A stretch of 64,000 nucleotides of DNA from assembly GCA_947626985.1 (NCBI GenBank), contig CANQUG010000003.1, forward strand, positions 62,001 to 126,000. The letters run 5' to 3'. The DNA comes from an uncultured Lachnospiraceae bacterium (GTDB taxonomy: Bacteria > Bacillota > Clostridia > Lachnospirales > Lachnospiraceae). This document shows positions 1 to 64,000 of this stretch, in pieces (the first letter of the stretch is position 1; the number at the start of each line of letters is the position of its first letter). The translations under genes and the position numbers were made by a program. The notes beneath the pieces were generated by a model. That model was given only the letters and a program-made list of their open reading frames with translations, had not been told where the DNA came from and did no database searches.

Positions 1-24
1 CGCCGTCCCGTTCCGATTCGCCAT
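1..24 (-). CDS. Start of a truncated gene, likely third component of the sugar ABC transporter
   Basis: Only the first eight codons are inside the window (MANRNGTA). An ATG at 24-22 is preceded by a strong GGAGGGGG ribosome binding site, and the gene follows the ABC ATPase on the same strand with a short gap. From the usual order of such loci it should encode a second permease or the sugar-binding protein. The sequence here is too short to decide. Confidence 0.5.
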
Positions 25-39
25 GATTGTTCCCCCTCC

Positions 40-1536
40 CTAACTGATCTCTCTCGTAGCCAGATTCATGATCTTTTCCTGCGTGGCCTCCGCGATATCC
101 AGCTCGCCGGTGATCTTTCCTTCACACATGACGACGATACGGTCGCTCATACGCAGAATCTCAGTCATCTCAGAGGAAATCATGATAATCGCCTTGCCCT
201 CGGAGGCAAGCCTGTTCATCAGCTTGTAAATCTCATTCTTCGCCCCTACGTCGATGCCTCTGGTGGGTTCATCGAAAATAAGGATGTCGCTGTTGCGGGC
301 CAGCCATTTGGCGATAACCACCTTCTGCTGGTTTCCGCCGGAAAGGTTCACCACCAGCTGATCCACCCCGGGAGTCTTGGTAGCCAGGGAGTCCACATAC
401 TGCTGGGCCACCTGATTCTCCTTCTTCTTATTGATGAAGATCCCGTTCAGAAATTCCTTCAGGGTGGCGAGCGTGGTATTTTCGGCGATGGTTTTCTGAA
501 CCACGATCCCGAACCGCTTCCGGTCCTCGGACAAGTATCCGATACCGTGCTTTACCGCGTCCTCCGGGCTATTTATGACAACCTTCTCCCCGTTCACATA
601 AATATCCCCGCTCTGCTTGGGGTCCGCCCCGAAGATGGCCCTGGCCGTCTCCGTACGTCCCGCTCCCATCAGGCCGGAAAATCCCAGAATCTCTCCCTTA
701 TGAAGCTGGAAGCTGACATTCTGCACCATCTTCCCCGCATTCAGATTCTCCACACGGAGAACCACAGGAGCCCCTTCGGGGACCATGCTCTTCGTCTTGG
801 GATCCTCGTAGATCACACGGCCCACCATCATGTTGATGATATCGTTCTTCGTACACTGGGACGTGATCAGTGTCCCTACATAGGTGCCGTCCCGCATGAC
901 CGTCACCCGGTCCGTGATGACCTTGATCTCATCCATACGGTGAGAGATATAGATAATCCCCAGCTGCTGCTCCCGCAGATCCCGGATGATCTTAAACAGC
1001 TCGTCGATCTCCGCCTCCGTAAGAGCCGCGGAAGGCTCGTCAAATACGATCACCTTCGCCTCATGGGAGATGGCCTTGGCAATCTCGCACATCTGCTGTT
1101 TTCCGACGGTGAGATTGCTCATGGTCTCCGTGGGATCGATATCGATGTTCAGCCTCCGGAACAGCTTCGCGGCTTCCTCGTTCATCTTTTTGTCATCGAT
1201 GGCAATCCCTTTTTTAAACTCTCTTCCGATAAATATGTTCTGGGCAACCGTCAGATGGCCGAGCATGTTCAGCTCCTGATGCACGATCACGATGCCGGCC
1301 TCCTGGGCTTCCCTGGTATTATGAAATTCTACTTCCTTTCCTTCAAAGGTGATGGTTCCGGAATCCTTGGTATAGATGCCTGTAAGAACCTTCATCAGCG
1401 TGGATTTTCCGGCGCCGTTCTCACCCATCAGGGCATGCACTTCTCCCCTGCGGACCTCCAGATCCACGTGATCCAGCGCATGTACGCCCGGGAATGATTT
1501 GTCGATTCCCTTCATCGTCAAGATTACTTCGCCCAT
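40..1536 (-). CDS. Sugar ABC transporter, double ATP-binding protein (RbsA/MglA type)
   Basis: This is a 498-residue protein with two fused ABC ATPase domains, the layout and length of the RbsA/MglA/XylG family that powers uptake of monosaccharides and related polyols at the membrane. The first domain has Walker A GENGAGKST (residues 38-46) and Walker B around IVFDEPSAAL. The second has a degenerate P-loop (GLMGAGRTE), a clear signature LSGGNQQK and Walker B ILIFDEPTRGID, as is normal for this family. It lies 23 bp downstream of the permease gene, so the two are surely co-transcribed. The sugar cannot be read from the ATPase. The adjacent aldolase, dehydrogenase and kinase genes suggest a sugar or sugar alcohol that is catabolised through a ketose phosphate. 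Confidence 0.95.
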   Translation of the reverse strand: MGEVILTMKGIDKSFPGVHALDHVDLEVRRGEVHALMGENGAGKSTLMKVLTGIYTKDSGTITFEGKEVEFHNTREAQEAGIVIVHQELNMLGHLTVAQNIFIGREFKKGIAIDDKKMNEEAAKLFRRLNIDIDPTETMSNLTVGKQQMCEIAKAISHEAKVIVFDEPSAALTEAEIDELFKIIRDLREQQLGIIYISHRMDEIKVITDRVTVMRDGTYVGTLITSQCTKNDIINMMVGRVIYEDPKTKSMVPEGAPVVLRVENLNAGKMVQNVSFQLHKGEILGFSGLMGAGRTETARAIFGADPKQSGDIYVNGEKVVINSPEDAVKHGIGYLSEDRKRFGIVVQKTIAENTTLATLKEFLNGIFINKKKENQVAQQYVDSLATKTPGVDQLVVNLSGGNQQKVVIAKWLARNSDILIFDEPTRGIDVGAKNEIYKLMNRLASEGKAIIMISSEMTEILRMSDRIVVMCEGKITGELDIAEATQEKIMNLATREIS

Positions 1537-1559
1537 GTTATTACCTTAGCCTTTCTGAA

Positions 1560-2531
1560 CTAATTCTTACGGCGTCTGCCCAGTACGTCAAAATATACTG
1601 CCGCGATAACAATGATTCCCGTGATGATTAGCTGATAGTTCTTATTCAGGCCCAGGGCCAGAATGCCTTCCTGCAGAAGGGCGATGATGAACACGCCGAT
1701 CACCGTACCGCTGATGGACGCAAGACCGCCGGCCATGGACGTACCGCCCATTACGCATCCGGCGATGGCCTCGTTATTGTACTGATCGCCGTATCCCGGC
1801 TGAACCGTGGTGTAGGCGGCTACATAGAAGATCGCCGCGATCCCCACCAGAGTGCCGCAGATCACGTAGGCGGCCATCTTCCAGCGCTTCACGTTTACGC
1901 CGGAAAGCCTCACCGCCTCGGTGTTGCTTCCCAGGCAGAGAATATACCGGCCGATCTTCGTCTTATTCAGAATCACCGCGCAGAGAATGGCGAAGGCCAG
2001 GAAAATAAACAGACCAACGGGGATGTTCCCGATCTTGATCAGGTTTCTGTACCAGCCCTCCGCGGAACTGGACTGGGGCCAGCTCACAGACTGGGTCTTG
2101 GTAAAGACGGACGCGGTGCCCTTGGCGATATTCATGCTGGCCATGGATACGATAAACGGAGGAATATCCCAGTAGGCTACCAGATATCCGTTAAAGCATC
2201 CGAACAGGAATCCCACAAACACACTGATGATCATGGCCGGAACCATGGGGACTCCGTAGCTGGTGAGACAGTAGCCCGAAATCAGGGCGCAGCAGAACAT
2301 CACCGGGCCGATGGAGAAATCGATGCCGCCCGTAGCGATGACAAAGGTCACCCCCAGGGACAGAAAGCCCAGAAAATATACGTAGTTCATAGCGCTCAGG
2401 ATACGGGAATAGCTGAGGAACGTAGGGCTCGTGATGGCAAAGCCTATGTACATGACAATGAGCACACAGACCAGCAGGATCCTGTTCAGGCCTATTTTTT
2501 TCACAAGCGGGTTTCGTTTTAAAGCTTCCAT
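1560..2531 (-). CDS. Sugar ABC transporter permease (RbsC type)
   Basis: This is an integral membrane permease of the RbsC/MglC/AraH family (BPD_transp_2), about 323 residues with roughly eight to ten hydrophobic segments. The C-terminal motif GGTSMAGGLASISGTVIG is typical of the family. The open frame extends 18 codons upstream, but I start at the ATG at 2531 (MEALKRNP) because it has a GAGGGAAG ribosome binding site and gives the usual charged N-terminus. It lies between the aldolase gene and the ATPase gene on the same strand. No sugar-binding protein gene is seen upstream, so it may be the gene cut off at the left window edge. Confidence 0.93.
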   Translation of the reverse strand: MEALKRNPLVKKIGLNRILLVCVLIVMYIGFAITSPTFLSYSRILSAMNYVYFLGFLSLGVTFVIATGGIDFSIGPVMFCCALISGYCLTSYGVPMVPAMIISVFVGFLFGCFNGYLVAYWDIPPFIVSMASMNIAKGTASVFTKTQSVSWPQSSSAEGWYRNLIKIGNIPVGLFIFLAFAILCAVILNKTKIGRYILCLGSNTEAVRLSGVNVKRWKMAAYVICGTLVGIAAIFYVAAYTTVQPGYGDQYNNEAIAGCVMGGTSMAGGLASISGTVIGVFIIALLQEGILALGLNKNYQLIITGIIVIAAVYFDVLGRRRKN

Positions 2532-2603
2532 TTTCTTCCCTCTTTCTTTCCTCCCAATCGTGATCCATCTGTTCCTGAAGGACAAATCGATCCGCTGCTG
2601 TTA

Positions 2604-3452
2604 TCAGGCTTTTCCATCGCTGCCGCACACTTTGATCTTCTCTTTTACCAGGGCGCAGACGTAATCCATGGCTGCAGCTCCGTATTTCTTGGGATCAAAG
2701 GCGTCCGGATTCGCTTTCAGGAAGTCCTTCACGCCGTTGCTGTAGGCGATCCTCAGCTCTGTGGCAAAATTCACCTTGCTGATGCCTCTGCGGATACAGT
2801 CCTTCACCGCCTCATCGGGCACTCCGGAAGCCCCATGAAGCACCAGGGGGATGGAAACCGCCTTACGGATCTGGGAAAGTCTCTCCACATCCAGCTTCGG
2901 CACTCCCTTATATACTCCGTGGGCCGTGCCGATAGCCACCGCCAGAGATGTGATGCCGGTCTCCGCCACAAACTTCACTGCGTCGTCCGGATCCGTGTAG
3001 CCGGGATCATCGCAGACCAGATCGTCCTCCTTGCCGCCTACCTTGCCCAGCTCAGCTTCCACCGGAATGCCGCATGGCCTGCAGGCGTCCGCCACCCGCT
3101 TCGTAACGGCGATATTATCCTCGAAGGCTTCCTTCGATCCGTCGATCATGATAGAGGTATAGCCTGTGCGAAGGGCCTGCATGGCCAGCTCGAAGCTGCT
3201 GCCGTGATCCAGATGAAGGGCTACGGGAACGGAGGCTTTCTCTGCCGCCGCCTTCACATTCGCGTAATAAAGGGGAAGCCCCGCATACTTCACTGTGGAG
3301 GGCGTGGTCTGAAGGATTACCGGCGCCCGAAGCTCCTCCGCGGCCCGGATCACAGCCATCACCATCTCCATGTTCTCTACGTTAAAAGCTCCTATGGCAT
3401 ATCCGTTCTGATCTGCCAGAGCCATCATCTGTTCTGATGTTACAAATGCCAT
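2604..3452 (-). CDS. Class II ketose-bisphosphate aldolase (GatY/KbaY/FbaA family)
   Basis: This 282-residue zinc-dependent aldolase cleaves a ketose (bis)phosphate to dihydroxyacetone phosphate and an aldehyde. The LHLDHG motif (Asp82, His83) carries the catalytic Asp and the first zinc ligand, and GTAHGVY and LHGASG are the other metal and phosphate-binding loops. The length matches tagatose-1,6-bisphosphate aldolases and fructose-bisphosphate aldolases of catabolic operons. It is the first gene of the unit aldolase-permease-ATPase. It is preceded by a good sigma-A promoter with a LacI-type operator and a possible AraC site, so it is probably inducible rather than glycolytic. The true substrate is not decided by sequence. 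Confidence 0.92.
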   Translation of the reverse strand: MAFVTSEQMMALADQNGYAIGAFNVENMEMVMAVIRAAEELRAPVILQTTPSTVKYAGLPLYYANVKAAAEKASVPVALHLDHGSSFELAMQALRTGYTSIMIDGSKEAFEDNIAVTKRVADACRPCGIPVEAELGKVGGKEDDLVCDDPGYTDPDDAVKFVAETGITSLAVAIGTAHGVYKGVPKLDVERLSQIRKAVSIPLVLHGASGVPDEAVKDCIRRGISKVNFATELRIAYSNGVKDFLKANPDAFDPKKYGAAAMDYVCALVKEKIKVCGSDGKA

Positions 3453-3645
3453 TTTATTTTACCGCCTTTCCTGAAATCACAGCATGCGCGGCAATCCGCC
3501 TTCCCACGGAAGCACTCCGGCACGGGACACGGGAAGCCCCCTGCCTCTCCATGAGCTTTTTTCGGAATTGTCTGTGATTCCCTGCTTTTCTTTGATTTGT
3601 ATTATATTTATCTCTTTCTTTTATTTATTGACTTCGCTTTTAAAA

Positions 3646-3661
3646 AGCGAACCGTTTCGTT
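3646..3661. promoter_or_regulatory. LacI-type operator at the aldolase promoter
   Basis: The plus strand reads AGCGAACCGTTTCGTT. The 12-bp core CGAACCGTTTCG is near-palindromic around a central CG, as LacI-family operators usually are, and it recurs exactly upstream of the lacI gene at 8854-8869. It sits 11 bp downstream of the -10 box, where a bound repressor would block initiation. Assignment to the LacI protein encoded at 7788-8828 is an inference from the shared site. Confidence 0.75.
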
Positions 3662-3672
3662 TTCTGTTTTCC

Positions 3673-3701
3673 ATTATGCCACATTTCTTCTTTCCCGTCA
3701 A
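3673..3701 (-). promoter_or_regulatory. Sigma-A promoter for the aldolase-ABC transporter operon
   Basis: Read on the minus strand, a -35 box TTGACG (3701-3696) and a -10 box CATAAT (3678-3673) are separated by 17 bp. The LacI-type operator lies just downstream. About 40-60 bp upstream of the -35 box lies AATATTCACTTTT (3739-3751, plus strand), which is also found in the lacI-araC intergenic region and may be an AraC-family activator site. The 5' leader is about 210 nt. Confidence 0.7.
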
Positions 3702-3785
3702 TTTTTATCTATGGGAAAAATGTGAAAAAAGATAGAATAATATTCACTTTTCTGCCAAATAGGACAATCCCCCGGCCAGAGCCTC

Positions 3786-4787
3786 CTATTTCACGATCAC
3801 GCCGTCCTCATCCCACAGATCATGCCAGTCCTTTGCCCCCGGCCAGAGGAACACCTGGCCTTTTACCAGACGGTTGTTCTTCTCCAGAGAAGCGATGATG
3901 TTCATCTCCTCCTCTGTCAGAGGCTCGGTGATGGTAGATTCCAGATTGCTGATGTAGTTTTTCTCGTGAATGGAGAAGGGAATGGGGATCTGTCCCCTCT
4001 GCACCGCCCATTTCAGACACACGATGGCGGGATGCACCCCGTGGGCCTGAGCGATGGCCTTCATCTCAGGAAGCTCCATGTCCGCGATATCTCCCTCCTC
4101 GATATCCCGTTCCGGCCTTTTCGGAGAACCCAGAGGCATATAGCCGATGGGCTGAATATCATGAGCCACCAGATAATCGAAGATTTCCTGCTGCTGGAAG
4201 CAGGGATGGAATTCGGACTCGCACACGACAGGCCGGATGCGGAATTTGTCAATGACGGCCTCCAGCTTGGGAATGGTCATATTGGAAATTCCGATGTGCC
4301 GGATCAGTCCTTTGTCCACAAGGGCCTCGCACTGACGGTAGGTGTCCATGAACTCCTCCACGGAGAACGGCCTGGAATCCGGGTTGCGGGAATCCACGTC
4401 GCAGAAGGGCGCATGATAGTTGGGGAACGGCCAGTGAATAAAGAATATATCAATATAATCACATTTCAGATCCGCAATGCTCTGCCTGCAGGATTTCTCC
4501 ACGTCACGGTGCATATCGTTCCAAACCTTGGTCATAATGCAGAGATCCTTTCTCTCCACTGCCCCTTCCTCAAAGGCCGCCTGGAAGACCTCTCCGATCT
4601 CCTTCTCGTTTCCGTAGCAGGCGGCGCAGTCAAACATACGGTATCCCGCCCGGATGGCTCCCGCCACAGCGCCGGAAACCTCCTCCGGAGTAAAACGGTC
4701 GGAGCCGAAGGTGCCCATACCGATGCAGGGGACCTGGTCTCCTGTGCTCAATGTAATCTTCGGGATTTTATTTGGATCAACAGACAT
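3786..4787 (-). CDS. Aldo/keto reductase
   Basis: This is a 333-residue NAD(P)H-dependent aldo/keto reductase with the TIM-barrel family signatures. GMGTFGSDRF is near the N-terminus, DCAACYGNE supplies the catalytic Asp and Tyr, TKVWND supplies the Lys, and FIHWPFP supplies the His. It would interconvert a carbonyl and an alcohol on a sugar or polyol. It lies 60 bp downstream of the zinc dehydrogenase gene on the same strand and has an AGGAGG-like ribosome binding site. Two oxidoreductases in one catabolic locus suggest a sugar alcohol or deoxysugar pathway with more than one redox step. The substrate is unknown. Confidence 0.92.
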   Translation of the reverse strand: MSVDPNKIPKITLSTGDQVPCIGMGTFGSDRFTPEEVSGAVAGAIRAGYRMFDCAACYGNEKEIGEVFQAAFEEGAVERKDLCIMTKVWNDMHRDVEKSCRQSIADLKCDYIDIFFIHWPFPNYHAPFCDVDSRNPDSRPFSVEEFMDTYRQCEALVDKGLIRHIGISNMTIPKLEAVIDKFRIRPVVCESEFHPCFQQQEIFDYLVAHDIQPIGYMPLGSPKRPERDIEEGDIADMELPEMKAIAQAHGVHPAIVCLKWAVQRGQIPIPFSIHEKNYISNLESTITEPLTEEEMNIIASLEKNNRLVKGQVFLWPGAKDWHDLWDEDGVIVK

Positions 4788-4847
4788 GTAAAAATACCTC
4801 CTTTACCTGTTTTTATATGTGTTTTTTTAGAAATCTGCCGCGCCGGC

Positions 4848-5897
4848 TCAGGCTTCACTGTCAATCAGGATTTTTCCTCTCACCAGCCCCGGAGTTTTGT
4901 ACATCTCAAAGGCCGTATCGATCTGAGAAAGAGGAATCTTTTTGAAAATGAAGGAATCGTCAAATTTCAGTTCGCCGGTCTTATAATAATGGGCCGTCAG
5001 CTCCCATTCGTCCCCCGGGAAGGGAGCGGAATAGCTCATCCAGGAGCCTGTGAGATAAAATTCCTTCCGGTTGATATTTTCCCATTCCTCCACAGTGAAG
5101 GTCAGATCTCTGGTGGGAGTTCCGATAAAGCATACCTGGGATTTATTTCCCGCAATCCGAAAGGCCAGCTTCATGGTAATGGTATTTCCGGCGGTTTCAT
5201 ACACGTAATCAAAGCCTCTGCCGCCGGTGATGGATTTCACTTCCTCCATAAAGCCTTCCCGGCCCGAATTTACACCGTAATCGGCGCCAAGCTTCTTTGC
5301 CAGATCCAGACGCTCATCCAGAATATCAAAAACCGTAACGGTCTTCGCCCCGAAAATACGCGCCCACTGAGCGGTCATCATGCCGATGGTCCCACCACCC
5401 AGAATGGCTACGTTTTTTCCGCCTTTATAATCCAGTCTGCGCAGTCCGTGAAGGGCCACCGTGGCAGGTTCAAAGGAAGCGCCTTTCTCAAAGCTCACCT
5501 CATCGTCAAACCTGATAGCATTCTTTTCGGGAACTGCCACATATTCCGCGAAGCTTCCGAATTCCCTGGAACCGATAAAGCTGTAATGCTTGCAGAGGGA
5601 ATAGTTGCCCTTCTGACAGTCCTCGCATTTCATGCAGGGAACCAGGGGAATTCCCGCCACCCGGTCGCCCGGCTTCAGGGTAGTCACCCCTTCGCCCACC
5701 TCCTCCACGGTCCCGGAAAATTCATGTCCGAGGATATTCGGGAAAAAGTGACAGGCGTCTCCGTTTACCCGGGGAACATCCGAACCGCAGATTCCGGTAT
5801 ATTTTACTTTAATGAGAACCTTCCCCGGAGCTGCCTGGGGTTTCTCCACCTCCTCATAACGAATGTCGTTTTTTGCGTGTACTACTCCAGCTTTCAT
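4848..5897 (-). CDS. Zinc-binding polyol/alcohol dehydrogenase (GatD-like)
   Basis: This is a 349-residue medium-chain dehydrogenase. The catalytic zinc site is in GICGSDVPR and GHEFSG, the structural zinc Cys cluster is in CMKCEDCQKGNYSLC, and the Rossmann NAD-binding turn is GGGTIGMM. The overall pattern resembles galactitol-1-phosphate 5-dehydrogenase (GatD) and sorbitol dehydrogenases, which oxidise a secondary alcohol to a ketose. It is adjacent to the aldo/keto reductase, and 214 bp separate it from the kinase. The product would be a ketose suited to phosphorylation by the neighbouring FGGY kinase and cleavage by the class II aldolase. The substrate is inferred only as a polyol or polyol phosphate. 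Confidence 0.9.
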   Translation of the reverse strand: MKAGVVHAKNDIRYEEVEKPQAAPGKVLIKVKYTGICGSDVPRVNGDACHFFPNILGHEFSGTVEEVGEGVTTLKPGDRVAGIPLVPCMKCEDCQKGNYSLCKHYSFIGSREFGSFAEYVAVPEKNAIRFDDEVSFEKGASFEPATVALHGLRRLDYKGGKNVAILGGGTIGMMTAQWARIFGAKTVTVFDILDERLDLAKKLGADYGVNSGREGFMEEVKSITGGRGFDYVYETAGNTITMKLAFRIAGNKSQVCFIGTPTRDLTFTVEEWENINRKEFYLTGSWMSYSAPFPGDEWELTAHYYKTGELKFDDSFIFKKIPLSQIDTAFEMYKTPGLVRGKILIDSEA

Positions 5898-6111
5898 ATC
5901 TGTCTCCTTATCTGATAAAATTTTATTTACAGCGTCAAAAGCCTGAATCCACGGTATGCCTGCATACCAGTGGATGAGAGGCTTTATGATCCTGGCGTCA
6001 TCATATTATGCGCTTTTCGCCGCGCGGGAAACGGGACCGGCAAAGAGGGCTCACAGCCGTCTTTTTCGATGAACGGACAACACCTTCCTCCGGCAGTTTC
6101 CGCTCCGTGCG

Positions 6112-7614
6112 TCAAAGCTTATACTTTGAAAACGTCCCCTTTAAATCCTCATAGAGCTCCAGATACAGTTCCATATACCTCCGGTAGATCCTGTGGTTCG
6201 CTTCATCCGGCTCCTGGATCCGTGTAATGGCGATCGTGCGATTTACGGCTTCCTCATAATCCTTATAAATCCCGCAGCCTGTTCCCGCCAGAAGCGCTGC
6301 GCCCAATGTGGTGGCCGTGTCAGACGCCGGAACCCGAATGGTCTTTCCGGTCACGTCCGCCTTGATCTGCGTCCACAGCCGGGAATTGGAGGCGCCGCCC
6401 ATGGCGTTGAGAGCCCCCGCCTGGACTCCGGCTTCCCCGGCCGTGCGGAGATTATGCTCCAGAGAAAAGGCCACGCCTTCCAGAACAGCGCGGATCATAT
6501 GTCCCCGCGTCTTATTAAAAGAAAGCCCGTAAAACACGCCTTTCGCATCAGGATCCCAGATGGGGGAGCGTTCCCCTGCCATATAGGGAAGGAAGATCAC
6601 GCCTTCCGCTCCCGGCGGAATCTGCTCCGCCTCCCGGGTCAGTTCATCAAAGGTGAAATCCGGCCCGAATTCCTGGCGGAACCATTTCAGCGCCCCGCCT
6701 CCTCCCACGCTTCCTCCCTGAAGCAGCCATTTTCCCGGAACCACATGAGGAGAAAGGATCAGCTTTTTGTGAGCGGCGGCCCTTTCCATGCAGATGCTCA
6801 TCCCGCCGGCCTGACCGCCCTGCTCCTGTGTTTCTCCTGCTCTGTAAACCCCCGCTCCCAGAGTTCCGCAGGCGGCGTCCAGACCTCCGGCCACCACAGG
6901 CGTGCCCTCCCTGAGACCGGTCAGCCGGGCAGCTTCCTTCTCCACGGTCCCCACCACACGGTCGCAGGGATAAAGAGGAGGCATCAGATCCACGAAAAGT
7001 CCCAGTTCCTCCGCCAGAGCTTCGTCATAGCACAGATGCTCCATGTCAAAAAAATGGATTCCATAGCCCTGAGAAAGGTCCTGGCTCATAACCCCTGTGA
7101 GTTTCCAGACGATATAACTGTTGCTCTGGAGAAATTTCCATGTCTTTTCAAAAATCTCCGGATGCTCTTCTTTAAACCAGAGCATTTTCGGGGTGGAATA
7201 GCCGGGAAGAAAATCATTTCCCGCCGTCCGGAAAATCCGGTCCTCCCCGATTTCCTCCTTCACGCGGGTACAGATATCCCGGGCTCTGGTGTCCATCCAG
7301 ATGGGCGTGCGCGCCAGCACTTTCCCCTGCCAATCCACCGGGATGGCCGACCAGCTCTGTCCATCCACGCCGATTCCGCAGATGTTTTCCGGACGGACGC
7401 CTTCCACGGATAACACCTCCCGGATCCCCAGACAGATGGCCTCCCACCATTCCTCCGGGTCCTGCTCCGCCCAGCCGGGCCGGGGATAATAGACCGGATA
7501 GGGCTGAGCGGACTGCGCCAGCACGGTCCCATCCTCGTCAAACACCGCCGCCTTGCATGCGGAGGTCCCCAGATCAATTCCCAGCAGCAGCCTTTTTTCC
7601 TGTATGTTTTTCAT
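6112..7614 (-). CDS. FGGY-family carbohydrate kinase (xylulokinase-like)
   Basis: This is a 500-residue ATP-dependent sugar kinase of the FGGY family with the hexokinase-fold phosphate motif GIDLGTSACKAAVF at residues 13-26. GVDGQSWSAIP lies in the substrate-binding region, and the C-terminal domain carries GGASNSRLWTQ and TTLGAALLAG. Family members phosphorylate xylulose, ribulose, fuculose or other ketoses. The length is standard. It lies between the LacI repressor gene and the dehydrogenase gene, all on the minus strand. No good operator was found directly upstream, so it may be transcribed with lacI from the promoter at 8884. D-xylulose, L-xylulose and other ketoses all remain possible. 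Confidence 0.93.
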   Translation of the reverse strand: MKNIQEKRLLLGIDLGTSACKAAVFDEDGTVLAQSAQPYPVYYPRPGWAEQDPEEWWEAICLGIREVLSVEGVRPENICGIGVDGQSWSAIPVDWQGKVLARTPIWMDTRARDICTRVKEEIGEDRIFRTAGNDFLPGYSTPKMLWFKEEHPEIFEKTWKFLQSNSYIVWKLTGVMSQDLSQGYGIHFFDMEHLCYDEALAEELGLFVDLMPPLYPCDRVVGTVEKEAARLTGLREGTPVVAGGLDAACGTLGAGVYRAGETQEQGGQAGGMSICMERAAAHKKLILSPHVVPGKWLLQGGSVGGGGALKWFRQEFGPDFTFDELTREAEQIPPGAEGVIFLPYMAGERSPIWDPDAKGVFYGLSFNKTRGHMIRAVLEGVAFSLEHNLRTAGEAGVQAGALNAMGGASNSRLWTQIKADVTGKTIRVPASDTATTLGAALLAGTGCGIYKDYEEAVNRTIAITRIQEPDEANHRIYRRYMELYLELYEDLKGTFSKYKL

Positions 7615-7639
7615 ATCGCTCCTTCCCGCGCATTAGCAG

Positions 7640-7770
7640 GCACGAAAGAAATCGTCCCGCGCACTGACCGCAGACGAAAATAAAATCTTCCTGCACACTG
7701 AACGCCAGGCGACAAAGAAATCTTCCTGCACACTGAACGCCAGGCGGCAAAAAAACTTCCCGCCGCCTCT
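7640..7770. repeat. Degenerate tandem repeat downstream of lacI
   Basis: About three and a half units of 35-38 bp share the core CTTCCTGCACACTGAACGCC. The array lies just after the LacI stop codon in transcription order. A short open frame here (7574-7777) is a translation of the repeat and I do not regard it as a gene. Confidence 0.7.
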
Positions 7771-7787
7771 TCAGCATCCCAAACGGA

Positions 7788-8828
7788 TTACCCGAGAAAC
7801 CTTATGGAGTTTCCCTCCTGAATTCTGGTCCCCATAATAATTTCCACAGGCATTTCCGATTTTTTCTCGTTAAATTTCTTCTCGCCGGTTTTTTTTTCAC
7901 GCGAATTCTCTATCCGCTCCAGAAGCAGCTCCACCGCCTTTTCGCTCATCTCTCTCATGGGCTGAACCACCATATACATCTTCGGATCCACCACCTTGGA
8001 AAGAATCAGATCGTCGAAACCCAGCATGGAAATATCCTCCGGACAGCGGAAGGACGATTCCTTCACCGCCATCACCGCCCCCAGAGTGATCTCATAATTT
8101 GTCATAAAAACAGCCGTCGGCCGGTTATTCAGCTCCAGAAGCTCCTTCATGCTCTGATACCCGAAATCCATGGCATGCCGCCCGCACTTCCTGTACTCGG
8201 CGGGAACGGGAAGCCCCGCCTGCTCCATGGCCTCCAGAAAGCCTTTATACCGCTGGATTCCCGTATATTCCACCTGAGAGCAGATCACAGCGATCTTCTC
8301 ATGCCGGTTATCCAGCAGAAGACGCATGGCCCGGAATGCCGCCATGCGGTTATCAATCTTTACGCAGTCATGCTCCTCATCCATCAGAGAACGGTCCATC
8401 AGAACCACGGGAATGCCCGCGTCCCTGGCGGGTTTTAAAAAGGCCGAATGATCCGCCACCGGAACCACGATGATCCCGTCCACCTTTTTATTCACCAGAA
8501 AGCGGAGACTCTGCGCCTCCACCTCCTCATCCTCGCTGGAATCACAGATCAGCATGCCGTATCCCAGGCTCCGCAGAGCCTCTCCGATATATTTCAATAA
8601 AGTGCCGTTAAACAGACTTTCAATGCTGTAAACCAGAACTCCCACGGTTTTCGTCTTATTGGTCACCAGACCTCTGGCGATCTCGTTGACCTCATAGTGC
8701 AGCTCCGAGATGGCGGCCTGCAGCTTCACCCTGTTCTCCGGAAGGACATTTCCGCCGTTCAGATACTTGGAAATTGTAGCAACGGACAAACCGGTTCTTG
8801 CTCTGATATCACGTATTGTAGCTGGCAT
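7788..8828 (-). CDS. LacI-family transcriptional repressor
   Basis: This is a 346-residue regulator with an N-terminal LacI helix-turn-helix (IRDIRARTGLSVATISKYLN, about residues 4-23). A periplasmic-binding-protein-like effector domain follows (VGVLVYSIESLF, MLGFDDLILSKVV). I start at the ATG at 8828, which has an AAAGGAGATGG ribosome binding site. An upstream in-frame ATG would add 22 residues that do not fit the family. The operator CGAACCGTTTCG lies 26-41 bp upstream of the start codon, so the gene is probably autoregulated, and the same site occurs at the aldolase promoter. The effector is presumably the sugar or ketose of this locus. Confidence 0.95.
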   Translation of the reverse strand: MPATIRDIRARTGLSVATISKYLNGGNVLPENRVKLQAAISELHYEVNEIARGLVTNKTKTVGVLVYSIESLFNGTLLKYIGEALRSLGYGMLICDSSEDEEVEAQSLRFLVNKKVDGIIVVPVADHSAFLKPARDAGIPVVLMDRSLMDEEHDCVKIDNRMAAFRAMRLLLDNRHEKIAVICSQVEYTGIQRYKGFLEAMEQAGLPVPAEYRKCGRHAMDFGYQSMKELLELNNRPTAVFMTNYEITLGAVMAVKESSFRCPEDISMLGFDDLILSKVVDPKMYMVVQPMREMSEKAVELLLERIENSREKKTGEKKFNEKKSEMPVEIIMGTRIQEGNSIRFLG

Positions 8829-8853
8829 TCCATCTCCTTTCTTCGTTCTTCGG

Positions 8854-8869
8854 AACGAACCGTTTCGCT
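8854..8869. promoter_or_regulatory. LacI-type operator upstream of lacI
   Basis: The plus strand reads AACGAACCGTTTCGCT and shares the 12-bp core CGAACCGTTTCG with the site at 3646-3661. It lies 14 bp downstream of the lacI -10 box, consistent with autorepression. Confidence 0.75.
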
Positions 8870-8883
8870 CTGTTATCAGGATA

Positions 8884-8922
8884 ATTATAAGCATTGCAAA
8901 TGGAAAAAAAAAGTGATATTAT
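8884..8922. promoter_or_regulatory. Divergent lacI/araC promoter region
   Basis: On the minus strand, a perfect -10 TATAAT (8889-8884) for lacI has only a T-run at its -35 position, so it may need an activator. On the plus strand, TTGCAA (8894-8899), a 17-bp spacer and TATTAT (8917-8922) form a reasonable araC promoter. Beyond these lies AATATTCACTTTTTTCTG (8939-8956), similar to 3739-3753 at the aldolase promoter. Its nearly inverted partner AAAAGTGATATT lies at 8909-8920. Confidence 0.6.
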
Positions 8923-9039
8923 GGACAAAACATAGGAGAATATTCACTTTTTTCTGTCATTTCAGAATAAAGTCTTGTAATTCCGCATCCGGCCCCGACC
9001 CTGAAAATGACAAATTCTCCGGAACAGGAAGCCATCACC

Positions 9040-9891
9040 ATGAAATATATCGATTACAGAGAACGCCGCGAGCAGGGGACCTTTAACTTTCCCATCGCTC
9101 TGTATCATGAAAATCCCCACAGCCCCCGGTACTACATGCCCTACCACTGGCACCCCCACTATGAGATCGTCCGCATTCTCTCCGGCACCTTCCACCTCAC
9201 CATCAACAATGATAACCGGGTTTACAGAGAGAACGACATTATCTTTATCACGGACGGCTTTCTCCACGGAGGCATTCCCCAGGACTGCGAATATGAATGC
9301 GTGGTCTTTGACCTGAAAATCCTTCTGATGGACAACCACGCCTGCACGAAAACCATCCACGATATCATGAATCACAAGATCATGGTTCACCGGCTTCTTT
9401 CCGAAAACAGCCGGAAGGTCCCCGGAATCGTCAGCGGCCTCTGTGATTCCCTCTCCGCCCGGGAAACCGGCTACGAATTCATGACACAGGGCTACCTCTA
9501 CCAGCTGATCGGCGCGATCCTCTCGGAGCACCTCTACGAGGAAGGAACAGAGGACACCGCTTCCTCGGAAAGACTGAATTCCATAAAAAATGTACTGGCC
9601 TACATTTCAGAAAATTATAACAGCAGCATCACCCTGGATACCCTGGCGAAGATCGCGGGAATGAACCCCAGATATTTCTGCAGATATTTCCGGAGCATGA
9701 CGGAGCGGACGCCCATCGATTACCTGAACTATTACCGAATCGAATGCGCCTGCGAGCTACTCTCCACGAAGAATATTTCCATAAAGGAGACGGCTATCTC
9801 CTGCGGTTTTAACGATGAGAGTTATTTTATCAAGACGTTTCATAAATATAAGGGAATCACGCCGAAGCAGTATATAACGGCGGAGTTTTAA
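9040..9891 (+). CDS. AraC-family transcriptional regulator
   Basis: This is a 283-residue regulator. A cupin-like sensor domain (HWHPHYEIVRILSGTFHL near residues 37-54) is followed by a C-terminal pair of AraC helix-turn-helix motifs (LDTLAKIAGMNPRYFCRYFR and the closing GFNDESYFIKTFHKYKG). I start at the ATG at 9040 because AGGAAG lies eight bases upstream. An earlier ATG at 9007 lacks such a site. It is divergent from lacI. Activation of the locus through the shared AATATTCACTTTT element is an inference. Confidence 0.93.
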   Translation: MKYIDYRERREQGTFNFPIALYHENPHSPRYYMPYHWHPHYEIVRILSGTFHLTINNDNRVYRENDIIFITDGFLHGGIPQDCEYECVVFDLKILLMDNHACTKTIHDIMNHKIMVHRLLSENSRKVPGIVSGLCDSLSARETGYEFMTQGYLYQLIGAILSEHLYEEGTEDTASSERLNSIKNVLAYISENYNSSITLDTLAKIAGMNPRYFCRYFRSMTERTPIDYLNYYRIECACELLSTKNISIKETAISCGFNDESYFIKTFHKYKGITPKQYITAEF

Positions 9892-9933
9892 AAATTGAAA
9901 TCAACGTTCAGAAAAAGAAAGGGGGAAACATCT

Positions 9934-10194
9934 GTGGATATGTGTAAAGCCGTCGCGGATATGATAGAAGACGGAAGAATTGAGGGCCGCAAAGAAGGAC
10001 GCCGGGAAGGGATTCTATCCGCTTTTCGCAGAATGAGTGCAAAAGGAATGTCCGCGTCGGAAATAGCGGATATGCTCAATGAACCTGTCGATTTTGTAGA
10101 AAAGGTTTTAGCTGTAAATCAGCTTCATCCCAACTGGGGTGATGGGCGGATTCTGAAAAAAGTCAGTCGAAAACAGCAGTCTGAAAAAGAATAG
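9934..10194 (+). pseudogene. C-terminal fragment of an Rpn/PD-(D/E)XK transposase-like nuclease
   Basis: These 86 residues begin at a GTG preceded by AAAGGGGG. They show the typical C-terminal tail of Rpn-family recombination-promoting nucleases: MCKAVADMIEDGR, then the charged repeat EGRKEGRREG, then a short helical segment (AKGMSASEIADMLN). The N-terminal nuclease domain is missing, because the AraC stop codon lies only 42 bp upstream. I therefore read it as a remnant, although the retained ribosome binding site means a small protein could still be made. Confidence 0.6.
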
Positions 10195-10200
10195 ATAAAA

Positions 10201-10246
10201 AGGGCCGTGAAAAAATGATTTGGAAAATCCCATCTTTCACGGCCCT
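10201..10246. terminator. Bidirectional hairpin terminator
   Basis: A perfect 12-bp stem AGGGCCGTGAAA / TTTCACGGCCCT encloses a 22-nt loop. The minus-strand exit is T-rich (TTTTATC) and the plus-strand exit is TTATTATAT. It lies between the convergent remnants at 9934-10194 and 10283-10568. Confidence 0.75.
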
Positions 10247-10282
10247 TATTATATATGGACCTCTATTTTTAAGAAATCCACC

Positions 10283-10568
10283 TCACTCCATTCCATTGCC
10301 TTCTAAGACCATATCTCCGATTTTATATGTTCGACGAGAGCCGTCCATAAAATACTCAAATACAGAATTAGTTCGGTCTTCTTCGATTAGGTCGATTACT
10401 CGCTTTTTCTTTGATTTATTTGTTTCAAATGGCTCCCCGATTTCTTTAATTTCATCATTTTCATCTTGATATGGTTCTTGATAATAATGATCGAGATCGA
10501 GACTCTCGTTTTGATAAAGCATAATCTTACACTTAGCAAAAATTTCACTTAAAGTCGGTATTTTTCAT
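10283..10568 (-). pseudogene. N-terminal remnant of a larger protein, possibly NurA-like
   Basis: A clean frame of 79 codons runs from an internal ATG at 10522. The same frame is open upstream as KIPTLSEIFAKCK before it meets a stop. An ATG at 10568-10566 would read into it if a run of five A were four, so the 5' end appears frameshifted. The product ends soon after FEYFMDGSRRTYKIGD. A DGSR motif in that setting recalls the catalytic start of NurA-type nucleases, but this is a weak memory-based match. It is followed by the hairpin terminator at 10201-10246. Confidence 0.4.
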
Positions 10569-10607
10569 TCTCCATTACATTTATGTTTTCTTTTCCACCT
10601 CAAAAAA

Positions 10608-11942
10608 TCAAAAATCTGCCAAATAGTAGCGCAAGGTTTTCGCTGTGCCTTTTTTCGTTAACAGGCCGTCGGCAACCATTTCACGCAGAAGCAAAATGGC
10701 TGTTGCCTGAGAGATGTGCAAAGTTTGTTCAATATCTTTTCGAATAACATAGCCATTCTTTTTGCATAGACTGACAACAGTTTCGAAACGTTCTTCTTTC
10801 TTTGAACTGCTTGTCAGCGGACGCCTGACTTCCTCAGCTTTGTTGCCGTTCTCTTTTGTGTAGTTAAGATTAGGGAGAATGATTTTAAAGGCATTACTTG
10901 TGGCCTCGATCGATGGCTTGATGGCTGAGTCAGAGTAACTCTCATTGATCTTCAAAATGCCTGTTCCATAAGCCTCGATCAGTTTCAATCGATAAAATAT
11001 ATTGGCAAGGTTTTGATTTCTAAGAGCAGAAACGCCCAGCATAATATCGTCAAGGGACATTCCTTTGACCAGTCCTCCGATAGACACAAATTCTACACGG
11101 TCATCAAAAATGCTGATCAGCGTCGAGCCGCTGAATGAATAATCCCGATGTACTATGGCATTCAGCAGTGCCTCCCTCACCGCGACCACGGGATAATCCC
11201 GGCTGTCCAGCCGGTCGAGCCCCTGAAACTCCGCACGGGTACGGTTGTAACGGTCGATGTAAATAAAAGCCGATTCAAGTTGTTCCAACAGAGAACCGGA
11301 CAACTCGGTACGGTCCTTGAAAACAGATTTTTTACTTCCTTCAAAAACAGCCAGCTTGACCGTGTGGGTGCATTGTTCAGATAATAGGAACGCCAGATTT
11401 GTAAACATTCCGTCCTCACCGATCATGTGGAGCGTCCGCATCTGCTGAGAGCCGAGCACCAGTCCCCTTTTTTTGAAAAAAGTGGAGCAATATTCAAACG
11501 TGAGTTGTTGATTGACAGACCGCGCCGCCTCATAGCTGTCGCCACTGGTCTCCCGAATCATGTTAAGAATAGCCGCGTCAGAGGCGGGCACAGTGGATGC
11601 CCCCTGACGCACATAGACCCCCTCAGGTCGGATACCCTTGTCCCGGAGGTAATACGGCCTTGCCGTGCCGCGCTGTACGGAAACTGTGATCACCGCCTTG
11701 CCGTCCATGTCGGTGTAACGGCAGTCCACAAACATCATCATATCCGGCCTTATGGCATCGCGCAGGGCATTGGTCACGCGAAGCATTGTGGCATCCGCAT
11801 CAGGCACCCCGCAGACCGAACCGTCGTCGTCTATTCCAATATAGACCGTGCCTCCGTCACAGTTTGCGAAGGCCGCTGCCGTTTTTTTGATATCGTCCAC
11901 ATATTCCCGCTTAAGCTCGACCATTTTTCCTTCAATAAGCAT
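10608..11942 (-). CDS. AlbA_2 (Schlafen-like) ATP-binding regulator with C-terminal HTH
   Basis: This is a 444-residue protein of the group often labelled ATP-dependent DNA helicase RecG-related or putative transcriptional regulator. The N-terminal AlbA_2 domain shows VELKREYVDDIKKTAAAFAN followed by GGTVYIGIDDDG. A GHKL-like C-terminal ATPase segment has ALLNAIVHRDYSF and DRVEFVSIGG. The end resembles a winged helix (IEQTLHISQATAILLLREM). I start at the ATG at 11942 (MLIEGKMVE) because GGAAGG lies just upstream. It is flanked by remnants, which suggests a small variable spot. The cellular role of this family is not well defined; some members are linked to stress or phage response. Confidence 0.85.
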   Translation of the reverse strand: MLIEGKMVELKREYVDDIKKTAAAFANCDGGTVYIGIDDDGSVCGVPDADATMLRVTNALRDAIRPDMMMFVDCRYTDMDGKAVITVSVQRGTARPYYLRDKGIRPEGVYVRQGASTVPASDAAILNMIRETSGDSYEAARSVNQQLTFEYCSTFFKKRGLVLGSQQMRTLHMIGEDGMFTNLAFLLSEQCTHTVKLAVFEGSKKSVFKDRTELSGSLLEQLESAFIYIDRYNRTRAEFQGLDRLDSRDYPVVAVREALLNAIVHRDYSFSGSTLISIFDDRVEFVSIGGLVKGMSLDDIMLGVSALRNQNLANIFYRLKLIEAYGTGILKINESYSDSAIKPSIEATSNAFKIILPNLNYTKENGNKAEEVRRPLTSSSKKEERFETVVSLCKKNGYVIRKDIEQTLHISQATAILLLREMVADGLLTKKGTAKTLRYYLADF

Positions 11943-12079
11943 TGACGCCCTTCCACCTCGCAATCTAATCTAATTAATCTAATCTAATAATTATTATAAT
12001 CAGATCGCAACCGCTGTGCAAGATGTTTTGAAAAAATTTCTTGAGTATTTATAAGGGTGTGGGACTATCCCGCGAATAG

Positions 12080-12118
12080 AAATGACCGTTCTCCGCAGCG
12101 TGGAGGGCGGTCATTTTT
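12080..12118. terminator. Hairpin terminator candidate
   Basis: AAATGACCG and CGGTCATTT form a 9-bp stem with an inner CTCC/GGAG stem, followed by TT on the plus strand. It lies downstream of the minus-strand germination gene cluster. The rest of 11943-12264 holds no gene that I can support. Confidence 0.5.
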
Positions 12119-12264
12119 CCGCTTTGTACGGACAGCGGATTTGCTTGCTATTCTTCCTAAAATGTATTTATACAGCAGCAGCCTCGTTTTTCAAAGCAAA
12201 GGATGCCGCCCCCTGCGTGTGCCTTTTCCTTTGCCTGCTGCCGCTCTTCCATATTGCGCCTGCC

Positions 12265-12663
12265 TCAGCCTGCAAGCGCCTCCTCCTGCAGGAATCTCTT
12301 CAGCCATCCGGCAATCCAGAACGTAAACTTCACCTGCCGCTTTCCGGATTCCTTTTCTTCCGCCACATTCTGTGCGGATATCCTTTTCTCCGGTGCATCT
12401 TCTTCCGCTCCCACTCCCTGCGCGAAACAGAATTCCGGATACATCACGCCCCACCAGGCGGTGAAACCCGGAGCAGCTTCCCATGACAAATCCCTTTTCC
12501 ATCCATCCCGCAGAGGATCCCTTCCTCCGGATATCACCACTACAGACACCAGCGCTGCCAGCAGCACCATGATTGCCCGGCGCTTCCAATCTCCTGGGAA
12601 TTCCCTGAAATCCGCCATTCCATTATAAATTCCGTTTCCCAAAACATACCTTTTCCCCTTCAT
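12265..12663 (-). CDS. Small hypothetical membrane protein at the end of the germination cluster
   Basis: These 132 residues begin at the ATG at 12663, which has a GGAGGG site six bases upstream. I do not recognise the family. One hydrophobic segment (AIMVLLAALVSVVVI, around residues 29-43) follows a short basic N-terminal part. The rest is soluble, with an acidic, Lys-rich stretch and an amphipathic end (FWIAGWLKRFLQEE). It is the last gene of the gerA-gerBC row on the same strand, so it could belong to germination or the spore envelope, but that is context only. Confidence 0.55.
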   Translation of the reverse strand: MKGKRYVLGNGIYNGMADFREFPGDWKRRAIMVLLAALVSVVVISGGRDPLRDGWKRDLSWEAAPGFTAWWGVMYPEFCFAQGVGAEEDAPEKRISAQNVAEEKESGKRQVKFTFWIAGWLKRFLQEEALAG

Positions 12664-12841
12664 GACATACCCTCCGCATTTCATCATCCTGCAGAGTATG
12701 CCCGTTTCCGGGAAAATTATACCCCTGCCTCAGAGGAATAGCCATAATCATAGGAATGACAGGCACAACAAGAATAACAGGCATCGCAAGAATAACAACA
12801 ATAACAAGAATAAGAATAAGAGAAATAACAGCAATAACCAC
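12623..12841 (-). other. Possible small hydrophobic ORF over a triplet-repeat-like tract
   Basis: A GTG-started frame of 72 codons begins 43 bp after the gerBC stop. Its first 36 residues are almost only Val, Ile, Leu and Met with a few Pro, encoded by repeated GTT, ATT and CTT codons. The plus strand shows the matching A/C-rich tract AATAACAAGAATAA. The frame then overlaps the start of the next gene. The ribosome binding site is weak. It may be a simple-sequence tract rather than a gene. Confidence 0.3.
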
Positions 12842-12883
12842 AATGATAGGAAAACCTGCAAATCTCTTTCCCGAACGCTGACA

Positions 12884-14569
12884 CTACGCAGCCTCATCCT
12901 CAGGAAATATCACCTTCATCCTCTCTCTGCTCACTTCAAGCTCCGGCAGCTCCTCCAGAATCCCATCCTCATAATATCTGTGATACACCTGCCTGAGAGT
13001 CACTCCTCTCTTCTGCTGCCCCGTGGTCCGGTTTTCCAGAAGCCCTGTAAGATATTCACCCACAGAGGTATTCCCCCCGCCCTTCCACGCAAGAACCTTC
13101 TCCGGATCCTCCGCCCAAAACAGATACACATTCTCCCCTACAAAAGGTTCTTCCTTCAGATAACGAAGCACATTCTCCCAGCATCCGCTCTCCAGAAGAG
13201 ACCTTCCCAGCACGATCACCTGCAGATGGCCAAGATCCAGATATTTATCCTGAGAAAGATTATATTCCCTGTCAATATCGCTCAGCGCTTCCCCGTCAAA
13301 GCTCAGTACGGAAGGGTCGCTCCCCTCCTCCGGCTTCTCCTGTCCGGTGGCCTGAGAAAGATCCGGCATCCCGTAAATCAGTGAATAGTTTCCCGCCTCC
13401 CAGTCCGCCCCCAGGGCCAGGGGATACATCCGTTTTTCCGGTTCCACCGCCGAACACCCGGCAAGCAGCAGCATGGAAAGCAGCGCGCTCACCGCCGCGA
13501 TTTTTTTCTTTCTCCTGCTTCTGCTTTTCATCATAAGAATTACCTGAATCGCCAGCAGCCCCGGGACAAACACATATCCCAGATATCTGCCGAAATAATC
13601 CTCAATCCCTGCGCCCGCCGGCTCCCAGACTGACAAAGCATATGCAGCCGCAGCCATCCACCACCGGCCGCTTATCAGTCCACTTCGTTCCATAATCTGA
13701 TGTCCGTAATGAAACAGGCTTCCCAGCGCAAACAGCAGGCTGTACAGCAAAAATCCCATCCAGAGAACGTCAAACCTGGCCAGCACATTTCCCGGCAGAT
13801 CCGCACCCGCCAAAAGAGGCAGTACGGGATAAGCCTCCTGCTTCAGTCTCTCCCATCCGAATACCGCCGGAAGAAGCAGCTGCATGCCCGCCAGAAGACC
13901 GCCCAGAGTCAGAATTCCGCCTGCCGCAGGCTTCCAGGCACTTCCCTCCTTTTTCACATACTCCAGAAGAAAGGGAAGGAGACCGATTCCGGAAAACGCA
14001 CACAGCACTCCATATCCGCATCTCAAAAACTCTCTCCCGTCCAGAACCGTGGCCGAGGTCATCTCCTCCAGATAGGAAATACGGCTCTGCCCAAGGCAAA
14101 GAAGCATCATAATCAGCACTCCGCCCAGAAGAAGCCCTCCGGAAACCTCGGCCATTCTGCCACGTCTCTGCATTCCCCTGTGGGTACCGAAGCTGCATAC
14201 CGCCACCGCCAGAAAGGAAATCAGTTTTCCCGGCACTCCGGTAATCAGACTGGCAGGAACCACCTCCTCCAGAACAGACAGAAGATAAGCCGCTGTCAAA
14301 ATCACATAGGCTCCGAAAAATACCCCGATGACCCTTGCCCCAAAGCCGCCCGCCGTTTTTATCAGATCCCCGTATCCGGGAGCAAGACGGATCAGAAAAA
14401 TCACATAAAACAGGAGAAGGGCCACTGCAGTCAGGGTTCCCACAATCCCCGACCTTCCCAGAATCTTTCCCTCCCCCAATACGCACAGCAGAAACGGGGC
14501 CAGAAATGTCAGTACAATCTGCCGGTACATCTGCCTGTGGGAAATCCTGTTATTTTCTGCATATTTCAT
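12884..14569 (-). CDS. Spore germination protein: GerAB-like permease fused to a GerAC-like lipoprotein domain
   Basis: A 561-residue protein begins at the ATG at 14569, which has GGAGG eight bases upstream. Residues about 1-350 are an APC-type ten-helix membrane protein of the GerAB/ArcD family (RISHRQMYRQIVLTFLAPFL, then repeated hydrophobic helices). After a basic linker (KSRSRRKKK) there is a lipoprotein-like signal (ALLSMLLLAGCS, Cys372) and then about 190 residues like the N-terminal part of GerAC. Normally GerAB and GerAC are separate, and GerAC is roughly 370-400 residues, so the C part is short. The fusion would give a one-piece B+C subunit of the nutrient germinant receptor in the spore inner membrane, next to gerA. 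Confidence 0.8.
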   Translation of the reverse strand: MKYAENNRISHRQMYRQIVLTFLAPFLLCVLGEGKILGRSGIVGTLTAVALLLFYVIFLIRLAPGYGDLIKTAGGFGARVIGVFFGAYVILTAAYLLSVLEEVVPASLITGVPGKLISFLAVAVCSFGTHRGMQRRGRMAEVSGGLLLGGVLIMMLLCLGQSRISYLEEMTSATVLDGREFLRCGYGVLCAFSGIGLLPFLLEYVKKEGSAWKPAAGGILTLGGLLAGMQLLLPAVFGWERLKQEAYPVLPLLAGADLPGNVLARFDVLWMGFLLYSLLFALGSLFHYGHQIMERSGLISGRWWMAAAAYALSVWEPAGAGIEDYFGRYLGYVFVPGLLAIQVILMMKSRSRRKKKIAAVSALLSMLLLAGCSAVEPEKRMYPLALGADWEAGNYSLIYGMPDLSQATGQEKPEEGSDPSVLSFDGEALSDIDREYNLSQDKYLDLGHLQVIVLGRSLLESGCWENVLRYLKEEPFVGENVYLFWAEDPEKVLAWKGGGNTSVGEYLTGLLENRTTGQQKRGVTLRQVYHRYYEDGILEELPELEVSRERMKVIFPEDEAA

Positions 14570-14658
14570 TCCATCTTCCTCCATGTTCTCCAACTGCAGT
14601 TCCGATTTCCTCTTTCTTCTCTTTCTTCTCTTTCATCCCGTTCTCCGCATTCTTCATC

Positions 14659-16191
14659 TTACGTCCCACGTCCCTGCTCTCTTTCCCTTTCTGCGCTGAA
14701 GCCCATTTTTCCCCGTACATTTACCCTTTTTTTCAGCCGCACACTTTCCTCTCTCCTGGCATACACCGGCCTGATCCTCCGCTTCCGCAGCGGCAGTCTC
14801 AGAATCCCGTCCCCAACATCATGCACGCGTTCCTTTTTCACAAAGGGCACCAGATAAGGAGAACCAAAGCTCAGCAGCCCCGCCAGATGAGCCACCGTAA
14901 AATATCCTCCCAGCACAATACCGAAAATTCCCAGGTATCCTCCCAGGAACAAAAAACAATATTTCAGAAGCCGGAACGCTGCGGCAAACTCCTCATTGGG
15001 CAGCACCATGGAGCCAAGAGCCGTCAACGCGACGATCATCACCACAATAGGACTCACCAGATTTGCCTCCACCGCAGCCTGTCCCACGATCAAACCGCCT
15101 ACAATCCCAATGGCATTCCCCAGAGAACCGGGAATCCGCACACCCGCCTCCCGAATCAGCTCAAAAGCCAGCTCCAGAAACACCAGCTCCACCACGCTGG
15201 AAAAGGGCACTCCCTCTCTGGCCTCCGCAAAGGATAAAATGAGATTCGCGGGCAGAATCTGCGTATGAAACCGAATCACCGCCAGATAAAGCCCGGGCAG
15301 AAGCGTGGCCGCCAGCAGGGCCAGGTACCGCAGCACTCTCAGAAAAGAAGCCATCTCAAACCTGTGATACCAGTCCTCGCTGCTTTCCATGAATCCGTTG
15401 AAGGAACCGGGCACGATGAGAGCCTCCGGGGAATTGTCACAGAGCACAGCCACTTTGCCGTTCAAAAGCTCCTGCGCCGCCCGGTCCGGCCGCTCCGTAG
15501 TCTGAAACTGCGGAAAGGGAGAGCACCAGTTATCCTCCGTCAGCTGCTCCAGCATCCCGCTGTCCAGAATTCCGTCGATCTCATATGCGTTCATCCGCTC
15601 CTTCAGTTCCTCCAGAAGCTTCTCATGCACCAGATCCTCAATATAAAGAATCTGTACCATGGTGCCGGACCGTGCGCCTATCTGCTGCTCCACCACCTTC
15701 ATTCTGGTATCCTTCAGCCGCTTTCTCACCAGAGCGGAGTTCAGCTTCACGGAATCGGAAAATCCTTCTTTGGACCCCCGCAGCACCTTTTCGGATTCCG
15801 CTGTCCCCACTCCCAGACTGGGATATCCTTTGCTGGCAATCTTCATGGCTTTGTCAAAGCCGTCCATAAAGAAAATGGCATTTCCCGCCAGAAGAGCGGC
15901 CATAGCCTCCTCCATGGTCTCCAGTTTCTTCACATCCGCGATCCCGACGCTGTTTACTTCCATAAATTCCCCGATTTTCTCCGGAGAAACCTCCCAGAAA
16001 TGATTGATCAGCTTTCCCAGTGCGGAATCATCCAGCATCATATTGGAAACCGTCACCTCCAGGTAGACCATCAGACAATCCACCTTTTTTCCCTCTCCCA
16101 GCTTCATTTCCCTGATAAAAATGTCCGCGCAGTCTGCGCACCGTCCCCTGATGTATGTTTCGTTTTCCTTCAGGCTCTCATAAATCTTCAA
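14659..16191 (-). CDS. gerA: Spore germination receptor subunit GerA (GerAA family)
   Basis: This is a GerA-family membrane protein of 510 residues from a TTG start at 16191. An AAAGGAG site lies eight bases upstream of that TTG, whereas the longer ATG-started frame from 16296 has a poor leader. The N-terminal soluble domain (IYESLKENETYIRGR onward) contains EVTVSNMMLDDSALGKLIN, and the C-terminal half has the four to five membrane helices of the family (NAIGIVGGLIVGQAAV, MVLPNEEFAAAFRLLKYC). With the fused GerB/GerC gene it forms the germinant receptor, which senses nutrients in dormant spores. Forespore-specific expression is expected from the family. I did not find a confident sigma-G promoter. 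Confidence 0.9.
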   Translation of the reverse strand: MKIYESLKENETYIRGRCADCADIFIREMKLGEGKKVDCLMVYLEVTVSNMMLDDSALGKLINHFWEVSPEKIGEFMEVNSVGIADVKKLETMEEAMAALLAGNAIFFMDGFDKAMKIASKGYPSLGVGTAESEKVLRGSKEGFSDSVKLNSALVRKRLKDTRMKVVEQQIGARSGTMVQILYIEDLVHEKLLEELKERMNAYEIDGILDSGMLEQLTEDNWCSPFPQFQTTERPDRAAQELLNGKVAVLCDNSPEALIVPGSFNGFMESSEDWYHRFEMASFLRVLRYLALLAATLLPGLYLAVIRFHTQILPANLILSFAEAREGVPFSSVVELVFLELAFELIREAGVRIPGSLGNAIGIVGGLIVGQAAVEANLVSPIVVMIVALTALGSMVLPNEEFAAAFRLLKYCFLFLGGYLGIFGIVLGGYFTVAHLAGLLSFGSPYLVPFVKKERVHDVGDGILRLPLRKRRIRPVYARREESVRLKKRVNVRGKMGFSAEREREQGRGT

Positions 16192-16298
16192 CCGACAGTC
16201 TCCTTTCCGGCAAAATCGTCCCTCCCGTCTGAACCGCCCTGCGGCGGCAGCAATACGGCTTCCGCCTTCCGGACAGAAATCCCCATTCCGCCACACAC

Positions 16299-16332
16299 GA
16301 AAAAAAGAGAGACGTACACCTGCGTCCCTCTT
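16299..16332 (-). terminator. Intrinsic terminator after the GntR regulator gene
   Basis: On the minus strand AGAGGGACG and CGTCTCTCT form a stem (one G-T pair) around an 8-nt loop, followed directly by a run of T. It lies between the gntR stop codon and the gerA start and should separate the two units. Confidence 0.75.
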
Positions 16333-16442
16333 ATCTTGCCCGATTTTCCATTATTTATTTATGTTCCGTCTGCCGCCCTGCCGATTTTCTCACCTTTTCC
16401 TTCACCGGCGAAGCTTTTGCCGATGAATCTGCTGCCGGCAAA

Positions 16443-17132
16443 TCATTTATCCTGCTTCCTGTCCTCTGCCCGCAGCGAACGGACAATAGCCTTTCTCTGA
16501 TTTTCAATATGGGCAAAGGAAATGCTCTGCGCCCTCTCCACATTCCGCTCCCGGATCGCCTGATACAGCTCCTCGTGCTCCTGCACCAGAACCTGCCTGG
16601 TTTCCTCCTCCTTGAGGTACTCCACCCGGTATCGGTAAATCTGCTCCCTGAGATTATTCAGCACCTGAATCAGCCGTTCATTCCCGGAAGCCTGATAGAT
16701 GATCTCGTGAAACTTCACGTCAGCCTCCGCCAGCTTCACCAGATTTCCGTCCTCCATGTTCTGCTCAAACTCCCTGGCCGCCATCCAGAGCTTTCCCACC
16801 TGCTCCTCCGTCATACGCTTGCAGGCTTTTTCGATTGCCATATTTTCCAGAGCAATCCGCACTTCCAGAACATCATTCAGATCCTTCTCCGTAATATTGG
16901 CCACCTGTGCGCCTCTCCTGGGGATCATCACCACCAGGCCCTCCAGCTCCAGCTTGCGCATGGCCTCCCGGATGGGCGTGCGGCTCACTCCCAGCCGCTC
17001 CGCCAGAGCCATCTCCATCAGCCTTTCTCCCGGTTTCAGTTCTCCCTTCAGGATCGCCTGTCTGAGAGTATTGAACACCACGTCCCTCAACGGCAGATAT
17101 TCATCCATATGTACAGAAAACTCACTTGTCAT
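16443..17132 (-). CDS. GntR-family transcriptional regulator (FadR subfamily, FCD domain)
   Basis: This is a 229-residue regulator beginning at the ATG at 17132, which has GGAGGG seven bases upstream. The winged helix at about residues 12-75 includes ALAERLGVSRTPIREAMRKL. The all-helical FCD ligand domain follows, with EVRIALENMAIEKAC and a metal or ligand-binding pattern (DVKFHEIIYQASGNERL). It is the second gene of an ispE-gntR unit. Two perfect TTGTATACAA palindromes, the kind bound by FadR-like regulators, flank the ispE promoter at 18074 and 18136, so I infer autoregulation. The ligand is unknown. Confidence 0.93.
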   Translation of the reverse strand: MTSEFSVHMDEYLPLRDVVFNTLRQAILKGELKPGERLMEMALAERLGVSRTPIREAMRKLELEGLVVMIPRRGAQVANITEKDLNDVLEVRIALENMAIEKACKRMTEEQVGKLWMAAREFEQNMEDGNLVKLAEADVKFHEIIYQASGNERLIQVLNNLREQIYRYRVEYLKEEETRQVLVQEHEELYQAIRERNVERAQSISFAHIENQRKAIVRSLRAEDRKQDK

Positions 17133-17163
17133 TCGTATACCCTCCAGTTTGTAATCACGGCAT

Positions 17164-18024
17164 CTACAGCTGATTAAAAATCTCCGTGGCAAAAACCGTT
17201 TTCGCCAGTTTCCCCCGCCGGAGCTTCTCCGCGGTTTCCATCATCCTTCTCCTGTCGTCAAAAACTCCGAACACCGCAGGCCCGCTCCCGCTCATGAGGG
17301 CCTTCAGCGCCCCGCCTGCTTCCATCACGTCCTTGATTTCCTGAATCACAGGATACTTTCCTATAATTCCCGGTTCAAACACATTTCCCATTTTTTTTGC
17401 CATTCCTCTGAGATCGCCCTTCCGGATTTCCTCTATCAGTCCGTCGATATCGGGATGAGCGGAAATACTGCCCAGATCCAGACTTTCATATGCCGTTTTC
17501 GTGGAAACGTTCACGCCGGGCTTGCCGATAAGGATAAAACATCTGGGCACAGGCGGAATCCTGGTCAGCTTTTCCCCGATTCCCTCCGCCAGAGCGGTTC
17601 CCCGCATCACACAGTAGGGTACGTCCGCCCCCACCTGCACAGCCCGTTCCATCAACTCCCGCTTTCTAAGGCCAAGGTGAAACAGATTATTCACTCCCAC
17701 AAAGGCGGCTGCCGCGTCAGAGCTTCCGCCGGCCATACCTGCGGCCACCGGGATGGATTTCTCAAGCCGAATGGAAATCCCCTCCGTAATGCCGAATTCA
17801 TCCATGAGAAGCTTCGCCGCCTTATAGACCAGATTCCGTTCATCTGTGGGGATAAAGGGAAGATTGACCGTGAGGGAAATCCCCGGCGTGCTCTTTTTCT
17901 GAATCTCCAGCACATCATACATCTGAATGGTCTGCATGATCATCCGCACCTCATGGTACCCGTCCGGACGTTTCCCGATAATGTCCAGCCCCAGATTAAT
18001 TTTCGCCATTGCACGTAATCGCAT
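17164..18024 (-). CDS. ispE: 4-diphosphocytidyl-2-C-methyl-D-erythritol kinase
   Basis: This 286-residue GHMP kinase carries out the fourth step of the MEP pathway to isoprenoid precursors, in the cytoplasm. The N-terminus MAKINLGLDIIGKRPDGYHE is diagnostic. The glycine-rich ATP loop is PVAAGMAGGSSDAAA, and LMSGSGPAVFG is the C-terminal GHMP motif. The start at 18024 has GGAGG five bases upstream. The gntR start codon (17132) lies 32 bp after the ispE stop, so the two are co-transcribed. Pairing ispE with a GntR regulator that appears to bind the shared promoter is the notable point here. Confidence 0.96.
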   Translation of the reverse strand: MRLRAMAKINLGLDIIGKRPDGYHEVRMIMQTIQMYDVLEIQKKSTPGISLTVNLPFIPTDERNLVYKAAKLLMDEFGITEGISIRLEKSIPVAAGMAGGSSDAAAAFVGVNNLFHLGLRKRELMERAVQVGADVPYCVMRGTALAEGIGEKLTRIPPVPRCFILIGKPGVNVSTKTAYESLDLGSISAHPDIDGLIEEIRKGDLRGMAKKMGNVFEPGIIGKYPVIQEIKDVMEAGGALKALMSGSGPAVFGVFDDRRRMMETAEKLRRGKLAKTVFATEIFNQL

Positions 18025-18073
18025 GTTATCCTCCGTTTCTTATGAGCCTTCCTCCGAAATCATCCTTTGTACT

Positions 18074-18145
18074 TTGTATACAATTCAACATTTATCTCTA
18101 TCATATACGATTCCCCGAAAAAAAACAATATGGAATTGTATACAA
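18074..18145 (-). promoter_or_regulatory. ispE-gntR promoter flanked by two TTGTATACAA palindromes
   Basis: On the minus strand TTGTTT (18128-18123), 17 bp and TATGAT (18105-18100) form the promoter. A perfect 10-bp palindrome TTGTATACAA lies on each side, at 18136-18145 and 18074-18083. Each is extended by TTC or GAA towards the promoter, so the two sites are also mirror images of each other. The 62-bp spacing is about six helical turns. Binding by the adjacent GntR protein is inferred. Confidence 0.75.
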
Positions 18146-18205
18146 AAAACTCCCGGCTTTCCATCGACATGCACATGAGAAGAACGCTCCGCCTGTCTTT
18201 CCCCC

Positions 18206-19762
18206 TTACCCCGCCACCTTCTTCACCAGCAGCAGCGGCTGGCAGGGCTGGATTTCCTCTTTCTCCAGCTCGTTGAGAGAACAGATATCCTCCACTGTGG
18301 TATAAAATCTTTTCGCAATATTCCAGAGAGTGTCCTCCGGCTTCACCATATATACAGTGATTCCCGGCATACTGCGGATCTTTTCCATATCCAGGGGCTT
18401 CTCCTCCACCCGGTCGATCACCAGCTCCTCCTGACACTGAAGCACCAGCGCATTCAGGCTCACGGCAGCCTTCACCTCAATCTCATTGCTGTCCACCATG
18501 GTTGTGGAAAGCTGCTCCAGATCCGTCTGAAGATAATACTGGCTCTCCGGAGTGACGCCCGCAGCCTCCACCACATGAGAGAAGGGAAGCATGGCCTCCA
18601 TGGAGTAGAAGGGCATATCATCATTTCCCACAATATAGAGAACCTTCATCTGAACGATTCCTTCCACCAGGATTCCCTTCTCCACAATTCTCGTTTTATC
18701 CACCTTCACATGCCCCTGACTGTGACAGATTTGCAGAACCTTCCCCTGGGTTTCCTTCACCTCGACCCGGTCCGAGATCCGGCATTTGGAAAAATTCCGT
18801 ACAAGAAGACTTTCCAGAATCTCCTTTTTTCCCCTGGGGATGCATTCCTTATAGGGAGTATACACATCCACGATCACCTCGTGCGTCTCCTCCCTGTACA
18901 GCTTCATCTCCAGTTCCAGCACCACATCCGCCACGAGAAGACGTTCCTCCCCGTCCACATCCGGTTTTACCTCCAGCCCCTGATTGATCACCGAGGCCTC
19001 GATATTGGGGATCATCTCCGGGGCGCTTCCCGGGCATTCCGCCTCTTTGCTGAAGGGAATGGAATATTCCAGCCACTGAAGGGGACTTCCCTCCTCGTCT
19101 CCCACATAAAGGGCAAAGACAAACAGCTCCCCCTTCACCTTCAGCTGATTCTCCTCAGGCCGGATATCCATGGCTCTCACCTCCATGGCATACCACAGCA
19201 GCTCCGCCACATTGGGCTTATTGGAGACCAGCGCAATCTCCTCCTTCAGGCGCAGAGTATCCTTCTTATGTACCATCAGGCTCAACAGCTGCATAGTTTT
19301 CTTTTTGACGGAAATCTCCTCGTCATCCAGCTCCACAGGCAGACGGATCCCCGTCAGGTCATCCACCGAAGCGCGGAGGGTGACGATGGCCTTGATGTTC
19401 AGCTTCCTGGAATGAATCAGGTGCAGACTGAGATCCTCAATCTCCCATTTCAGACACATCTTATCCCCGCTGACGATCCCCTCCAGGTTCAGCACCTCCT
19501 CCATGGGCAGCCTGGCGGCAAGGCTGTACACCCGGCCCTCCTCCTCTCCCACATAGAGCAGATCCGCCTTCAGATTTCCTTTTACATACGCGTGACCATC
19601 GCTGAGACGCACCTCCTCAATGGTCACTTCTCCTTTATTCTGAATCATTCTTCCTATATCCGGCTTTACATCCGGCACATTGTAATCGGCGTCAAAGGTC
19701 ACCTGACTGGCCGCTCTGCTTTTTACGCGAAGCACCTGAATATCTTCCTTTTTCAATTCCAT
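18206..19762 (-). CDS. sipL: SPOCS (DUF3794) and LysM protein, SipL-like spore morphogenesis factor
   Basis: This is a 518-residue protein with repeated SPOCS/DUF3794 domains (for example VTFDADYNVPDVKPDIGRMI near the N-terminus and VVDVYTPYKECIPRGKKE in the second half). A C-terminal LysM domain follows (VKPEDTLWNIAKRFYTT). This order and length match SipL of Clostridioides difficile, which binds SpoIVA and drives spore coat encasement in the mother cell. I start at the ATG at 19762 (MELKKEDIQ), which has AAAGGGG upstream; the frame extends 13 codons further. Neighbouring germination genes agree with a sporulation role. Other SPOCS/LysM coat proteins are the alternative. Confidence 0.85.
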   Translation of the reverse strand: MELKKEDIQVLRVKSRAASQVTFDADYNVPDVKPDIGRMIQNKGEVTIEEVRLSDGHAYVKGNLKADLLYVGEEEGRVYSLAARLPMEEVLNLEGIVSGDKMCLKWEIEDLSLHLIHSRKLNIKAIVTLRASVDDLTGIRLPVELDDEEISVKKKTMQLLSLMVHKKDTLRLKEEIALVSNKPNVAELLWYAMEVRAMDIRPEENQLKVKGELFVFALYVGDEEGSPLQWLEYSIPFSKEAECPGSAPEMIPNIEASVINQGLEVKPDVDGEERLLVADVVLELEMKLYREETHEVIVDVYTPYKECIPRGKKEILESLLVRNFSKCRISDRVEVKETQGKVLQICHSQGHVKVDKTRIVEKGILVEGIVQMKVLYIVGNDDMPFYSMEAMLPFSHVVEAAGVTPESQYYLQTDLEQLSTTMVDSNEIEVKAAVSLNALVLQCQEELVIDRVEEKPLDMEKIRSMPGITVYMVKPEDTLWNIAKRFYTTVEDICSLNELEKEEIQPCQPLLLVKKVAG

Positions 19763-19800
19763 AACGGATTTTCCCCTTTCTTTCCATGAATTTCTGTTCA

Positions 19801-19966
19801 TGAACTTCTGCTCTCAGGCTTCTTTTCATAAACTTCTTTTCGCAAACTTCCTCTCACAAACTTCCTTTTCATAAACTTTTTTTTCGCAAGCTTCCTCTCA
19901 CAAACTTCTTTTCACAAATTTTTTCGCAAACTTCTCTCACAAACTTCTTTTCACGAACTCTTACCT
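19801..19966. repeat. 14-bp degenerate tandem repeat between the PrcB-like gene and sipL
   Basis: About twelve units of roughly 14 bp, such as CTTCTTTTCACAAA and CTTCCTCTCACAAA, alternate in a higher-order pattern. The array begins almost directly at the stop codon of the PrcB-like gene and runs to the sipL leader. Confidence 0.75.
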
Positions 19967-20374
19967 TCACCAGAACTGCACCGGTTTTTTGCTGTACGGG
20001 ATCTTTACGGCGATAAACGGGTAGGACGGCTCGCCGCCCTGCTCCTCCTCCGAGGGCCCCAGAAGCTTTGTCTTAAAAAAAATGCCGTTGGAAGTCTGGG
20101 ACACCTCCTCCACCTGGACGCTGTAGCCGCCGGACATCTGCCGCCCGTAGCCCCTGACCAGATAAAGCTCCTTTCCCGCCTGATAAGTCATCTGAAATTC
20201 TTTTGTCTTTTTTTCCTCCACCAGAGAAAGCACCTCAGCGGGAACTGCGTCCTGGCTGAGCACCTCATACTCCAGCGGTCTGCGCTCCTCCTCCTCGATG
20301 CGGATCATCCTGCACCCGCAGAAACAAAACGCCGCCCACAGAATCAGTGCCATGAGAGGAATCTTTTTTTTCAT
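19967..20374 (-). CDS. PrcB-domain lipoprotein
   Basis: A 135-residue protein has a lipoprotein signal peptide (MKKKIPLMALILWAAFCFCGC, Cys21 the likely lipidation site or Cys19). The C-terminal domain looks like PrcB_C: ELYLVRGYGRQMSGGYSVQV, then KTKLLGPSEE and FIAVKIPYSKKPVQF. PrcB-type domains are found on secreted or surface proteins that act with proteases or as inhibitors, so it should sit on the outer face of the membrane. Its exact role is unknown. It lies upstream of sipL on the same strand, separated by the tandem repeat. Confidence 0.8.
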   Translation of the reverse strand: MKKKIPLMALILWAAFCFCGCRMIRIEEEERRPLEYEVLSQDAVPAEVLSLVEEKKTKEFQMTYQAGKELYLVRGYGRQMSGGYSVQVEEVSQTSNGIFFKTKLLGPSEEEQGGEPSYPFIAVKIPYSKKPVQFW

Positions 20375-20531
20375 AAACGCCGCTCCTGTCCGCTCCTTAT
20401 TATTTATTTTATGTAACTGTTAAAAGATTTATTGCAAGTATTTCAAAAAATACGTATAATAGACAATAAACCGCACATAACAAAGAAACCGCACAGCCGG
20501 AATTATTTTTACTACAGAAAGGATTTCTGCC

Positions 20532-21272
20532 ATGATACGCACTACACTGGTCTGGATTACTGTAATTGGCTATCTGATTTTATCCATCCCTCTCCTCATC
20601 GCAGAATGGATCATCGGAAAATTTGACCCCCTGAAAAAGGAGATCAGTTCTCTGCGCATCATACAGACTGTCTTTCGCTATATCCTGTTTCTCACAGGAG
20701 TAAAGGTGACCGTCATCGGGGAGGAGAACGTGCCCAAAGATACCCCGGTGCTCTATATTGCCAACCACCGGAGCTATTTTGACATTCTTCTCACCTACTG
20801 CCGCTGCCCCATCCGCACCGGATATGTGGCGAAAAAAGAAATGGAAAGCTTCCCCCTTCTCTCCACCTGGATGCGTTATCTCCACTGCCTGTTCCTTGAC
20901 CGGACAGATCTGAAGCAGGGACTGAAAACCATTCTGGAAGCCGTAGAAAAAGTAAAATCCGGAATTTCCATCTGCATTTTCCCCGAAGGGACCAGAAATA
21001 AAGGGGAGGACGAACTGGAACTGCTTCCCTTCCACGAGGGCAGCTTTAAGATCGCCACCAGGGCCAACTGCCCCATCATCCCCATCGCCATGAACAATAC
21101 CGCGCAGATGTATGAGGCGCATTCCCCGAAGGTAAAGCCCTGCCATGTGGTCCTGGAATACGGAAAACCTATATATCCGGATCAGCTCAGCAAAGAGGAC
21201 AAAAAACACATCGGCACGTATACTCAGAATGTCATCCGCGAAATGCTGAAGAAAAACCAGGCGCTGGTCTAA
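20532..21272 (+). CDS. plsC: 1-acyl-sn-glycerol-3-phosphate acyltransferase
   Basis: This is a 246-residue membrane-associated acyltransferase that makes phosphatidic acid from lysophosphatidic acid. The catalytic motif NHRSYFD (the HX4D box) is near residue 80, and FPEGTRNKGED is the phosphate-binding block. VKPCHVVLEYGKPIYP completes the family pattern. A hydrophobic helix lies at the N-terminus. The start has AAAGGA upstream. It is a single plus-strand gene convergent with spmB, with a tandem repeat between the two stop codons. Confidence 0.93.
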   Translation: MIRTTLVWITVIGYLILSIPLLIAEWIIGKFDPLKKEISSLRIIQTVFRYILFLTGVKVTVIGEENVPKDTPVLYIANHRSYFDILLTYCRCPIRTGYVAKKEMESFPLLSTWMRYLHCLFLDRTDLKQGLKTILEAVEKVKSGISICIFPEGTRNKGEDELELLPFHEGSFKIATRANCPIIPIAMNNTAQMYEAHSPKVKPCHVVLEYGKPIYPDQLSKEDKKHIGTYTQNVIREMLKKNQALV

Positions 21273-21315
21273 AGAATCGCAGAAACGCCGGCCACAGTGT
21301 TCCTGTCAGATTCGG

Positions 21316-21476
21316 TCCTGCAGGATTCAGGGAATTGCAGACGCACTGTCCGCTGAACCGCACAGCATTTCTGGCGAATCAATTCCTGCAAGGTTCAGGA
21401 AATTGCAGACGCACTGTCCGCTGAGCCGCACAGCATTTCTGGCGAATCAATTCCTGCAGAATTCAGGAAACTACAG
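21316..21476. repeat. 68-bp tandem repeat between plsC and spmB
   Basis: Units start at 21316, 21384 and 21452, exactly 68 bp apart. The first two are nearly identical (core GCAGACGCACTGTCCGCTG). The third is partial and runs into the stop codon of spmB, where TTCAGGAAACTACAG contains the reverse complement of the stop (CTA). Confidence 0.85.
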
Positions 21477-21995
21477 AAGATTTACGATCCACACAGCCGC
21501 AGCCACCCCTGCCAGGGTGGCTGTAATTGCGCCCGGAAGCGTATATCTTGTCTTGTGTACTTTCACCGAGCCGAAATATACGCTCATACAGTAGAACACA
21601 CTCTCCGTGGAGCTTAAAATAATCCCTGCCATAAGGCCGATCCGGGAATCCGTCCCGAACTCCTTGAAAATATCCAGAAGCAGGCTCACCGCCGCGCTGG
21701 AGGAAAACATCCGCACCAGCGTCAGAGGCACCAGCTCCGGGGAAAGGCCAAATCGTTCTGTAACCTTTCCCAGCAGACTTCCCAGAAATTCCAGAAATCC
21801 CGACGCTCTCAATATACCCACTCCGGTCATCAGTCCCACAAGGGCGGGCACGATTCCCGCCACGGTTTTCAGCCCGTCCCGGGCTCCGTCCAGAAAATCC
21901 CCATATACGTCCCTGCCTGACAGCAGTCCATAGCCTACAATATAAAACAAAATTAAAGGAATCATCAGATTGGAAAGATAAGACAGGATGCTCAT
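21471..21995 (-). CDS. spmB: Spore maturation protein B
   Basis: This is a 174-residue nucleoside-recognition (Gate) domain membrane protein of the SpmB family, at the usual length. Diagnostic stretches are IPLILFYIVGYGLL, YGDFLDGARDGLKTVAGIVP and VRMFSSSAAVSLLLDIFKE. In Bacillus, SpmA and SpmB are needed for full spore core dehydration. Here no spmA is seen next to it, although spmA normally lies immediately upstream. The gene is monocistronic and convergent to plsC. Confidence 0.92.
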   Translation of the reverse strand: MSILSYLSNLMIPLILFYIVGYGLLSGRDVYGDFLDGARDGLKTVAGIVPALVGLMTGVGILRASGFLEFLGSLLGKVTERFGLSPELVPLTLVRMFSSSAAVSLLLDIFKEFGTDSRIGLMAGIILSSTESVFYCMSVYFGSVKVHKTRYTLPGAITATLAGVAAAVWIVNLL

Positions 21996-22054
21996 AGCCG
22001 CCGCCCCGGGAAGTCTTAAGACAGTTTATGCCGGAGGGGGAAGAAAAAATGCAG

Positions 22055-22096
22055 AAAGTCTCAGCCGCTTCCCCTATGGAAACTGACTGAGACTTT
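22055..22096 (-). terminator. Terminator of the MoxR-DUF58-DUF4129 operon
   Basis: A perfect 10-bp stem AAAGTCTCAG / CTGAGACTTT has an inner TTCC/GGAA pair. A TTTTTT run follows four bases after the stem on the minus strand. It lies about 200 bp downstream of the last gene of the operon. The rest of 21996-22293 shows no gene. Confidence 0.6.
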
Positions 22097-22293
22097 TCAC
22101 TCTGTCAAAACTTACATTTTACCCGCCATAATGAAAATGGACTTTTACCTGTATCGCATTATTTTCTGATTTCTCCATAACTGATTGCGTAACCGGATTC
22201 CTGTTTGGGCAATCTGCGCTGGCTTTTACAATTTCATATAGTTTTGCCCGGATTTCATCACCTTGTGCTGTCTCGTAAGCATTTTCTCCAAAT

Positions 22294-23643
22294 CTACCGC
22301 TTCATAAAACTCTGCCCCAGACCGGCGGCCTCCGCCGCCTCCTCGGCGCTGCAGCCCTCCTGGCTGTAGCGGGCCTTTTCGTACAGGCTGTGAAGCTGAT
22401 CCGCAGCTTCCGCTGCGCTCAGCTGCGCCTTCTCCTCCAGCTCCGCAGGCGCTTCCCAGCCGGCCGGCCGCTCCTTCATTCTCCTGCGGAGAATCCTCCT
22501 GTAAATCCTGCGGATTTTCCAGTCGGGAGAGCCGCGTCTCTCCCCGGCGGCCCGGCCTCTGCCCAGGAAGCGCCCCAGGCCTTCCACCTCGTCCGTTCCC
22601 AGAAACACCACCTCGTCCTCTTCCTCCTGAGAAAAATAACCTGCGGTATTTCTGCATATCCGGTAGACGCCCACAACCATCCCCACGCCCATGAGCACGG
22701 AACAGACAAACATGAACACCTTCGACAGAAACTCCATCCAGGCGGGCGGCTCCTTCGGCTCGCCCGCAAGAGCACTGAAATCAATGTCTCCTCCCATTCC
22801 GCCCTCTTCCATGCCGAAATCCTCCGGCCTTTCCGCCGGAGGAATCTCTCTGGCGTCCATCCGCTCCAGCATGTCCACAAGAGGCTCTCTGCCGTAAAAA
22901 ACGGAGGGCAGTACGGTCAGAACCAGAAAAATAAGCGCAATCCCCAGAATGATCGTTCCCACCCTGCGGATCCGATTAACGGGAAGATTGGCAATATTCT
23001 GACTCTCCTTGATAAACTCCCGCATTTCATGGAGATAGACAGAGACGAAACAGATAAACACCTCCGCCAGAAAGAGATAAAACATCCAGGGCAGCATAAA
23101 ATACTGCCTGGTAAACAGAATCCCCAGATAAAAAACAAGAAACAGCACCCAATGTACAGGGACGGGCTCATCCAGAAAGGTAGGAATCTCCCACAGCTCT
23201 TTTGAGATCCCCTCCCCCAACTCCCCGGGCATCTCCTGCATTTCCTTCTGAAGCCGTCCCTTTTCCACCCGCGTATAGCACCTGAGAAGAAAGATCGCCA
23301 CGGCCAGAGCCACAGTCTGAAGGGAGCCCGATAAAAACCACAGGACCGCCGCCGCTGCCGCCGAACCCGCAAGATACACCGCCAGCGAACGGATTTTCCG
23401 GATATAAAACCAGCTCAGCACAGCGGGAAAAAGGAGCCACAGAGCATTTGCCAGATACCTGGCCGCCGCCCCGGTAGAAAGCTTCATGATTCCCGCCGCC
23501 AGAAGATAGGAACCGCTGAACAGAAGGCATACATGAAACCAGGACAGCACCGCCATGGCCATGGAATCCCCGGGCTTTTTCCCCGGAACATGCCCTTTCT
23601 GCCCGGACATTCCGCTCTCTTCTTTTCCAGATCGTCTACTCAT
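22294..23643 (-). CDS. Membrane protein with DUF4129-like C-terminal domain
   Basis: This is a 449-residue protein with an N-terminal group of about four hydrophobic helices, then two more near the middle and one around residue 310. The cytoplasmic C-terminal region (KIRRIYRRILRRRMKE, then YEKARYSQEGCSAEEAAE) resembles the DUF4129 domain found at the end of transglutaminase-like membrane proteins in MoxR/DUF58 operons. I see no transglutaminase Cys-His-Asp core in between. The start overlaps the end of the DUF58 gene by eight bases, so the two are translationally coupled. The operon type is conserved, but its function in Firmicutes is poorly known. Confidence 0.7.
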   Translation of the reverse strand: MSRRSGKEESGMSGQKGHVPGKKPGDSMAMAVLSWFHVCLLFSGSYLLAAGIMKLSTGAAARYLANALWLLFPAVLSWFYIRKIRSLAVYLAGSAAAAAVLWFLSGSLQTVALAVAIFLLRCYTRVEKGRLQKEMQEMPGELGEGISKELWEIPTFLDEPVPVHWVLFLVFYLGILFTRQYFMLPWMFYLFLAEVFICFVSVYLHEMREFIKESQNIANLPVNRIRRVGTIILGIALIFLVLTVLPSVFYGREPLVDMLERMDAREIPPAERPEDFGMEEGGMGGDIDFSALAGEPKEPPAWMEFLSKVFMFVCSVLMGVGMVVGVYRICRNTAGYFSQEEEDEVVFLGTDEVEGLGRFLGRGRAAGERRGSPDWKIRRIYRRILRRRMKERPAGWEAPAELEEKAQLSAAEAADQLHSLYEKARYSQEGCSAEEAAEAAGLGQSFMKR

Positions 23644-24778
23644 GCTCCACCTCCCATCGCATCAGGCGGATTCCCGGCCCATCCCTGAACGCCAGGTCCA
23701 TCACGGGCTTCACAGGAACCACCCACAAAATCTCGTTGCCCTCTCCCGCCAGAAGGCGAAGCTTTTCCATCACGTCCTTATCCTGATTTTTGGAAATGAG
23801 AACGTAAATGCAGCCGTTTGGTTTTCTGGCGGCTTCCCTGGCAAGGAGCTCCGGAACAGGAGAAATTTCCCGCTCCGTATCGATGCAGGCCAGCTTCCGG
23901 TTCAGCTCCTGAACCTTCCCCGCCCCGGCCTTCAGGTACCAGGAAAGCTCCTCCTCCCGGAAACCGCTGTCAGGATTTTTATAAACCCCGTTGCTGATCA
24001 GCTTCAGCTCCATCTTTTCCCGCACCATACGGGCAGCCAGGGAGGATGCAATGCGGATACTCTCCTCGGTAAGGGACTCGTACCGGAGAATATTGGAATC
24101 CTCCACATCCAGAACCACCGTAACGTGAATGCTGGTGGTGGAATCAAACTGATTCACCATAAGGGAATCGCTTCTGGCGGAAGCCTTCCAGTTAATGTGA
24201 TTCATGGGATCCGTGGGCAGATAATCCCGGATTCCCGAAAACTCAAAGGGGTCGGGATACAGCCGGTTCTGCACCAGGATCATCCCGGAAATCGCCTGAC
24301 AGACCAGCCGGATCCTCCGCGCGTCCACCTGGGAAGGATAGACATACAGCTGGGTATGCTGGGAAATTTCCATATAATGTCCCGCTTTAAAAAACAGGTC
24401 GTACCCCACGATCTCCATTTTCGGGATCTCATAAAACCCCCTTCTGGTACATACGAAGGGCAGCCTGTGAATGATCTTCTGATGAAACAGAAGAGAAAAC
24501 ACATCTCTCTTATAGCTCTGATCCGTGATATTGGAATTCTCCCTCGCTTCCCCGGAAAACTCCAGGTTCCGGTTCATGGACAGCCGCACCTCCACAGCGG
24601 GAAGGGGCAGCATTTTGTTATTGGAAATCTCCTCCTTCAGCCAGGAGGTGTCCCCCTCATACACATAAGTGTCCATGAAGTCCGCCGTAACCAGAAGCCC
24701 CCTGCTCCAGTATCTCCCATAGACGATCTTCTGCAGCCGGAAGGCCAGACCGAGACACAGTATCAATAGCAGAAACAT
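23636..24778 (-). CDS. DUF58 domain-containing protein
   Basis: This is a 380-residue protein with one N-terminal hydrophobic anchor (FLLLILCLGLAF) and a DUF58 core (GIRDYLPTDPMNHINWKASAR, then TTSIHVTVVLDVEDSN). DUF58 proteins usually contain a von Willebrand factor-like fold and are encoded directly downstream of MoxR ATPases, as here (3 bp gap). They are thought to act with the ATPase in assembling or activating envelope proteins. The middle gene position and the overlap with the next gene indicate one transcript. Confidence 0.92.
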   Translation of the reverse strand: MFLLLILCLGLAFRLQKIVYGRYWSRGLLVTADFMDTYVYEGDTSWLKEEISNNKMLPLPAVEVRLSMNRNLEFSGEARENSNITDQSYKRDVFSLLFHQKIIHRLPFVCTRRGFYEIPKMEIVGYDLFFKAGHYMEISQHTQLYVYPSQVDARRIRLVCQAISGMILVQNRLYPDPFEFSGIRDYLPTDPMNHINWKASARSDSLMVNQFDSTTSIHVTVVLDVEDSNILRYESLTEESIRIASSLAARMVREKMELKLISNGVYKNPDSGFREEELSWYLKAGAGKVQELNRKLACIDTEREISPVPELLAREAARKPNGCIYVLISKNQDKDVMEKLRLLAGEGNEILWVVPVKPVMDLAFRDGPGIRLMRWEVEHE

Positions 24779-24781
24779 TCC

Positions 24782-25726
24782 TTACCGTTTCCCCCAATCT
24801 TCCGTAGGCAGGGACACGCTGGACAGTATCCCCTCGATGATCTGCGCCGCAGCCCTTCTGTCATCCTCCCCCACAGCCAGATTCAGTCTGTGGGCCAGAA
24901 CAGGAACAGCCACGGCCTTGATATCCTCCGGCACCACATACTCCCGGCCCTGCACCATGGCAAAGCCCTGCGCCGACCGGACAAAGGCCAGCGTGCCTCT
25001 GGGGCTCACTCCCGTCTCCACTTTGGGGTGCTTCCGGGTGGCGTGAACCACCTGCACCATATATTTCAAAAGATCCTCATGGATATAGATGTTCCTGCAC
25101 TGCTCCTGGAGCTCCGCCAGCTGCTCTCTGGTGCACACGGAGGAAAGCTCCTCCAGAGGCTCCGCCGCCAGGAAACGGTTCACCATGGCCCGCTCCTGTT
25201 CCGGGGTGAGATCCTCCATGGATATTTTCATGAGGAAACGGTCCATCTGCGCCTCGGGCAAAGGAAAGGTTCCCAGGGTTTCCAGAGGGTTCTGGGTGGC
25301 GATCACCAGGAAGGGTTCCGCGAGCGGGCGGGTTACCTTGTCCACCGTCACCTGGCGCTCCGCCATGCACTCCAGAAGGCTGCTCTGGGTCTTGGGCGTC
25401 GCCCGGTTGATCTCGTCCGCCAGCAGAATATTGCAGAAAACCGGTCCCTCGGAGAATACGAATTCTCCTTTTTTTGCGTCAAAATAGTTCAGTCCTGTCA
25501 CATCCGACGGCAAAAGGTCCGGGGTGAACTGTACCCGGCCGAAGGCCGCCTCCACCGATTTCGCCAGAGCCTTGGCCATTACCGTTTTTCCCGTTCCGGG
25601 CATATCCTCCAGAAGCACGTGGCCTCTGGCCAGAACGCAGGTGAGGATCCATTCGATGGTTTTCTCGTTGCCGATCATGACCTTTCCTATGTTTTCTTTT
25701 AATGTCTGTAAAATGCTGATATCCAT
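24782..25726 (-). CDS. MoxR-family AAA+ ATPase
   Basis: This 314-residue AAA+ chaperone-like ATPase has Walker A MPGTGKTVMAKA and Walker B ILLADEINRATPKTQ. The sensor stretch is VIATQNPLETLGTFPLPEAQ and the C-terminal lid is HPKVETGVSPRGTL. MoxR ATPases are involved in maturation of partner proteins such as the DUF58 product encoded next. It is the first gene of its operon, and GGGGAGG precedes the start. A TATAAT lies about 45 bp upstream (minus strand) inside a GCATA-TT-TATGC inverted repeat context, with only a weak -35 box. Confidence 0.95.
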   Translation of the reverse strand: MDISILQTLKENIGKVMIGNEKTIEWILTCVLARGHVLLEDMPGTGKTVMAKALAKSVEAAFGRVQFTPDLLPSDVTGLNYFDAKKGEFVFSEGPVFCNILLADEINRATPKTQSSLLECMAERQVTVDKVTRPLAEPFLVIATQNPLETLGTFPLPEAQMDRFLMKISMEDLTPEQERAMVNRFLAAEPLEELSSVCTREQLAELQEQCRNIYIHEDLLKYMVQVVHATRKHPKVETGVSPRGTLAFVRSAQGFAMVQGREYVVPEDIKAVAVPVLAHRLNLAVGEDDRRAAAQIIEGILSSVSLPTEDWGKR

Positions 25727-25887
25727 TTTTCGCGCCTCCCCGGTGTATTCTCACCAAAAACCTCATTTTTTCACATTATAACGCATATTTATGCAGGATA
25801 CCAGTGTTTTGCAAAAATGCTGCGGGAGGGGAATGGAATTCTGCGAAAGGTTTTTCACGGGGGATGGAATGGCACAGAATGGCAAAA

Positions 25888-26077
25888 CGGACGCAGGCGG
25901 GGGCGGGCTTCCTGTCTGTTGACGGCGCAACACTCCGCCGAACTAACCGCCAACTGCGGCTAAGGCGCTCAGGAAGAGCCTTCGCGCCTAAGTCTCCGTA
26001 GGCGGTGGATTTCGTCTCCGCTAAAACCGCGCCCGAACGGTCTGCCAGACAGGAAGCCCGCCCCCGCCTGCTGTGTA
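25888..26077. ncRNA. 190-bp structured element, copy 1
   Basis: Perfect inverted repeats of 26 bp (25893-25918 and 26046-26071) close a 127-nt interior that holds several shorter hairpins, such as CCGC 25935-25938 with GCGG 25956-25959, and AGGCG 25963-25967 with CGCCT 25985-25989. A second copy lies at 51336-51525 in the same orientation. Base changes between the copies are compensated in the stem and at two internal pairs, which argues for a selected structure. The interior contains no ORF. I cannot name an RNA family; a non-coding RNA or a small non-autonomous mobile element are both possible. The remainder of 25727-26423 holds no supported gene. Confidence 0.65.
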
Positions 26078-26423
26078 CTCAATTGTCCGTGCGCCCTTAT
26101 CATGTGAAAAAACAGAACCAGATATTTCAGGCAGCAGCGCAAAGTTCTTATATAAAGTTCTTATGGGAATTTTCGTACTGTGCAAGAAGTAATCACATCT
26201 CTTCTTTCATGTAAAAACATTTCATGTAAAAAAGGGATTGTCAGATAATTACATGACAGCGCAATACAGGAATGATTTTCGTAATTCTTCCTGTAATACG
26301 GCATATCTGTAACTATCGGCAATCCCGCTCTTATGATTCCGTATTTATGATGAACCGCACCCAGAAAATCTCCTTTCTGCGGCAGCTCTGGGCGGATATC
26401 TCCACCCTCCCGAATCTCTATTT

Positions 26424-28697
26424 TTATGCTGTGATTCCTGTCTCTCTCAGCACCTCCGCCACATCGCGAACGAAGGTGATCTCCATGGCATTTTTGACCT
26501 CCGCGGCTACCTCTTCCAGATCCTCCCGGTTTCCTTCCGGCAGAAATACTCTGGTGATTCCGGCCCTGTGGGCCGCCATAAGCTTTTCCGGCAGGCCTCC
26601 GATGGGCATTACCACGCCTCTTAAGGAGACCTCCCCCGTCATGGCGATTTCCGGGCTGACGGACTTTTCGTTCACCAGGGAGGCGATGGCCGTAGTGAGC
26701 GTAATTCCGGCCGACGGGCCGTCCTTGGGCACGGCGCCGGAGGGAACGTGAATGTGGAGATCATTTTTCTCGAAGAGCTCCGCCTTTTCAGGGAACATGG
26801 ATTTCACCACGCTGACGGCGATCTGGGCGGACTCCTTCATGACGTCTCCCAACTGTCCCGTGATGACGATCTTCCCGGAACCCTTTACAAACACAGCCTC
26901 TATAAAGAGGATATCTCCGCCCGCCTTCGTCCAGGCCAGGCCCGTCACGATTCCGTGACGTTTCTCCTCCAGCATCTGCTCATGGCGGATGGGCTTCTGA
27001 TCCAGAAACTCCTTCAGATTCTCCGGGAGAACCGTGATAGCGGCTTCATCCCCCTCCACCAGCTTCACCGCGGCGAATCTGCAGAGGGTATCCAGCCTGC
27101 TCTTCAGTCCCCTCACGCCGGCTTCCATAGTATAGTCCGAAATAATGGACTCCAGAGCTTCATCCGTCACATGCAGCTTTTCCGGCAGAATCCCCATGGA
27201 CTTCATGGCGTTGGGGAGAAGATGTCTCCTGGCGATCTGCAGCTTTTCCGTGGCGGTGTATCCCGAAAAGGGAATGCTCTCCATCCTGTTCAGCAGCGGC
27301 TCCGGTATGGTATCCGTGGTATTGGCGGTGCAGAGAAACAGGACGTTGGAAAGGTCATAAGGAACATTCATATAATGGTCGGTGAAATTGCTGTTCTGCT
27401 CCGGATCCAGAACCTCCAGCAGCGCGCTGGCAGGGTCCCCGTTATAGGACTGGGCCAGCTTGTCCACCTCATCCAGGACTACCACGGGATTCATCGCTCC
27501 GCTGCGCCGGATGCCCTGCATGATCCTTCCCGGCATGGCCCCCACGTAGGTCCTGCGGTGGCCGCGGATTTCCGCCTCATCCCGGATGCCTCCCAGACTG
27601 ATCCTCACATACTTCCGGCGAAGAGCCCGGGCAATGCTCTGCCCGATACTGGTCTTGCCCGTTCCCGGAGCGCCCACAAACAGCAGAATGGAACCGGACT
27701 GTTTTTTATTCAGGTTCATCACTGCGATCTGCTGAATGATTCTCTGCTTCGGCTTTTTCAGCCCATAATGGTCACTGTCCAGAATCTCCTTCGCCCGGGA
27801 AAGATCGATCTCCGGCATGTCCTCGTTTTTCCAGGAAAGACCGGTGACGAAATCCAGATAATCGTAAAGCATCCCGTATTCATGGCCGTTCTGGCCCTCC
27901 TGCTTCATACGGTTCAGCACTCTCTCCGCCTCGGCCCGCGCCGTATCGTTCATGCCTGACTTTTGGATCTTCTCCTCAAACTGCTGAATATCCGTCATAT
28001 TTTCCGGATGGAGCTCGTCCAGCTTCTCCTGAAGAAAACGGATCTGCTTTTTAATGGCGTCCTCCCGGTAAAGCCGTTCGTCGGACTCCTTCTGGGCGCT
28101 CTGCACCTCGGTCCGGACCTTCATCATCTCCAGAAAGCCGTAAAACACCTTTTCCAGCAGGTCTGCCCGCAAAGATCTGGAATCCTGGGAAAGAATCTCA
28201 TATTTTTCTTCCGCGGGAATGGGAAACATGTAAGATATAAAGGAAACCAGTTCGTTCATGCTTTTCCACCGGGACGAGTACTGTCTCATGGTCTCCTCCC
28301 AGGGAGTGTCCTGAAGAAAAGACATCAGGCTGGATTTCATTTCTTCAAAACGTTTTTTTTCTTCCTCCTCGCTTAAATCTTCCCTGTCCGGACGTCTCGC
28401 ATATTCCACCTGCAGCACTCCGTCGGTGATGCCGATATCCGAAACATCCATGCGGCTCCTTGTGTCAATATACACCATGTCGTCATTGTCAATCTGTTCT
28501 ACCATCCCGGTTACGCCAATGGGATAAAAATCCTGAACGGTTATATTCTCCTTTTCCTTATTCTCCTTCAGCATCAGAAAAATCACGCTCTCCCCAACCT
28601 GGATATTTCTGCCTGAAAGTTGTCTCAAATATGTGCCCTGAAAATAGCAGGTCACGTTCGGTAACAGCAACAGATCATAAATTGGCACAATCATCAT
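26424..28697 (-). CDS. lon: ATP-dependent Lon protease
   Basis: This is a 757-residue cytoplasmic protease that degrades misfolded and regulatory proteins. An N-terminal LAN/PUA-like domain (residues about 1-190) is followed by a coiled helical part. The AAA module has Walker A GAPGTGKTS at 342-350 and Walker B VVLDEVDK. The protease domain has the catalytic Ser662 in KDGPSAG and Lys705 in GGLPEKLMAA. The length is slightly shorter than the common 770-800. The start has GGGAGGG upstream. A CIRCE operator lies between promoter and start, so the gene should be under HrcA heat-shock repression. Confidence 0.97.
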   Translation of the reverse strand: MMIVPIYDLLLLPNVTCYFQGTYLRQLSGRNIQVGESVIFLMLKENKEKENITVQDFYPIGVTGMVEQIDNDDMVYIDTRSRMDVSDIGITDGVLQVEYARRPDREDLSEEEEKKRFEEMKSSLMSFLQDTPWEETMRQYSSRWKSMNELVSFISYMFPIPAEEKYEILSQDSRSLRADLLEKVFYGFLEMMKVRTEVQSAQKESDERLYREDAIKKQIRFLQEKLDELHPENMTDIQQFEEKIQKSGMNDTARAEAERVLNRMKQEGQNGHEYGMLYDYLDFVTGLSWKNEDMPEIDLSRAKEILDSDHYGLKKPKQRIIQQIAVMNLNKKQSGSILLFVGAPGTGKTSIGQSIARALRRKYVRISLGGIRDEAEIRGHRRTYVGAMPGRIMQGIRRSGAMNPVVVLDEVDKLAQSYNGDPASALLEVLDPEQNSNFTDHYMNVPYDLSNVLFLCTANTTDTIPEPLLNRMESIPFSGYTATEKLQIARRHLLPNAMKSMGILPEKLHVTDEALESIISDYTMEAGVRGLKSRLDTLCRFAAVKLVEGDEAAITVLPENLKEFLDQKPIRHEQMLEEKRHGIVTGLAWTKAGGDILFIEAVFVKGSGKIVITGQLGDVMKESAQIAVSVVKSMFPEKAELFEKNDLHIHVPSGAVPKDGPSAGITLTTAIASLVNEKSVSPEIAMTGEVSLRGVVMPIGGLPEKLMAAHRAGITRVFLPEGNREDLEEVAAEVKNAMEITFVRDVAEVLRETGITA

Positions 28698-28721
28698 ACC
28701 GCATAACCCTCCCAGGGTTTG

Positions 28722-28748
28722 TTAGCACTCGCCTTCATCGAGTGCCAA
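28722..28748. promoter_or_regulatory. CIRCE heat-shock operator of lon
   Basis: TTAGCACTC (28722-28730), nine bases, then GAGTGCCAA (28740-28748) match the HrcA-binding consensus TTAGCACTC-N9-GAGTGCTAA with one mismatch. It is located 24 bp upstream of the lon start codon, inside the leader. Confidence 0.88.
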
Positions 28749-28818
28749 CACCCTGTTTAAAAAATGTGCTTCCATAAAAAAATCCCCAAGAAGCACCTCT
28801 GAAGCTCTAATCATAACC

Positions 28819-28846
28819 ATTATAGTACAATTATAAGATTTGTCAA
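28819..28846 (-). promoter_or_regulatory. Sigma-A promoter of lon
   Basis: On the minus strand a perfect -35 TTGACA (28846-28841) and a perfect -10 TATAAT (28824-28819) are separated by 16 bp. The predicted leader is about 115 nt and contains the CIRCE site. The stretch 28850-29105 between this promoter and oppA holds no gene I can support. Confidence 0.85.
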
Positions 28847-29105
28847 TTATTTTTTTGCAGCAAATAAACGAGACGGAAATTATTTGTAGATTTTTGTCGT
28901 TTCCTCCCCATTTTGTGCGAAAATTATTCCAACTTTCAGGCTGAATATTCAGAACAAAACATTCTAACACCGGAACCTCCCGAAGGGACGGGACAGTGAC
29001 TTTTTCTGCCATCGGAGGGACGCCGCGCGAAAAAGCCCCCGCCCCTCCCGGGTGAGAGGAACGGAGGCCGTCTAAAATCGCACTGTCTGATTTCAGCAAC
29101 AGAGA

Positions 29106-31028
29106 TTATCTGCCGAACTGGATATCATTGTTGCCGGAATTGGTCGTCCACATTTCCAGCATGTTGATAGGGTCGTTGAAGTCTGCCAGCCATCCGTTGC
29201 GGGCCATGTCATAGTTGCCTGCTTTACGCTCGTTCAGGAATACGTTCCACTCCTGGGTCTCGATGGTCACGTCGATACCTACAGCGGCGAAATCCTGCTG
29301 AATGGCTTCTGCAACCGCCTGATGTCCGGTTCCTTCATTTACGATGTAGGTAATGCTCAGAGGAGTATCCGCGGAGAGCATTCCGTCGTCGCCGAATACG
29401 AAGCCGGCTTCCTCAAGGCATGCCCTTGCTTCTTCCACGTTGGCGTCAAAGGCATCATAGGAAGGATCAAAGTATCCTACAGCTTCCTCACAGGGATAGG
29501 TATAAGCGTCGTCGTTGGCGCGGAACTCGCCGCCGTTGCCGTCCAGCATTCCTGCGGGAATGAAGGTGTTGGCGGGCTGCTGTCCTGTCTGGCCGATGTT
29601 CTCAACGATGTAGTCACGGTCGATCAGCAGGGACAGACCGCGTCTCATGGCGTTGGCCTGCTCCACAGTCTTGCCTTCAAACAGCGGGCTGTTTACGTTG
29701 AAGCATACATAGTAGGTTCCCAGGTTGTCCACGATGTGGAATTCCGGATTGTCCAGAAGACCTGCGATCTCATCTGTGGGAACGGTATCCGCGAAGTCCA
29801 GGTCGCCTGCGTTGTAGGCGGCGAAAATAGCGGTATCATCCGCGCTGAGCATCAGCTCGATCCTCTCGATCTTAACCTCGTCAGCTCTGTAGTAGTTGGG
29901 GTTCTTTACATAAACCATGCTCTCATTGTGGGTCCAGCTCTCCAGCGTGTAAGCGCCGTCGGTCACAAAACCAGCCTCCAGAGCCCATGCGCCGGGGTTC
30001 TCCTGCCAGCCCTCCGCGGACTCCACAGCTTCCTGTTTTACAGGATAGTATGCCGGGAACGCGCACAGGTCAAGGAAGTATACGCAGGGAGCAGCCAGAT
30101 TCACGGTAAGGGTTTTTCCGTCTTCGCTTGCGGTCACATCCAGAGTTCCGTCGTCTTTTCTGGCGATTACATCAAACATGTACGCATAGTCTGCAGCCGT
30201 AGCGGGATCTGCGGCACGGTTCCATGCATATACAAAATCCGTCGCGTCCAGATCGGAGCCATCGCTCCAGAGCAGGCCGTCCTTCAGAGTAAATACATAG
30301 GAAAGACCGTCCTCGCTCATCTCATAATTATCAGCCAGCGCCATAACCACTTCACCGGCCTCATTATAAGCGCAGAGTCCTTCGAAGGAGTTTACTACCA
30401 GGCAGGCGCCGTCCACGGTGGTATTCAGCGCCGGATCCAGCTTGTCAGGCTCGCTGGCCAGGTTCATGCGAAGGGTGGTATTGTCGCCGTTGTCAGCGAA
30501 CATGAAATATTTGAATCCATATGCGTTGCTGTAGATTCCCGTCACGTTCTCGCTCTGCATATATACGTCGTTGTAATAATAAAGGGGAACAATGGCGTTG
30601 GTCTCCATCAGCATGTCTTCCGCCTGATGCATCAGAGCCTCACGCTCGGCAGTATCGGTAGTCGTCTTAATCTGAACGATCAGGTCATTGTAAGCCTGCC
30701 ATTCCGGAGCTGCTTCAGAAGATCTGCTGGCAACGTCAGCCACCATGCCGCCTGCTTCTTCAGCGGGAGCTTCCTCGCCTGCATCCTCTGCGGGAGCTTC
30801 CTCACCTGCGTCCTCCGCAGGAGCTTCTTCGCCTGCATCCTCTGCGGGAGCTTCTTCTTCTGTACCTTCCTCGGCAGGAGCTTCTTCATCAGCTGTTTCC
30901 TCTGCGGGAGCCTCTTCTTCCACAGCAGCTTCCTCCGCAGCTGCATCTTCCTCCGCGTAAACCGCGCTGACAGGAGCCATCGCAGTAGCGGTTGCAAGGA
31001 ACAGAGCCATCAGTTTCTTAGCTTTCAT
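29106..31028 (-). CDS. oppA: Oligopeptide-binding protein, circularly permuted, with acidic repeat linker
   Basis: This is a 640-residue extracellular solute-binding protein of family 5. Residues 1-25 are a signal peptide ending AVYA, with no lipobox cysteine. Residues 26-95 are an acidic Ala/Pro/Glu tract with 9-residue repeats (GEEAPAEDA). Residues about 108-178 (EREALMHQAEDMLMETNAIV, YNDVYMQ, NAYGFKYFMFA) match what is normally the C-terminal end of this family. The usual N-terminal core starts only at about 184 (LRMNLASEPDKLDPALNTT) and runs to NSGNNDIQFGR at the stop, exactly where the missing C-terminal part would begin. It is the last gene of the opp operon. How it stays at the cell surface without a lipid anchor is unclear. 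Confidence 0.92.
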   Translation of the reverse strand: MKAKKLMALFLATATAMAPVSAVYAEEDAAAEEAAVEEEAPAEETADEEAPAEEGTEEEAPAEDAGEEAPAEDAGEEAPAEDAGEEAPAEEAGGMVADVASRSSEAAPEWQAYNDLIVQIKTTTDTAEREALMHQAEDMLMETNAIVPLYYYNDVYMQSENVTGIYSNAYGFKYFMFADNGDNTTLRMNLASEPDKLDPALNTTVDGACLVVNSFEGLCAYNEAGEVVMALADNYEMSEDGLSYVFTLKDGLLWSDGSDLDATDFVYAWNRAADPATAADYAYMFDVIARKDDGTLDVTASEDGKTLTVNLAAPCVYFLDLCAFPAYYPVKQEAVESAEGWQENPGAWALEAGFVTDGAYTLESWTHNESMVYVKNPNYYRADEVKIERIELMLSADDTAIFAAYNAGDLDFADTVPTDEIAGLLDNPEFHIVDNLGTYYVCFNVNSPLFEGKTVEQANAMRRGLSLLIDRDYIVENIGQTGQQPANTFIPAGMLDGNGGEFRANDDAYTYPCEEAVGYFDPSYDAFDANVEEARACLEEAGFVFGDDGMLSADTPLSITYIVNEGTGHQAVAEAIQQDFAAVGIDVTIETQEWNVFLNERKAGNYDMARNGWLADFNDPINMLEMWTTNSGNNDIQFGR

Positions 31029-31092
31029 AATAGTACCTCCTAAAAAATATTTATTTTAAAGGGTGCCGCCCTCTAAAATCACAGATCGCATT

Positions 31093-32055
31093 TTACTTGT
31101 TCCAGCACGCCACCATATGCCCGTTTCCTCTGTCTGCCAGAGAAGGACACTCCCTGGCGCACTGCTCCGTGGCGTAACGGCAGCGGGAGCGGAACGCGCA
31201 TCCCGTAGGCATATGCATGGGACTGGGCACATCGCCCTGCAGAATGATCCTCTTCCTCTGCCTGGTGATCTTCGGGTCCGGAATGGGAACCGCGGACAAA
31301 AGAGAAATCGTGTAGGGATGCTGGGGATTATCATTCAGCTCGTCCGCATCCGCGATCTCCACGATCTTCCCCAGATACATCACGGCAATCCTGTCCGAAA
31401 TATGACGCACGATAAGAAGGTCATGAGCGATAAACAGATAGGCCACACCCAGCTGTTTCTGCAGATCCTCGAACATATTCACCACCTGGGCCTGAATGGA
31501 CACATCCAGAGCGCTCACCGGCTCGTCGCAGATAATGAACCTGGGATCCACAGCCAGAGCCCTGGCGATGCCGATCCTCTGCCTCTGACCGCCGGAAAAC
31601 TCGTGGGCGTACCTTCTGGCATGCTCCGCGTTCAGTCCCACCAGCTCCATGAGATTTAAAATCTTCTCCCTGCGCTCGGCCCTGGTGCTGTACAGCTTAT
31701 GCACATCCAGAGGTTCTCCGATGATATCCTCCACCGTCATACGGGGATCCAGGGAGGAATAGGGATCCTGAAACACCATCTGCATTTCCTTCCGCAGTTC
31801 CGTGATGTTGCTGTTCGTCACCTTCCTGCCGTCAAAGAGAACCTCTCCCCCGGTGGGCTGATACAGCCGGAGGATCGTCCGGCCCACAGTGGTCTTTCCG
31901 CATCCGGACTCCCCTACCAGTCCCAGAGTCTCGCCGGGCCTGATGGAAAAGGAAACCCCGTCCACCGCCTTCAGGCTGGTCTTTTTCATAAATCCCGTGC
32001 TCACCGGGAAATACTGCTTCAAATCCTTTACTTCTACCAGATATTCGCTGCTCAA
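31093..32055 (-). CDS. oppF: Oligopeptide ABC transporter ATP-binding protein OppF
   Basis: This is a 320-residue ATPase with Walker [10 protein letters not shown], signature [14 protein letters not shown] and Walker [15 protein letters not shown]. The C-terminal oligopeptide extension contains the Cys-rich region [14 protein letters not shown], which in some relatives binds an iron-sulfur cluster. It pairs with OppD to drive peptide uptake. Its start overlaps the oppD stop by four bases (ATGA), so the two are translationally coupled. Confidence 0.95.
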
Positions 32056-33071
32056 GCCTTCACACCTCCCGCCTCTTTTTCCATCATCAGCCGCTTCACG
32101 TTCATCCAGCAGGAGGCCCTGTGGGTCTCGCTGATGGCCAGCTCCTCCGGCTTATGATCCAGACAGATCTTCATGGCATTGTCGCAGCGGCTGCAGAAGG
32201 CGCAGCCCTTCGGCATGTTCAGAAGATTGATGGGCGTGCCGCTGATGGGGATCAGCCGCTCCTTGCTGTTGTTCACATTGGGAATGGAGCGGAGAAGTCC
32301 TTTGGTATACTCGTGGCTGGGGGAATAAAAAATATCATCCGCCGTTCCCCGCTCACAGATGCTTCCCCCGTACATGACAATGATCTTGTCGCACATATCC
32401 GCGATAACGCCCAGATCGTGGGTCACCATGATGATGGCCATTCCCAGGGACTTCTGCAGCTCCTGCATCAGTTCCAGGATCTGGGCCTGAATAGTCACAT
32501 CCAGCGCCGTGGTGGGTTCATCCGCAATCAGAATATCCGGCTCGCAGGCAAGCGCCATGGCAATCATGACACGCTGGCGCATTCCTCCGGAAAGCTCGTA
32601 GGGATACTGCCGGATTCTTCTGGCAGGCTCGTTCACCCCTACCAGCTCCAGCATCTCGATGGCCCGGGCCCGGGCCTCCTGCTTCGTCTTATTGGTGTGA
32701 AGAAGAATCGCCTCCATGATCTGATTTCCGATGGTATACACCGGATTCAGGCTGGTCATGGGATCCTGAAAGATAATACTGCAGCATTTGCCCCGGAAGC
32801 CGGCCATCTGCTTTTTGGAAAACTTCGTGATGTCCTGCCCTTTATAGAGAACCTCGCCTTCGATAATGCGTCCCGCCTCCGCCAGAATCTGCATGATGGA
32901 GTAAGCGGTCACGCTTTTGCCGGAACCGGATTCGCCTACGATTCCCATAATCTCGCCGGGCTTCAGGTTAAAGGACACGCCGTTGACCGCCTTGACCTCC
33001 CCGGAATCCGTAAAAAACGATGTGTGGAGATTATTCACCTCCAGTATGTATTCACTGCTGTTTCCGCTCAT
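32052..33071 (-). CDS. oppD: Oligopeptide ABC transporter ATP-binding protein OppD
   Basis: This is a 339-residue ATPase with Walker [10 protein letters not shown], signature [16 protein letters not shown] and Walker [15 protein letters not shown]. The C-terminal part shows [19 protein letters not shown], again with the Cys pattern seen in Opp/Dpp ATPases. A GAGGTAG ribosome binding site precedes the start at 33071. It lies 4 bp after oppC in the order oppB-C-D-F-A. Confidence 0.95.
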
Positions 33072-33075
33072 ATCA

Positions 33076-34164
33076 CTACCTCCTCAGCTTCGGGTCAAAA
33101 GCATCACGCAGTCCGTCGCCCAGAAGGTTGAAGGAAAGCACGATGAGACAAATCACAACCGCCGGAAAGACCAGCTTATGCGGGTAGCTCTGCAGACCGC
33201 TGCGGGCCGCGTTTGCCAGAGAGCCCAGAGACGGCATGGGAGCCTGCACGCCCATTCCCAGAAAGCTCAGGAAGCTCTCCGTGAAGATTGCCGAGGGAAC
33301 CTGCAGGGCCGTGGAAATAATGATCACGCTGAGGCAGTTGGGGATAATATGCTGCCGGATGATCCTGGCAGGCTTCGCGCCGATGGAGCGGGCCGCCAGA
33401 ATATACTCGTTCTCCTTGATGGTGAGGATCTGCCCCCGGACAAGACGGGCCATGCTCACCCAGTAGAGCAGGGCAAACACCAGGAACAGGGAGATCATAT
33501 TCACTCCCAGCCCGGCCAGAACCGTATTCTGGATCAGCGGCGCCAGGGTCTCCTTCATGATCACCGAAAGAAGGATCACCATCAGCATATCCGGCAGGGA
33601 GTATATGATATCCACGATCCGCATCATAATCAGATCCACCCTGCCTCCCGCATAGCCTGCCACACTTCCGTACAGCAGTCCGATAATCAGCACAATGATG
33701 CTGGCAAAAAGTCCTACCGCCAGGGATACCCTCGTTCCGTAAAGAATGCGGACAAAGTAATCCCGGCACTGCTCATCCGTTCCCAGAATGTGGGGGAACA
33801 GCTTCTGCCCCTCGTCGATGGCCTTCTGCTCGTTCTTGGACCAGGTAAAGGGCATCAGGTTTTTGGCCGTCTTGTCCCGGCGGCCGTTTACGGAGATCAT
33901 CTCCTCATATCCGTAGGGCACCACCATGGGGCCCACAACGCAGGCCAGAACGATCAGCACCAGCACCACAATACTCATCATAGCCAGCGGATTTTTTTTC
34001 AGGCGGCGCATACCGTCCTTAAAAAAGGTGGTGGACTCGCTCATAACCTCCTGCTGAGCCTTCTCCTCCTCCGTAGCCAGATCGAACTGGGAGGGGCTGA
34101 ACCGGGAAAGATCCACCTGCAAACTGAAAGGATTCTTCTTAAAATCGTTATTCTTATCTGCCAT
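33076..34164 (-). CDS. oppC: Oligopeptide ABC transporter permease OppC
   Basis: This is a 362-residue permease with a long cytoplasmic N-terminus (about 80 residues), an OppC_N membrane helix (LAMMSIVVLVLIVLACVV) and a five-helix BPD_transp_1 core. The core has the EAA-like loop ARSIGAKPARIIRQHIIPN that contacts the ATPases. The length is on the high side because of the N-terminal extension and the inserted segment between the first two helices. The gene follows oppB by 21 bp. Confidence 0.95.
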   Translation of the reverse strand: MADKNNDFKKNPFSLQVDLSRFSPSQFDLATEEEKAQQEVMSESTTFFKDGMRRLKKNPLAMMSIVVLVLIVLACVVGPMVVPYGYEEMISVNGRRDKTAKNLMPFTWSKNEQKAIDEGQKLFPHILGTDEQCRDYFVRILYGTRVSLAVGLFASIIVLIIGLLYGSVAGYAGGRVDLIMMRIVDIIYSLPDMLMVILLSVIMKETLAPLIQNTVLAGLGVNMISLFLVFALLYWVSMARLVRGQILTIKENEYILAARSIGAKPARIIRQHIIPNCLSVIIISTALQVPSAIFTESFLSFLGMGVQAPMPSLGSLANAARSGLQSYPHKLVFPAVVICLIVLSFNLLGDGLRDAFDPKLRR

Positions 34165-34185
34165 CTTGATTCCTCCAAATGTTCC

Positions 34186-35097
34186 TTAATCAAAGGTAAT
34201 ACGCGGGTCAACCAGCTTGTACACCAGGTCGCAGATCAGGTTCATCACCACCATCAGAGTAGCCAGAAAGATGGTGGTGGCCATGACCATGGGGTAATCC
34301 CGGTTGGTGATTCCCGTTACAAATTTAGATCCAAGACCGCCGATAGTAAAAATATTCTCCACCACAAGACTTCCTGTAAGGATATAGGCAATCATGGGCC
34401 CCGCATAGGTGATGACCGGAATCAGAGCGTTCCGGAGACCGTGCTTGAAGATTACCTTCACAGGAGCCACTCCCTTCGCCCGGGCCGTACGCACGTAATC
34501 CTGTCCCAGAGCGTCCAGCATGCTGGTCTTGGTGAGGCGGGTGGTGTAAGCCATGGGGTACAGAGAAAGGGCGATCACCGGAAGCACGTAATTCTGACTG
34601 TCCGTGCTGAAAACCGGAAACCATCCCAGCTGAATACAGAACACCAGCAGCAGAAGGGTCGCCAGCACGAAGCTGGGGACCGCCGTGGCGAGGGTGGACA
34701 GAAACACGATCAGCCGATCCGGCCATTTATTTCTGTTCAGAGCCGCAATACTGCCGAACACAATTCCGCAGGCCAGCGCCACAGCCGCCGCCATGCCGCC
34801 CAGCTTCGCGGAAACGGCAAAGGACTCGCTGATGGTCTTCATAATATCCCGCCCTGTTTTCAGGGATACGCCGAAATCCCCGTGGGCCAGGTTTTTCAGA
34901 TAAAGTCCGAACTGTACGATCACCGGTTTGTCCAGATTGTACCGTTCCATCAATACCGCCTTCACCTCCGGGCTGGGGGCCTTCTCCGAATCAAAGGGGC
35001 CGCCCGGGATGGCGTTCATCCCGAAAAAGGTAATCGCGCAGATGATAAATACTGTCACAATCGCCAGCAGTATTCTCTTAACCACGTATTTTGCCAA
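34186..35097 (-). CDS. oppB: Oligopeptide ABC transporter permease OppB
   Basis: This is a 303-residue permease of the OppB/DppB family (AKYVVKRILLAIVTVF at the start, EAA-like loop TARAKGVAPVKVIFKHGLRN). I choose the TTG at 35097 as the start because AAGGAG lies ten bases upstream and the resulting N-terminus MAKYVVKR is the family norm. A GTG three codons earlier is too near the ribosome binding site. It is the first gene of the operon, with a strong sigma-A promoter about 75 bp upstream. Confidence 0.94.
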   Translation of the reverse strand: MAKYVVKRILLAIVTVFIICAITFFGMNAIPGGPFDSEKAPSPEVKAVLMERYNLDKPVIVQFGLYLKNLAHGDFGVSLKTGRDIMKTISESFAVSAKLGGMAAAVALACGIVFGSIAALNRNKWPDRLIVFLSTLATAVPSFVLATLLLLVFCIQLGWFPVFSTDSQNYVLPVIALSLYPMAYTTRLTKTSMLDALGQDYVRTARAKGVAPVKVIFKHGLRNALIPVITYAGPMIAYILTGSLVVENIFTIGGLGSKFVTGITNRDYPMVMATTIFLATLMVVMNLICDLVYKLVDPRITFD

Positions 35098-35173
35098 GTG
35101 AATCACTCTCCTTCGTCATTTTGTCTGCCCTCCCGTACATTTGTCCACCGGCGGGAGACATAATCGCTAACCT

Positions 35174-35203
35174 ATTATATAATTCTGATTCAATATTTGT
35201 CAA
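35174..35203 (-). promoter_or_regulatory. Sigma-A promoter of the opp operon
   Basis: On the minus strand, TTGACA (35203-35198), an 18-bp spacer and TATAAT (35179-35174). Both boxes are perfect. No obvious operator palindrome overlaps it. Confidence 0.82.
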
Positions 35204-35324
35204 TGTTCTTTCAGGATTAATACAAAAGTTGAAAATAACAAAAAATAATGAAATAATACCCGGAACCGTGGCAGAAGTACAGGAAAAAACAGAGAACATC
35301 AGATAAAATATGGGAATTTCTTTA

Positions 35325-35353
35325 TTGCAGAAGAGAAACATCATTGTTATAAT
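35325..35353 (+). promoter_or_regulatory. Sigma-A promoter of the K+ channel gene
   Basis: TTGCAG (35325-35330), 17 bp and TATAAT (35348-35353). The leader of about 130 nt contains an 8-bp stem, ATATGGAG with CTCCATAT, around 35402-35435. Confidence 0.65.
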
Positions 35354-35492
35354 CGTTAAAAGTATAAAAATAAAGCCGCCGGATCATAATGTGACAATAC
35401 AATATGGAGAAATCTTCTCTGTCATCCCTCCATATACTGTTCTTCGTCAGCATTTACCGGCAGCCCCATAAAAACAGGAAGTGAACTCCGTT

Positions 35493-36239
35493 ATGAAATT
35501 AACGAAATTTCAGCACACCATATATGACGTCGTCATAAGCATTCTGGCCGTAGCCGCCGCCGTTCTGGTCCTCATCGATCTTTCACAGGGACTGAACGCC
35601 CGGCAGCAGCTCATCGATCAGATCATCCTGTTCATTTTTCTGGTGGATTACTTGGTCCGCCTTTTTGTGGCGCCCAAAAAACTGTATTTCATCCGGACCA
35701 ACATCTGCGATCTCATCGCCATCCTTCCCTTTCACACCGTATTCCGGCTGTTCAAAGTGGCGTCCATCTCAAAATTTGCCATTTTTGCCAAGCTTCCCAG
35801 AGCTTTTGCCTTCATGTACCGTCCCCTGAAAAAGCTCCAGCGTTCCTTTTACACCAACGGCTTCAAGTACATGATCTTCGTGGCCACGGTCATGATCATT
35901 CTGGGCGGAATTCTCATTCACTTCGCGGAGGGGATGAGCTACGGGGACGGCATCTGGTGGGCTTTCGTCACCACCACCACGGTGGGCTACGGGGATATCT
36001 CTCCCTCCACGCTCTACGGGAGGCTTATCGCCATGGTGCTGATGCTCATAGGAATCGGACTTCTTGGAACCATCACCAGTACCCTTACCTCCTATTTTCT
36101 GAAACCGTCCGCCAGCGGGGTCCGGAACGAAACTCTGGACTCCATCAAGACACAGCTGGACCACTTCGACGAGCTGAGCACCCAGGATGTGGACGATATC
36201 TGCAGGATCCTGAAAGCCCTCAAAAAATCCGAAAAATAG
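35493..36239 (+). CDS. Voltage-gated-type potassium channel protein
   Basis: These 248 residues form an ion_trans-like six-helix channel. N-terminal helices (IYDVVISILAVAAAVLVL) lead to a voltage-sensor-like segment, and the pore has the K+ selectivity filter TTTTVGYGDISPST, followed by a short cytoplasmic tail. I start at the ATG at 35493 (MKLTKFQH). A GTG at 35481 in the same frame is also possible, because AGGAAG precedes both. It is a single gene read opposite to its neighbours, and it would conduct K+ across the plasma membrane. Confidence 0.92.
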   Translation: MKLTKFQHTIYDVVISILAVAAAVLVLIDLSQGLNARQQLIDQIILFIFLVDYLVRLFVAPKKLYFIRTNICDLIAILPFHTVFRLFKVASISKFAIFAKLPRAFAFMYRPLKKLQRSFYTNGFKYMIFVATVMIILGGILIHFAEGMSYGDGIWWAFVTTTTVGYGDISPSTLYGRLIAMVLMLIGIGLLGTITSTLTSYFLKPSASGVRNETLDSIKTQLDHFDELSTQDVDDICRILKALKKSEK

Positions 36240-36242
36240 TTT

Positions 36243-37208
36243 TTACTGCAGTCTGTCCAGCATCCTCTCCAGCTCCTCATAGCTTCCGATGGTGTTGGAC
36301 TCTCTGCGGAGTCCTGCGCTGTGGCGCATCCCGGCCGTATACCATGCCACATGCTTGCGCATCTCCCGGATTCCCGTATATTCTCCCTTCAGAGCAATCA
36401 CATCCCTGGCGTGACGAAGGATCATCTCCCTCACTTCCTCCAGACAGGGCCTTTCCGGTTCCCTGCCGTCTCTGAAATACCTGTTCAGTTCCCGGAAAAT
36501 CCAGGGATTTCCCCGCACAGCCCTTCCGACCATCACGGCGTCGCACCCTGTCTCCCTCATGAGCGCTTCCGCTTTTTGCGGGGAATCCACGTCCCCGTTT
36601 CCGATCACGGGAATGGAAACCGCCTCCTTCACCCGGCGGATGGCGTCCCAGTCCGCCTTTCCGGAATAATACTGCTGCCTCGTCCGGGCGTGCACCGCTA
36701 TGGCGGCCGCTCCCGCATCCTCCGCAATCTTCGCGATTTCCACAATATCCACCGGCACATTTTCAAACCCGATGCGCATCTTCACCGTCACCGGCTTTTT
36801 TACTGCTCCGGACACCGCCGACACGATTCTGCCGATGAGGGCCGGATTCTTCAGCAGGGCGGAACCCTCTCCGTTGTTCACCACTTTTGGCACCGGACAT
36901 CCCATATTGATATCCAGAATGTCAAAAGGCCGTTCCTCTATACTTCTGGCCGCCTCCCCCATAAGCTCCGGCTCGCTGCCGAAAAGCTGGAGAGAAACGG
37001 GATGCTCGCTCTCATGGATTTCCATAAGGGCCTCCGTATTTTTGTTATGGTAGGTAATCGCCTTGGCGCTCACCATCTCCATGCACACCAGGCCTGCCCC
37101 CTGTTCCCTGCAGATCCGCCGGAAGGGAAGGTCCGTCACCCCGGCCATGGGAGCCAGCACGAAGGGATTCTCCATCTCCACCTTTCCGATCTTCCATCCC
37201 ATCCTCAT
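36243..37208 (-). CDS. dusB: tRNA-dihydrouridine synthase
   Basis: This is a 321-residue FMN-dependent TIM-barrel enzyme that reduces uridine in the tRNA D-loop. Motifs are APMAGVTDLPFRRICRE, DINMGCPVPKVVNNGEGSAL (with the catalytic Cys), VKMRIGFE, HARTRQQYYSGKADW and VIGNGDV. The pattern fits the DusB group of Firmicutes. It overlaps the preceding small gene by four bases (ATGA), so translation is coupled. Confidence 0.95.
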   Translation of the reverse strand: MRMGWKIGKVEMENPFVLAPMAGVTDLPFRRICREQGAGLVCMEMVSAKAITYHNKNTEALMEIHESEHPVSLQLFGSEPELMGEAARSIEERPFDILDINMGCPVPKVVNNGEGSALLKNPALIGRIVSAVSGAVKKPVTVKMRIGFENVPVDIVEIAKIAEDAGAAAIAVHARTRQQYYSGKADWDAIRRVKEAVSIPVIGNGDVDSPQKAEALMRETGCDAVMVGRAVRGNPWIFRELNRYFRDGREPERPCLEEVREMILRHARDVIALKGEYTGIREMRKHVAWYTAGMRHSAGLRRESNTIGSYEELERMLDRLQ

Positions 37209-37573
37209 GCCTGCTCCTCTTCCGCCTTTTTCTGAAGCTCTTCCCCGGGATCCTCCCCCAGGAAAAAGACCCTGTAGTACAATTCCAGGGACTCCAGCAG
37301 ATCCTCCTTCTCCCGGCGGAGCTGCTTGATCCGGAGGGCGCTTCCGATCTCATCGTACATGGCGTCCGCGTCCAGAGCCTCCGTCTTAAACTGCAGGGTC
37401 CCCTCCTCGTCAAATTCCAGGGTAAAGATCCCGCCGATCTCCTCCGTATAAAGCACGCACAAAATCTGCAGTTCCTGCTTTATGGCCTCGGGAAGGGCCT
37501 GAAAGTCCTGATTAAAGTAATATTTCCGCTCATAGGCGTTGGCGCCGCAGAGCACCACATTTTCCTGATACAT
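37205..37573 (-). CDS. Small conserved protein, probably DUF6145 family
   Basis: This is a 122-residue, acidic, soluble protein. The start has NVVLCGANAYERKYYFN, the middle LYTEEIGGIFTLEF, and the end a helical, charged tail (LRREKEDLLESLELYYRVFF). I recall this pattern as the DUF6145 family of clostridia, function unknown. GGGAGG precedes the start. It is always close to dusB in such genomes as far as I remember, and here it is translationally coupled to it. Confidence 0.7.
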   Translation of the reverse strand: MYQENVVLCGANAYERKYYFNQDFQALPEAIKQELQILCVLYTEEIGGIFTLEFDEEGTLQFKTEALDADAMYDEIGSALRIKQLRREKEDLLESLELYYRVFFLGEDPGEELQKKAEEEQA

Positions 37574-37599
37574 ACAGCCTCCCTGTCCGTTTTTTCCGA

Positions 37600-37860
37600 A
37601 CCATTCTATCGCATGATCGGTGTCCTTGAACCTGCTGTTTTTCAGATCATTCTGTCATACGATCACTGTCCTTGAACCTTCTGTTTTTTCAGATCATTCT
37701 GTCATACGATCACTGTCCTTGAACCTTCTGTTTTTTCAGATCATTCTGTCATACGATCACTGTCCTTGAACCTTCTGTTTTTTCAGATCATTCTATCGCA
37801 CAATCGCTGTTCTTGAACCTTCTGTTTTTTCAGATCATTCTATCGCATAATTATAGTCCT
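37600..37860. repeat. 47-bp tandem repeat downstream of birA
   Basis: About five units share the core CTTGAACCTTCTGTTTTTTC and start near 37625, 37671, 37718, 37765 and 37812. They fill the interval between the birA stop and the next gene's leader. There are no unique spacers, so this is not a CRISPR array. Confidence 0.85.
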
Positions 37861-37917
37861 GAAAATCGTACACTTTTTCATGCAGGTTCTTCTTCATCTT
37901 ACGGAAGAGGTATCCTG

Positions 37918-38739
37918 TCACACATAGCTGTACAGTCCTCTGACGGATACTTCCCCAGAGCGGATACTCTCCACATAACCGCCCCTGCGTCTCACCAGAA
38001 GCTCCCCCGCGTCATTGATCCCCAGAGCGGTTCCCTCGTAAGGCCTTACCGGCTCCAGCACCTTTACCTTTTTCCCCCTGTTGGCCAGAATCCCGTTATA
38101 ATCCTCCTTCAGCAGACTGAGGTCGCAGGTTTTGAGAAACTTCTCATAATTTTCCTCAAATCGCTCCAGCACCAGAGCCGTCACCATACTTCTGTCAAAA
38201 TACTTTCCGCTCTCCAGGCGAAGGGAGGTGGCCTTATCCGCCAGATCCTCCGGAAAGCTTTCCACATTCACGTTGATCCCCACGCCGATGATCACCTCCC
38301 GAATCCGGTTTTTCTCCAGGTTCATCTCCGTAAGGATTCCGCAGATCTTTTTCCGGGACAGGGCCACGTCGTTGGGCCATTTAATGGATGTTTTCATTCT
38401 CAGGCGTCCCACGGCCTGTGCCACGGAAAGTCCCATAACCAGGGTAAGCATGGGAGCCGCGTCCGGGGCGAAGGACGGCCTCAGCAGAAGGGACATCATC
38501 ACCGAGGTTCCCGCCGGAGCGGTCCATCTCCGTCCCAGGCGGCCCTTTCCCTCCGTCTGGAGCTCCGCCACCACCAGCGTCCCGTGGGGCGCTCCCTCTC
38601 TGGCCAGCCGTTTCGCCAGTTCATTTGTAGAATCTGTTTCCAGCACAAAATGGACGGTCTGAGCCGCCCATTTCGTATGTATCGTACTTAAAATCGTACT
38701 CCGGTCGAAGGTATATTCTGCCCTGATATTTCCAGTCAT
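37918..38739 (-). CDS. birA: Biotin--[acetyl-CoA-carboxylase] ligase
   Basis: This 273-residue enzyme activates biotin to biotinyl-AMP and attaches it to carboxylase carrier domains. ETDSTNELAKRLAREG, then EGKGRLGRRWTAPAGTSV (biotinyl-AMP loop) and IKWPNDVALSRKKICGIL are family signatures. The N-terminal helix-turn-helix of BirA repressors is absent, so it is a class I ligase without a DNA-binding domain. It lies 29 bp downstream of argF on the same strand. Confidence 0.95.
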   Translation of the reverse strand: MTGNIRAEYTFDRSTILSTIHTKWAAQTVHFVLETDSTNELAKRLAREGAPHGTLVVAELQTEGKGRLGRRWTAPAGTSVMMSLLLRPSFAPDAAPMLTLVMGLSVAQAVGRLRMKTSIKWPNDVALSRKKICGILTEMNLEKNRIREVIIGVGINVNVESFPEDLADKATSLRLESGKYFDRSMVTALVLERFEENYEKFLKTCDLSLLKEDYNGILANRGKKVKVLEPVRPYEGTALGINDAGELLVRRRGGYVESIRSGEVSVRGLYSYV

Positions 38740-38768
38740 AAGTCCTCTGCCCCTCTTCCATTCTTCCG

Positions 38769-39770
38769 TTATTCTTCTGCAGGAACTCCCAGAGTCGCCG
38801 CCATTACCGCCTTGATGGTATGCATGCGGTTTTCCGCCTCATCGAACACTTTGGACTGAGCGGATTCAAACACCTCGTCGGTGACCTCCATTTCAGTAAG
38901 TCCGAAACGTTCTCCCATCTCCTTGCCAATAGTGGTTTTCAGATCATGGAAGGAAGGCAGGCAGTGAAGGAAAATGGCCTGTTCTCCCGCCCGGGCCATG
39001 ATCTCCCCGGTCACCTTATAGGGAGTGAGATCCCGGATCCGCTCCTCCCATACTTCATCCGGCTCGCCCATGGACACCCACACGTCCGTATAAACCACAT
39101 CTGCGTTCTTCGCGCCCTCCATGGCGTCCTCCGTCAGTGTGATGGAACCGCCGGAAGCTTTCGCGTACTCCTGACAAAGCTCCACCAGTTCCGGGGATGG
39201 GAAATATTTCTTCGCGGTGCAGGCCACGAAGTCCATGCCCAGCTTGGCGCAGGTCACCATCAGAGAATTGCCCATATTGTACCGGGCGTCGCCCATATAC
39301 ACCAGACGGATCCCTTTCAGCCTGCCGAAATGCTCCCGGATGGTGAGCATATCCGCCAGCATCTGGGTGGGATGATACTCGTTAGTCAGGCCGTTCCACA
39401 CGGGAACGCCCGCATACTTCGCCAGCTCCTCCACGATCTCCTGGCCAAAGCCTCTGTACTCGATCCCCTCAAACATTCTGCCGAGAACTCTGGCAGTATC
39501 CGCAATGCTCTCCTTCTTTCCGATCTGAGATCCCCTGGGATCCAGATAGGTGCTGCCCATCCCCAGATCGTGGGCAGCCACCTCGAAAGCACACCTTGTT
39601 CTGGTGCTGGTCTTCTCAAAGATCAGGGCCACATTTTTGCCCCGGAAATATTCATGGGGCACCCCGGCCTTCTTTTTTGCCTTGAGATCCGCCGCCAGAT
39701 CCAGAAGATAAAGGATCTCCTCCGGAGTAAAATCTTTCAGTGTCAGGAAATTCCGTCCTTTTAAGTTCAT
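38769..39770 (-). CDS. argF: Ornithine carbamoyltransferase
   Basis: This 333-residue enzyme converts ornithine and carbamoyl phosphate to citrulline in arginine biosynthesis or fermentation. The carbamoyl phosphate site is [17 protein letters not shown] is the next binding block, and HCLPSFHD carries the catalytic Cys (the last motif is usually HCLPAFHD). The length is standard. It lies between the SPFH gene and birA, with gaps of about 30 bp, suggesting one transcript. Confidence 0.95.
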
Positions 39771-39803
39771 AATAATCCTCCTCGTTATTGCCCCTCTGTA
39801 TTT

Positions 39804-40754
39804 CTATTCTTTCTCAGTTTCTCCCACAATTTCCTTCAGAGAGGCAGCCAGCCCTGCCAGTCCCTGAATCTCCGAGGGAATGATGATCTTCGTAGCCTTT
39901 CCGTCCGCAGCCTTCGCGAAGGCCTCCAGACTTTTCAAAGTGAGTACGGCCTGATCCGCTCCCGCTTCCTTGATCATGCGCAGACCTTCCGCATTGGCGC
40001 TCTGCACCTTCAGAACCGCCTCGGCCTGACCTTCCGCTTCCTTGATCATTCGTTCCTTCTGGGCCTCTGCCCGGAGAATGGCCGCCTGCTTCTCCGCCTC
40101 GGCGTCCAGAATTGCGGACTGCTTTTTGCCCTCCGCCACCAGAATGGTGGAACGCTTTTCACCCTCTGCGATGAGAATGGCCTCACGGCGTTCACGCTCC
40201 GCCTTCATCTGCTTCTCCATGGCGTCCTGAATGGCCGCCGGCGGAATGATGTTCTTAAGCTCCACACGGTTTACCTTGATGCCCCAGGGATCCGTGGCCT
40301 CGTCCAGAGAAGCCCGCATCCTGGTGTTGATTACCTCACGGGAGGTCAGGGTTTCATCCAGCTCCATGTCTCCGATGATGTTCCGGAGCGTGGTGGCCGA
40401 AAGATTTTCAATCGCCATAATGGGATTTTCCACGCCGTAGGCAAACAGCTTGGGATCGGTAATCTGGAAAAATACCACCGTATCGATCTGCATGGTAACG
40501 TTATCCTTGGTAATCACAGGCTGAGGCGGAAAGTCCACCACCTGCTCCTTCAGATTTACCTTTCTGGCTACCCGCTCAATAAAGGGCACCTTAAAATGAA
40601 TGCCCGTATTCCAGGTGGCACGGTACGCGCCCAGACGCTCCAGGATCACCGCATAAGCCTGAGGCACAATGCGGATGCAGGACGCCAGGATCCACACCAC
40701 CAGCACAAGAATCACAATGATAAAAATAATACCGCTCATTAAATGCAGACTCAT
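39804..40754 (-). CDS. SPFH/stomatin-like membrane protein (QmcA type)
   Basis: This is a 316-residue protein with one N-terminal membrane helix (IIFIIVILVLVVWILA), an SPFH domain (GIHFKVPFIERVARKVNLKE, PQPVITKDNVTMQIDTVVFF) and a long coiled coil rich in Ala/Glu repeats (EGEKRSTILVAEGKKQSAIL). I start at the ATG at 40754, which has AAGGAAGGAG upstream. The longer frame overlaps the upstream gene. It overlaps nfeD by four bases, and SPFH-NfeD pairs organise membrane microdomains. Confidence 0.95.
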   Translation of the reverse strand: MSLHLMSGIIFIIVILVLVVWILASCIRIVPQAYAVILERLGAYRATWNTGIHFKVPFIERVARKVNLKEQVVDFPPQPVITKDNVTMQIDTVVFFQITDPKLFAYGVENPIMAIENLSATTLRNIIGDMELDETLTSREVINTRMRASLDEATDPWGIKVNRVELKNIIPPAAIQDAMEKQMKAERERREAILIAEGEKRSTILVAEGKKQSAILDAEAEKQAAILRAEAQKERMIKEAEGQAEAVLKVQSANAEGLRMIKEAGADQAVLTLKSLEAFAKAADGKATKIIIPSEIQGLAGLAASLKEIVGETEKE

Positions 40755-41206
40755 AGGTTCTCTCCTTCCTTGGACCATTCTTCCACAATCAGTTTCACAC
40801 CTTTTACTTCCAGAATTTTCACAACCGTCCCCTGGGGGATAATGTGATCGTCCCGGTTTGCTCTGGCCGTCCACTCCACATCGTTCAGCCGCACCTGGCC
40901 CGTCTGGGCCAGATTATCGATGTCCCGGGTAACCACCGCTCTTTTTCCCGGCAGGCTGTTCACGTTGGTGCCCTCCACCTCCCGGTTCATGATTCTCAGC
41001 GCCACAGGCCTGGTGAAAATCACAAGGATCAGGGAAACCACCAGGAACAGAATGACCTGAATGGCAAAGCCGGCACCCGCGTAAGCCGCCACCGCGGCCA
41101 CCAGCGCTCCGCCGGCGAACCAGATGGTGGTAAGTCCCGCCGTGACCGCCTCCACGATCAGCAGAAAAGCCAGAATACCCAGCCAGATAAATGGTATCAT
41201 TGACAC
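40751..41206 (-). CDS. NfeD-family membrane protein
   Basis: This is a 151-residue protein with three to four hydrophobic helices (LGILAFLLIVEAVTAGLTT, AVAAYAGAGFAIQVILFLVVSL) and a C-terminal OB-fold (LPGKRAVVTRDID, GTVVKILEVKGVKLIVE). This is the short NfeD form without the protease domain. It is the first gene of NfeD-SPFH-argF-birA. It is translationally coupled to the SPFH gene and should form a complex with that product. Confidence 0.93.
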   Translation of the reverse strand: MSMIPFIWLGILAFLLIVEAVTAGLTTIWFAGGALVAAVAAYAGAGFAIQVILFLVVSLILVIFTRPVALRIMNREVEGTNVNSLPGKRAVVTRDIDNLAQTGQVRLNDVEWTARANRDDHIIPQGTVVKILEVKGVKLIVEEWSKEGENL

Positions 41207-41366
41207 GCCTCATTCCCCCTTTTCCAAAATCTTCATATATAATGCCTGTGCTGCCACGCCCGGGTTTCCTGTCAGCTGCTTCTTAAAAAATTCTGCAGCA
41301 TCCGGCAAACCTCCTCCCTGCAGCTTCACATTCCGTCAGCTTCCAGCCCCTGACTGACGGCATATT

Positions 41367-41530
41367 TCTGCCTTGCGGCCTCGTACATGAAACACTTTGC
41401 CCGTGTCATCTGTGCCCGGGGCTTACTGCACGTCTCTGCCTCGCAGCCTTGTCCATGAGACACTTTGCCCATGTCATCTGTGCCCGGGACTTACTGCACG
41501 TCTCTGCCTTGCGGCCTCGTACGTAAGGAT
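41367..41530. repeat. 68-bp tandem repeat that includes the 3' end of the rRNA methyltransferase gene
   Basis: The motif TCTGCC begins units at 41367, 41435 and 41503, exactly 68 bp apart. The unit at 41503 is coding (the C-terminal EAARQRR region), and its continuation contains the reverse strand of the stop codon at 41474. The two units to the left are downstream copies of this coding end. Confidence 0.85.
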
Positions 41531-42268
41531 TCCCGCAGCCATGGCCGCGTTCAGGGATTCCACCTGACCGCACATGGGAATCCGGATCAGACAGTCGGCG
41601 CAGGATACAGCCTGCTCCGTCAGCCCCTTTCCCTCGTTTCCGATGAAAAACGCAGTTCCGCCTTCATAGGATTCCCCGTCATAATCATTTTTACCCTTTA
41701 AATGCGCCGCAAAGGTCCGGATCTTTTTCTCCCGGAACAGATTGCTCAATGACGCCACATCCTCCACATAAAAGAAAGGCATCCTGTAAATGGAACCCAT
41801 GGTGGAGCGGATCACCTTGGGATTCGTCACATCCACGCAGGTTTTTGTGAGAAAAATACACCGCACTCCCGCTCCCTCCGCCGTGCGGAAGATGGTCCCT
41901 GCGTTCCCCGGATCCTGCAGATCCTCCAGCACAAGCACGAGAGGATTCTCCTCCTTCAGGACCTCATCCGGCGCATAAGAAGGCGTCTTCAGCACCGTCA
42001 GAACTCCCTGAGGCGTAAGCGTGTCGCTCATCTGGCGGAACACATTATCCGCCGCTACCTCGAAGGGCAGATCCCTCACCTTTTCCATAAAGGCTTCGTC
42101 CCCGGCCAGCGTCTCCGACAGAAACACCCTGTGGATCCAGCCTTTCGGCGCCTCTCCGAACATCTTCTTTCCTTCCGCCACAAACAGCCCCTGTTCCCTC
42201 CGGGCCTTCGCCCTCTGGTTCAGCTGCATGACGTTTTTAACCTGAGGGTTATTCATGCTGGTGATCAT
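41474..42268 (-). CDS. SpoU/TrmH-family RNA 2'-O-methyltransferase
   Basis: This is a 264-residue SPOUT methyltransferase that uses SAM to methylate ribose on rRNA or tRNA. The N-terminal RNA-binding part contains NNPQVKNVMQLNQRAKARRE. The knotted catalytic domain has LVLEDLQDPGNAGTIFRTAE, FFIGNEGKGLT and IRIPMCGQVESLNAAMAAGI. It starts 4 bp after the ktrA stop and ends the pfkA-ktrB-ktrA row. The last codons are part of a 68-bp tandem repeat and may be recently altered. Confidence 0.93.
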   Translation of the reverse strand: MITSMNNPQVKNVMQLNQRAKARREQGLFVAEGKKMFGEAPKGWIHRVFLSETLAGDEAFMEKVRDLPFEVAADNVFRQMSDTLTPQGVLTVLKTPSYAPDEVLKEENPLVLVLEDLQDPGNAGTIFRTAEGAGVRCIFLTKTCVDVTNPKVIRSTMGSIYRMPFFYVEDVASLSNLFREKKIRTFAAHLKGKNDYDGESYEGGTAFFIGNEGKGLTEQAVSCADCLIRIPMCGQVESLNAAMAAGILTYEAARQRRAVSPGHR

Positions 42269-42272
42269 TCTC

Positions 42273-42926
42273 TCAACCTCCGGACGCTTTATTCAAATTC
42301 CGGTTATTTCCCATGGCGATGAGCGTGCAGTCCGCCGGCAGGGGCTCCTGAGGATCCAGATAGACCCGAACCTCCTCATGGATTTTCAGACCGATAATGT
42401 TGACCTTATACTTCTCCCGGATCTTCAGCTGCCCCAGAGTCTTTCCCACCCATCCCGCGGGAATCCGGAACTCCGCCATGCTCACCTCGGAGGAAAGCTC
42501 AAAGATATCCAGAAATCCGCTGGACAAAAGGTTCCTCGCCACACGAAGCCCCATGGAGTTCTCCGGATAGATCACCTCATCCGCGCCGATCTTGCTCAGG
42601 ATCCTGCCGTGGAGCCGCGTGGTGGCCTTGGCGATCACCTGAGAGACGCCCAGATCCTTGGCCTGCATGGTGGCGTTTACGCTTGCCTCAATATTTTCGG
42701 AGACCGCAATAATGGCCACATCCACATTCTGCACTCCCAGGGACTTTAAGATCCCCGGCTCCCGCACGTCTGCCTTTACCGCATAGGCCACCTTATCCGC
42801 AATCTCCTGTATGTTCTCCTCTTTGTCGTCGATGGCCAGCACGTCGCAGTCGGATTCCGCCAGCGTCAGGGCCACGGCCATGCCGAACTGCCCCAGGCCG
42901 ATCACGGCAAATGATTTTCGTTTCAT
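42273..42926 (-). CDS. ktrA: K+ uptake regulatory protein KtrA (TrkA-N/TrkA-C)
   Basis: This is a 217-residue cytoplasmic RCK protein. The nucleotide-binding fold is FAVIGLGQFGMAVALTLAE, and the TrkA-C domain closes the protein (VGKTLGQLKIREKY). I start at the ATG at 42926, which has GGAGG upstream. The open frame extends 26 codons further without a site. It gates the KtrB transporter encoded just upstream and binds ATP/ADP or NAD(H) in the family. Confidence 0.94.
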   Translation of the reverse strand: MKRKSFAVIGLGQFGMAVALTLAESDCDVLAIDDKEENIQEIADKVAYAVKADVREPGILKSLGVQNVDVAIIAVSENIEASVNATMQAKDLGVSQVIAKATTRLHGRILSKIGADEVIYPENSMGLRVARNLLSSGFLDIFELSSEVSMAEFRIPAGWVGKTLGQLKIREKYKVNIIGLKIHEEVRVYLDPQEPLPADCTLIAMGNNRNLNKASGG

Positions 42927-43007
42927 AAATAGTTCCTCCAGCATCCTCCCGTTTCTTCCCGTCATCCCCGGGTTCCTGCGCTCCCCGCACTCCGACACCT
43001 GCAAAAC

Positions 43008-44441
43008 TCACCCGATCATCACATCTTCCTCCGCCAGGTGAGTTCCCTCACCGTGGAAATTCCGGGCCCTGGCCAGCACGGCGGTCCCCAGAGTCAGAGG
43101 GCCGATCCTGCCCAGATACATGGCAAGGATAATGATCCACTTCCCCGCCAGAGTCAGCTTCGGCGTCAGCCCGCGGGTCAGGCCCACGGTGGCGGCCGCG
43201 GAGGTCAGTTCATAAATCACATCCATACTGTCCGCCTCCGGCATCGCTGCCATAAGCAGCAGACACAGAAACAGCAGCGTCATAAAACCCATCCCCGTCA
43301 CAACCACAGCGGAGCGGATATAGCCCGCCCGTATCCTCCGATGAGCAAACTCCACATCTCTTTTGCCCTTTAAATTGGACACTACGCTCAGTACCAGCAC
43401 TGCTGCCGTGGTGGTCTTCACTCCGCCTGCCGTTCCCATGGGAGAACCGCCTATAAACATCAGTACCAGACAGAGCACTGCGGAAGCGTTGGAGAGCGCT
43501 CCCTGATCCACCGTGAGGAAGCCTGCCGTCCTGGTGGTCACAGACTGAAAAAGCGACGCCATCAGCTGCACCCCCAGGGGCATCCCGGCTATGGTCCGGG
43601 GATTATTATGCTCAAAAATAAAAATCAGCAGGGCCCCGCCAAACACCAGAACAGCCGTCGTCACCAGCACCAGCTTGCTGTGGAGACGCAGGCTCTGAAA
43701 CCATCTTCCCGGCGCCAGCTCTCTTCGGAAAACCCTCCTGCTCTTTGCCCAGAGATCCCACCACACTGTGAAGCCCAGTCCGGAGGCGACCACCAGTCCA
43801 ATCGTTGTAAAATTCACTAACGGATCCGCCGCATAGGGAGCCAGGCTGTTCTCCCCCAGCAGATCCACGCCCGCGTTGCAGAATGCGGACACAGCGGTGA
43901 ACACCGACTGTCCCGCCCCCTTCACCGGGCCGAACTGGGGAACAAACCGGACAGCATAGCACAGAGCTCCCACAGCCTCCGCCCCGAACACACAGGCTAC
44001 CACTCTTTTTACCACCGTCACCAGGCCCGACATCCGGTCCAGATTATAGGACTCCTGAATCATTCTTCTGTTCCGCATGGATATCTTTTTGTGAAGGGTG
44101 ATAAAAAGAATGCTGGCAAGGGCGATCAGCCCGATTCCGCCGATCTGGATCAGAATCAGAATCACCGCTTTTCCCGCCAGCGTCCAGTGCTGCGCCGTGG
44201 TCACGGTCACAAGTCCCGTCACACACACGCAGGTAGTGGCCGTAAACATCGCATCCGTAAAGGAAGTGTGTTCCCCTGCCGCAGTGCACGGCGGCATCCA
44301 CAGAACCAGGCCTCCCAGAAAAATCGTGAGGGCAAAGCTCAGAGCAATGACCTGCGCCGTGCTGAATTTTTTTGACTTGCCAGCGGAAAGGAGAATCTTC
44401 CGTTTCAGAGACTCCCCTTTCCGTAAATCTCCCTGTTTCAT
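43008..44441 (-). CDS. ktrB: K+ uptake transporter KtrB (TrkH family)
   Basis: This is a 477-residue Na+/K+ symporter with four membrane-pore-membrane repeats, each with a selectivity Gly (for example TTCVCVTGLVTV, AVSAFCNAGVDLLG, TTRTAGFLT, TSAAATVGLTRG). Its start codon shares one base with the stop of pfkA (TAATG), so translation is coupled. With KtrA it forms the KtrAB uptake system in the plasma membrane. Co-transcription of pfkA and K+ uptake genes may link glycolysis with turgor and enzyme cofactor supply, which is an inference. Confidence 0.95.
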   Translation of the reverse strand: MKQGDLRKGESLKRKILLSAGKSKKFSTAQVIALSFALTIFLGGLVLWMPPCTAAGEHTSFTDAMFTATTCVCVTGLVTVTTAQHWTLAGKAVILILIQIGGIGLIALASILFITLHKKISMRNRRMIQESYNLDRMSGLVTVVKRVVACVFGAEAVGALCYAVRFVPQFGPVKGAGQSVFTAVSAFCNAGVDLLGENSLAPYAADPLVNFTTIGLVVASGLGFTVWWDLWAKSRRVFRRELAPGRWFQSLRLHSKLVLVTTAVLVFGGALLIFIFEHNNPRTIAGMPLGVQLMASLFQSVTTRTAGFLTVDQGALSNASAVLCLVLMFIGGSPMGTAGGVKTTTAAVLVLSVVSNLKGKRDVEFAHRRIRAGYIRSAVVVTGMGFMTLLFLCLLLMAAMPEADSMDVIYELTSAAATVGLTRGLTPKLTLAGKWIIILAMYLGRIGPLTLGTAVLARARNFHGEGTHLAEEDVMIG

Positions 44442-45451
44442 TATTTCCTCGCAGGTTTTCCGTTCTTGTCATAGTTATGGGAAAGAGAATTGCATACCTC
44501 CCACTGATACTCGGAAATGCTCTTCTTCATGGAGAGAGCTTCATCGATATCGAAGTCCACGTACTCTCCGTGACGATATCCCACAACCCTGCAGGTCTTT
44601 CCCTGAACCAGAAGGTCCACGGCCATGGCTCCCATCATGGAAGCGTACACTCTGTCCTTGCAGGTGGGACTTCCGCCTCTCTGCATGTGGCCCAGAATGG
44701 TAGCTCGCGTCTCAATGCCCGTAGCGGCCTCGATCCGCTTCGCCATGGCTTCGGAATGGCCGATGCCCTCCGCGTTGATGATGATGTGATGTTTTTTGCC
44801 CAGCTTGCGGTTCGTGATGATGTTGTTGATGATCTTCTGCTCATCGTAGTCATACTTCTCGGGAATCAGGATGTCCTCCGCGCCGTTGGCGATTCCGCAC
44901 CAGAGAGCCAGATAACCCGCGTTGCGGCCCATAACCTCAATGATGCTGCAGCGCTCATGAGAGGTGGAGGTATCACGCACCTTATCGATGGCTTCCATAG
45001 CCGTATTCACCGCGGTGTCAAAACCGATGGTATACTCTGTACAGGCAATATCCAGATCGATGGTTCCCGGCACGCCGATGGTGTTGATCCCCTGCTCCGC
45101 CAGCTTCTGTGCTCCCGCAAAGGAACCGTCGCCGCCGATGACCACCAGTCCCTCGATGCCGTGCTTCCTGCACACCTCAGCGCCCCTCTGCTGTCCGTCC
45201 AGAGTCCGGAACTCCGCGCAGCGGGCCGTATACAGAACCGTACCGCCCCTCTGGATGGTATCGGAAACGTCTCTGGCCGTCATATCTATAATCTCTTCAT
45301 TTAAAAGACCGTTATAACCCTTATAAATACCCTTCACATTCAGTCCGTTGCTCAGGCCCCTTCTTACCACTGCACGGATAGCCGCGTTCATGCCGGGGGC
45401 GTCGCCGCCGCTGGTCAAAACCCCAATGGTCTTAATTTTACTCTCTGCCAT
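44441..45451 (-). CDS. pfkA: ATP-dependent 6-phosphofructokinase
   Basis: This 336-residue enzyme phosphorylates fructose-6-phosphate, a key glycolytic step. The nucleotide loop is VLTSGGDAPGMNAAIR, GGDGSFAGAQKL is the ATP/Mg site, GTIDLDIACTEYTIGFDTA holds the catalytic Asp, and MGRNAGYLALW and GHMQRGGSPT follow. It is slightly longer than the 320-residue norm because of the C-terminal tail. A 39-bp tandem repeat fills the gap to dnaE upstream. Confidence 0.96.
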   Translation of the reverse strand: MAESKIKTIGVLTSGGDAPGMNAAIRAVVRRGLSNGLNVKGIYKGYNGLLNEEIIDMTARDVSDTIQRGGTVLYTARCAEFRTLDGQQRGAEVCRKHGIEGLVVIGGDGSFAGAQKLAEQGINTIGVPGTIDLDIACTEYTIGFDTAVNTAMEAIDKVRDTSTSHERCSIIEVMGRNAGYLALWCGIANGAEDILIPEKYDYDEQKIINNIITNRKLGKKHHIIINAEGIGHSEAMAKRIEAATGIETRATILGHMQRGGSPTCKDRVYASMMGAMAVDLLVQGKTCRVVGYRHGEYVDFDIDEALSMKKSISEYQWEVCNSLSHNYDKNGKPARK

Positions 45452-45512
45452 AATCTTTTACTCCTCCATCTTCTGAAGCATTTCATACGAGCCTTCCGCC
45501 CTTTTCCGAAAA

Positions 45513-45685
45513 CACGATACCTGGATGTCTGCAGCTGCTCCCTGCAGAAATATCATACCTGGATGTTCTGCAGCTGCTCCTCCCGGATATATCGTCCCTG
45601 AATGTTCCGCAGCTGCCCCTCCCGGATATATGATACCTGGATGTTCCGCAGCTGCTCCTCCCGGAAAAATCTGCTCCTCAGCCCC
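45513..45685. repeat. 39-bp tandem repeat downstream of dnaE
   Basis: Four units are spaced exactly 39 bp (GCAGCTG at 45533, 45572, 45611 and 45650). They have a core TGATACCTGGATGTTC and encode 13-residue repeats in an open frame on the minus strand. The array occupies most of the gap between the dnaE stop and the pfkA start (45452-45749). I do not count the frame as a gene. Confidence 0.85.
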
Positions 45686-45749
45686 GGCATCCCTGCTGCC
45701 CTGCCGGCACACAGATTCTGCCTGTATTCGGGTATAGTGTAATTCATTT

Positions 45750-48700
45750 CTAAAAGTTTTTCAATACTCTTTCCACAACTTTAACATTGGAATCCCCATA
45801 ATTTTTCCGGAGCCCGTCCAGAAGAAACTCCGATATTTCCACGCGCCAGGAGGCCGGCAGCTTTTTCATGGCCTTCACGTCCTTCAAAAAGATCACCACG
45901 CTCTCCTTTCCCGGATATTCCCGGAGCTCCTCCAGAAGTCCGGCCTCCTTCCCGGCATACTCCTCCTTATCCCGGAACTGGATCCACACCTCTCTGGGAA
46001 TATCGCTGAAGGAACGCACCTTCTCCAGGATCAGCTTGCTGGCCTTGTCGTCCTCCCCGGAAACCCTGCCCTGGATGAACACCCGCGCTTCCTCACTGAT
46101 CAGAGACTGGCATTTCTCGTAATCCCTGGGAAAGACCACCACCTCCACGGTTCCCACCAGATCCTCCAGAGTGAGAAAGGCCATCACCTTGTTATTTTTC
46201 GTATATTTGATGGTTTTATCCGTGATCATTCCTCCGACGATCACCTTTTCTCCGTCCCGCACCCGTGGGAATCCCGTCTCCTCATCCGGCTGAAAATCCA
46301 TGGTTTTGGCAGTAATGGTCTTCTCCATAATGTTCCGATACCGTTCCAGGGGATGACCGCTGAGGTAGATCCCCAGCACCTCCTTCTCGTAGGCCAGAAG
46401 CTCCTCCCTGTCAAACTCCTCCAGAGGAGGCATCTGAATCTCGTACTCCCGCTTCTCCTCCTCGCTCACCAGGTCAAAGAGGCTTATCTGCCCCTCCATG
46501 CTGTGCTTCCTGTCCTGGCTGATGTTGTCCACGATCTGAGGAAAGATCACATATTTCTGATGACGGTTCCCCTCCAGGGCGTCCATGGCCCCGGCCTTTA
46601 TAAAGTTTTCAATGGCCCGCTTGTTTACCGTGTTCAGGTTTCTCTCTATAAAGTCCTTCAGGGAGCGGTACTCGCCGTTTTCCTCCCGCTCCTTCACCAG
46701 AGCGTCGATCACCGGACGGCCTATGCTCTTGATGGCGGAAAGTCCGTAGCGGATGGCCTGTCCGTCCACGGAAAAGCCGTACTGCCCCCGGTTGATGTCC
46801 GGAGGAAGCAGGGGGATCCCCATCTGCCTGCAGACCATAATGTACTCGGCCACCTTGCTGGGCATTTCAATGACGGAGGTCATCAGAGCCGCCATGAACT
46901 CCACGGGATAATAATATTTCAGATAGGCGGTCTGATAGGCCACCACTGCATAGGCCGCCGCGTGGGATTTATTAAAGGCGTATCGGGCAAAATCCGTCAT
47001 TTCGTCAAAAATTTTGTCGGCTGTCTTTTCCGGGATGCCGTTGGCAATGCAGCCGGGAACGCCTTCCTCCGGATTGCCGTACACGAAGTTCTTCCGCTCC
47101 TTCTCCATGACGGAGGCCTTCTTTTTGGACATTGCCCTCCGGACGAGGTCGCTCCGCCCCAGCGTATAGCCCGCCAGGCTCCGCACGATCTGCATCACCT
47201 GCTCCTGGTACACGATACAGCCGTAGGTGGCCTTTAAAATGGGCTCCAGCTGGGGACAGTCGTAGCGTATGGTATCGGGACGGTTTTTGCCCCGGATATA
47301 CTGGGGAATAAAGTCCATGGGGCCGGGACGGTACAGGGAAATTCCTGCGATCACGTCCTCCAGGCTCTGAGGCTTCAGCTCCTTCATAAAGTTCTTCATC
47401 CCCGCGCTTTCCAGCTGGAACACGCCCTCGGAATGGCCGTTTCCCAGAGAATCCAGAACCTTTTTATCATTATAATCTATGTTCTGCATGTCCAGAACCA
47501 CACCGGTGTTTTCCTTCACCAGCTTCTGGGCATTCTGGATCACCGTAAGCGTGCGGAGCCCCAGAAAATCCATTTTCAGAAGTCCCAGTTCCTCCAGGGT
47601 AGTCATGGTAAACTGGGTGGTGATGGAACCATCCTGGGCTCTGGACAAAGGCACGTACTCGTCCACGCTTTTCTGGCTGATTACCACTCCGGCCGCGTGC
47701 ATGGATGTATGTCTGGGAAGGCCCTCCAGGCGTTTGGCCGTGTCGATGAGATAACGGACGTCCTCCTGTTCGTCGTAGGCCTTCTTCAGCTCCGGATTGA
47801 TCTCCAGAGCCTTGTCGATGGTGATTTCAGCCTGGTTGGGAATCCTGGGGATCATTTTCGCTATGCCGTCCACCTGGGAATAGGGCATGTCCAGCACCCG
47901 GCCCACATCCCGGATCACGCCCCGGGCGGCCAGAGTACCGAAGGTGACGATCTGCACCACCCGGTCCTTGCCGTATTTGCGCACCACGTAGTCGATGACC
48001 TCCTGCCTGCGCTCGAAGCAGAAATCCACGTCGATATCCGGCATGGACACACGCTCCGGATTCAGAAAGCGCTCAAAGATCAGGTCGTAGCGCAGAGGGT
48101 CCAGAAGGGTGATTCCCAGAGTATAGGCCACCAGGCTTCCCGCGGCGGAACCGCGTCCCGGCCCCACCATAATGTCCCTGTCCCGGGCATATTTGATAAA
48201 ATCCCACACGATGAGGAAATAATCCACGTAGCCCATATTTTTGATGGTGGAGAGCTCATAGTTCAGCCGCTCTTTAAGCTCCTCCGTCACCGGATCGTAC
48301 AGCCGGGCCAGTCCCTCATAGCACAGTTTGTTCAGATATTCCCAGGAGGTATAGCCCTCCGGCACGTCAAATTTGGGCAGCTTGGTCACGCCAAACTCGA
48401 TCTCCACGTGGCAGCGGTCCGCGATCTTCTGGGTATTTTCCAGCGCTTCGGGGGCATATGAAAAAAGAGAGGCCATCTCTTCGGGGGATTTCACATAGTA
48501 CTGGCCGCCCTCGTAGCGCATGCGGTCCTCGTCGGAAAGCTTTTTGCCGGTCTGGAGGCAGAGAAGAATGTCGTGAGGCTCCGCGTCCTCCTCCACAGTG
48601 TAGTGGACGTCGTTGGTGGCCACCAGATCGATCCCCGTCTCGCTGTGCATGCGCATAAGCTGCTGGTTCACCATCTTCTGCTCTGAAATCCCGTGATCCT

Positions 48701-49238
48701 GCAGCTCCAGGAAAAAGTTCCCCTTTCCGAAAATCTCCTCATACCGGAGAGCGGCTTCCTTGGCGTCCTCGTACATTCCTCTGGTGAGATACCGGGCCAC
48801 CTCTCCCGCCAGGCAGGCGCTGAGGGCGATGATGCCCTCATGGTACTCCCTCAGAACCTCCATATCCACCCTGGGTCTGTAGTAGAAGCCTTCCACAAAG
48901 CCTTTGGACACGATCTTCATCAGGTTGCTGTAGCCCACGTTGTTCTCTGCCAAGAGCACCAGGTGATAGTACCGGTCATCCCCGCTTCCCACCTCTCTGT
49001 CAAAACGGGAGCCGGGAGCCACGTACACCTCGCAGCCCAGAACGGGGTTGATCCCCGCCTCCCTGGCCGCCCGGTAAAAGTCGATGACGCCGTACATTAC
49101 GCCGTGATCCGTGATGGCCGCGCTGTTCATCCCCAGCTCCTTCACTCTGGCCACATACTCTTTGATCTTATTGCAGCCGTCCAGCAGACTGTACTCCGTA
49201 TGCACATGAAGATGCGCAAAATTCAAATCATTTTTCAT
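45750..49238 (-). CDS. dnaE: DNA polymerase III subunit alpha
   Basis: This is a 1162-residue replicative polymerase of the DnaE family. The N-terminal PHP domain has HLHVHTEYSLLDG. The palm carries GPGRGSAAGSLVAY and the catalytic acidic motif MPDIDVDF. The fingers have HTSMHAAGVVIS, the helix-hairpin-helix region lies near RAIENFIKAGAMDALEG, and the C-terminal OB fold shows VGGMITDKTIKY. I favour the ATG at 49238 (MKNDLNFAHLH); an ATG at 49250 would add four residues. It overlaps cvfB by eleven bases. A PolC would be expected elsewhere in the genome, as in other Firmicutes. Confidence 0.96.
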   Translation of the reverse strand: MKNDLNFAHLHVHTEYSLLDGCNKIKEYVARVKELGMNSAAITDHGVMYGVIDFYRAAREAGINPVLGCEVYVAPGSRFDREVGSGDDRYYHLVLLAENNVGYSNLMKIVSKGFVEGFYYRPRVDMEVLREYHEGIIALSACLAGEVARYLTRGMYEDAKEAALRYEEIFGKGNFFLELQDHGISEQKMVNQQLMRMHSETGIDLVATNDVHYTVEEDAEPHDILLCLQTGKKLSDEDRMRYEGGQYYVKSPEEMASLFSYAPEALENTQKIADRCHVEIEFGVTKLPKFDVPEGYTSWEYLNKLCYEGLARLYDPVTEELKERLNYELSTIKNMGYVDYFLIVWDFIKYARDRDIMVGPGRGSAAGSLVAYTLGITLLDPLRYDLIFERFLNPERVSMPDIDVDFCFERRQEVIDYVVRKYGKDRVVQIVTFGTLAARGVIRDVGRVLDMPYSQVDGIAKMIPRIPNQAEITIDKALEINPELKKAYDEQEDVRYLIDTAKRLEGLPRHTSMHAAGVVISQKSVDEYVPLSRAQDGSITTQFTMTTLEELGLLKMDFLGLRTLTVIQNAQKLVKENTGVVLDMQNIDYNDKKVLDSLGNGHSEGVFQLESAGMKNFMKELKPQSLEDVIAGISLYRPGPMDFIPQYIRGKNRPDTIRYDCPQLEPILKATYGCIVYQEQVMQIVRSLAGYTLGRSDLVRRAMSKKKASVMEKERKNFVYGNPEEGVPGCIANGIPEKTADKIFDEMTDFARYAFNKSHAAAYAVVAYQTAYLKYYYPVEFMAALMTSVIEMPSKVAEYIMVCRQMGIPLLPPDINRGQYGFSVDGQAIRYGLSAIKSIGRPVIDALVKEREENGEYRSLKDFIERNLNTVNKRAIENFIKAGAMDALEGNRHQKYVIFPQIVDNISQDRKHSMEGQISLFDLVSEEEKREYEIQMPPLEEFDREELLAYEKEVLGIYLSGHPLERYRNIMEKTITAKTMDFQPDEETGFPRVRDGEKVIVGGMITDKTIKYTKNNKVMAFLTLEDLVGTVEVVVFPRDYEKCQSLISEEARVFIQGRVSGEDDKASKLILEKVRSFSDIPREVWIQFRDKEEYAGKEAGLLEELREYPGKESVVIFLKDVKAMKKLPASWRVEISEFLLDGLRKNYGDSNVKVVERVLKNF

Positions 49239-50061
49239 AAATCCTTCCATCCCGGATTTCCACTTTTCCTTCCTTCAGAAGTCTCCCTACCGCTCTCTTA
49301 AAGGCGTTTTTGCTCAGACCGAATTCCCTCTGGATGACCTGAGGGGAGGCTTTGTCGTCAAAGGGCAGAACCCCCGCAAATTCCTGAATCACTCCCAGCA
49401 CCATCTCCGCGTCCTCGTCCATCTGGAGGTAGGCCTTCCGGCGGTTGGTGACGTTCATTTTTCCGTCCTCCTTCACCTCCGTCACACGGAGATCCAGGAT
49501 CATGCCCGGACGGTATGTTCCTTGGGCCTCCCGGAGGGGGATCAGGGCCGAATATTTGTCGTCCACGGCCACAAACACGCCGAAATTTCCGCTGGTCTCA
49601 TACACTCTGCCCTTCACCTGGTCTCCCACAACGTAAGGCGGTTTCTGAGAAAGGTAATGATAAACCTTCATGGTAGCGCAGAGTCTGCTGCTTTTATCCA
49701 CATAAAGGGCCACCAGGCATTCCTGCCCTTCCCGGACCCGTTCTGTCTGCTCATGGTAGGGAAGGAGAAGGTCCTTCTCCAGTCCCCAGTCCAGAAAGGC
49801 GCCGATCTTCGTCACCTGTTTCACCTTCAGTACCGCTGTTTTTCCCAGTGTGATCAGGGGTTCCCGCACTGTGGCGATCAGGCGGTCCCTGGAGTCTTTG
49901 TAAATGAATACCTCCAGGCGGTCCCCCTCCTTCGTTCCGGGAGGAACCTGTTTCTGAGGAAGCAGCACCCGCTCCCCGTCGCCTGCGTTCTCCGCCAGAT
50001 ATACTCCGAAATCCACTGTCTTAACTACCGTCAAAGCCTGCTGCATTCCCAATGAAATCAT
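49228..50061 (-). CDS. cvfB: S1 RNA-binding protein, CvfB family
   Basis: This is a 277-residue protein with three to four S1-like OB folds (LTVVKTVDFGVYLAENAG, KQVTKIGAFLDWGLEKDLLLP, VKGRVYETSGNFGVFVAVDDK) and a C-terminal winged helix (VIQREFGLSKNAFKRAVGRL). CvfB proteins bind RNA and affect virulence gene expression in staphylococci. The ATG at 50061 has AAGGAGG seven bases upstream. An earlier ATG at 50094 lacks a site. It is upstream of and overlaps dnaE. Confidence 0.94.
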   Translation of the reverse strand: MISLGMQQALTVVKTVDFGVYLAENAGDGERVLLPQKQVPPGTKEGDRLEVFIYKDSRDRLIATVREPLITLGKTAVLKVKQVTKIGAFLDWGLEKDLLLPYHEQTERVREGQECLVALYVDKSSRLCATMKVYHYLSQKPPYVVGDQVKGRVYETSGNFGVFVAVDDKYSALIPLREAQGTYRPGMILDLRVTEVKEDGKMNVTNRRKAYLQMDEDAEMVLGVIQEFAGVLPFDDKASPQVIQREFGLSKNAFKRAVGRLLKEGKVEIRDGRIYEK

Positions 50062-50157
50062 GTAGTCCTCCTTATTCGTATAGCAGGGTAACACATAGAA
50101 AAAAGATGGCTTTACAAAAACATGAACATTCCTGTAAAGCCATATCTGTAAAGTTAC

Positions 50158-50345
50158 TTTTTATTTGCTCTGCCCGTAACAGGCGGCAAAGCTGTTGTTC
50201 TGATTTTTTTTCTGCGGACGTTATTTTTTGCCTGTTCTGTTTGTAATGTACGTGTTGTTCTGATTTTTTTCTGCGGTCATTATTTTTTGCCTGTTCTGTT
50301 TGTAATGTACGGCATAGATTGCCATCTCACCTTTTTCCGCCACAG
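50158..50345. repeat. Duplicated 60-bp units and a copy of the araD 3' end
   Basis: TTATTTGCTCTGCCCGTAAC at 50161-50180 repeats the sequence that contains the last codons and stop of araD (50355-50379), one base different. Between them lie two 60-bp units (TGTTGTTCTGATTTTTTT, then TGCCTGTTCTGTTTGTAATG). The remainder of 50062-50355 has no gene. Confidence 0.75.
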
Positions 50346-50355
50346 ACGTTATATT

Positions 50356-51048
50356 TTATTTGCTCTGCCCGTAATAGGCGTTGGGGCCGTGCTTTCTGTA
50401 ATAATGCTTGTCCTGCATCTCCTGAGGAGCAGGCTTCACGTTGGGATTGATCATTTCGCAGCGGGCGGCCATTTTCGCTACTTCCTCCAGAACCACCGCG
50501 TTGTGAACCGCTTCATGAGCGTCCTTGCCCCAGGTGAAGGGACCATGGTTCTTGCAGAGCACTGTGGGCACCGCCATATAATCCCGGTCCTTAAAATATT
50601 CCACGATGGAAATTCCCGTATTTTTTTCGTAGGCTTCCTCAATCTCTTCCTTCGTGAGGTTTCTTACGCAGGGAACTTCTCCGTAAATATAATCGGCATG
50701 GGTGGTTCCGTAGCAGGGAATTGGCCGGCCGGCCTGCGCCCAGCTGGTAGCCCAGGGTGAATGGGTGTGGACGATTCCTCCTACATTGGGGAAGGCATTG
50801 TAAAGGACTACATGGGTGGCCGTATCGGAGGAGGGGGAATAGTCTCCTTCCACTTTATTTCCCTGAAGGTCCACCACTACCATGTCCTCGGGTTTTAATT
50901 TATCATACTCCACGCCGCTGGGCTTGATTACGAATAATCCCTTTTCCCGGTCTATTCCGCTGACATTGCCCCAGGTAAAGGTTACCAGTCCGTATTTCGG
51001 CAGATCCATATTCGCCCTGTATACTTCTTCTTTCAGTTTCTCAAGCAT
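50356..51048 (-). CDS. araD: L-ribulose-5-phosphate 4-epimerase
   Basis: This is a 230-residue class II aldolase-fold epimerase that makes D-xylulose 5-phosphate from L-ribulose 5-phosphate in pentose use. Signatures are [15 protein letters not shown], the zinc-binding [10 protein letters not shown] and [13 protein letters not shown], and [18 protein letters not shown]. The ATG at 51048 has AAGGAG eight bases upstream. No araA or araB is adjacent, so it stands alone. A repeated AAAAACGTT element in the leader suggests its own regulator. Confidence 0.95.
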
Positions 51049-51144
51049 GATGATCACTCCTTTTTAATTTTTTAATTGCATTTTTCAGCCTTGTTCCCGG
51101 CAGGAACATTTCTCTGACTATATTTCGTAAACGACACCATACAT

Positions 51145-51198
51145 AAAAACGTTTATAATGTTAACGAAAACATATATAACATCAACAAAAACGTTAAT
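51145..51198. promoter_or_regulatory. araD upstream region with spaced AAAAACGTT repeats
   Basis: AAAAACGTTTAT (51145-51156) and AAAAACGTTAAT (51187-51198) are direct repeats 42 bp apart, about four helical turns. Between them lies GTTAACGAAAAC, which carries the same half-site in inverted form. The pattern resembles operators of LacI/AraR-type regulators around an A/T-rich promoter for araD on the minus strand. The binding protein is not identified. Confidence 0.55.
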
Positions 51199-51335
51199 CC
51201 AGTTGATTCATTATAGCAGATACGGCAGATGCTCTCAAGCGGTTTTACTGATAAGATAGACAAATTTGCTGATTCGCTGATAATTTGCTGATAAAAACAG
51301 GTGAGAAGAATAATCCTCACAGAACGCTGAGCACC

Positions 51336-51525
51336 CGGACGCAGGCAAGCCTGTGCTTCCTGTCTGTTGACGGCGCAACACTCCGGCGAACTAACCGCCA
51401 ACTCCGGCTAGGACGCTCAGGAAGAGCCTTCGCGCCCAAGTCTCCGTAAGCGGTGGATTTCGCCTCCGCTAAAACCGCGCCCAAACGGTCTGCCAGACAG
51501 GAAGCACAGGCTTGTCTGCTGTGTA
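51336..51525. ncRNA. 190-bp structured element, copy 2
   Basis: This is the same length and orientation as copy 1 at 25888-26077. The closing arms are 51341-51366 and 51494-51519, pairing over 26 bp with one G-T wobble. Six stem positions differ from copy 1 on each arm, and all remain paired. Two internal pairs (51386 with 51404; 51411 with 51437) also change on both sides. It lies between araD and the thioesterase gene. No ORF of its own is credible. Confidence 0.65.
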
Positions 51526-51648
51526 TCGATTCCTCCACGGGAATTTTTTCATCCTGTAAAAAAGGGCTGCCTTGCATAGTCCACTATTACCCGTCACTTT
51601 TTTCATCCCAGAACAGATAGCTTCGACTGTGTGTTTATTTTTTCTTTT

Positions 51649-51897
51649 CCATGAAGCGACTTCCATTTTGTACAACCATTTTTCATCCTGTGAAGCCGCT
51701 TCCACTTTGGGTAATTATTTTTTCATCCTGTAAAGCTACTTCAATTCTGTACAATTACTCTGCTATCCTGCGAAGCCACTTCAATTCTGTATGATTATTC
51801 TGCCATCCTGCGAAGCGACCTTAATTCTGTGCAATTACTCTTCTTATCCTGCGAAACAACTTTAACTTCATGTAATTGCGTTTCCTTTCTGCGGTGT
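51649..51897. repeat. 40-bp tandem repeat downstream of the thioesterase gene
   Basis: Six degenerate 40-bp units carry the consensus start CTGCGAAGCCACTTCAATTC and an A/T-rich second half. They end 16 bp before the thioesterase stop codon. This is the most diverged array in the window. Confidence 0.75.
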
Positions 51898-51913
51898 AAG
51901 TACAGAAAAATCT

Positions 51914-52624
51914 TCAGTTCAACGTAAATTCCACTACCGCATAGGGATTTCCTTTATCATCATCCAGCGCCACTGTCAGCTTATTTTCTTCCCTGCAGGT
52001 TTTCGGGCAGATCAGGTCATGGATTCTGGCCTGCTGTTTATACTCTGCTCGCAGCTGCGCTACTGCTGCTCCTTCCGGCAGATAATTCTCCGCCATGCGC
52101 ACATACTGGCAGTTATTCACATGATGATTGGTGTCCAGATGATGCTTCTGTACGGAAAATTCCGGCATTTCTTCCATTCCCTCCGGCAGAAGGATCTTGC
52201 GGGGAGCATAGTCCATATCCAGCTTTTCATCTTCCACATACCCTCTCAGATCCTCCTCCGTGAGTTTGGCAGGAACGCCGGTTTCGGTGTTGAGATTTGT
52301 CCAGAAAGAATTTGCCCAGGCGAGGCGCTCCCCGGCCTTTGTATCCATAGTAAAATTACGCAATCCGACAAAGCCGCGCAAATGATAGGTCCAGGTAGCT
52401 GTTTCGATCTCCTCCCCCAGAGCGGGATACCTGCGAATGATCACCTGCCAGGCGGACAGGACCCAGGCCCGTTTTCTTCCTTTCAGCACATTCATCCCCT
52501 GCCCCAGGGATTCCGAGTGAAATGTACAGCAGTCCTGAAAATAGTCCAGTATTCCCGGAAGAGTCAGGCATCCGTTCTCCCCGATCTCGCTGTAGCGGAC
52601 TCTTCCGTCAAATGAATATTTCAT
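51914..52624 (-). CDS. Acyl-ACP thioesterase
   Basis: This is a 236-residue double hotdog protein of the FatA/FatB-like acyl-ACP thioesterase family. The N-terminal hotdog has YSEIGENGCLTLPGILDYFQD and the second has VQKHHLDTNHHVNNCQYVRM (the Asn/His catalytic loop). It releases fatty acids from acyl carrier protein in the cytoplasm. I start at the ATG at 52624, because an AAAGGG site lies upstream and the seven extra residues of the longer frame are not typical. Confidence 0.92.
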   Translation of the reverse strand: MKYSFDGRVRYSEIGENGCLTLPGILDYFQDCCTFHSESLGQGMNVLKGRKRAWVLSAWQVIIRRYPALGEEIETATWTYHLRGFVGLRNFTMDTKAGERLAWANSFWTNLNTETGVPAKLTEEDLRGYVEDEKLDMDYAPRKILLPEGMEEMPEFSVQKHHLDTNHHVNNCQYVRMAENYLPEGAAVAQLRAEYKQQARIHDLICPKTCREENKLTVALDDDKGNPYAVVEFTLN

Positions 52625-53035
52625 AGTTATGTCATCCCTTTCCAAAAACTGTGCAGCAGCGTCTCTTTTACCCGGCGCAGCTGTCTCATCAGACGATTAT
52701 AGCAGATTTGTCCGTTTTTTGTTACCCCCAATTTGACCTCATGCTTTAAACCGGATTTCCTGCATTTTCGAATAGGAAAATAGCTGTAGCCTTACCGCGG
52801 CAACGAAAAATGCTTTCACGCTTCTTTACAATTGAAGTTGCGGAATATTACAAAGTATGCTAGGATAGTAGGAGAACATACGTTCCCGATGCATGGAATG
52901 CGTCAAAGATCATGAACCGGCACAGCAAATAACAGGGAAACATAGGTTCCTGCGGCATTATCAGGGATTGCCGAAAGACCATTGACAGCGATACAGGCAA
53001 AGTTTTGGAGGTTTGGAGGGTTTGAGAGAAACGCT

Positions 53036-53908
53036 ATGCATGATATATGGAATCCGTGGCACGGCTGCATAAAGTGCAGCGAGGGCTGCCAGCATTGCTA
53101 TATGTATTTTCTTGACCGCGTCCGTGACCGAAACGGCGCGGATATTTACAAAACGAAATCCGGCTTCACCTATCCCATTCAAAAGAACAGAAACGGCGGT
53201 TATAAAATCCAGAGCGGCGAGCTGATCCGTGTCTGTATGACCTCGGATTTCTTTCTGGAGGAGGCGGACGAGTGGCGTGATGAGGCGTGGGAACTGATGC
53301 GTGAGCGCAGCGATGTGAAATTCTTTCTTCTTACAAAGCGTCCTCAGAGAGTAAAGGACTGCCTGCCGAAAGACTGGAGCGGCGGCTGGGAGAACATCTT
53401 TTTCAATGTCACCTGTGAAAACCAGCGCAGAGCCGACGAGCGTATCCCACTCCTCCTCGAATTGCCGTTCAGACACAAAGGTATTATGTGCGCGCCTTTT
53501 ATCGGCGCTGTCAGTATTGAAAAATACCTCGATGACGGACAGATCGAACAGGTCATTTGCGGCGGAGAGAATTACGACGGCGCAAGACCGTGTAACTTTG
53601 ATTGGGTAAAAAGCCTGCGGGCGGAATGTGCAGCGCACAACATCACATTCTGCTTTATCGAAACCGGGACGGTATTCATCAAAGACGGCAAGCGTTATCA
53701 CTTGCCGAAAAAACAGATTCAAAGCGAAATGGCTTATAAATCAGGCATGAATTTCGCAGGAAAACCGATAGAGTGGCGGCTGACAGATCATTTCGGCATG
53801 GAAATTCCCAAAGAGCATCTGTATGTTCCGCACTATCGGAAAAATTGCGGGCATTGCGGCAGTCGTTTAATATGCAATGGATGCTCTGACTGCGGAAAAT
53901 GTCAATAA
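53036..53908 (+). CDS. Gp37/Gp68-family protein (DUF5131), Cys-rich
   Basis: This is a 290-residue protein of the phage Gp37/Gp68 (DUF5131) family. It begins MHDIWNPWHGC with a Cys cluster CIKCSEGCQHCY that recalls radical-SAM metal sites. LLTKRPQRVKDCLP and VICGGENYDGARPC follow. The tail has a zinc-ribbon-like CGHCGSRLICNGCSDCGKC. The biochemical role is unknown; relatives occur in phages and beside a three-Cys-motif partner, which I do not see here. It opens the accessory region. The 390-bp gap upstream has a weak TTGAAG/TATGCT promoter near 52840. Confidence 0.88.
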   Translation: MHDIWNPWHGCIKCSEGCQHCYMYFLDRVRDRNGADIYKTKSGFTYPIQKNRNGGYKIQSGELIRVCMTSDFFLEEADEWRDEAWELMRERSDVKFFLLTKRPQRVKDCLPKDWSGGWENIFFNVTCENQRRADERIPLLLELPFRHKGIMCAPFIGAVSIEKYLDDGQIEQVICGGENYDGARPCNFDWVKSLRAECAAHNITFCFIETGTVFIKDGKRYHLPKKQIQSEMAYKSGMNFAGKPIEWRLTDHFGMEIPKEHLYVPHYRKNCGHCGSRLICNGCSDCGKCQ

Positions 53909-54042
53909 TAGTATGTAATGAACCAGATATCGCGTATTTTGAACATAAATAGAATATTTCTTCACCTTTTGTGTTCGTTTATATTGATTTTTTCCGTTTT
54001 TTCGCATATACTAAAAAAAACAGATGCAAAGGAGGCATGCTT

Positions 54043-54342
54043 ATGGCACAGGCAACATTCAGTGTCCGCATGGACGAAGTATTAAAAAAACAATTTGACG
54101 AATTATGCCGCGAATTCGGTATGAACGCTTCCACCGCAATCAATGTATTTGCGAGAGCCGTTGTAAGACAACGCAAAATTCCTTTTGAAATTTCTTCTCC
54201 TGAATCAGATGTCACCAGAGAGGGCGCCATGCAGGCATTTACGGCTTTACGGGCACAGGCCAAAAATAACGGCGTTGCTGACATGAGTCTGGATGATATA
54301 AACAATGAGATCAATCTCACCCGAATGGAGATTGAAGCATGA
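54043..54342 (+). CDS. RelB/DinJ-family antitoxin
   Basis: This is a 99-residue ribbon-helix-helix protein (ATFSVRMDEVLKKQFDELCRE, then GMNASTAINVFARAVVRQ), the pattern of RelB/DinJ antitoxins that bind DNA and neutralise the toxin. I start at the ATG at 54043, which has AAAGGAGG seven bases upstream. It overlaps the next gene by four bases (ATGA). Its usual partner would be a RelE/YafQ toxin, so pairing with a PIN-domain protein is less common. Confidence 0.9.
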   Translation: MAQATFSVRMDEVLKKQFDELCREFGMNASTAINVFARAVVRQRKIPFEISSPESDVTREGAMQAFTALRAQAKNNGVADMSLDDINNEINLTRMEIEA

Positions 54343-54752
54343 TTTGCTGCGCAGTCATTGACACCAATGTGCTCGTTTCAGCATTGTTGTCCAGCAAGGA
54401 TGATACCGCTACCGTTCAGGTGTTAGGTAAGATAATTACCGGCGAGATTACTCCTGTCTACAGCAATGCCATTACAAAAGAATATCGGGAAGTGTTATCA
54501 CGAAAAAAGTTTGGTTTCTCTGGAGATTTAATCGAATACTTACTGTCCGCTTTTGAGAAATTTGGCATATTGGTTGACCCCTCCCCTTCCGGTATCACCC
54601 TTCCGGATATGAAAAATGTACCATTCTATAAAGTAGTACTTGAGAAGCGCGATGACAATGCGTATCTCGTTACTGGAAACATCAAACATTTTCCCCAAAA
54701 GCCGTTTATTGTGACTCCACGAGAACTTCTCGATATACTAAACAGCGAATAG
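54339..54752 (+). CDS. PIN-domain toxin of a type II toxin-antitoxin pair
   Basis: This is a 137-residue PIN ribonuclease (COG1569-like). The first acidic residue is in AVIDTNVLVSALLS, EYREVLSRKKFGF is the second block, and RDDNAYLVTGNIKHFP carries the later acids. It would cut RNA when the antitoxin is degraded. It is translationally coupled to the RelB-like gene. Confidence 0.9.
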   Translation: MICCAVIDTNVLVSALLSSKDDTATVQVLGKIITGEITPVYSNAITKEYREVLSRKKFGFSGDLIEYLLSAFEKFGILVDPSPSGITLPDMKNVPFYKVVLEKRDDNAYLVTGNIKHFPQKPFIVTPRELLDILNSE

Positions 54753-54779
54753 CAAAATCATATAAAATCCGGGACAAAA

Positions 54780-55005
54780 TTTTATCAATGAAAATGTTAA
54801 AGAAATACTGGACTTTGATTATAGCATTTTTAAACTCACACAAAATAGATGCCATGGCTATTGTTTCATGCATTTTTAAAAACGATGATTTCTAAATATA
54901 CTGAAAACCAATGATTTGTCTCTGCCGGAACCGTTTTTTGCAGAATGTGAAAAACAATCCTCTGCCAGTAAAACCTATCTCTTTGAAAAGCAGAGCGCTT
55001 TTTTG
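54780..55005 (+). pseudogene. Remnant of an AbiE locus
   Basis: The stretch 54825-54905 repeats the upstream region of abiEi (56362-56445; ATGGCTATTGTTTC is shared). It is followed directly by 54917-55003, which translates as a piece like the AbiEi C-terminus (FFAECEKQSSASKTYLFEKQ; compare FFTECEKRSSASKTYLFEKQ in the intact gene). The centre of the gene is missing. It fills the gap between the PIN gene and the GNAT gene. Confidence 0.7.
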
Positions 55006-55045
55006 ATATACTCATAGAAAAATCAATATTTGTGGAGGAATACTC

Positions 55046-55513
55046 ATGAAAATAAGAAAGTTACAGGAAAAGGACGCAGGGGAGGTTTCCGCATTGATTG
55101 CGGCAACGCTCCGGACTACGAATATTAAGGATTATTCAGCAGAATACATCGAAAACCAAATTAAAATATTGCAGCCTCAAAATATTTGGGAGAGAGCGAG
55201 CTGGACGCATTTCTACGTTTTTTGCGAGGACGAAAAAATAGTTGGATGCGGGGCAATTGGTCCTTTCTGGGACAAAACAGATGAGAGCAGTCTGTTTACT
55301 ATTTTTGTCCTGCCTGAATACCAGGGACAGGGGATCGGCAGGAAAATCATTCAAACGCTCGAAGAAGATGAATACTTTTTAAGAGCAAAGCGGATAGAAA
55401 TCCCAGCTTCAATCACAGCTGTGCTATTCTATCGTAAAATGGGTTACGATTATAAAAACGGAATCACCACGCCGGATGCAGAGGGGTTGTTTCGATTGGA
55501 GAAATTTCGGTAG
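55046..55513 (+). CDS. GNAT-family N-acetyltransferase
   Basis: This is a 155-residue acetyltransferase with the acetyl-CoA loop FVLPEYQGQGIGRKII. The start MKIRKLQEKDAGEVSALI is typical, and TGGAGG lies nine bases upstream. The substrate is unknown. The upstream 50 bp (AAAAGCAGAGCGCTTTTTTG, then AGAAAAATC) recur upstream of the methyltransferase at 58513. Its 3' end overlaps the antisense remnant of a PIN gene. Confidence 0.88.
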   Translation: MKIRKLQEKDAGEVSALIAATLRTTNIKDYSAEYIENQIKILQPQNIWERASWTHFYVFCEDEKIVGCGAIGPFWDKTDESSLFTIFVLPEYQGQGIGRKIIQTLEEDEYFLRAKRIEIPASITAVLFYRKMGYDYKNGITTPDAEGLFRLEKFR

Positions 55514-55583
55514 CTTGAGCGGCCCTGACGTTTGGGAAAAGTACCGCTGAAATAATGATGTTGGTATCAAGCATAATTTTCAT
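55463..55583 (-). pseudogene. Truncated PIN-domain toxin gene
   Basis: The ATG at 55583 overlaps the stop of the AbrB-type antitoxin (ATGA), as in an intact toxin-antitoxin operon. The product starts MKIMLDTNIIISAVLFPNV, a clear PIN N-terminus. After about 24 codons it runs into sequence antisense to the GNAT gene and stops at 55463. The rest of the toxin is missing. Confidence 0.8.
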
Positions 55584-55855
55584 TCAGTGTTTTCCTCCCG
55601 GCGTGAATTGGTAATCCAGTTTGCTGCATCTTCTTCTGAAGCAAATCCAGCCAAATCTGCATGGCCTCTCATTTGCTCCTGAAATTTCTGCATGGCATAG
55701 ACAGCAGAATTGATTATGCGAACGGAACCGTTTTCTACGATGAACGTCACTCGATCACCCGTAGAAACCCCAAGAACCGCGCGGATATTTTTGGGAATGG
55801 TTACTTGCCCTTTCGACATTACCCTTGCATCATTTACCAATATGTTTTCAAACAT
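55580..55855 (-). CDS. AbrB/MazE/SpoVT-family antitoxin, orphaned
   Basis: This is a 91-residue protein with a SpoVT/AbrB swapped-hairpin DNA-binding domain (MSKGQVTIPKNIRAVLGVSTGD) and a helical C-terminal part for toxin binding. It would have paired with the PIN toxin that is now truncated. It may still repress its own promoter. Upstream, 55860-56130 contains a near-perfect 19-bp palindrome AAGTAGGGATTCCCTACTT at 55973-55991 and no gene I can support. Confidence 0.88.
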   Translation of the reverse strand: MFENILVNDARVMSKGQVTIPKNIRAVLGVSTGDRVTFIVENGSVRIINSAVYAMQKFQEQMRGHADLAGFASEEDAANWITNSRREENTE

Positions 55856-56137
55856 AATAAAATCCTCCTCTATAAACGTATGTTTATATCTGACTCAGAC
55901 TGTCGGATGCCAGTGCTGTCATCCACTCACTTCGTTCGTGGGACAGTACTAGGCTCCTCTATATAAGTAGGGAAGTAGGGATTCCCTACTTGATATTATA
56001 TGCTTGAAATCCTGATTTTACAACATGGAAATATAAAAAATTCATAATTCCCCTGATTCCCGTTTGCTGCTGAGGCATCAAATCCGTCCGCAGCATTTGT
56101 CCATCCGCAAGCTGGAGTTTGAAAGGGACTAAAGTTC

Positions 56138-56281
56138 ATGAAGAATGCTCTCCCCGGCGCAGGTGTTACGATCTCCAGCCAAAGCGAATGGCGTATGCCC
56201 GCACCTAACAGTGGAACAGGACAAACTGCTGTCAGCAACACCTGCGGAGGAGCTGCTTTCACTCCCTATGCTCCAGCCTGA
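56138..56281 (+). other. Possible 47-residue ORF of unknown function
   Basis: An ATG with AAAGGGA ten bases upstream opens a frame that is Gly/Ala/Thr/Pro-rich and contains one Cys (SNTCGGAAFTPYAPA at the end). I do not recognise it. It is in an otherwise gene-free 640-bp stretch between the AbrB gene and abiEi, so it may be a chance frame or a remnant. Confidence 0.25.
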
Positions 56282-56494
56282 AAATATAAACTGGTGTCAA
56301 GTTAGAACAGAAAATTTAAAATCGTCTGTTGTTCTTCCTATTGACCTGGATTGTACCATTTTTAAAATCACGCAAAACAGATGCTATGGCTATTGTTTCG
56401 TGCGTTTCTAAAAATGGTAATTTCTAAATATGATCAAAACCATTGTACTTTCTCCTGTTTTGCGTTAAAATAAAAATAGAAGGGAGGCTATGCA

Positions 56495-57259
56495 ATGGAA
56501 CGATACAGGGAGCTTGCAGCTTTGCGCTGTTTTACGCATAAAGATATGGTTCAGCTCACCGGATCAGAGAGTGCGGCGGCATGGCAGATAAAGGATTATC
56601 TGCAAAAAGGATACATTGAGCGTGTACGCCGCGACTTGTACGCGGTCATCAGCATGGAAACAGGACAGGCAATCCCAAATCGCTATCAGATTGCTTCCCG
56701 CGTGGCAGACGACGCTTGTGTGTCTCACCACAGTGCCTTTGAATATTACGGATATAGTAATCAGGTTTTTTATGATGTGTATTTCGCTACCGAAAAACGC
56801 GTCCGTCCGTTCTGCTATGACGATGTAAATTACTGCCCGATGATCTGCCGGGGAAATGCAGGCATTATAGAAACGGATACCGGCATCCGTGTGACTTCTT
56901 TGGAGCAGACCGTTATAGACAGCATAGCGGATTTTGAAAAGATCGGCGGTCTGGAAGAATTGCTGCGCTGCCTCCTCCTGATCCCTTCGCTTGACCCCAA
57001 TAAACTGCTTACCGCACTGGAGCTTTACGGCCGGAGTCAGTTATATCAAAAAGCCGGGTATATTCTTGAAGCACTGAAAGATGGACCATCTTTGCCGGAA
57101 TATTTTTTTACAGAATGCGAAAAGCGGTCCTCTGCCAGTAAAACTTATCTTTTTGAAAAGCAGGGCGACTTCGTCCTTCATAGCAGATGGAAACTGTTCG
57201 CTCCAAAAGATTTGAAAGCTATCGTGGATAAGGGGGTGACTGACTATGATGCGATTTGA
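56495..57259 (+). CDS. abiEi: AbiEi antitoxin of a type IV toxin-antitoxin system
   Basis: This is a 254-residue protein with an N-terminal winged helix (FTHKDMVQLTGSESAAAWQ, then YIERVRRDLYAVISMETG) and a C-terminal AbiEi domain (VSHHSAFEYYGYSNQVFYDV, TDTGIRVTSLEQTVIDSI). AbiEi represses the operon and counteracts AbiEii; together they can give abortive infection of phage. AAGGGAGG precedes the start by six bases or so. It overlaps abiEii by fourteen bases. Confidence 0.93.
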   Translation: MERYRELAALRCFTHKDMVQLTGSESAAAWQIKDYLQKGYIERVRRDLYAVISMETGQAIPNRYQIASRVADDACVSHHSAFEYYGYSNQVFYDVYFATEKRVRPFCYDDVNYCPMICRGNAGIIETDTGIRVTSLEQTVIDSIADFEKIGGLEELLRCLLLIPSLDPNKLLTALELYGRSQLYQKAGYILEALKDGPSLPEYFFTECEKRSSASKTYLFEKQGDFVLHSRWKLFAPKDLKAIVDKGVTDYDAI

Positions 57260-58223
57260 CCGTATTACGCTTGGCAGGCAGGCCAAAGAACTCGGCTTTG
57301 TCCGCGATACTTTTGAAAAGGTCTGTCGGCTTGCGGACGTTCTTGCTTTCATGGAAAACGATCCGCTGCTTGCGGACAGCCTCGCGTTAAAGGGCGGCAC
57401 AGCGATCAATCTGACGATTTTTGATCTCCCCCGCTTGTCGGTTGATATAGATCTTGATTTTTCAAAAGATGTATCAAGAGAATCTATGCTGGCAGAGCGC
57501 GAACAAATCAAGGAACATATACAAAAATATATGGTGGCATCCGGCTATACGTTCGGTCTGAAATCAAAGCAATATCATGCACTGGATTCCTTTGTATATG
57601 AATATGTGAATGCTGGAGGAATGAAAGATAACCTGAAAATAGAGATCAATTATATGCTGCGCTGCCATGTGCTGCCTGTTTCCCGCAGACCGGTTCATTT
57701 GCCGTGGAACGGTCAGAAACTTACGGTACTTAGTGTTGATCCGTTGGAGATTTTCTCTGCAAAAACGGTCGCTCTCTTAAACCGGGCGGCTCCGCGGGAT
57801 CTCTATGATATGTTCAATATGCAAAAATACGGATTGTTTGGCGAGACGCAGAATCAGCTTTTCAGAAAGTGTATTATGTTCTACGCTGCGATTGCTTCGG
57901 AAACCGTGCCGGAACACTTTGATCTTGACAGTATCGGCAACATATCCGCACAAAGAGTCAAGACAGATCTTATACCTGTGCTGCGCCGTGAAGAACGCTT
58001 TAATCAAGCTTCTGCACAAAAACAGGTAAAAGATTATTTAGCCGACATTCTTAAACCGGAAGATATGGAATTGTCCTTCTGGCGGACCTTTGCAGAGAAA
58101 AAATATCAGCCGGATCTTTTGTTTAACGACACCGATATTCTCTCACGTATTGAACATCACCCGATGGCATTATGGAAATGCGGCAGGCGAATATCAAGAC
58201 AAAAAGATATAACCCAACCATAA
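57246..58223 (+). CDS. abiEii: AbiEii nucleotidyltransferase toxin
   Basis: This is a 325-residue nucleotidyltransferase (DUF1814 family). The catalytic core is LKGGTAINLTIFDLPRLSVD followed by IDLDFS, and the second block is KIEINYMLR. The motif that binds the nucleotide is VDPLEIFSAKTVALLNRAAP. Toxins of this kind transfer nucleotides to tRNA or similar targets and stop growth when not balanced by AbiEi. The start has AAGGGGG upstream. Confidence 0.92.
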   Translation: MMRFDRITLGRQAKELGFVRDTFEKVCRLADVLAFMENDPLLADSLALKGGTAINLTIFDLPRLSVDIDLDFSKDVSRESMLAEREQIKEHIQKYMVASGYTFGLKSKQYHALDSFVYEYVNAGGMKDNLKIEINYMLRCHVLPVSRRPVHLPWNGQKLTVLSVDPLEIFSAKTVALLNRAAPRDLYDMFNMQKYGLFGETQNQLFRKCIMFYAAIASETVPEHFDLDSIGNISAQRVKTDLIPVLRREERFNQASAQKQVKDYLADILKPEDMELSFWRTFAEKKYQPDLLFNDTDILSRIEHHPMALWKCGRRISRQKDITQP

Positions 58224-58456
58224 AGGGTATTGAATATCAAAAGTGATGCGCAATAACCACAACATTCCCGGCATAGTAAAATATTTATCGGATCATTTAT
58301 TGATTCAGAATCGATTCTCATAACACGATTGAAACAATCTGCTATAAACCGCGTCTATTCTTTTAGCGCCAACACATTTATCAGTATTTATACGGATCGA
58401 ATTTGTGTCTATCAGCGGACTGATGCCGGAAATTGAACTGGAAGACATTATGATAG

Positions 58457-58506
58457 GAAAAGCAGAGCGCTTTTTTGTATACTCAAAGAAAAATCGGCAT
58501 TTTGGA
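58457..58506. repeat. Upstream repeat shared with the GNAT gene at 55046
   Basis: AAAAGCAGAGCGCTTTTTTG followed by ATACTCAAAGAAAAATC and GGAGGA matches 54989-55040 closely. The shared stretch lies directly upstream of two unrelated genes (GNAT and methyltransferase). The rest of 58224-58456 shows no gene. Confidence 0.7.
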
Positions 58507-58512
58507 GGAAAT

Positions 58513-59294
58513 ATGAGCTATATTGAAGATTATTACAATGGTTATGATGAGGAAGGGCGGCTGCTTTCCCGGCATGGACAGGTCGAATATCTGACCACGA
58601 TGAAATATATCCGCGAGTGTCTTGCGGGAGTGTCGGAACCGAAAATCCTGGAGGTGGGCGCGGGAACAGGGCGGTACAGCGTGACGCTGGCAAAGCAGGG
58701 CTATCGGATGACAGCCGTGGAACTGATCGCGCACAATCTGGAACTGCTCCGATCCAAACTGGACGGTTCAGAGCAGCTCACGACTATACAGGGCAACGCA
58801 CTGGATCTGTCGGCTTTGCCGGACGGCGCTTATGATCTGACGATGCTGCTGGGGCCAATGTATCACCTGTACACACGGGAAAACAAGCTCAGAGCCCTTG
58901 CCGAGGCGGTACGGGTGACAACGCCCGGCGGATATATCCTGGCTGCCTATTGCATGAATGAGCCGACGGTTATCCAGTATATCTTTGGACAGCGCCATCT
59001 GCAGGAGGTGCTGGAGCGGAACTGATCGCGCCGGACTGGCACTGCGTCAGCGAGCCGAAGGAAATTTTTGAACTGGCAAGAACAGAGGATATTGCGTCTT
59101 TGGATGCGGAGTTTTCGGTGGAGAGGATCAAACTGGTCGCCACAGACGGCGCGACGAACTATAACCGGGAACTTATCGACGCCATGGACGATGACACCTT
59201 CGCCAAGTGGATGGACTATCATTTTGCGATCTGCGAACGGCCCGATTTGATTGGAGCATCCCATCATACTTTGGATATCATTCGAAAGATTTGA
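58513..59294 (+). pseudogene. SAM-dependent methyltransferase, frameshifted
   Basis: The first frame gives 170 residues with the SAM motif ILEVGAGTGRYSVTLAKQ. It then ends at a TGA at 59023 just after HLQEVLER. In the next frame the expected C-terminus follows at once (LIAPDWHCVSEPKEIF ... ASHHTLDIIRK) up to 59294. Restoring one G in the CGGAAC stretch near 59018 would join both parts. This may be a real inactivation or a sequencing error. The start has GGAGGA upstream. Confidence 0.8.
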
Positions 59295-59477
59295 TAACTT
59301 CCGGCATCCTGTTTTGTACTTACGCCGGAATGATCCTGTCCACTGGAATCGGAACATGCTGCCGTAAAAGCAGAACCATATCCCGGGCGATGGACACACA
59401 TATCGATATTTCTGATACGAGCCAAAGAAATGTACCGGATAACAGGATGATCAGGATTTTGGAGAGGTAAAATAAAG

Positions 59478-59939
59478 ATGAGCGAAATTGTATTTTTAAG
59501 ATGCGACGGGAATCACAAAGATTTTATAGAAAACTGCAGGTTACTTGACGCGGACCTGGATTTGCGGGTTGGAAAAATAATTAAACGAGATAAGTACGCG
59601 CAATATAACCTGACTGATAAAATACACGAAGCGATAGTTGTTTATCGGGGCAGTCATCCGATTGGCGGCGGTTCGATACGTCCTTATGATGAAAATACAG
59701 CAGAGCTGAAAAGAGTGTTTGTCATACCAGCTGAACAGGGAAAGGGCATAGGGACAGAGTTGGTTTCTAAACTGACAGAGTGGGCAAAAGAACTGGGATA
59801 TAAGAAAATGATTTTGGAAACAGGAGAACTTTTGACGGAATCCTGTCATGTATATTCAAAGTTAGGATTTGAGCGAATTCCTAATTATGGCGCGTATGCA
59901 GATATGCCGGAATCTCTTTGTATGGGAAAAGAATTGTAA
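59478..59939 (+). CDS. GNAT-family N-acetyltransferase
   Basis: This is a 153-residue acetyltransferase whose acetyl-CoA motif is [39 protein letters not shown] is the preceding beta-strand region. The start has GGAGAGG about ten bases upstream. The substrate is unknown. The 183 bp before it (59295-59477) hold no supported gene. Confidence 0.88.
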
Positions 59940-60161
59940 ATCGAAACAGACGAATCTTCGTTTGCCGAGCAGTAATGAGAGAGAAACACCGATATTGAGG
60001 TCATCAAATTTCACAAAATGTTCGCTTTTTTTTCATTTTGCCCTATTGAATCTGAAACCTGAAATCGATACAATAAAAATATAGACTTCAGATAAACAAA
60101 CGAACTCCCTGTGATTTAAAAAAATTCCGAAAGACTGACAGAAGCGAGGTGCAAACTGCTC

Positions 60162-61079
60162 ATGAACATCAATAATATTAATTTTACATCCTTTATCCGT
60201 GTGGCTGAAGCAGGCAGCTTTAACAAGGCTGCCGAGGATTTATATATCACTTCCACCGCGCTGATAAAGCAGATCAATATGCTGGAAAACGATCTGGGCG
60301 TGCACCTTTTTGAACGGACGCATCGGGGGCTGACCCTGACGAAAGCAGGCGAATCTCTTTATAAAGACGCCAAGTACATCACGGAATACTGCCGGGAAAC
60401 CATCGCGCGTGCCAGAAGCGCGGAGCTTCAGCAGGATCAGGTGATCCGTATCGGCATTTCTCCCATTATGCCCGCTCAAATGCTGATGAATCTCTGGCCG
60501 AAAATTCATGAATATTGCTCCGATGTGAGCTTTAAGCTGGTTCCGTTCGAAAATACCACGGACAATGCCAGAGAAATTCTGAAAAACCTGGGGCAGAATA
60601 TTGACGTGGTTACCGGCTTTGCGGACGAACTTCTCATGAGCCAGCGAAACTGTCAGGGACTGCTGATCGAAAACGAGCCGCTTTGCTGCGCAGTGTCCAT
60701 CTATCACCCGCTGGCATCAAAAGAGAAACTGACGGTGCAGGATTTATATGGAAAAAACCTGATGATGATCCATCGCGGATGGTGCCGTCATATGGACGAC
60801 CTGAGGGATGATCTGACGGAACACCATCCGCAGATCAACCTGGTGAATTTTGATCTGTACGATGTGGGCGTTTTCAATCAGTGTGAGGAAAACAAAGATA
60901 TTCTGGTAGTCATCAAAAGCTGGAATATGGTGCATCCGCTGATGCGCGTGATCCCGGTAGAATGGGATCATGTCATGCCTGTGGGAATTCTATACTCGCC
61001 CAGGCCGACAGAGGTCGTCCGCCGCTTCCTTTCCGCACTGGAAAGGGTGCTGTCCTCTCCCCAAGAAAATATCCGGTAA
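60162..61079 (+). CDS. LysR-family transcriptional regulator
   Basis: This is a 305-residue regulator with an N-terminal LysR helix-turn-helix (FIRVAEAGSFNKAAEDLYIT, then ALIKQINMLENDLGVHLFER) and a periplasmic-binding-like effector domain. Such regulators often control adjacent redox genes, and the cupin remnant and flavodoxin beyond the AAA gene may be its old targets. An inverted repeat ATAACC-CGA-GGTTAT sits at its stop codon (61079-61093). Confidence 0.93.
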   Translation: MNINNINFTSFIRVAEAGSFNKAAEDLYITSTALIKQINMLENDLGVHLFERTHRGLTLTKAGESLYKDAKYITEYCRETIARARSAELQQDQVIRIGISPIMPAQMLMNLWPKIHEYCSDVSFKLVPFENTTDNAREILKNLGQNIDVVTGFADELLMSQRNCQGLLIENEPLCCAVSIYHPLASKEKLTVQDLYGKNLMMIHRGWCRHMDDLRDDLTEHHPQINLVNFDLYDVGVFNQCEENKDILVVIKSWNMVHPLMRVIPVEWDHVMPVGILYSPRPTEVVRRFLSALERVLSSPQENIR

Positions 61080-61105
61080 TAACCCGAGGTTATAGCTAAT
61101 CTGTC
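61079..61105. repeat. Inverted repeat and left copy of a flanking 18-bp direct repeat
   Basis: ATAACCCGAGGTTAT (61079-61093) is a 6-bp-arm palindrome. GGTTATAGCTAATCTGTC (61088-61105) recurs as GGTTACAGTTAATCTGTC at 63283-63300, with 16 of 18 bases identical. The two copies bracket the AAA/PD-(D/E)XK gene. Confidence 0.5.
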
Positions 61106-61299
61106 AAAGCGGTAAGCTGTGCGTACTCTTCATCGAAAATACGGCCGAACCATGCAGGGCACATATAAAGCAATGGCCAAAGGCGTGAAAGCTTCCTGGA
61201 CTTCGTGAAAAATATCCTGTTGTACAAAAAGCAGAGCTGCCGCTCTGGCAGATCGACAATCTTCCTTTGCAACAGCTCTTTTTTTTATTTACAGACAAC

Positions 61300-62988
61300 T
61301 TATCTGACAAGCGCCACCCTGCACTGCTTCCTGTAACATGCGATGCCGTACTTAAGCACAGTCCTGATTCCGCTGTCATGCAGCTTCTGCACATAGCAGC
61401 TGTCTTCAATCTGCTTAAGCGCCATCTCCACACCCTTCTCCAGATCGCCGTTGTGGGCGTATTTCACCTCAATTACAATCCCGATATCCTCGTCCTCCGT
61501 TTCCACAAGGATATCCCCGTAGCCGTCTCCGGTTTCATAGTTGCTGGTCACATACCAGTTTCCCTTGAAACTCAGGATCCCCAACAGAATCCCATGATAA
61601 AAATTCTCCCTGAGGCTGTGTCGGATGAACGTGTCCCGAATACTGATCGTCTTCTTCAGATACTTCCCGAGCAGTTCCTCCGTCTTCTGCGTGTCCCCAT
61701 CCTTCAGCGCGCCGCAGAACTCCCGTAGCATCACGCCGTCGTCTGCCACGTGCTCCCTGAATAAATCCATGATCTGCGTTGTAAAGATATCCCGGATCTC
61801 CATATTCGGGATCACCAGCGGCAGCTTCTTTCCTTCAGCCTCGCCGCGCTTTGTCAGATAGCCGGTCATGTACAGCAGGCTCCAAATATGATCAATGGAA
61901 TCATACATCTCGCGATAAGTGAGCTCCTGACGTATCTCCTTCCTGACCGCATCGCCGGCCACCAGAGCCTCCAGTTCCCTGGTCGCAGCACCTGCCTCCA
62001 GCCGCTTCACGAATTCCTGCACCGCATCATTCCCGCTGGAATTCGCCCAATAGTTTCCCGGAAGCACGTTCGGATCTATTCTCAGATCATAACAATAATT
62101 CACAACGTCCCAGGGACAATATACATCGCTCCTGCCAAAACGATAGCCGTCGTACCATTCTCTTGCCTTTCCATGGAAATCCGTCAGCCCATAGTATTCC
62201 ATGAACTCCCGGACCTCCTCATCCGTAAATCCAAAATATTCATCAAAGCCGGCATCCGCAATGGAAAACACCTTCAGATTGTTCATTCCTGTGAAGATAC
62301 TCTCCTTCGATACCCGCAGGCATCCAGTCAGCACCGCAAACGCCAGACTGGAGTTTGTCTTCAGCGCCTGACTGAACATACTCCGAATCAGCTGAACCAT
62401 CTCATCATAATAGCCATTATAAAATGCTTTCTGCACCGGCACGTCATACTCATCGATCAGCAGAATCACTTTCTGGCCATAATGCTTCTCTAAAAGCCTG
62501 CACAAATCCCAGAGACTGCTGCTAAGTGTCTCCTGATCCATATCTCTCCTGAGCAGGCTTATATAAAGCTCCCTCTCATCCTCCGAAAGTCCTGGGCTGC
62601 TGCGCAGGAAATCAAAGCGGGACGCCTCCGCGCTGATCCTCGTGGCAGCAAGCCTGCATGCGAGTCGGAAATCGCGTCCCTCCACGTCTTTAAGCGATAC
62701 TGATACGACCGGGTACTTTCCCATATGCGTCCTGCACAGCTCTGTCTCCTGCGCAATTTCCAATCCCTCAAAGATCGAAGGATCTCCTCCAATCTCAAAA
62801 AAGCATTTCAACATGCTCATATTCAGCGACTTTCCGAAGCGCCTCGGACGGGTGAACAGATTCACCTCGCCGGAGCCGCGCAGCAGCTCCGCAATCAGGC
62901 CTGTCTTATCCACATAATAGTAATTCTTCTTTCTCAGCTTCTCAAAATCTTCTGTTCCGATCGGCAAAGCCTTCTTTGTGAAATCCAT
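61300..62988 (-). CDS. AAA-like ATPase with C-terminal PD-(D/E)XK nuclease domain (DUF1703 type)
   Basis: This is a 562-residue protein. The N-terminal AAA-ATPase-like domain has ALPIGTEDFEKLRKKNYYYV, the nucleotide-binding region RPRRFGKSLNMSML and the Walker B-like VILLIDEYDVPV. The C-terminal PD-(D/E)XK domain has SNYETGDGYGDILVETE and IGIVIEVKYAH. This family is common in gut Firmicutes and Bacteroidetes, is probably mobile or defence-related, and has no settled function. I start at the ATG at 62988, which has AAAGGTGG upstream. It lies between remnants and a direct repeat, which suggests insertion into an older LysR-cupin-flavodoxin locus. Confidence 0.9.
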   Translation of the reverse strand: MDFTKKALPIGTEDFEKLRKKNYYYVDKTGLIAELLRGSGEVNLFTRPRRFGKSLNMSMLKCFFEIGGDPSIFEGLEIAQETELCRTHMGKYPVVSVSLKDVEGRDFRLACRLAATRISAEASRFDFLRSSPGLSEDERELYISLLRRDMDQETLSSSLWDLCRLLEKHYGQKVILLIDEYDVPVQKAFYNGYYDEMVQLIRSMFSQALKTNSSLAFAVLTGCLRVSKESIFTGMNNLKVFSIADAGFDEYFGFTDEEVREFMEYYGLTDFHGKAREWYDGYRFGRSDVYCPWDVVNYCYDLRIDPNVLPGNYWANSSGNDAVQEFVKRLEAGAATRELEALVAGDAVRKEIRQELTYREMYDSIDHIWSLLYMTGYLTKRGEAEGKKLPLVIPNMEIRDIFTTQIMDLFREHVADDGVMLREFCGALKDGDTQKTEELLGKYLKKTISIRDTFIRHSLRENFYHGILLGILSFKGNWYVTSNYETGDGYGDILVETEDEDIGIVIEVKYAHNGDLEKGVEMALKQIEDSCYVQKLHDSGIRTVLKYGIACYRKQCRVALVR

Positions 62989-63290
62989 CTCCCGCACCAC
63001 CTTTTCTCCCTGCCATTTGTGATAAGTATATCCAAAATGACGACCGGCCGCAAGAAGTTTCTTTGCAGGGATGGTTCCTTGCGAAAATTAATATTTCATT
63101 GGTGAGCAGCGGCGACTGATATCCCTCGCAGGGCAGGAAACAGGGACTGCATATTCCGTTCCTGTCCAGAAGGAAAAAAACCTGCGTAAATTCAGAAAGC
63201 TTGCAGAGCAAAGGCTGATTGATCATTATTATTTCTCCCGACCTGGTAAACTCACGGATATTCTTTCAGGGCTTCAGCCAAAGGTTACAG

Positions 63291-63429
63291 TTAATCTGTC
63301 CGCTGAACGTATCGGAAAGGAAGGGCTGCTCCGGCAGCACATTCCACCACATCGCCCTCACGGATAATCTGGGCGGGCTGCCCCTCCTCCTGATAATATC
63401 CGACGCCCCCTGTGACCAGGATGATCATT
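63291..63429 (-). pseudogene. Cupin-domain gene remnant
   Basis: Read on the minus strand, 45 codons give ILVTGGVGYYQEEGQPAQII, then REGDVVEC, the pattern of a small cupin. The zinc-ligand end (expected HWH region) is lost, and the frame stops at 63291 within the 18-bp direct repeat. No start is present. It abuts the flavodoxin stop. The remaining 62989-63290 has nothing I can support. Confidence 0.55.
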
Positions 63430-64000
63430 CCGCCGTGGCTATGCCATCCGTATTTTCCGCAGTCTCCTCAGAAACCTGCTCTGTCACTTCCTCTGTATCT
63501 CCAGCCGGAAGCGCCAGACTGCTGACCCATTCCGCGACCTCATCCGCCTCTGCTGAGGATGGAAAACGCTTTCCTTCCAGCCAGTCTCCTGTTCCGGCCG
63601 CCTCCGCCAGCAGTTCCCCGCTCTCGCCGAGGCCAGAGCTGGACGACGTGCAGAAAGGAACTACCGTTTTCCCTGTGAAGTCATTGGCAGCGATGAATCC
63701 GTCCAGCACCCAGGACGCATTTCCCCACCAGATCGGATACCCGATAAACACCGTACTGTAGGATTCCCATCCATCGACCGCAGTCTCTTCAAGCTCCACC
63801 GCTCTGTCCTCCGGATGTTCATGTTCATAGCAGACTCTGCTGTTCTCGTCCGTCCAGTCCAGATCCGCGTCACTGTAAGGCTCTGTCGGAATCAGCTGAA
63901 ACAGATCCGCGTTTAATGTCTCGGCAATCTCATTTGCGATCGTCTCCGTATGGCCTGTTGCGGAATAGTAGACCACCAGCGTCTTTTCTCCATCTGTCTC
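63425..64000 (-). CDS. Flavodoxin, 5' end outside the window
   Basis: The reading frame is open to the right edge. At least 190 residues are visible. The FMN phosphate loop is LVVYYSATGHTETIA, and the following blocks GYPIWWGNASWVL and FCTSSSSGLGES are typical of flavodoxins. The tail is Glu/Thr-rich (EEVTEQVSEETAEN) and the N-terminal side shows ETDGEKT, which suggests a secreted or lipid-anchored form with a linker upstream. The true start must be beyond 64000. Confidence 0.85.
   Translation of the reverse strand, partial: ETDGEKTLVVYYSATGHTETIANEIAETLNADLFQLIPTEPYSDADLDWTDENSRVCYEHEHPEDRAVELEETAVDGWESYSTVFIGYPIWWGNASWVLDGFIAANDFTGKTVVPFCTSSSSGLGESGELLAEAAGTGDWLEGKRFPSSAEADEVAEWVSSLALPAGDTEEVTEQVSEETAENTDGIATAE

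What the first reader, a model, noticed from the sequence alone, without database searches (positions are those of the whole stretch)
25888..26077. Structured 190-bp element with compensated base changes (copy 1)
A 26-bp terminal stem closes a 127-nt interior. Compared with the copy at 51336-51525, six stem pairs are changed on both arms, yet both stems pair over all 26 positions. Inside, C25938-G25956 becomes G-C in the other copy, and A25963-T25989 becomes G-C. At least eight compensatory changes between only two copies is strong evidence that base pairing is under selection. The interior sequence is more than 90 percent conserved. The element carries no ORF and is in an intergenic region after the MoxR promoter. 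I cannot match it to a named RNA family.
Basis: seen in the sequence. Interest (0 to 1): 0.87.

Follow-up and report, generated by a model that had tools for sequence, protein, structure and literature searches.

The report
Mobile hairpin repeat of gut bacteria
The 190-base element is one of more than thirty copies of a spreading non-coding DNA hairpin in a gut bacterium and its relatives; its centre keeps a folded shape, while its outer arms appear to be kept matching largely by DNA copying rather than by an RNA job.

Summary
But these are two of 33 strong matches in this genome. The family is patchy in Lachnospiraceae: 12 of 150 genomes, one per genus, own included. Every genome matched in wider samples belongs to the same family. 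It matched nothing in Rfam, plasmids, phages or viral contigs. The inner core is truly structured: 24 of 36 pairs change on both sides over 44 sequences, far above shuffled and slid controls; wobble pairs favour the minus strand. The arms behave differently. They are 18-99 bp long, copy-specific, and outside this genome show no clear wobble bias. Between two sister species they changed at the same insertions, often in matched blocks: 15 double changes, 1.4 expected. That fits DNA template switching at least as well as selection on an RNA stem. Gene orientation is random; neither enzyme family tested (Y1 transposase, reverse transcriptase) tracks it. Best reading: a REP/MITE-like non-autonomous mobile hairpin, enzyme unknown.

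The parts
25888..26077 (-). Copy 1 of the hairpin element (minus strand = strand inferred to fold)
   Evidence: 33 strong matches in the genome; core model R1 match 25913-26049 on -, 142 bits
25893..25918 (.). Left arm of terminal stem, copy 1 (copy-specific sequence)
   Evidence: arm covariation over 27 copies
26046..26071 (.). Right arm of terminal stem, copy 1
25888..25892 (+). Unpaired end CGGAC (mostly CGGAC or CGTAC in this genome) at the foot of the hairpin
   Evidence: G[GT]AC at this foot in 38 of 89 other elements, at the mirrored foot in 5 of 89
26072..26077 (+). Other unpaired end, TGTGTA or close to it; similarity between copies continues about 20 nt further out in this genome
25919..26045 (-). 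Structured core: a rod of short covarying helices with conserved internal loops
25958..25994 (-). Strongly conserved apical hairpin, with tandem G.A/A.G positions next to its tip
   Evidence: the two non-canonical positions are G.A in 43 of 44 and A.G in 44 of 44 sequences
51336..51525 (-). Copy 2 of the same element
   Evidence: (R1 match 51361-51497 on -, 137.8 bits)
51341..51366 (.). Left arm, copy 2
51494..51519 (.). Right arm, copy 2

Best explanation
The element is a copy of a high-copy, intergenic, non-coding, non-autonomous mobile hairpin family of Lachnospiraceae. SHOWN: unlike ends (CGGAC on one side, TGTGTA on the other), copy-specific complementary arms, and a core whose helices covary. 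Copies sit at different places in related species, exchange cores, and are lost by deletions that leave an arm stub. SUPPORTED: the arms stay complementary because replication copies one arm from the other (quasi-palindrome template switching), so arm 'compensation' is largely mutational. INFERRED: the core, folded in single-stranded form (most likely the minus strand, as DNA or as RNA), is what an unknown trans-acting enzyme recognises to move the element. No host-regulatory role is needed to explain the data.
For: 33 strong places in the genome and 38 model matches in another, nearly closed genome. Patchy: 13 of 60 genus genomes and 12 of 150 family genomes, own included in both. Gene orientation is neutral in 119 of 168 places that had ORFs within 1.5 kb on both sides: upstream 57/62, downstream 63/56 same/opposite strand. 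At one shared site (secA and hpf neighbours, names recalled) two sister species carry a copy, a third genus member has a 228-bp spacer with no core match, and another has a different copy in the opposite orientation. Core covariation: 94.6% of cells paired; 178 double-change cells against 43 shuffled and 8-26 slid. Minus-strand wobble in the core: G.U 107, A.C 20, other non-pairs 65. Arms: divergence 22.5% against 9.7% for the core among 27 copies, yet 98.1% of arm cells pair. At 18 orthologous sites: 478 arm pairs unchanged, 24 one-sided, 13 WC-to-WC doubles, 2 other doubles; 1.4 doubles expected if independent. L244/L337: six doubles within 7 nt and no one-sided change; the new block was not found in another copy in 2.1 Mb of held loci. 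Core swapped to the other subfamily at one site (L224/L302). Deletions leaving stubs.
Against: No enzyme found. No clean pre-insertion site at base resolution: the two best presence/absence cases are deletions, and the site lacking L226 (no core match in L362) lies in diverged flank. In this genome's own arms minus-strand wobble is favoured (G.U 12, A.C 2), as RNA selection would predict; outside it the counts are 72 to 61. Without two majority G.U columns the core bias falls to 37 to 20, and the sequences are related. One-sided arm changes (24) outnumber double ones (15), as ordinary mutation plus later repair or selection would also give. At L244/L337 the core differs too (13 of 120), so conversion from an unseen copy cannot be excluded; only part of the sister genome was held.
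Confidence: 0.6

Rival explanations
1. A functional structured RNA (trans-acting or cis-regulatory) of the host, with both stem and core kept by selection on RNA pairing.
For: Strong core covariation, near-invariant internal-loop bases and strand-specific wobble; arm covariation in 27 copies, with minus-strand wobble 12 to 2; good folding. Five promoter-like sites in the copy-2 spacer where 1.5 are expected, one weak one (51694-51665) reading on the minus strand towards the element.
Against: Orientation neutral to genes; tens of copies; absent from most relatives; arms up to 99 bp, 71 bp of pure Watson-Crick pairs in L135, longer than an RNA stem seems to need; no promoter-like site in the copy-1 spacer (consensus scans only).
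Confidence: 0.18
2. An ordinary MITE: terminal inverted repeats kept equal by a DDE transposase that copies whole elements.
For: Terminal inverted repeats, dispersed non-coding copies, intergenic sites.
Against: No target-site duplication: mean longest match 2.85, mispaired control 3.36. The two ends differ. Arms change on both sides in place at one insertion, which whole-element copying does not explain. The interior is a conserved fold.
Confidence: 0.08
3. A giant REP-type element moved by a Y1/HUH (RAYT-like) transposase that recognises a tetranucleotide at the hairpin foot.
For: G[GT]AC at one hairpin foot (38 of 89) and rarely at the other (5 of 89); head-to-head pairs; no target-site duplication; single-strand fold.
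Against: Y1_Tnp not found in 6 of 15 element-bearing genomes including this one; no core match near 8 Y1 genes of the larger or divergent type, and 4 of 6 surroundings scanned have other palindromes of their own; the foot motif would mark the plus strand while the core wobble marks the minus strand; 146-306 bp against 20-65 nt.
Confidence: 0.14

Closest known systems
REP elements (GTAG- and CGTC-tagged; PMC3733652 abstract and passages seen, PMC6006769 passages seen)
   Same: High-copy extragenic palindromes, tagged at one end by an unpaired motif, head-to-head pairs; the CGTC class is reported to lack a dedicated transposase
   Different: 20-65 nt with a simple stem; here 146-306 bp with a covarying multi-helix core and copy-specific arms; tag GGAC/GTAC; other taxa
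bcr1-bcr18 repeats of the Bacillus cereus group (passages of PMC3446304 and PMC6542083 seen; original papers not seen)
   Same: 100-400 bp intergenic repeats, bcr1 up to 130 copies, limited to one taxon, mobile features, some with conserved secondary structure
   Different: Other taxon; [quoted passage not shown] no sequence comparison was made here
Quasi-palindrome / template-switch mutation in hairpins (PMC8794818: abstract, opening text and one section seen)
   Same: Matched multibase changes in both arms of a hairpin by one replication event
   Different: Described there in RNA genes; here seen at orthologous insertions of a mobile repeat with very long arms
MITEs (recalled)
   Same: Short, non-autonomous, inverted-repeat, intergenic
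   Different: No target-site duplication, unlike ends, structured core

Membership tests
REP element | 20-65 nt imperfect hairpin | tested here: not met
   146-306 bp from arm to arm in 120 elements with a detected stem, of 133 candidates
REP element | GTAG (or CGTC) unpaired tag at one end | tested here: not met
   G[GT]AC at one foot, 38 of 89; GTCCG unpaired on the other strand
REP element | Extragenic, high copy, often head-to-head pairs | tested here: met
   10 of 119 places overlapped a mechanical ORF of 90 aa or more; pairs
REP element | RAYT (Y1) gene flanked by the repeat | tested here: not met
   No core-model match near 8 Y1 genes; no Y1_Tnp in 6 of 15 bearing genomes
MITE | Target-site duplication | tested here: not met
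   27 copies, no excess over mispaired control
MITE | Related autonomous transposon with the same ends | tested here: inconclusive
   No family-like recurrence among nearest ORFs of 119 places, largest cluster 6 proteins; gene content of whole genomes not compared
Rfam family | Gathering-score match | tested here: not met
   (only an RNase P gene elsewhere on L118); at E-value level two weak matches far below cut-off or none
Retroelement / ORF-less group II intron | Reverse transcriptase available | tested here: not met
   RVT_1 not found in 4 of 15 bearing genomes, one with at least 19 copies; assembly gaps possible
bcr-type repeat | Sequence or motif kinship with bcr1-18 | not tested
   no bcr sequence was fetched
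Structured RNA | Covariation above controls | tested here: met
   core; arms too, but there a DNA cause is likely
Structured RNA | Transcript | not testable with these tools
   no RNA-seq

The most novel reading that the evidence does not exclude
A new class of mobile element in which a folded single strand, with a conserved non-canonical core, is the mobile unit and is recognised by an enzyme family not yet known, while its arms are rewritten in place by template switching, so the element carries a copy-specific, self-templated stem.
Probability: 0.3. Interest if true: 0.85.

Novelty: new variant of a known kind. Interest (0 to 1): 0.6.

Why it matters
If right, this is a wide and, as far as my searches of held papers and Rfam show, unnamed repeat family in gut bacteria (pattern matches include records titled Blautia, Dorea and Roseburia); many matches sit at contig ends, so it probably breaks assemblies. 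More generally it is a natural test case for a warning: compensatory changes, the standard proof of a functional RNA stem, can be produced by DNA replication itself. Here arms and core sit in one molecule, so mutation-made and selection-made covariation can be compared directly.

Tried and rejected
Rfam at gathering and E-value level: nothing for the element. Viral contigs by exact pattern, plasmids and phages by blastn with copy 1: none. Reverse transcriptase and Y1 transposase as movers: not found in several bearing genomes. Y1 genes of the larger or divergent type and their surroundings: no core match in 8, other palindromes in 4 of 6. Loss of SbcCD as the condition for long palindromes: SbcD above cut-off in 29 of 34 genomes, below it or missing in 3 of 18 bearers and 2 of 16 non-bearers. 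Replication-strand bias in G144: folded strand on leading 15, lagging 23 (my count); 27 of the 38 lie on the contig's plus strand, unexplained. Autonomous version between paired copies: only metabolic-looking genes (names recalled) or short degenerate ORFs. Recurrent neighbour genes: none beyond clusters of 6. Junction tandem repeats as a general mark: strong in this genome (left end 11 of 26, right end 2 of 27, control 17 of 480) but 1 of 38 at each end elsewhere (control 3 of 335). Rows dropped before counts: of 118 cores 69 were non-redundant and 44 kept for A1; the other 25 belong to other subfamilies or carry insertions.

Full report
CHECK. Copy 2 has one G.T among its 26 arm pairs. The addition is scale: a search of the same genome finds 33 strong places, one weak one and two self-matches of the arms. 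No Rfam family matches.

ANATOMY. Aligned copies share a start that is mostly CG[GT]AC, an end like TGTGTA, and a core of about 130 nt. Between ends and core lie arms that differ from copy to copy but remain complementary. My script found a stem in 120 of 133 distinct candidates, 18 to 99 bp long, allowing G.T and some mismatches. The longest arm of Watson-Crick pairs only is 71 bp (L135). The titles of the 108 stretches are Lachnospiraceae genera, Lachnospiraceae bins, or bins named only Clostridia, Clostridiales or Eubacteriales.

CORE. Mutual information on 44 cores (11 of them from this genome; 25 of 69 non-redundant cores of other types were left out) gave one nested rod of short helices. 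Counted on the tool's own alignment, the 36-pair structure pairs in 94.6% of cells. 24 pairs change on both sides (shuffles 15.1; slides 4-13), and there are 178 double-change cells (43; 8-26). The structure was derived from the same sequences, which favours it against slides, but the margin is very large. Between helices sit nearly fixed non-canonical positions, among them tandem G.A and A.G near the tip. Read on the minus strand, wobble cells outnumber A.C cells 107 to 20, or 37 to 20 without two columns that are G.U by majority. This points, moderately, to the minus strand as the folded one.

ARMS. In 27 copies of this genome arms diverge 22.5% and cores 9.7%, yet 98.1% of arm cells pair and 14 of 24 arm pairs change on both sides. 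Two processes could do this: selection on pairing, or copying of one arm from the other. In 114 distinct elements, 20 of them fully Watson-Crick, the other arm cells are G.T 63, A.C 84 and other 71 in plus orientation, so neither strand shows the wobble excess seen in the core. This genome alone leans to the minus strand (12 to 2).

The sharper test uses two sister species, G144 and G225, which share many insertions. At 18 orthologous sites (of 19 pairs run; [quoted passage not shown] Independent change predicts 1.4 doubles. Two of the sites contribute only 5 and 13 comparable pairs. Of the 15 doubles, 10 come from two sites. In L244/L337 six lie within 7 nt with no one-sided change, although the core there also differs at 13 of 120. 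Six of the 13 Watson-Crick doubles are transversions that cannot pass through a wobble pair. The new L337 block was not seen in another copy among 2.1 Mb of held loci, which cover only part of G225. Template switching in hairpins makes such multibase matched changes (PMC8794818, abstract and one section seen). Conversion between copies is also real: at the site beside secA and hpf the two species share flank and outer arms but carry cores of different subfamilies.

MOBILITY. Occurrence is patchy: 13 of 60 genomes of the genus, 12 of 150 of the family, 3 of 196 of the order and 2 of 299 of the phylum, always including the own genome. Every matched genome lies in the same family; the larger searches used stricter filters and a model of one subfamily, so distant forms may be missed. 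G144 has 38 model matches, some as close head-to-head pairs. At the site beside secA and hpf (names recalled from the protein sequences), spacers are 471 bp in G144 and 550 in G225, both with the element; 228 in G228 and 2176 in G226, neither with a core match; and 503 in G227, with a different copy in the opposite orientation. Gene orientation is neutral over 119 of 168 places (mechanical ORFs; some places counted twice because loci overlap). There is no target-site duplication in 27 copies. Copies are also lost: an inner-core deletion (L234/L368) and two losses that leave arm stubs. In this genome the CGGAC junction is often repeated in tandem next to the element (11 of 26; control 17 of 480), but this is rare elsewhere.

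MECHANISM AND LIMITS. No mover was found; only two enzyme families were tested. Y1 transposases were not found in 6 of 15 bearers including this genome, reverse transcriptases not in 4 of 15, and SbcD presence does not track the element. I therefore infer, without proof, a trans-acting enzyme that reads the folded strand. Whether that strand acts as DNA or RNA is open. Random orientation, high copy number and very long arms make a host RNA role less likely, but do not exclude it; promoter-like sites were absent around copy 1 and in excess around copy 2.

COMPARISON. It works most like REP and bcr repeats but fails defining features of REPs (size, tag, linked transposase) and of MITEs (target duplication). 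Searches of the held papers listed no description of such a repeat in Lachnospiraceae; of the microbiome RNA survey PMC8040213 I saw only passages, and its supplements could not be read. I file it as a new variant of the palindromic mobile-repeat kind.

Noticed in passing
L271, L272, L275, L276 (unnamed Lachnospiraceae genomes): Y1 (RAYT-like) transposase genes with palindromes nearby that carry a GGGAC motif and look like REP elements of their own; L273 and L277 did not show one.
   Followed up: partly
L004, L013, L015, L017, L018, L023, L027 (left), L019, L027, L028 (right), own genome: Short tandem repeats whose unit is flank plus the outermost bases of the element, mostly on the CGGAC side.
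   Followed up: partly
own-genome copies, about 20 nt beyond the TGTGTA end: Conserved outer tail resembling TCGAATCCTCCATGGGAATT next to many copies; the element may extend further, or a second small repeat adjoins it.
   Followed up: no
L392:4100-5570: Two inverted, similar distant relatives of the element about 1.2 kb apart upstream of a prfB-like gene (name recalled), with only short ORFs between them.
   Followed up: partly
L326 (secA-hpf spacer of G228): A REP-like palindrome sits in the same spacer where relatives carry the element.
   Followed up: no
L118:1-296: Bacterial class A RNase P RNA gene cut by the contig start.
   Followed up: no
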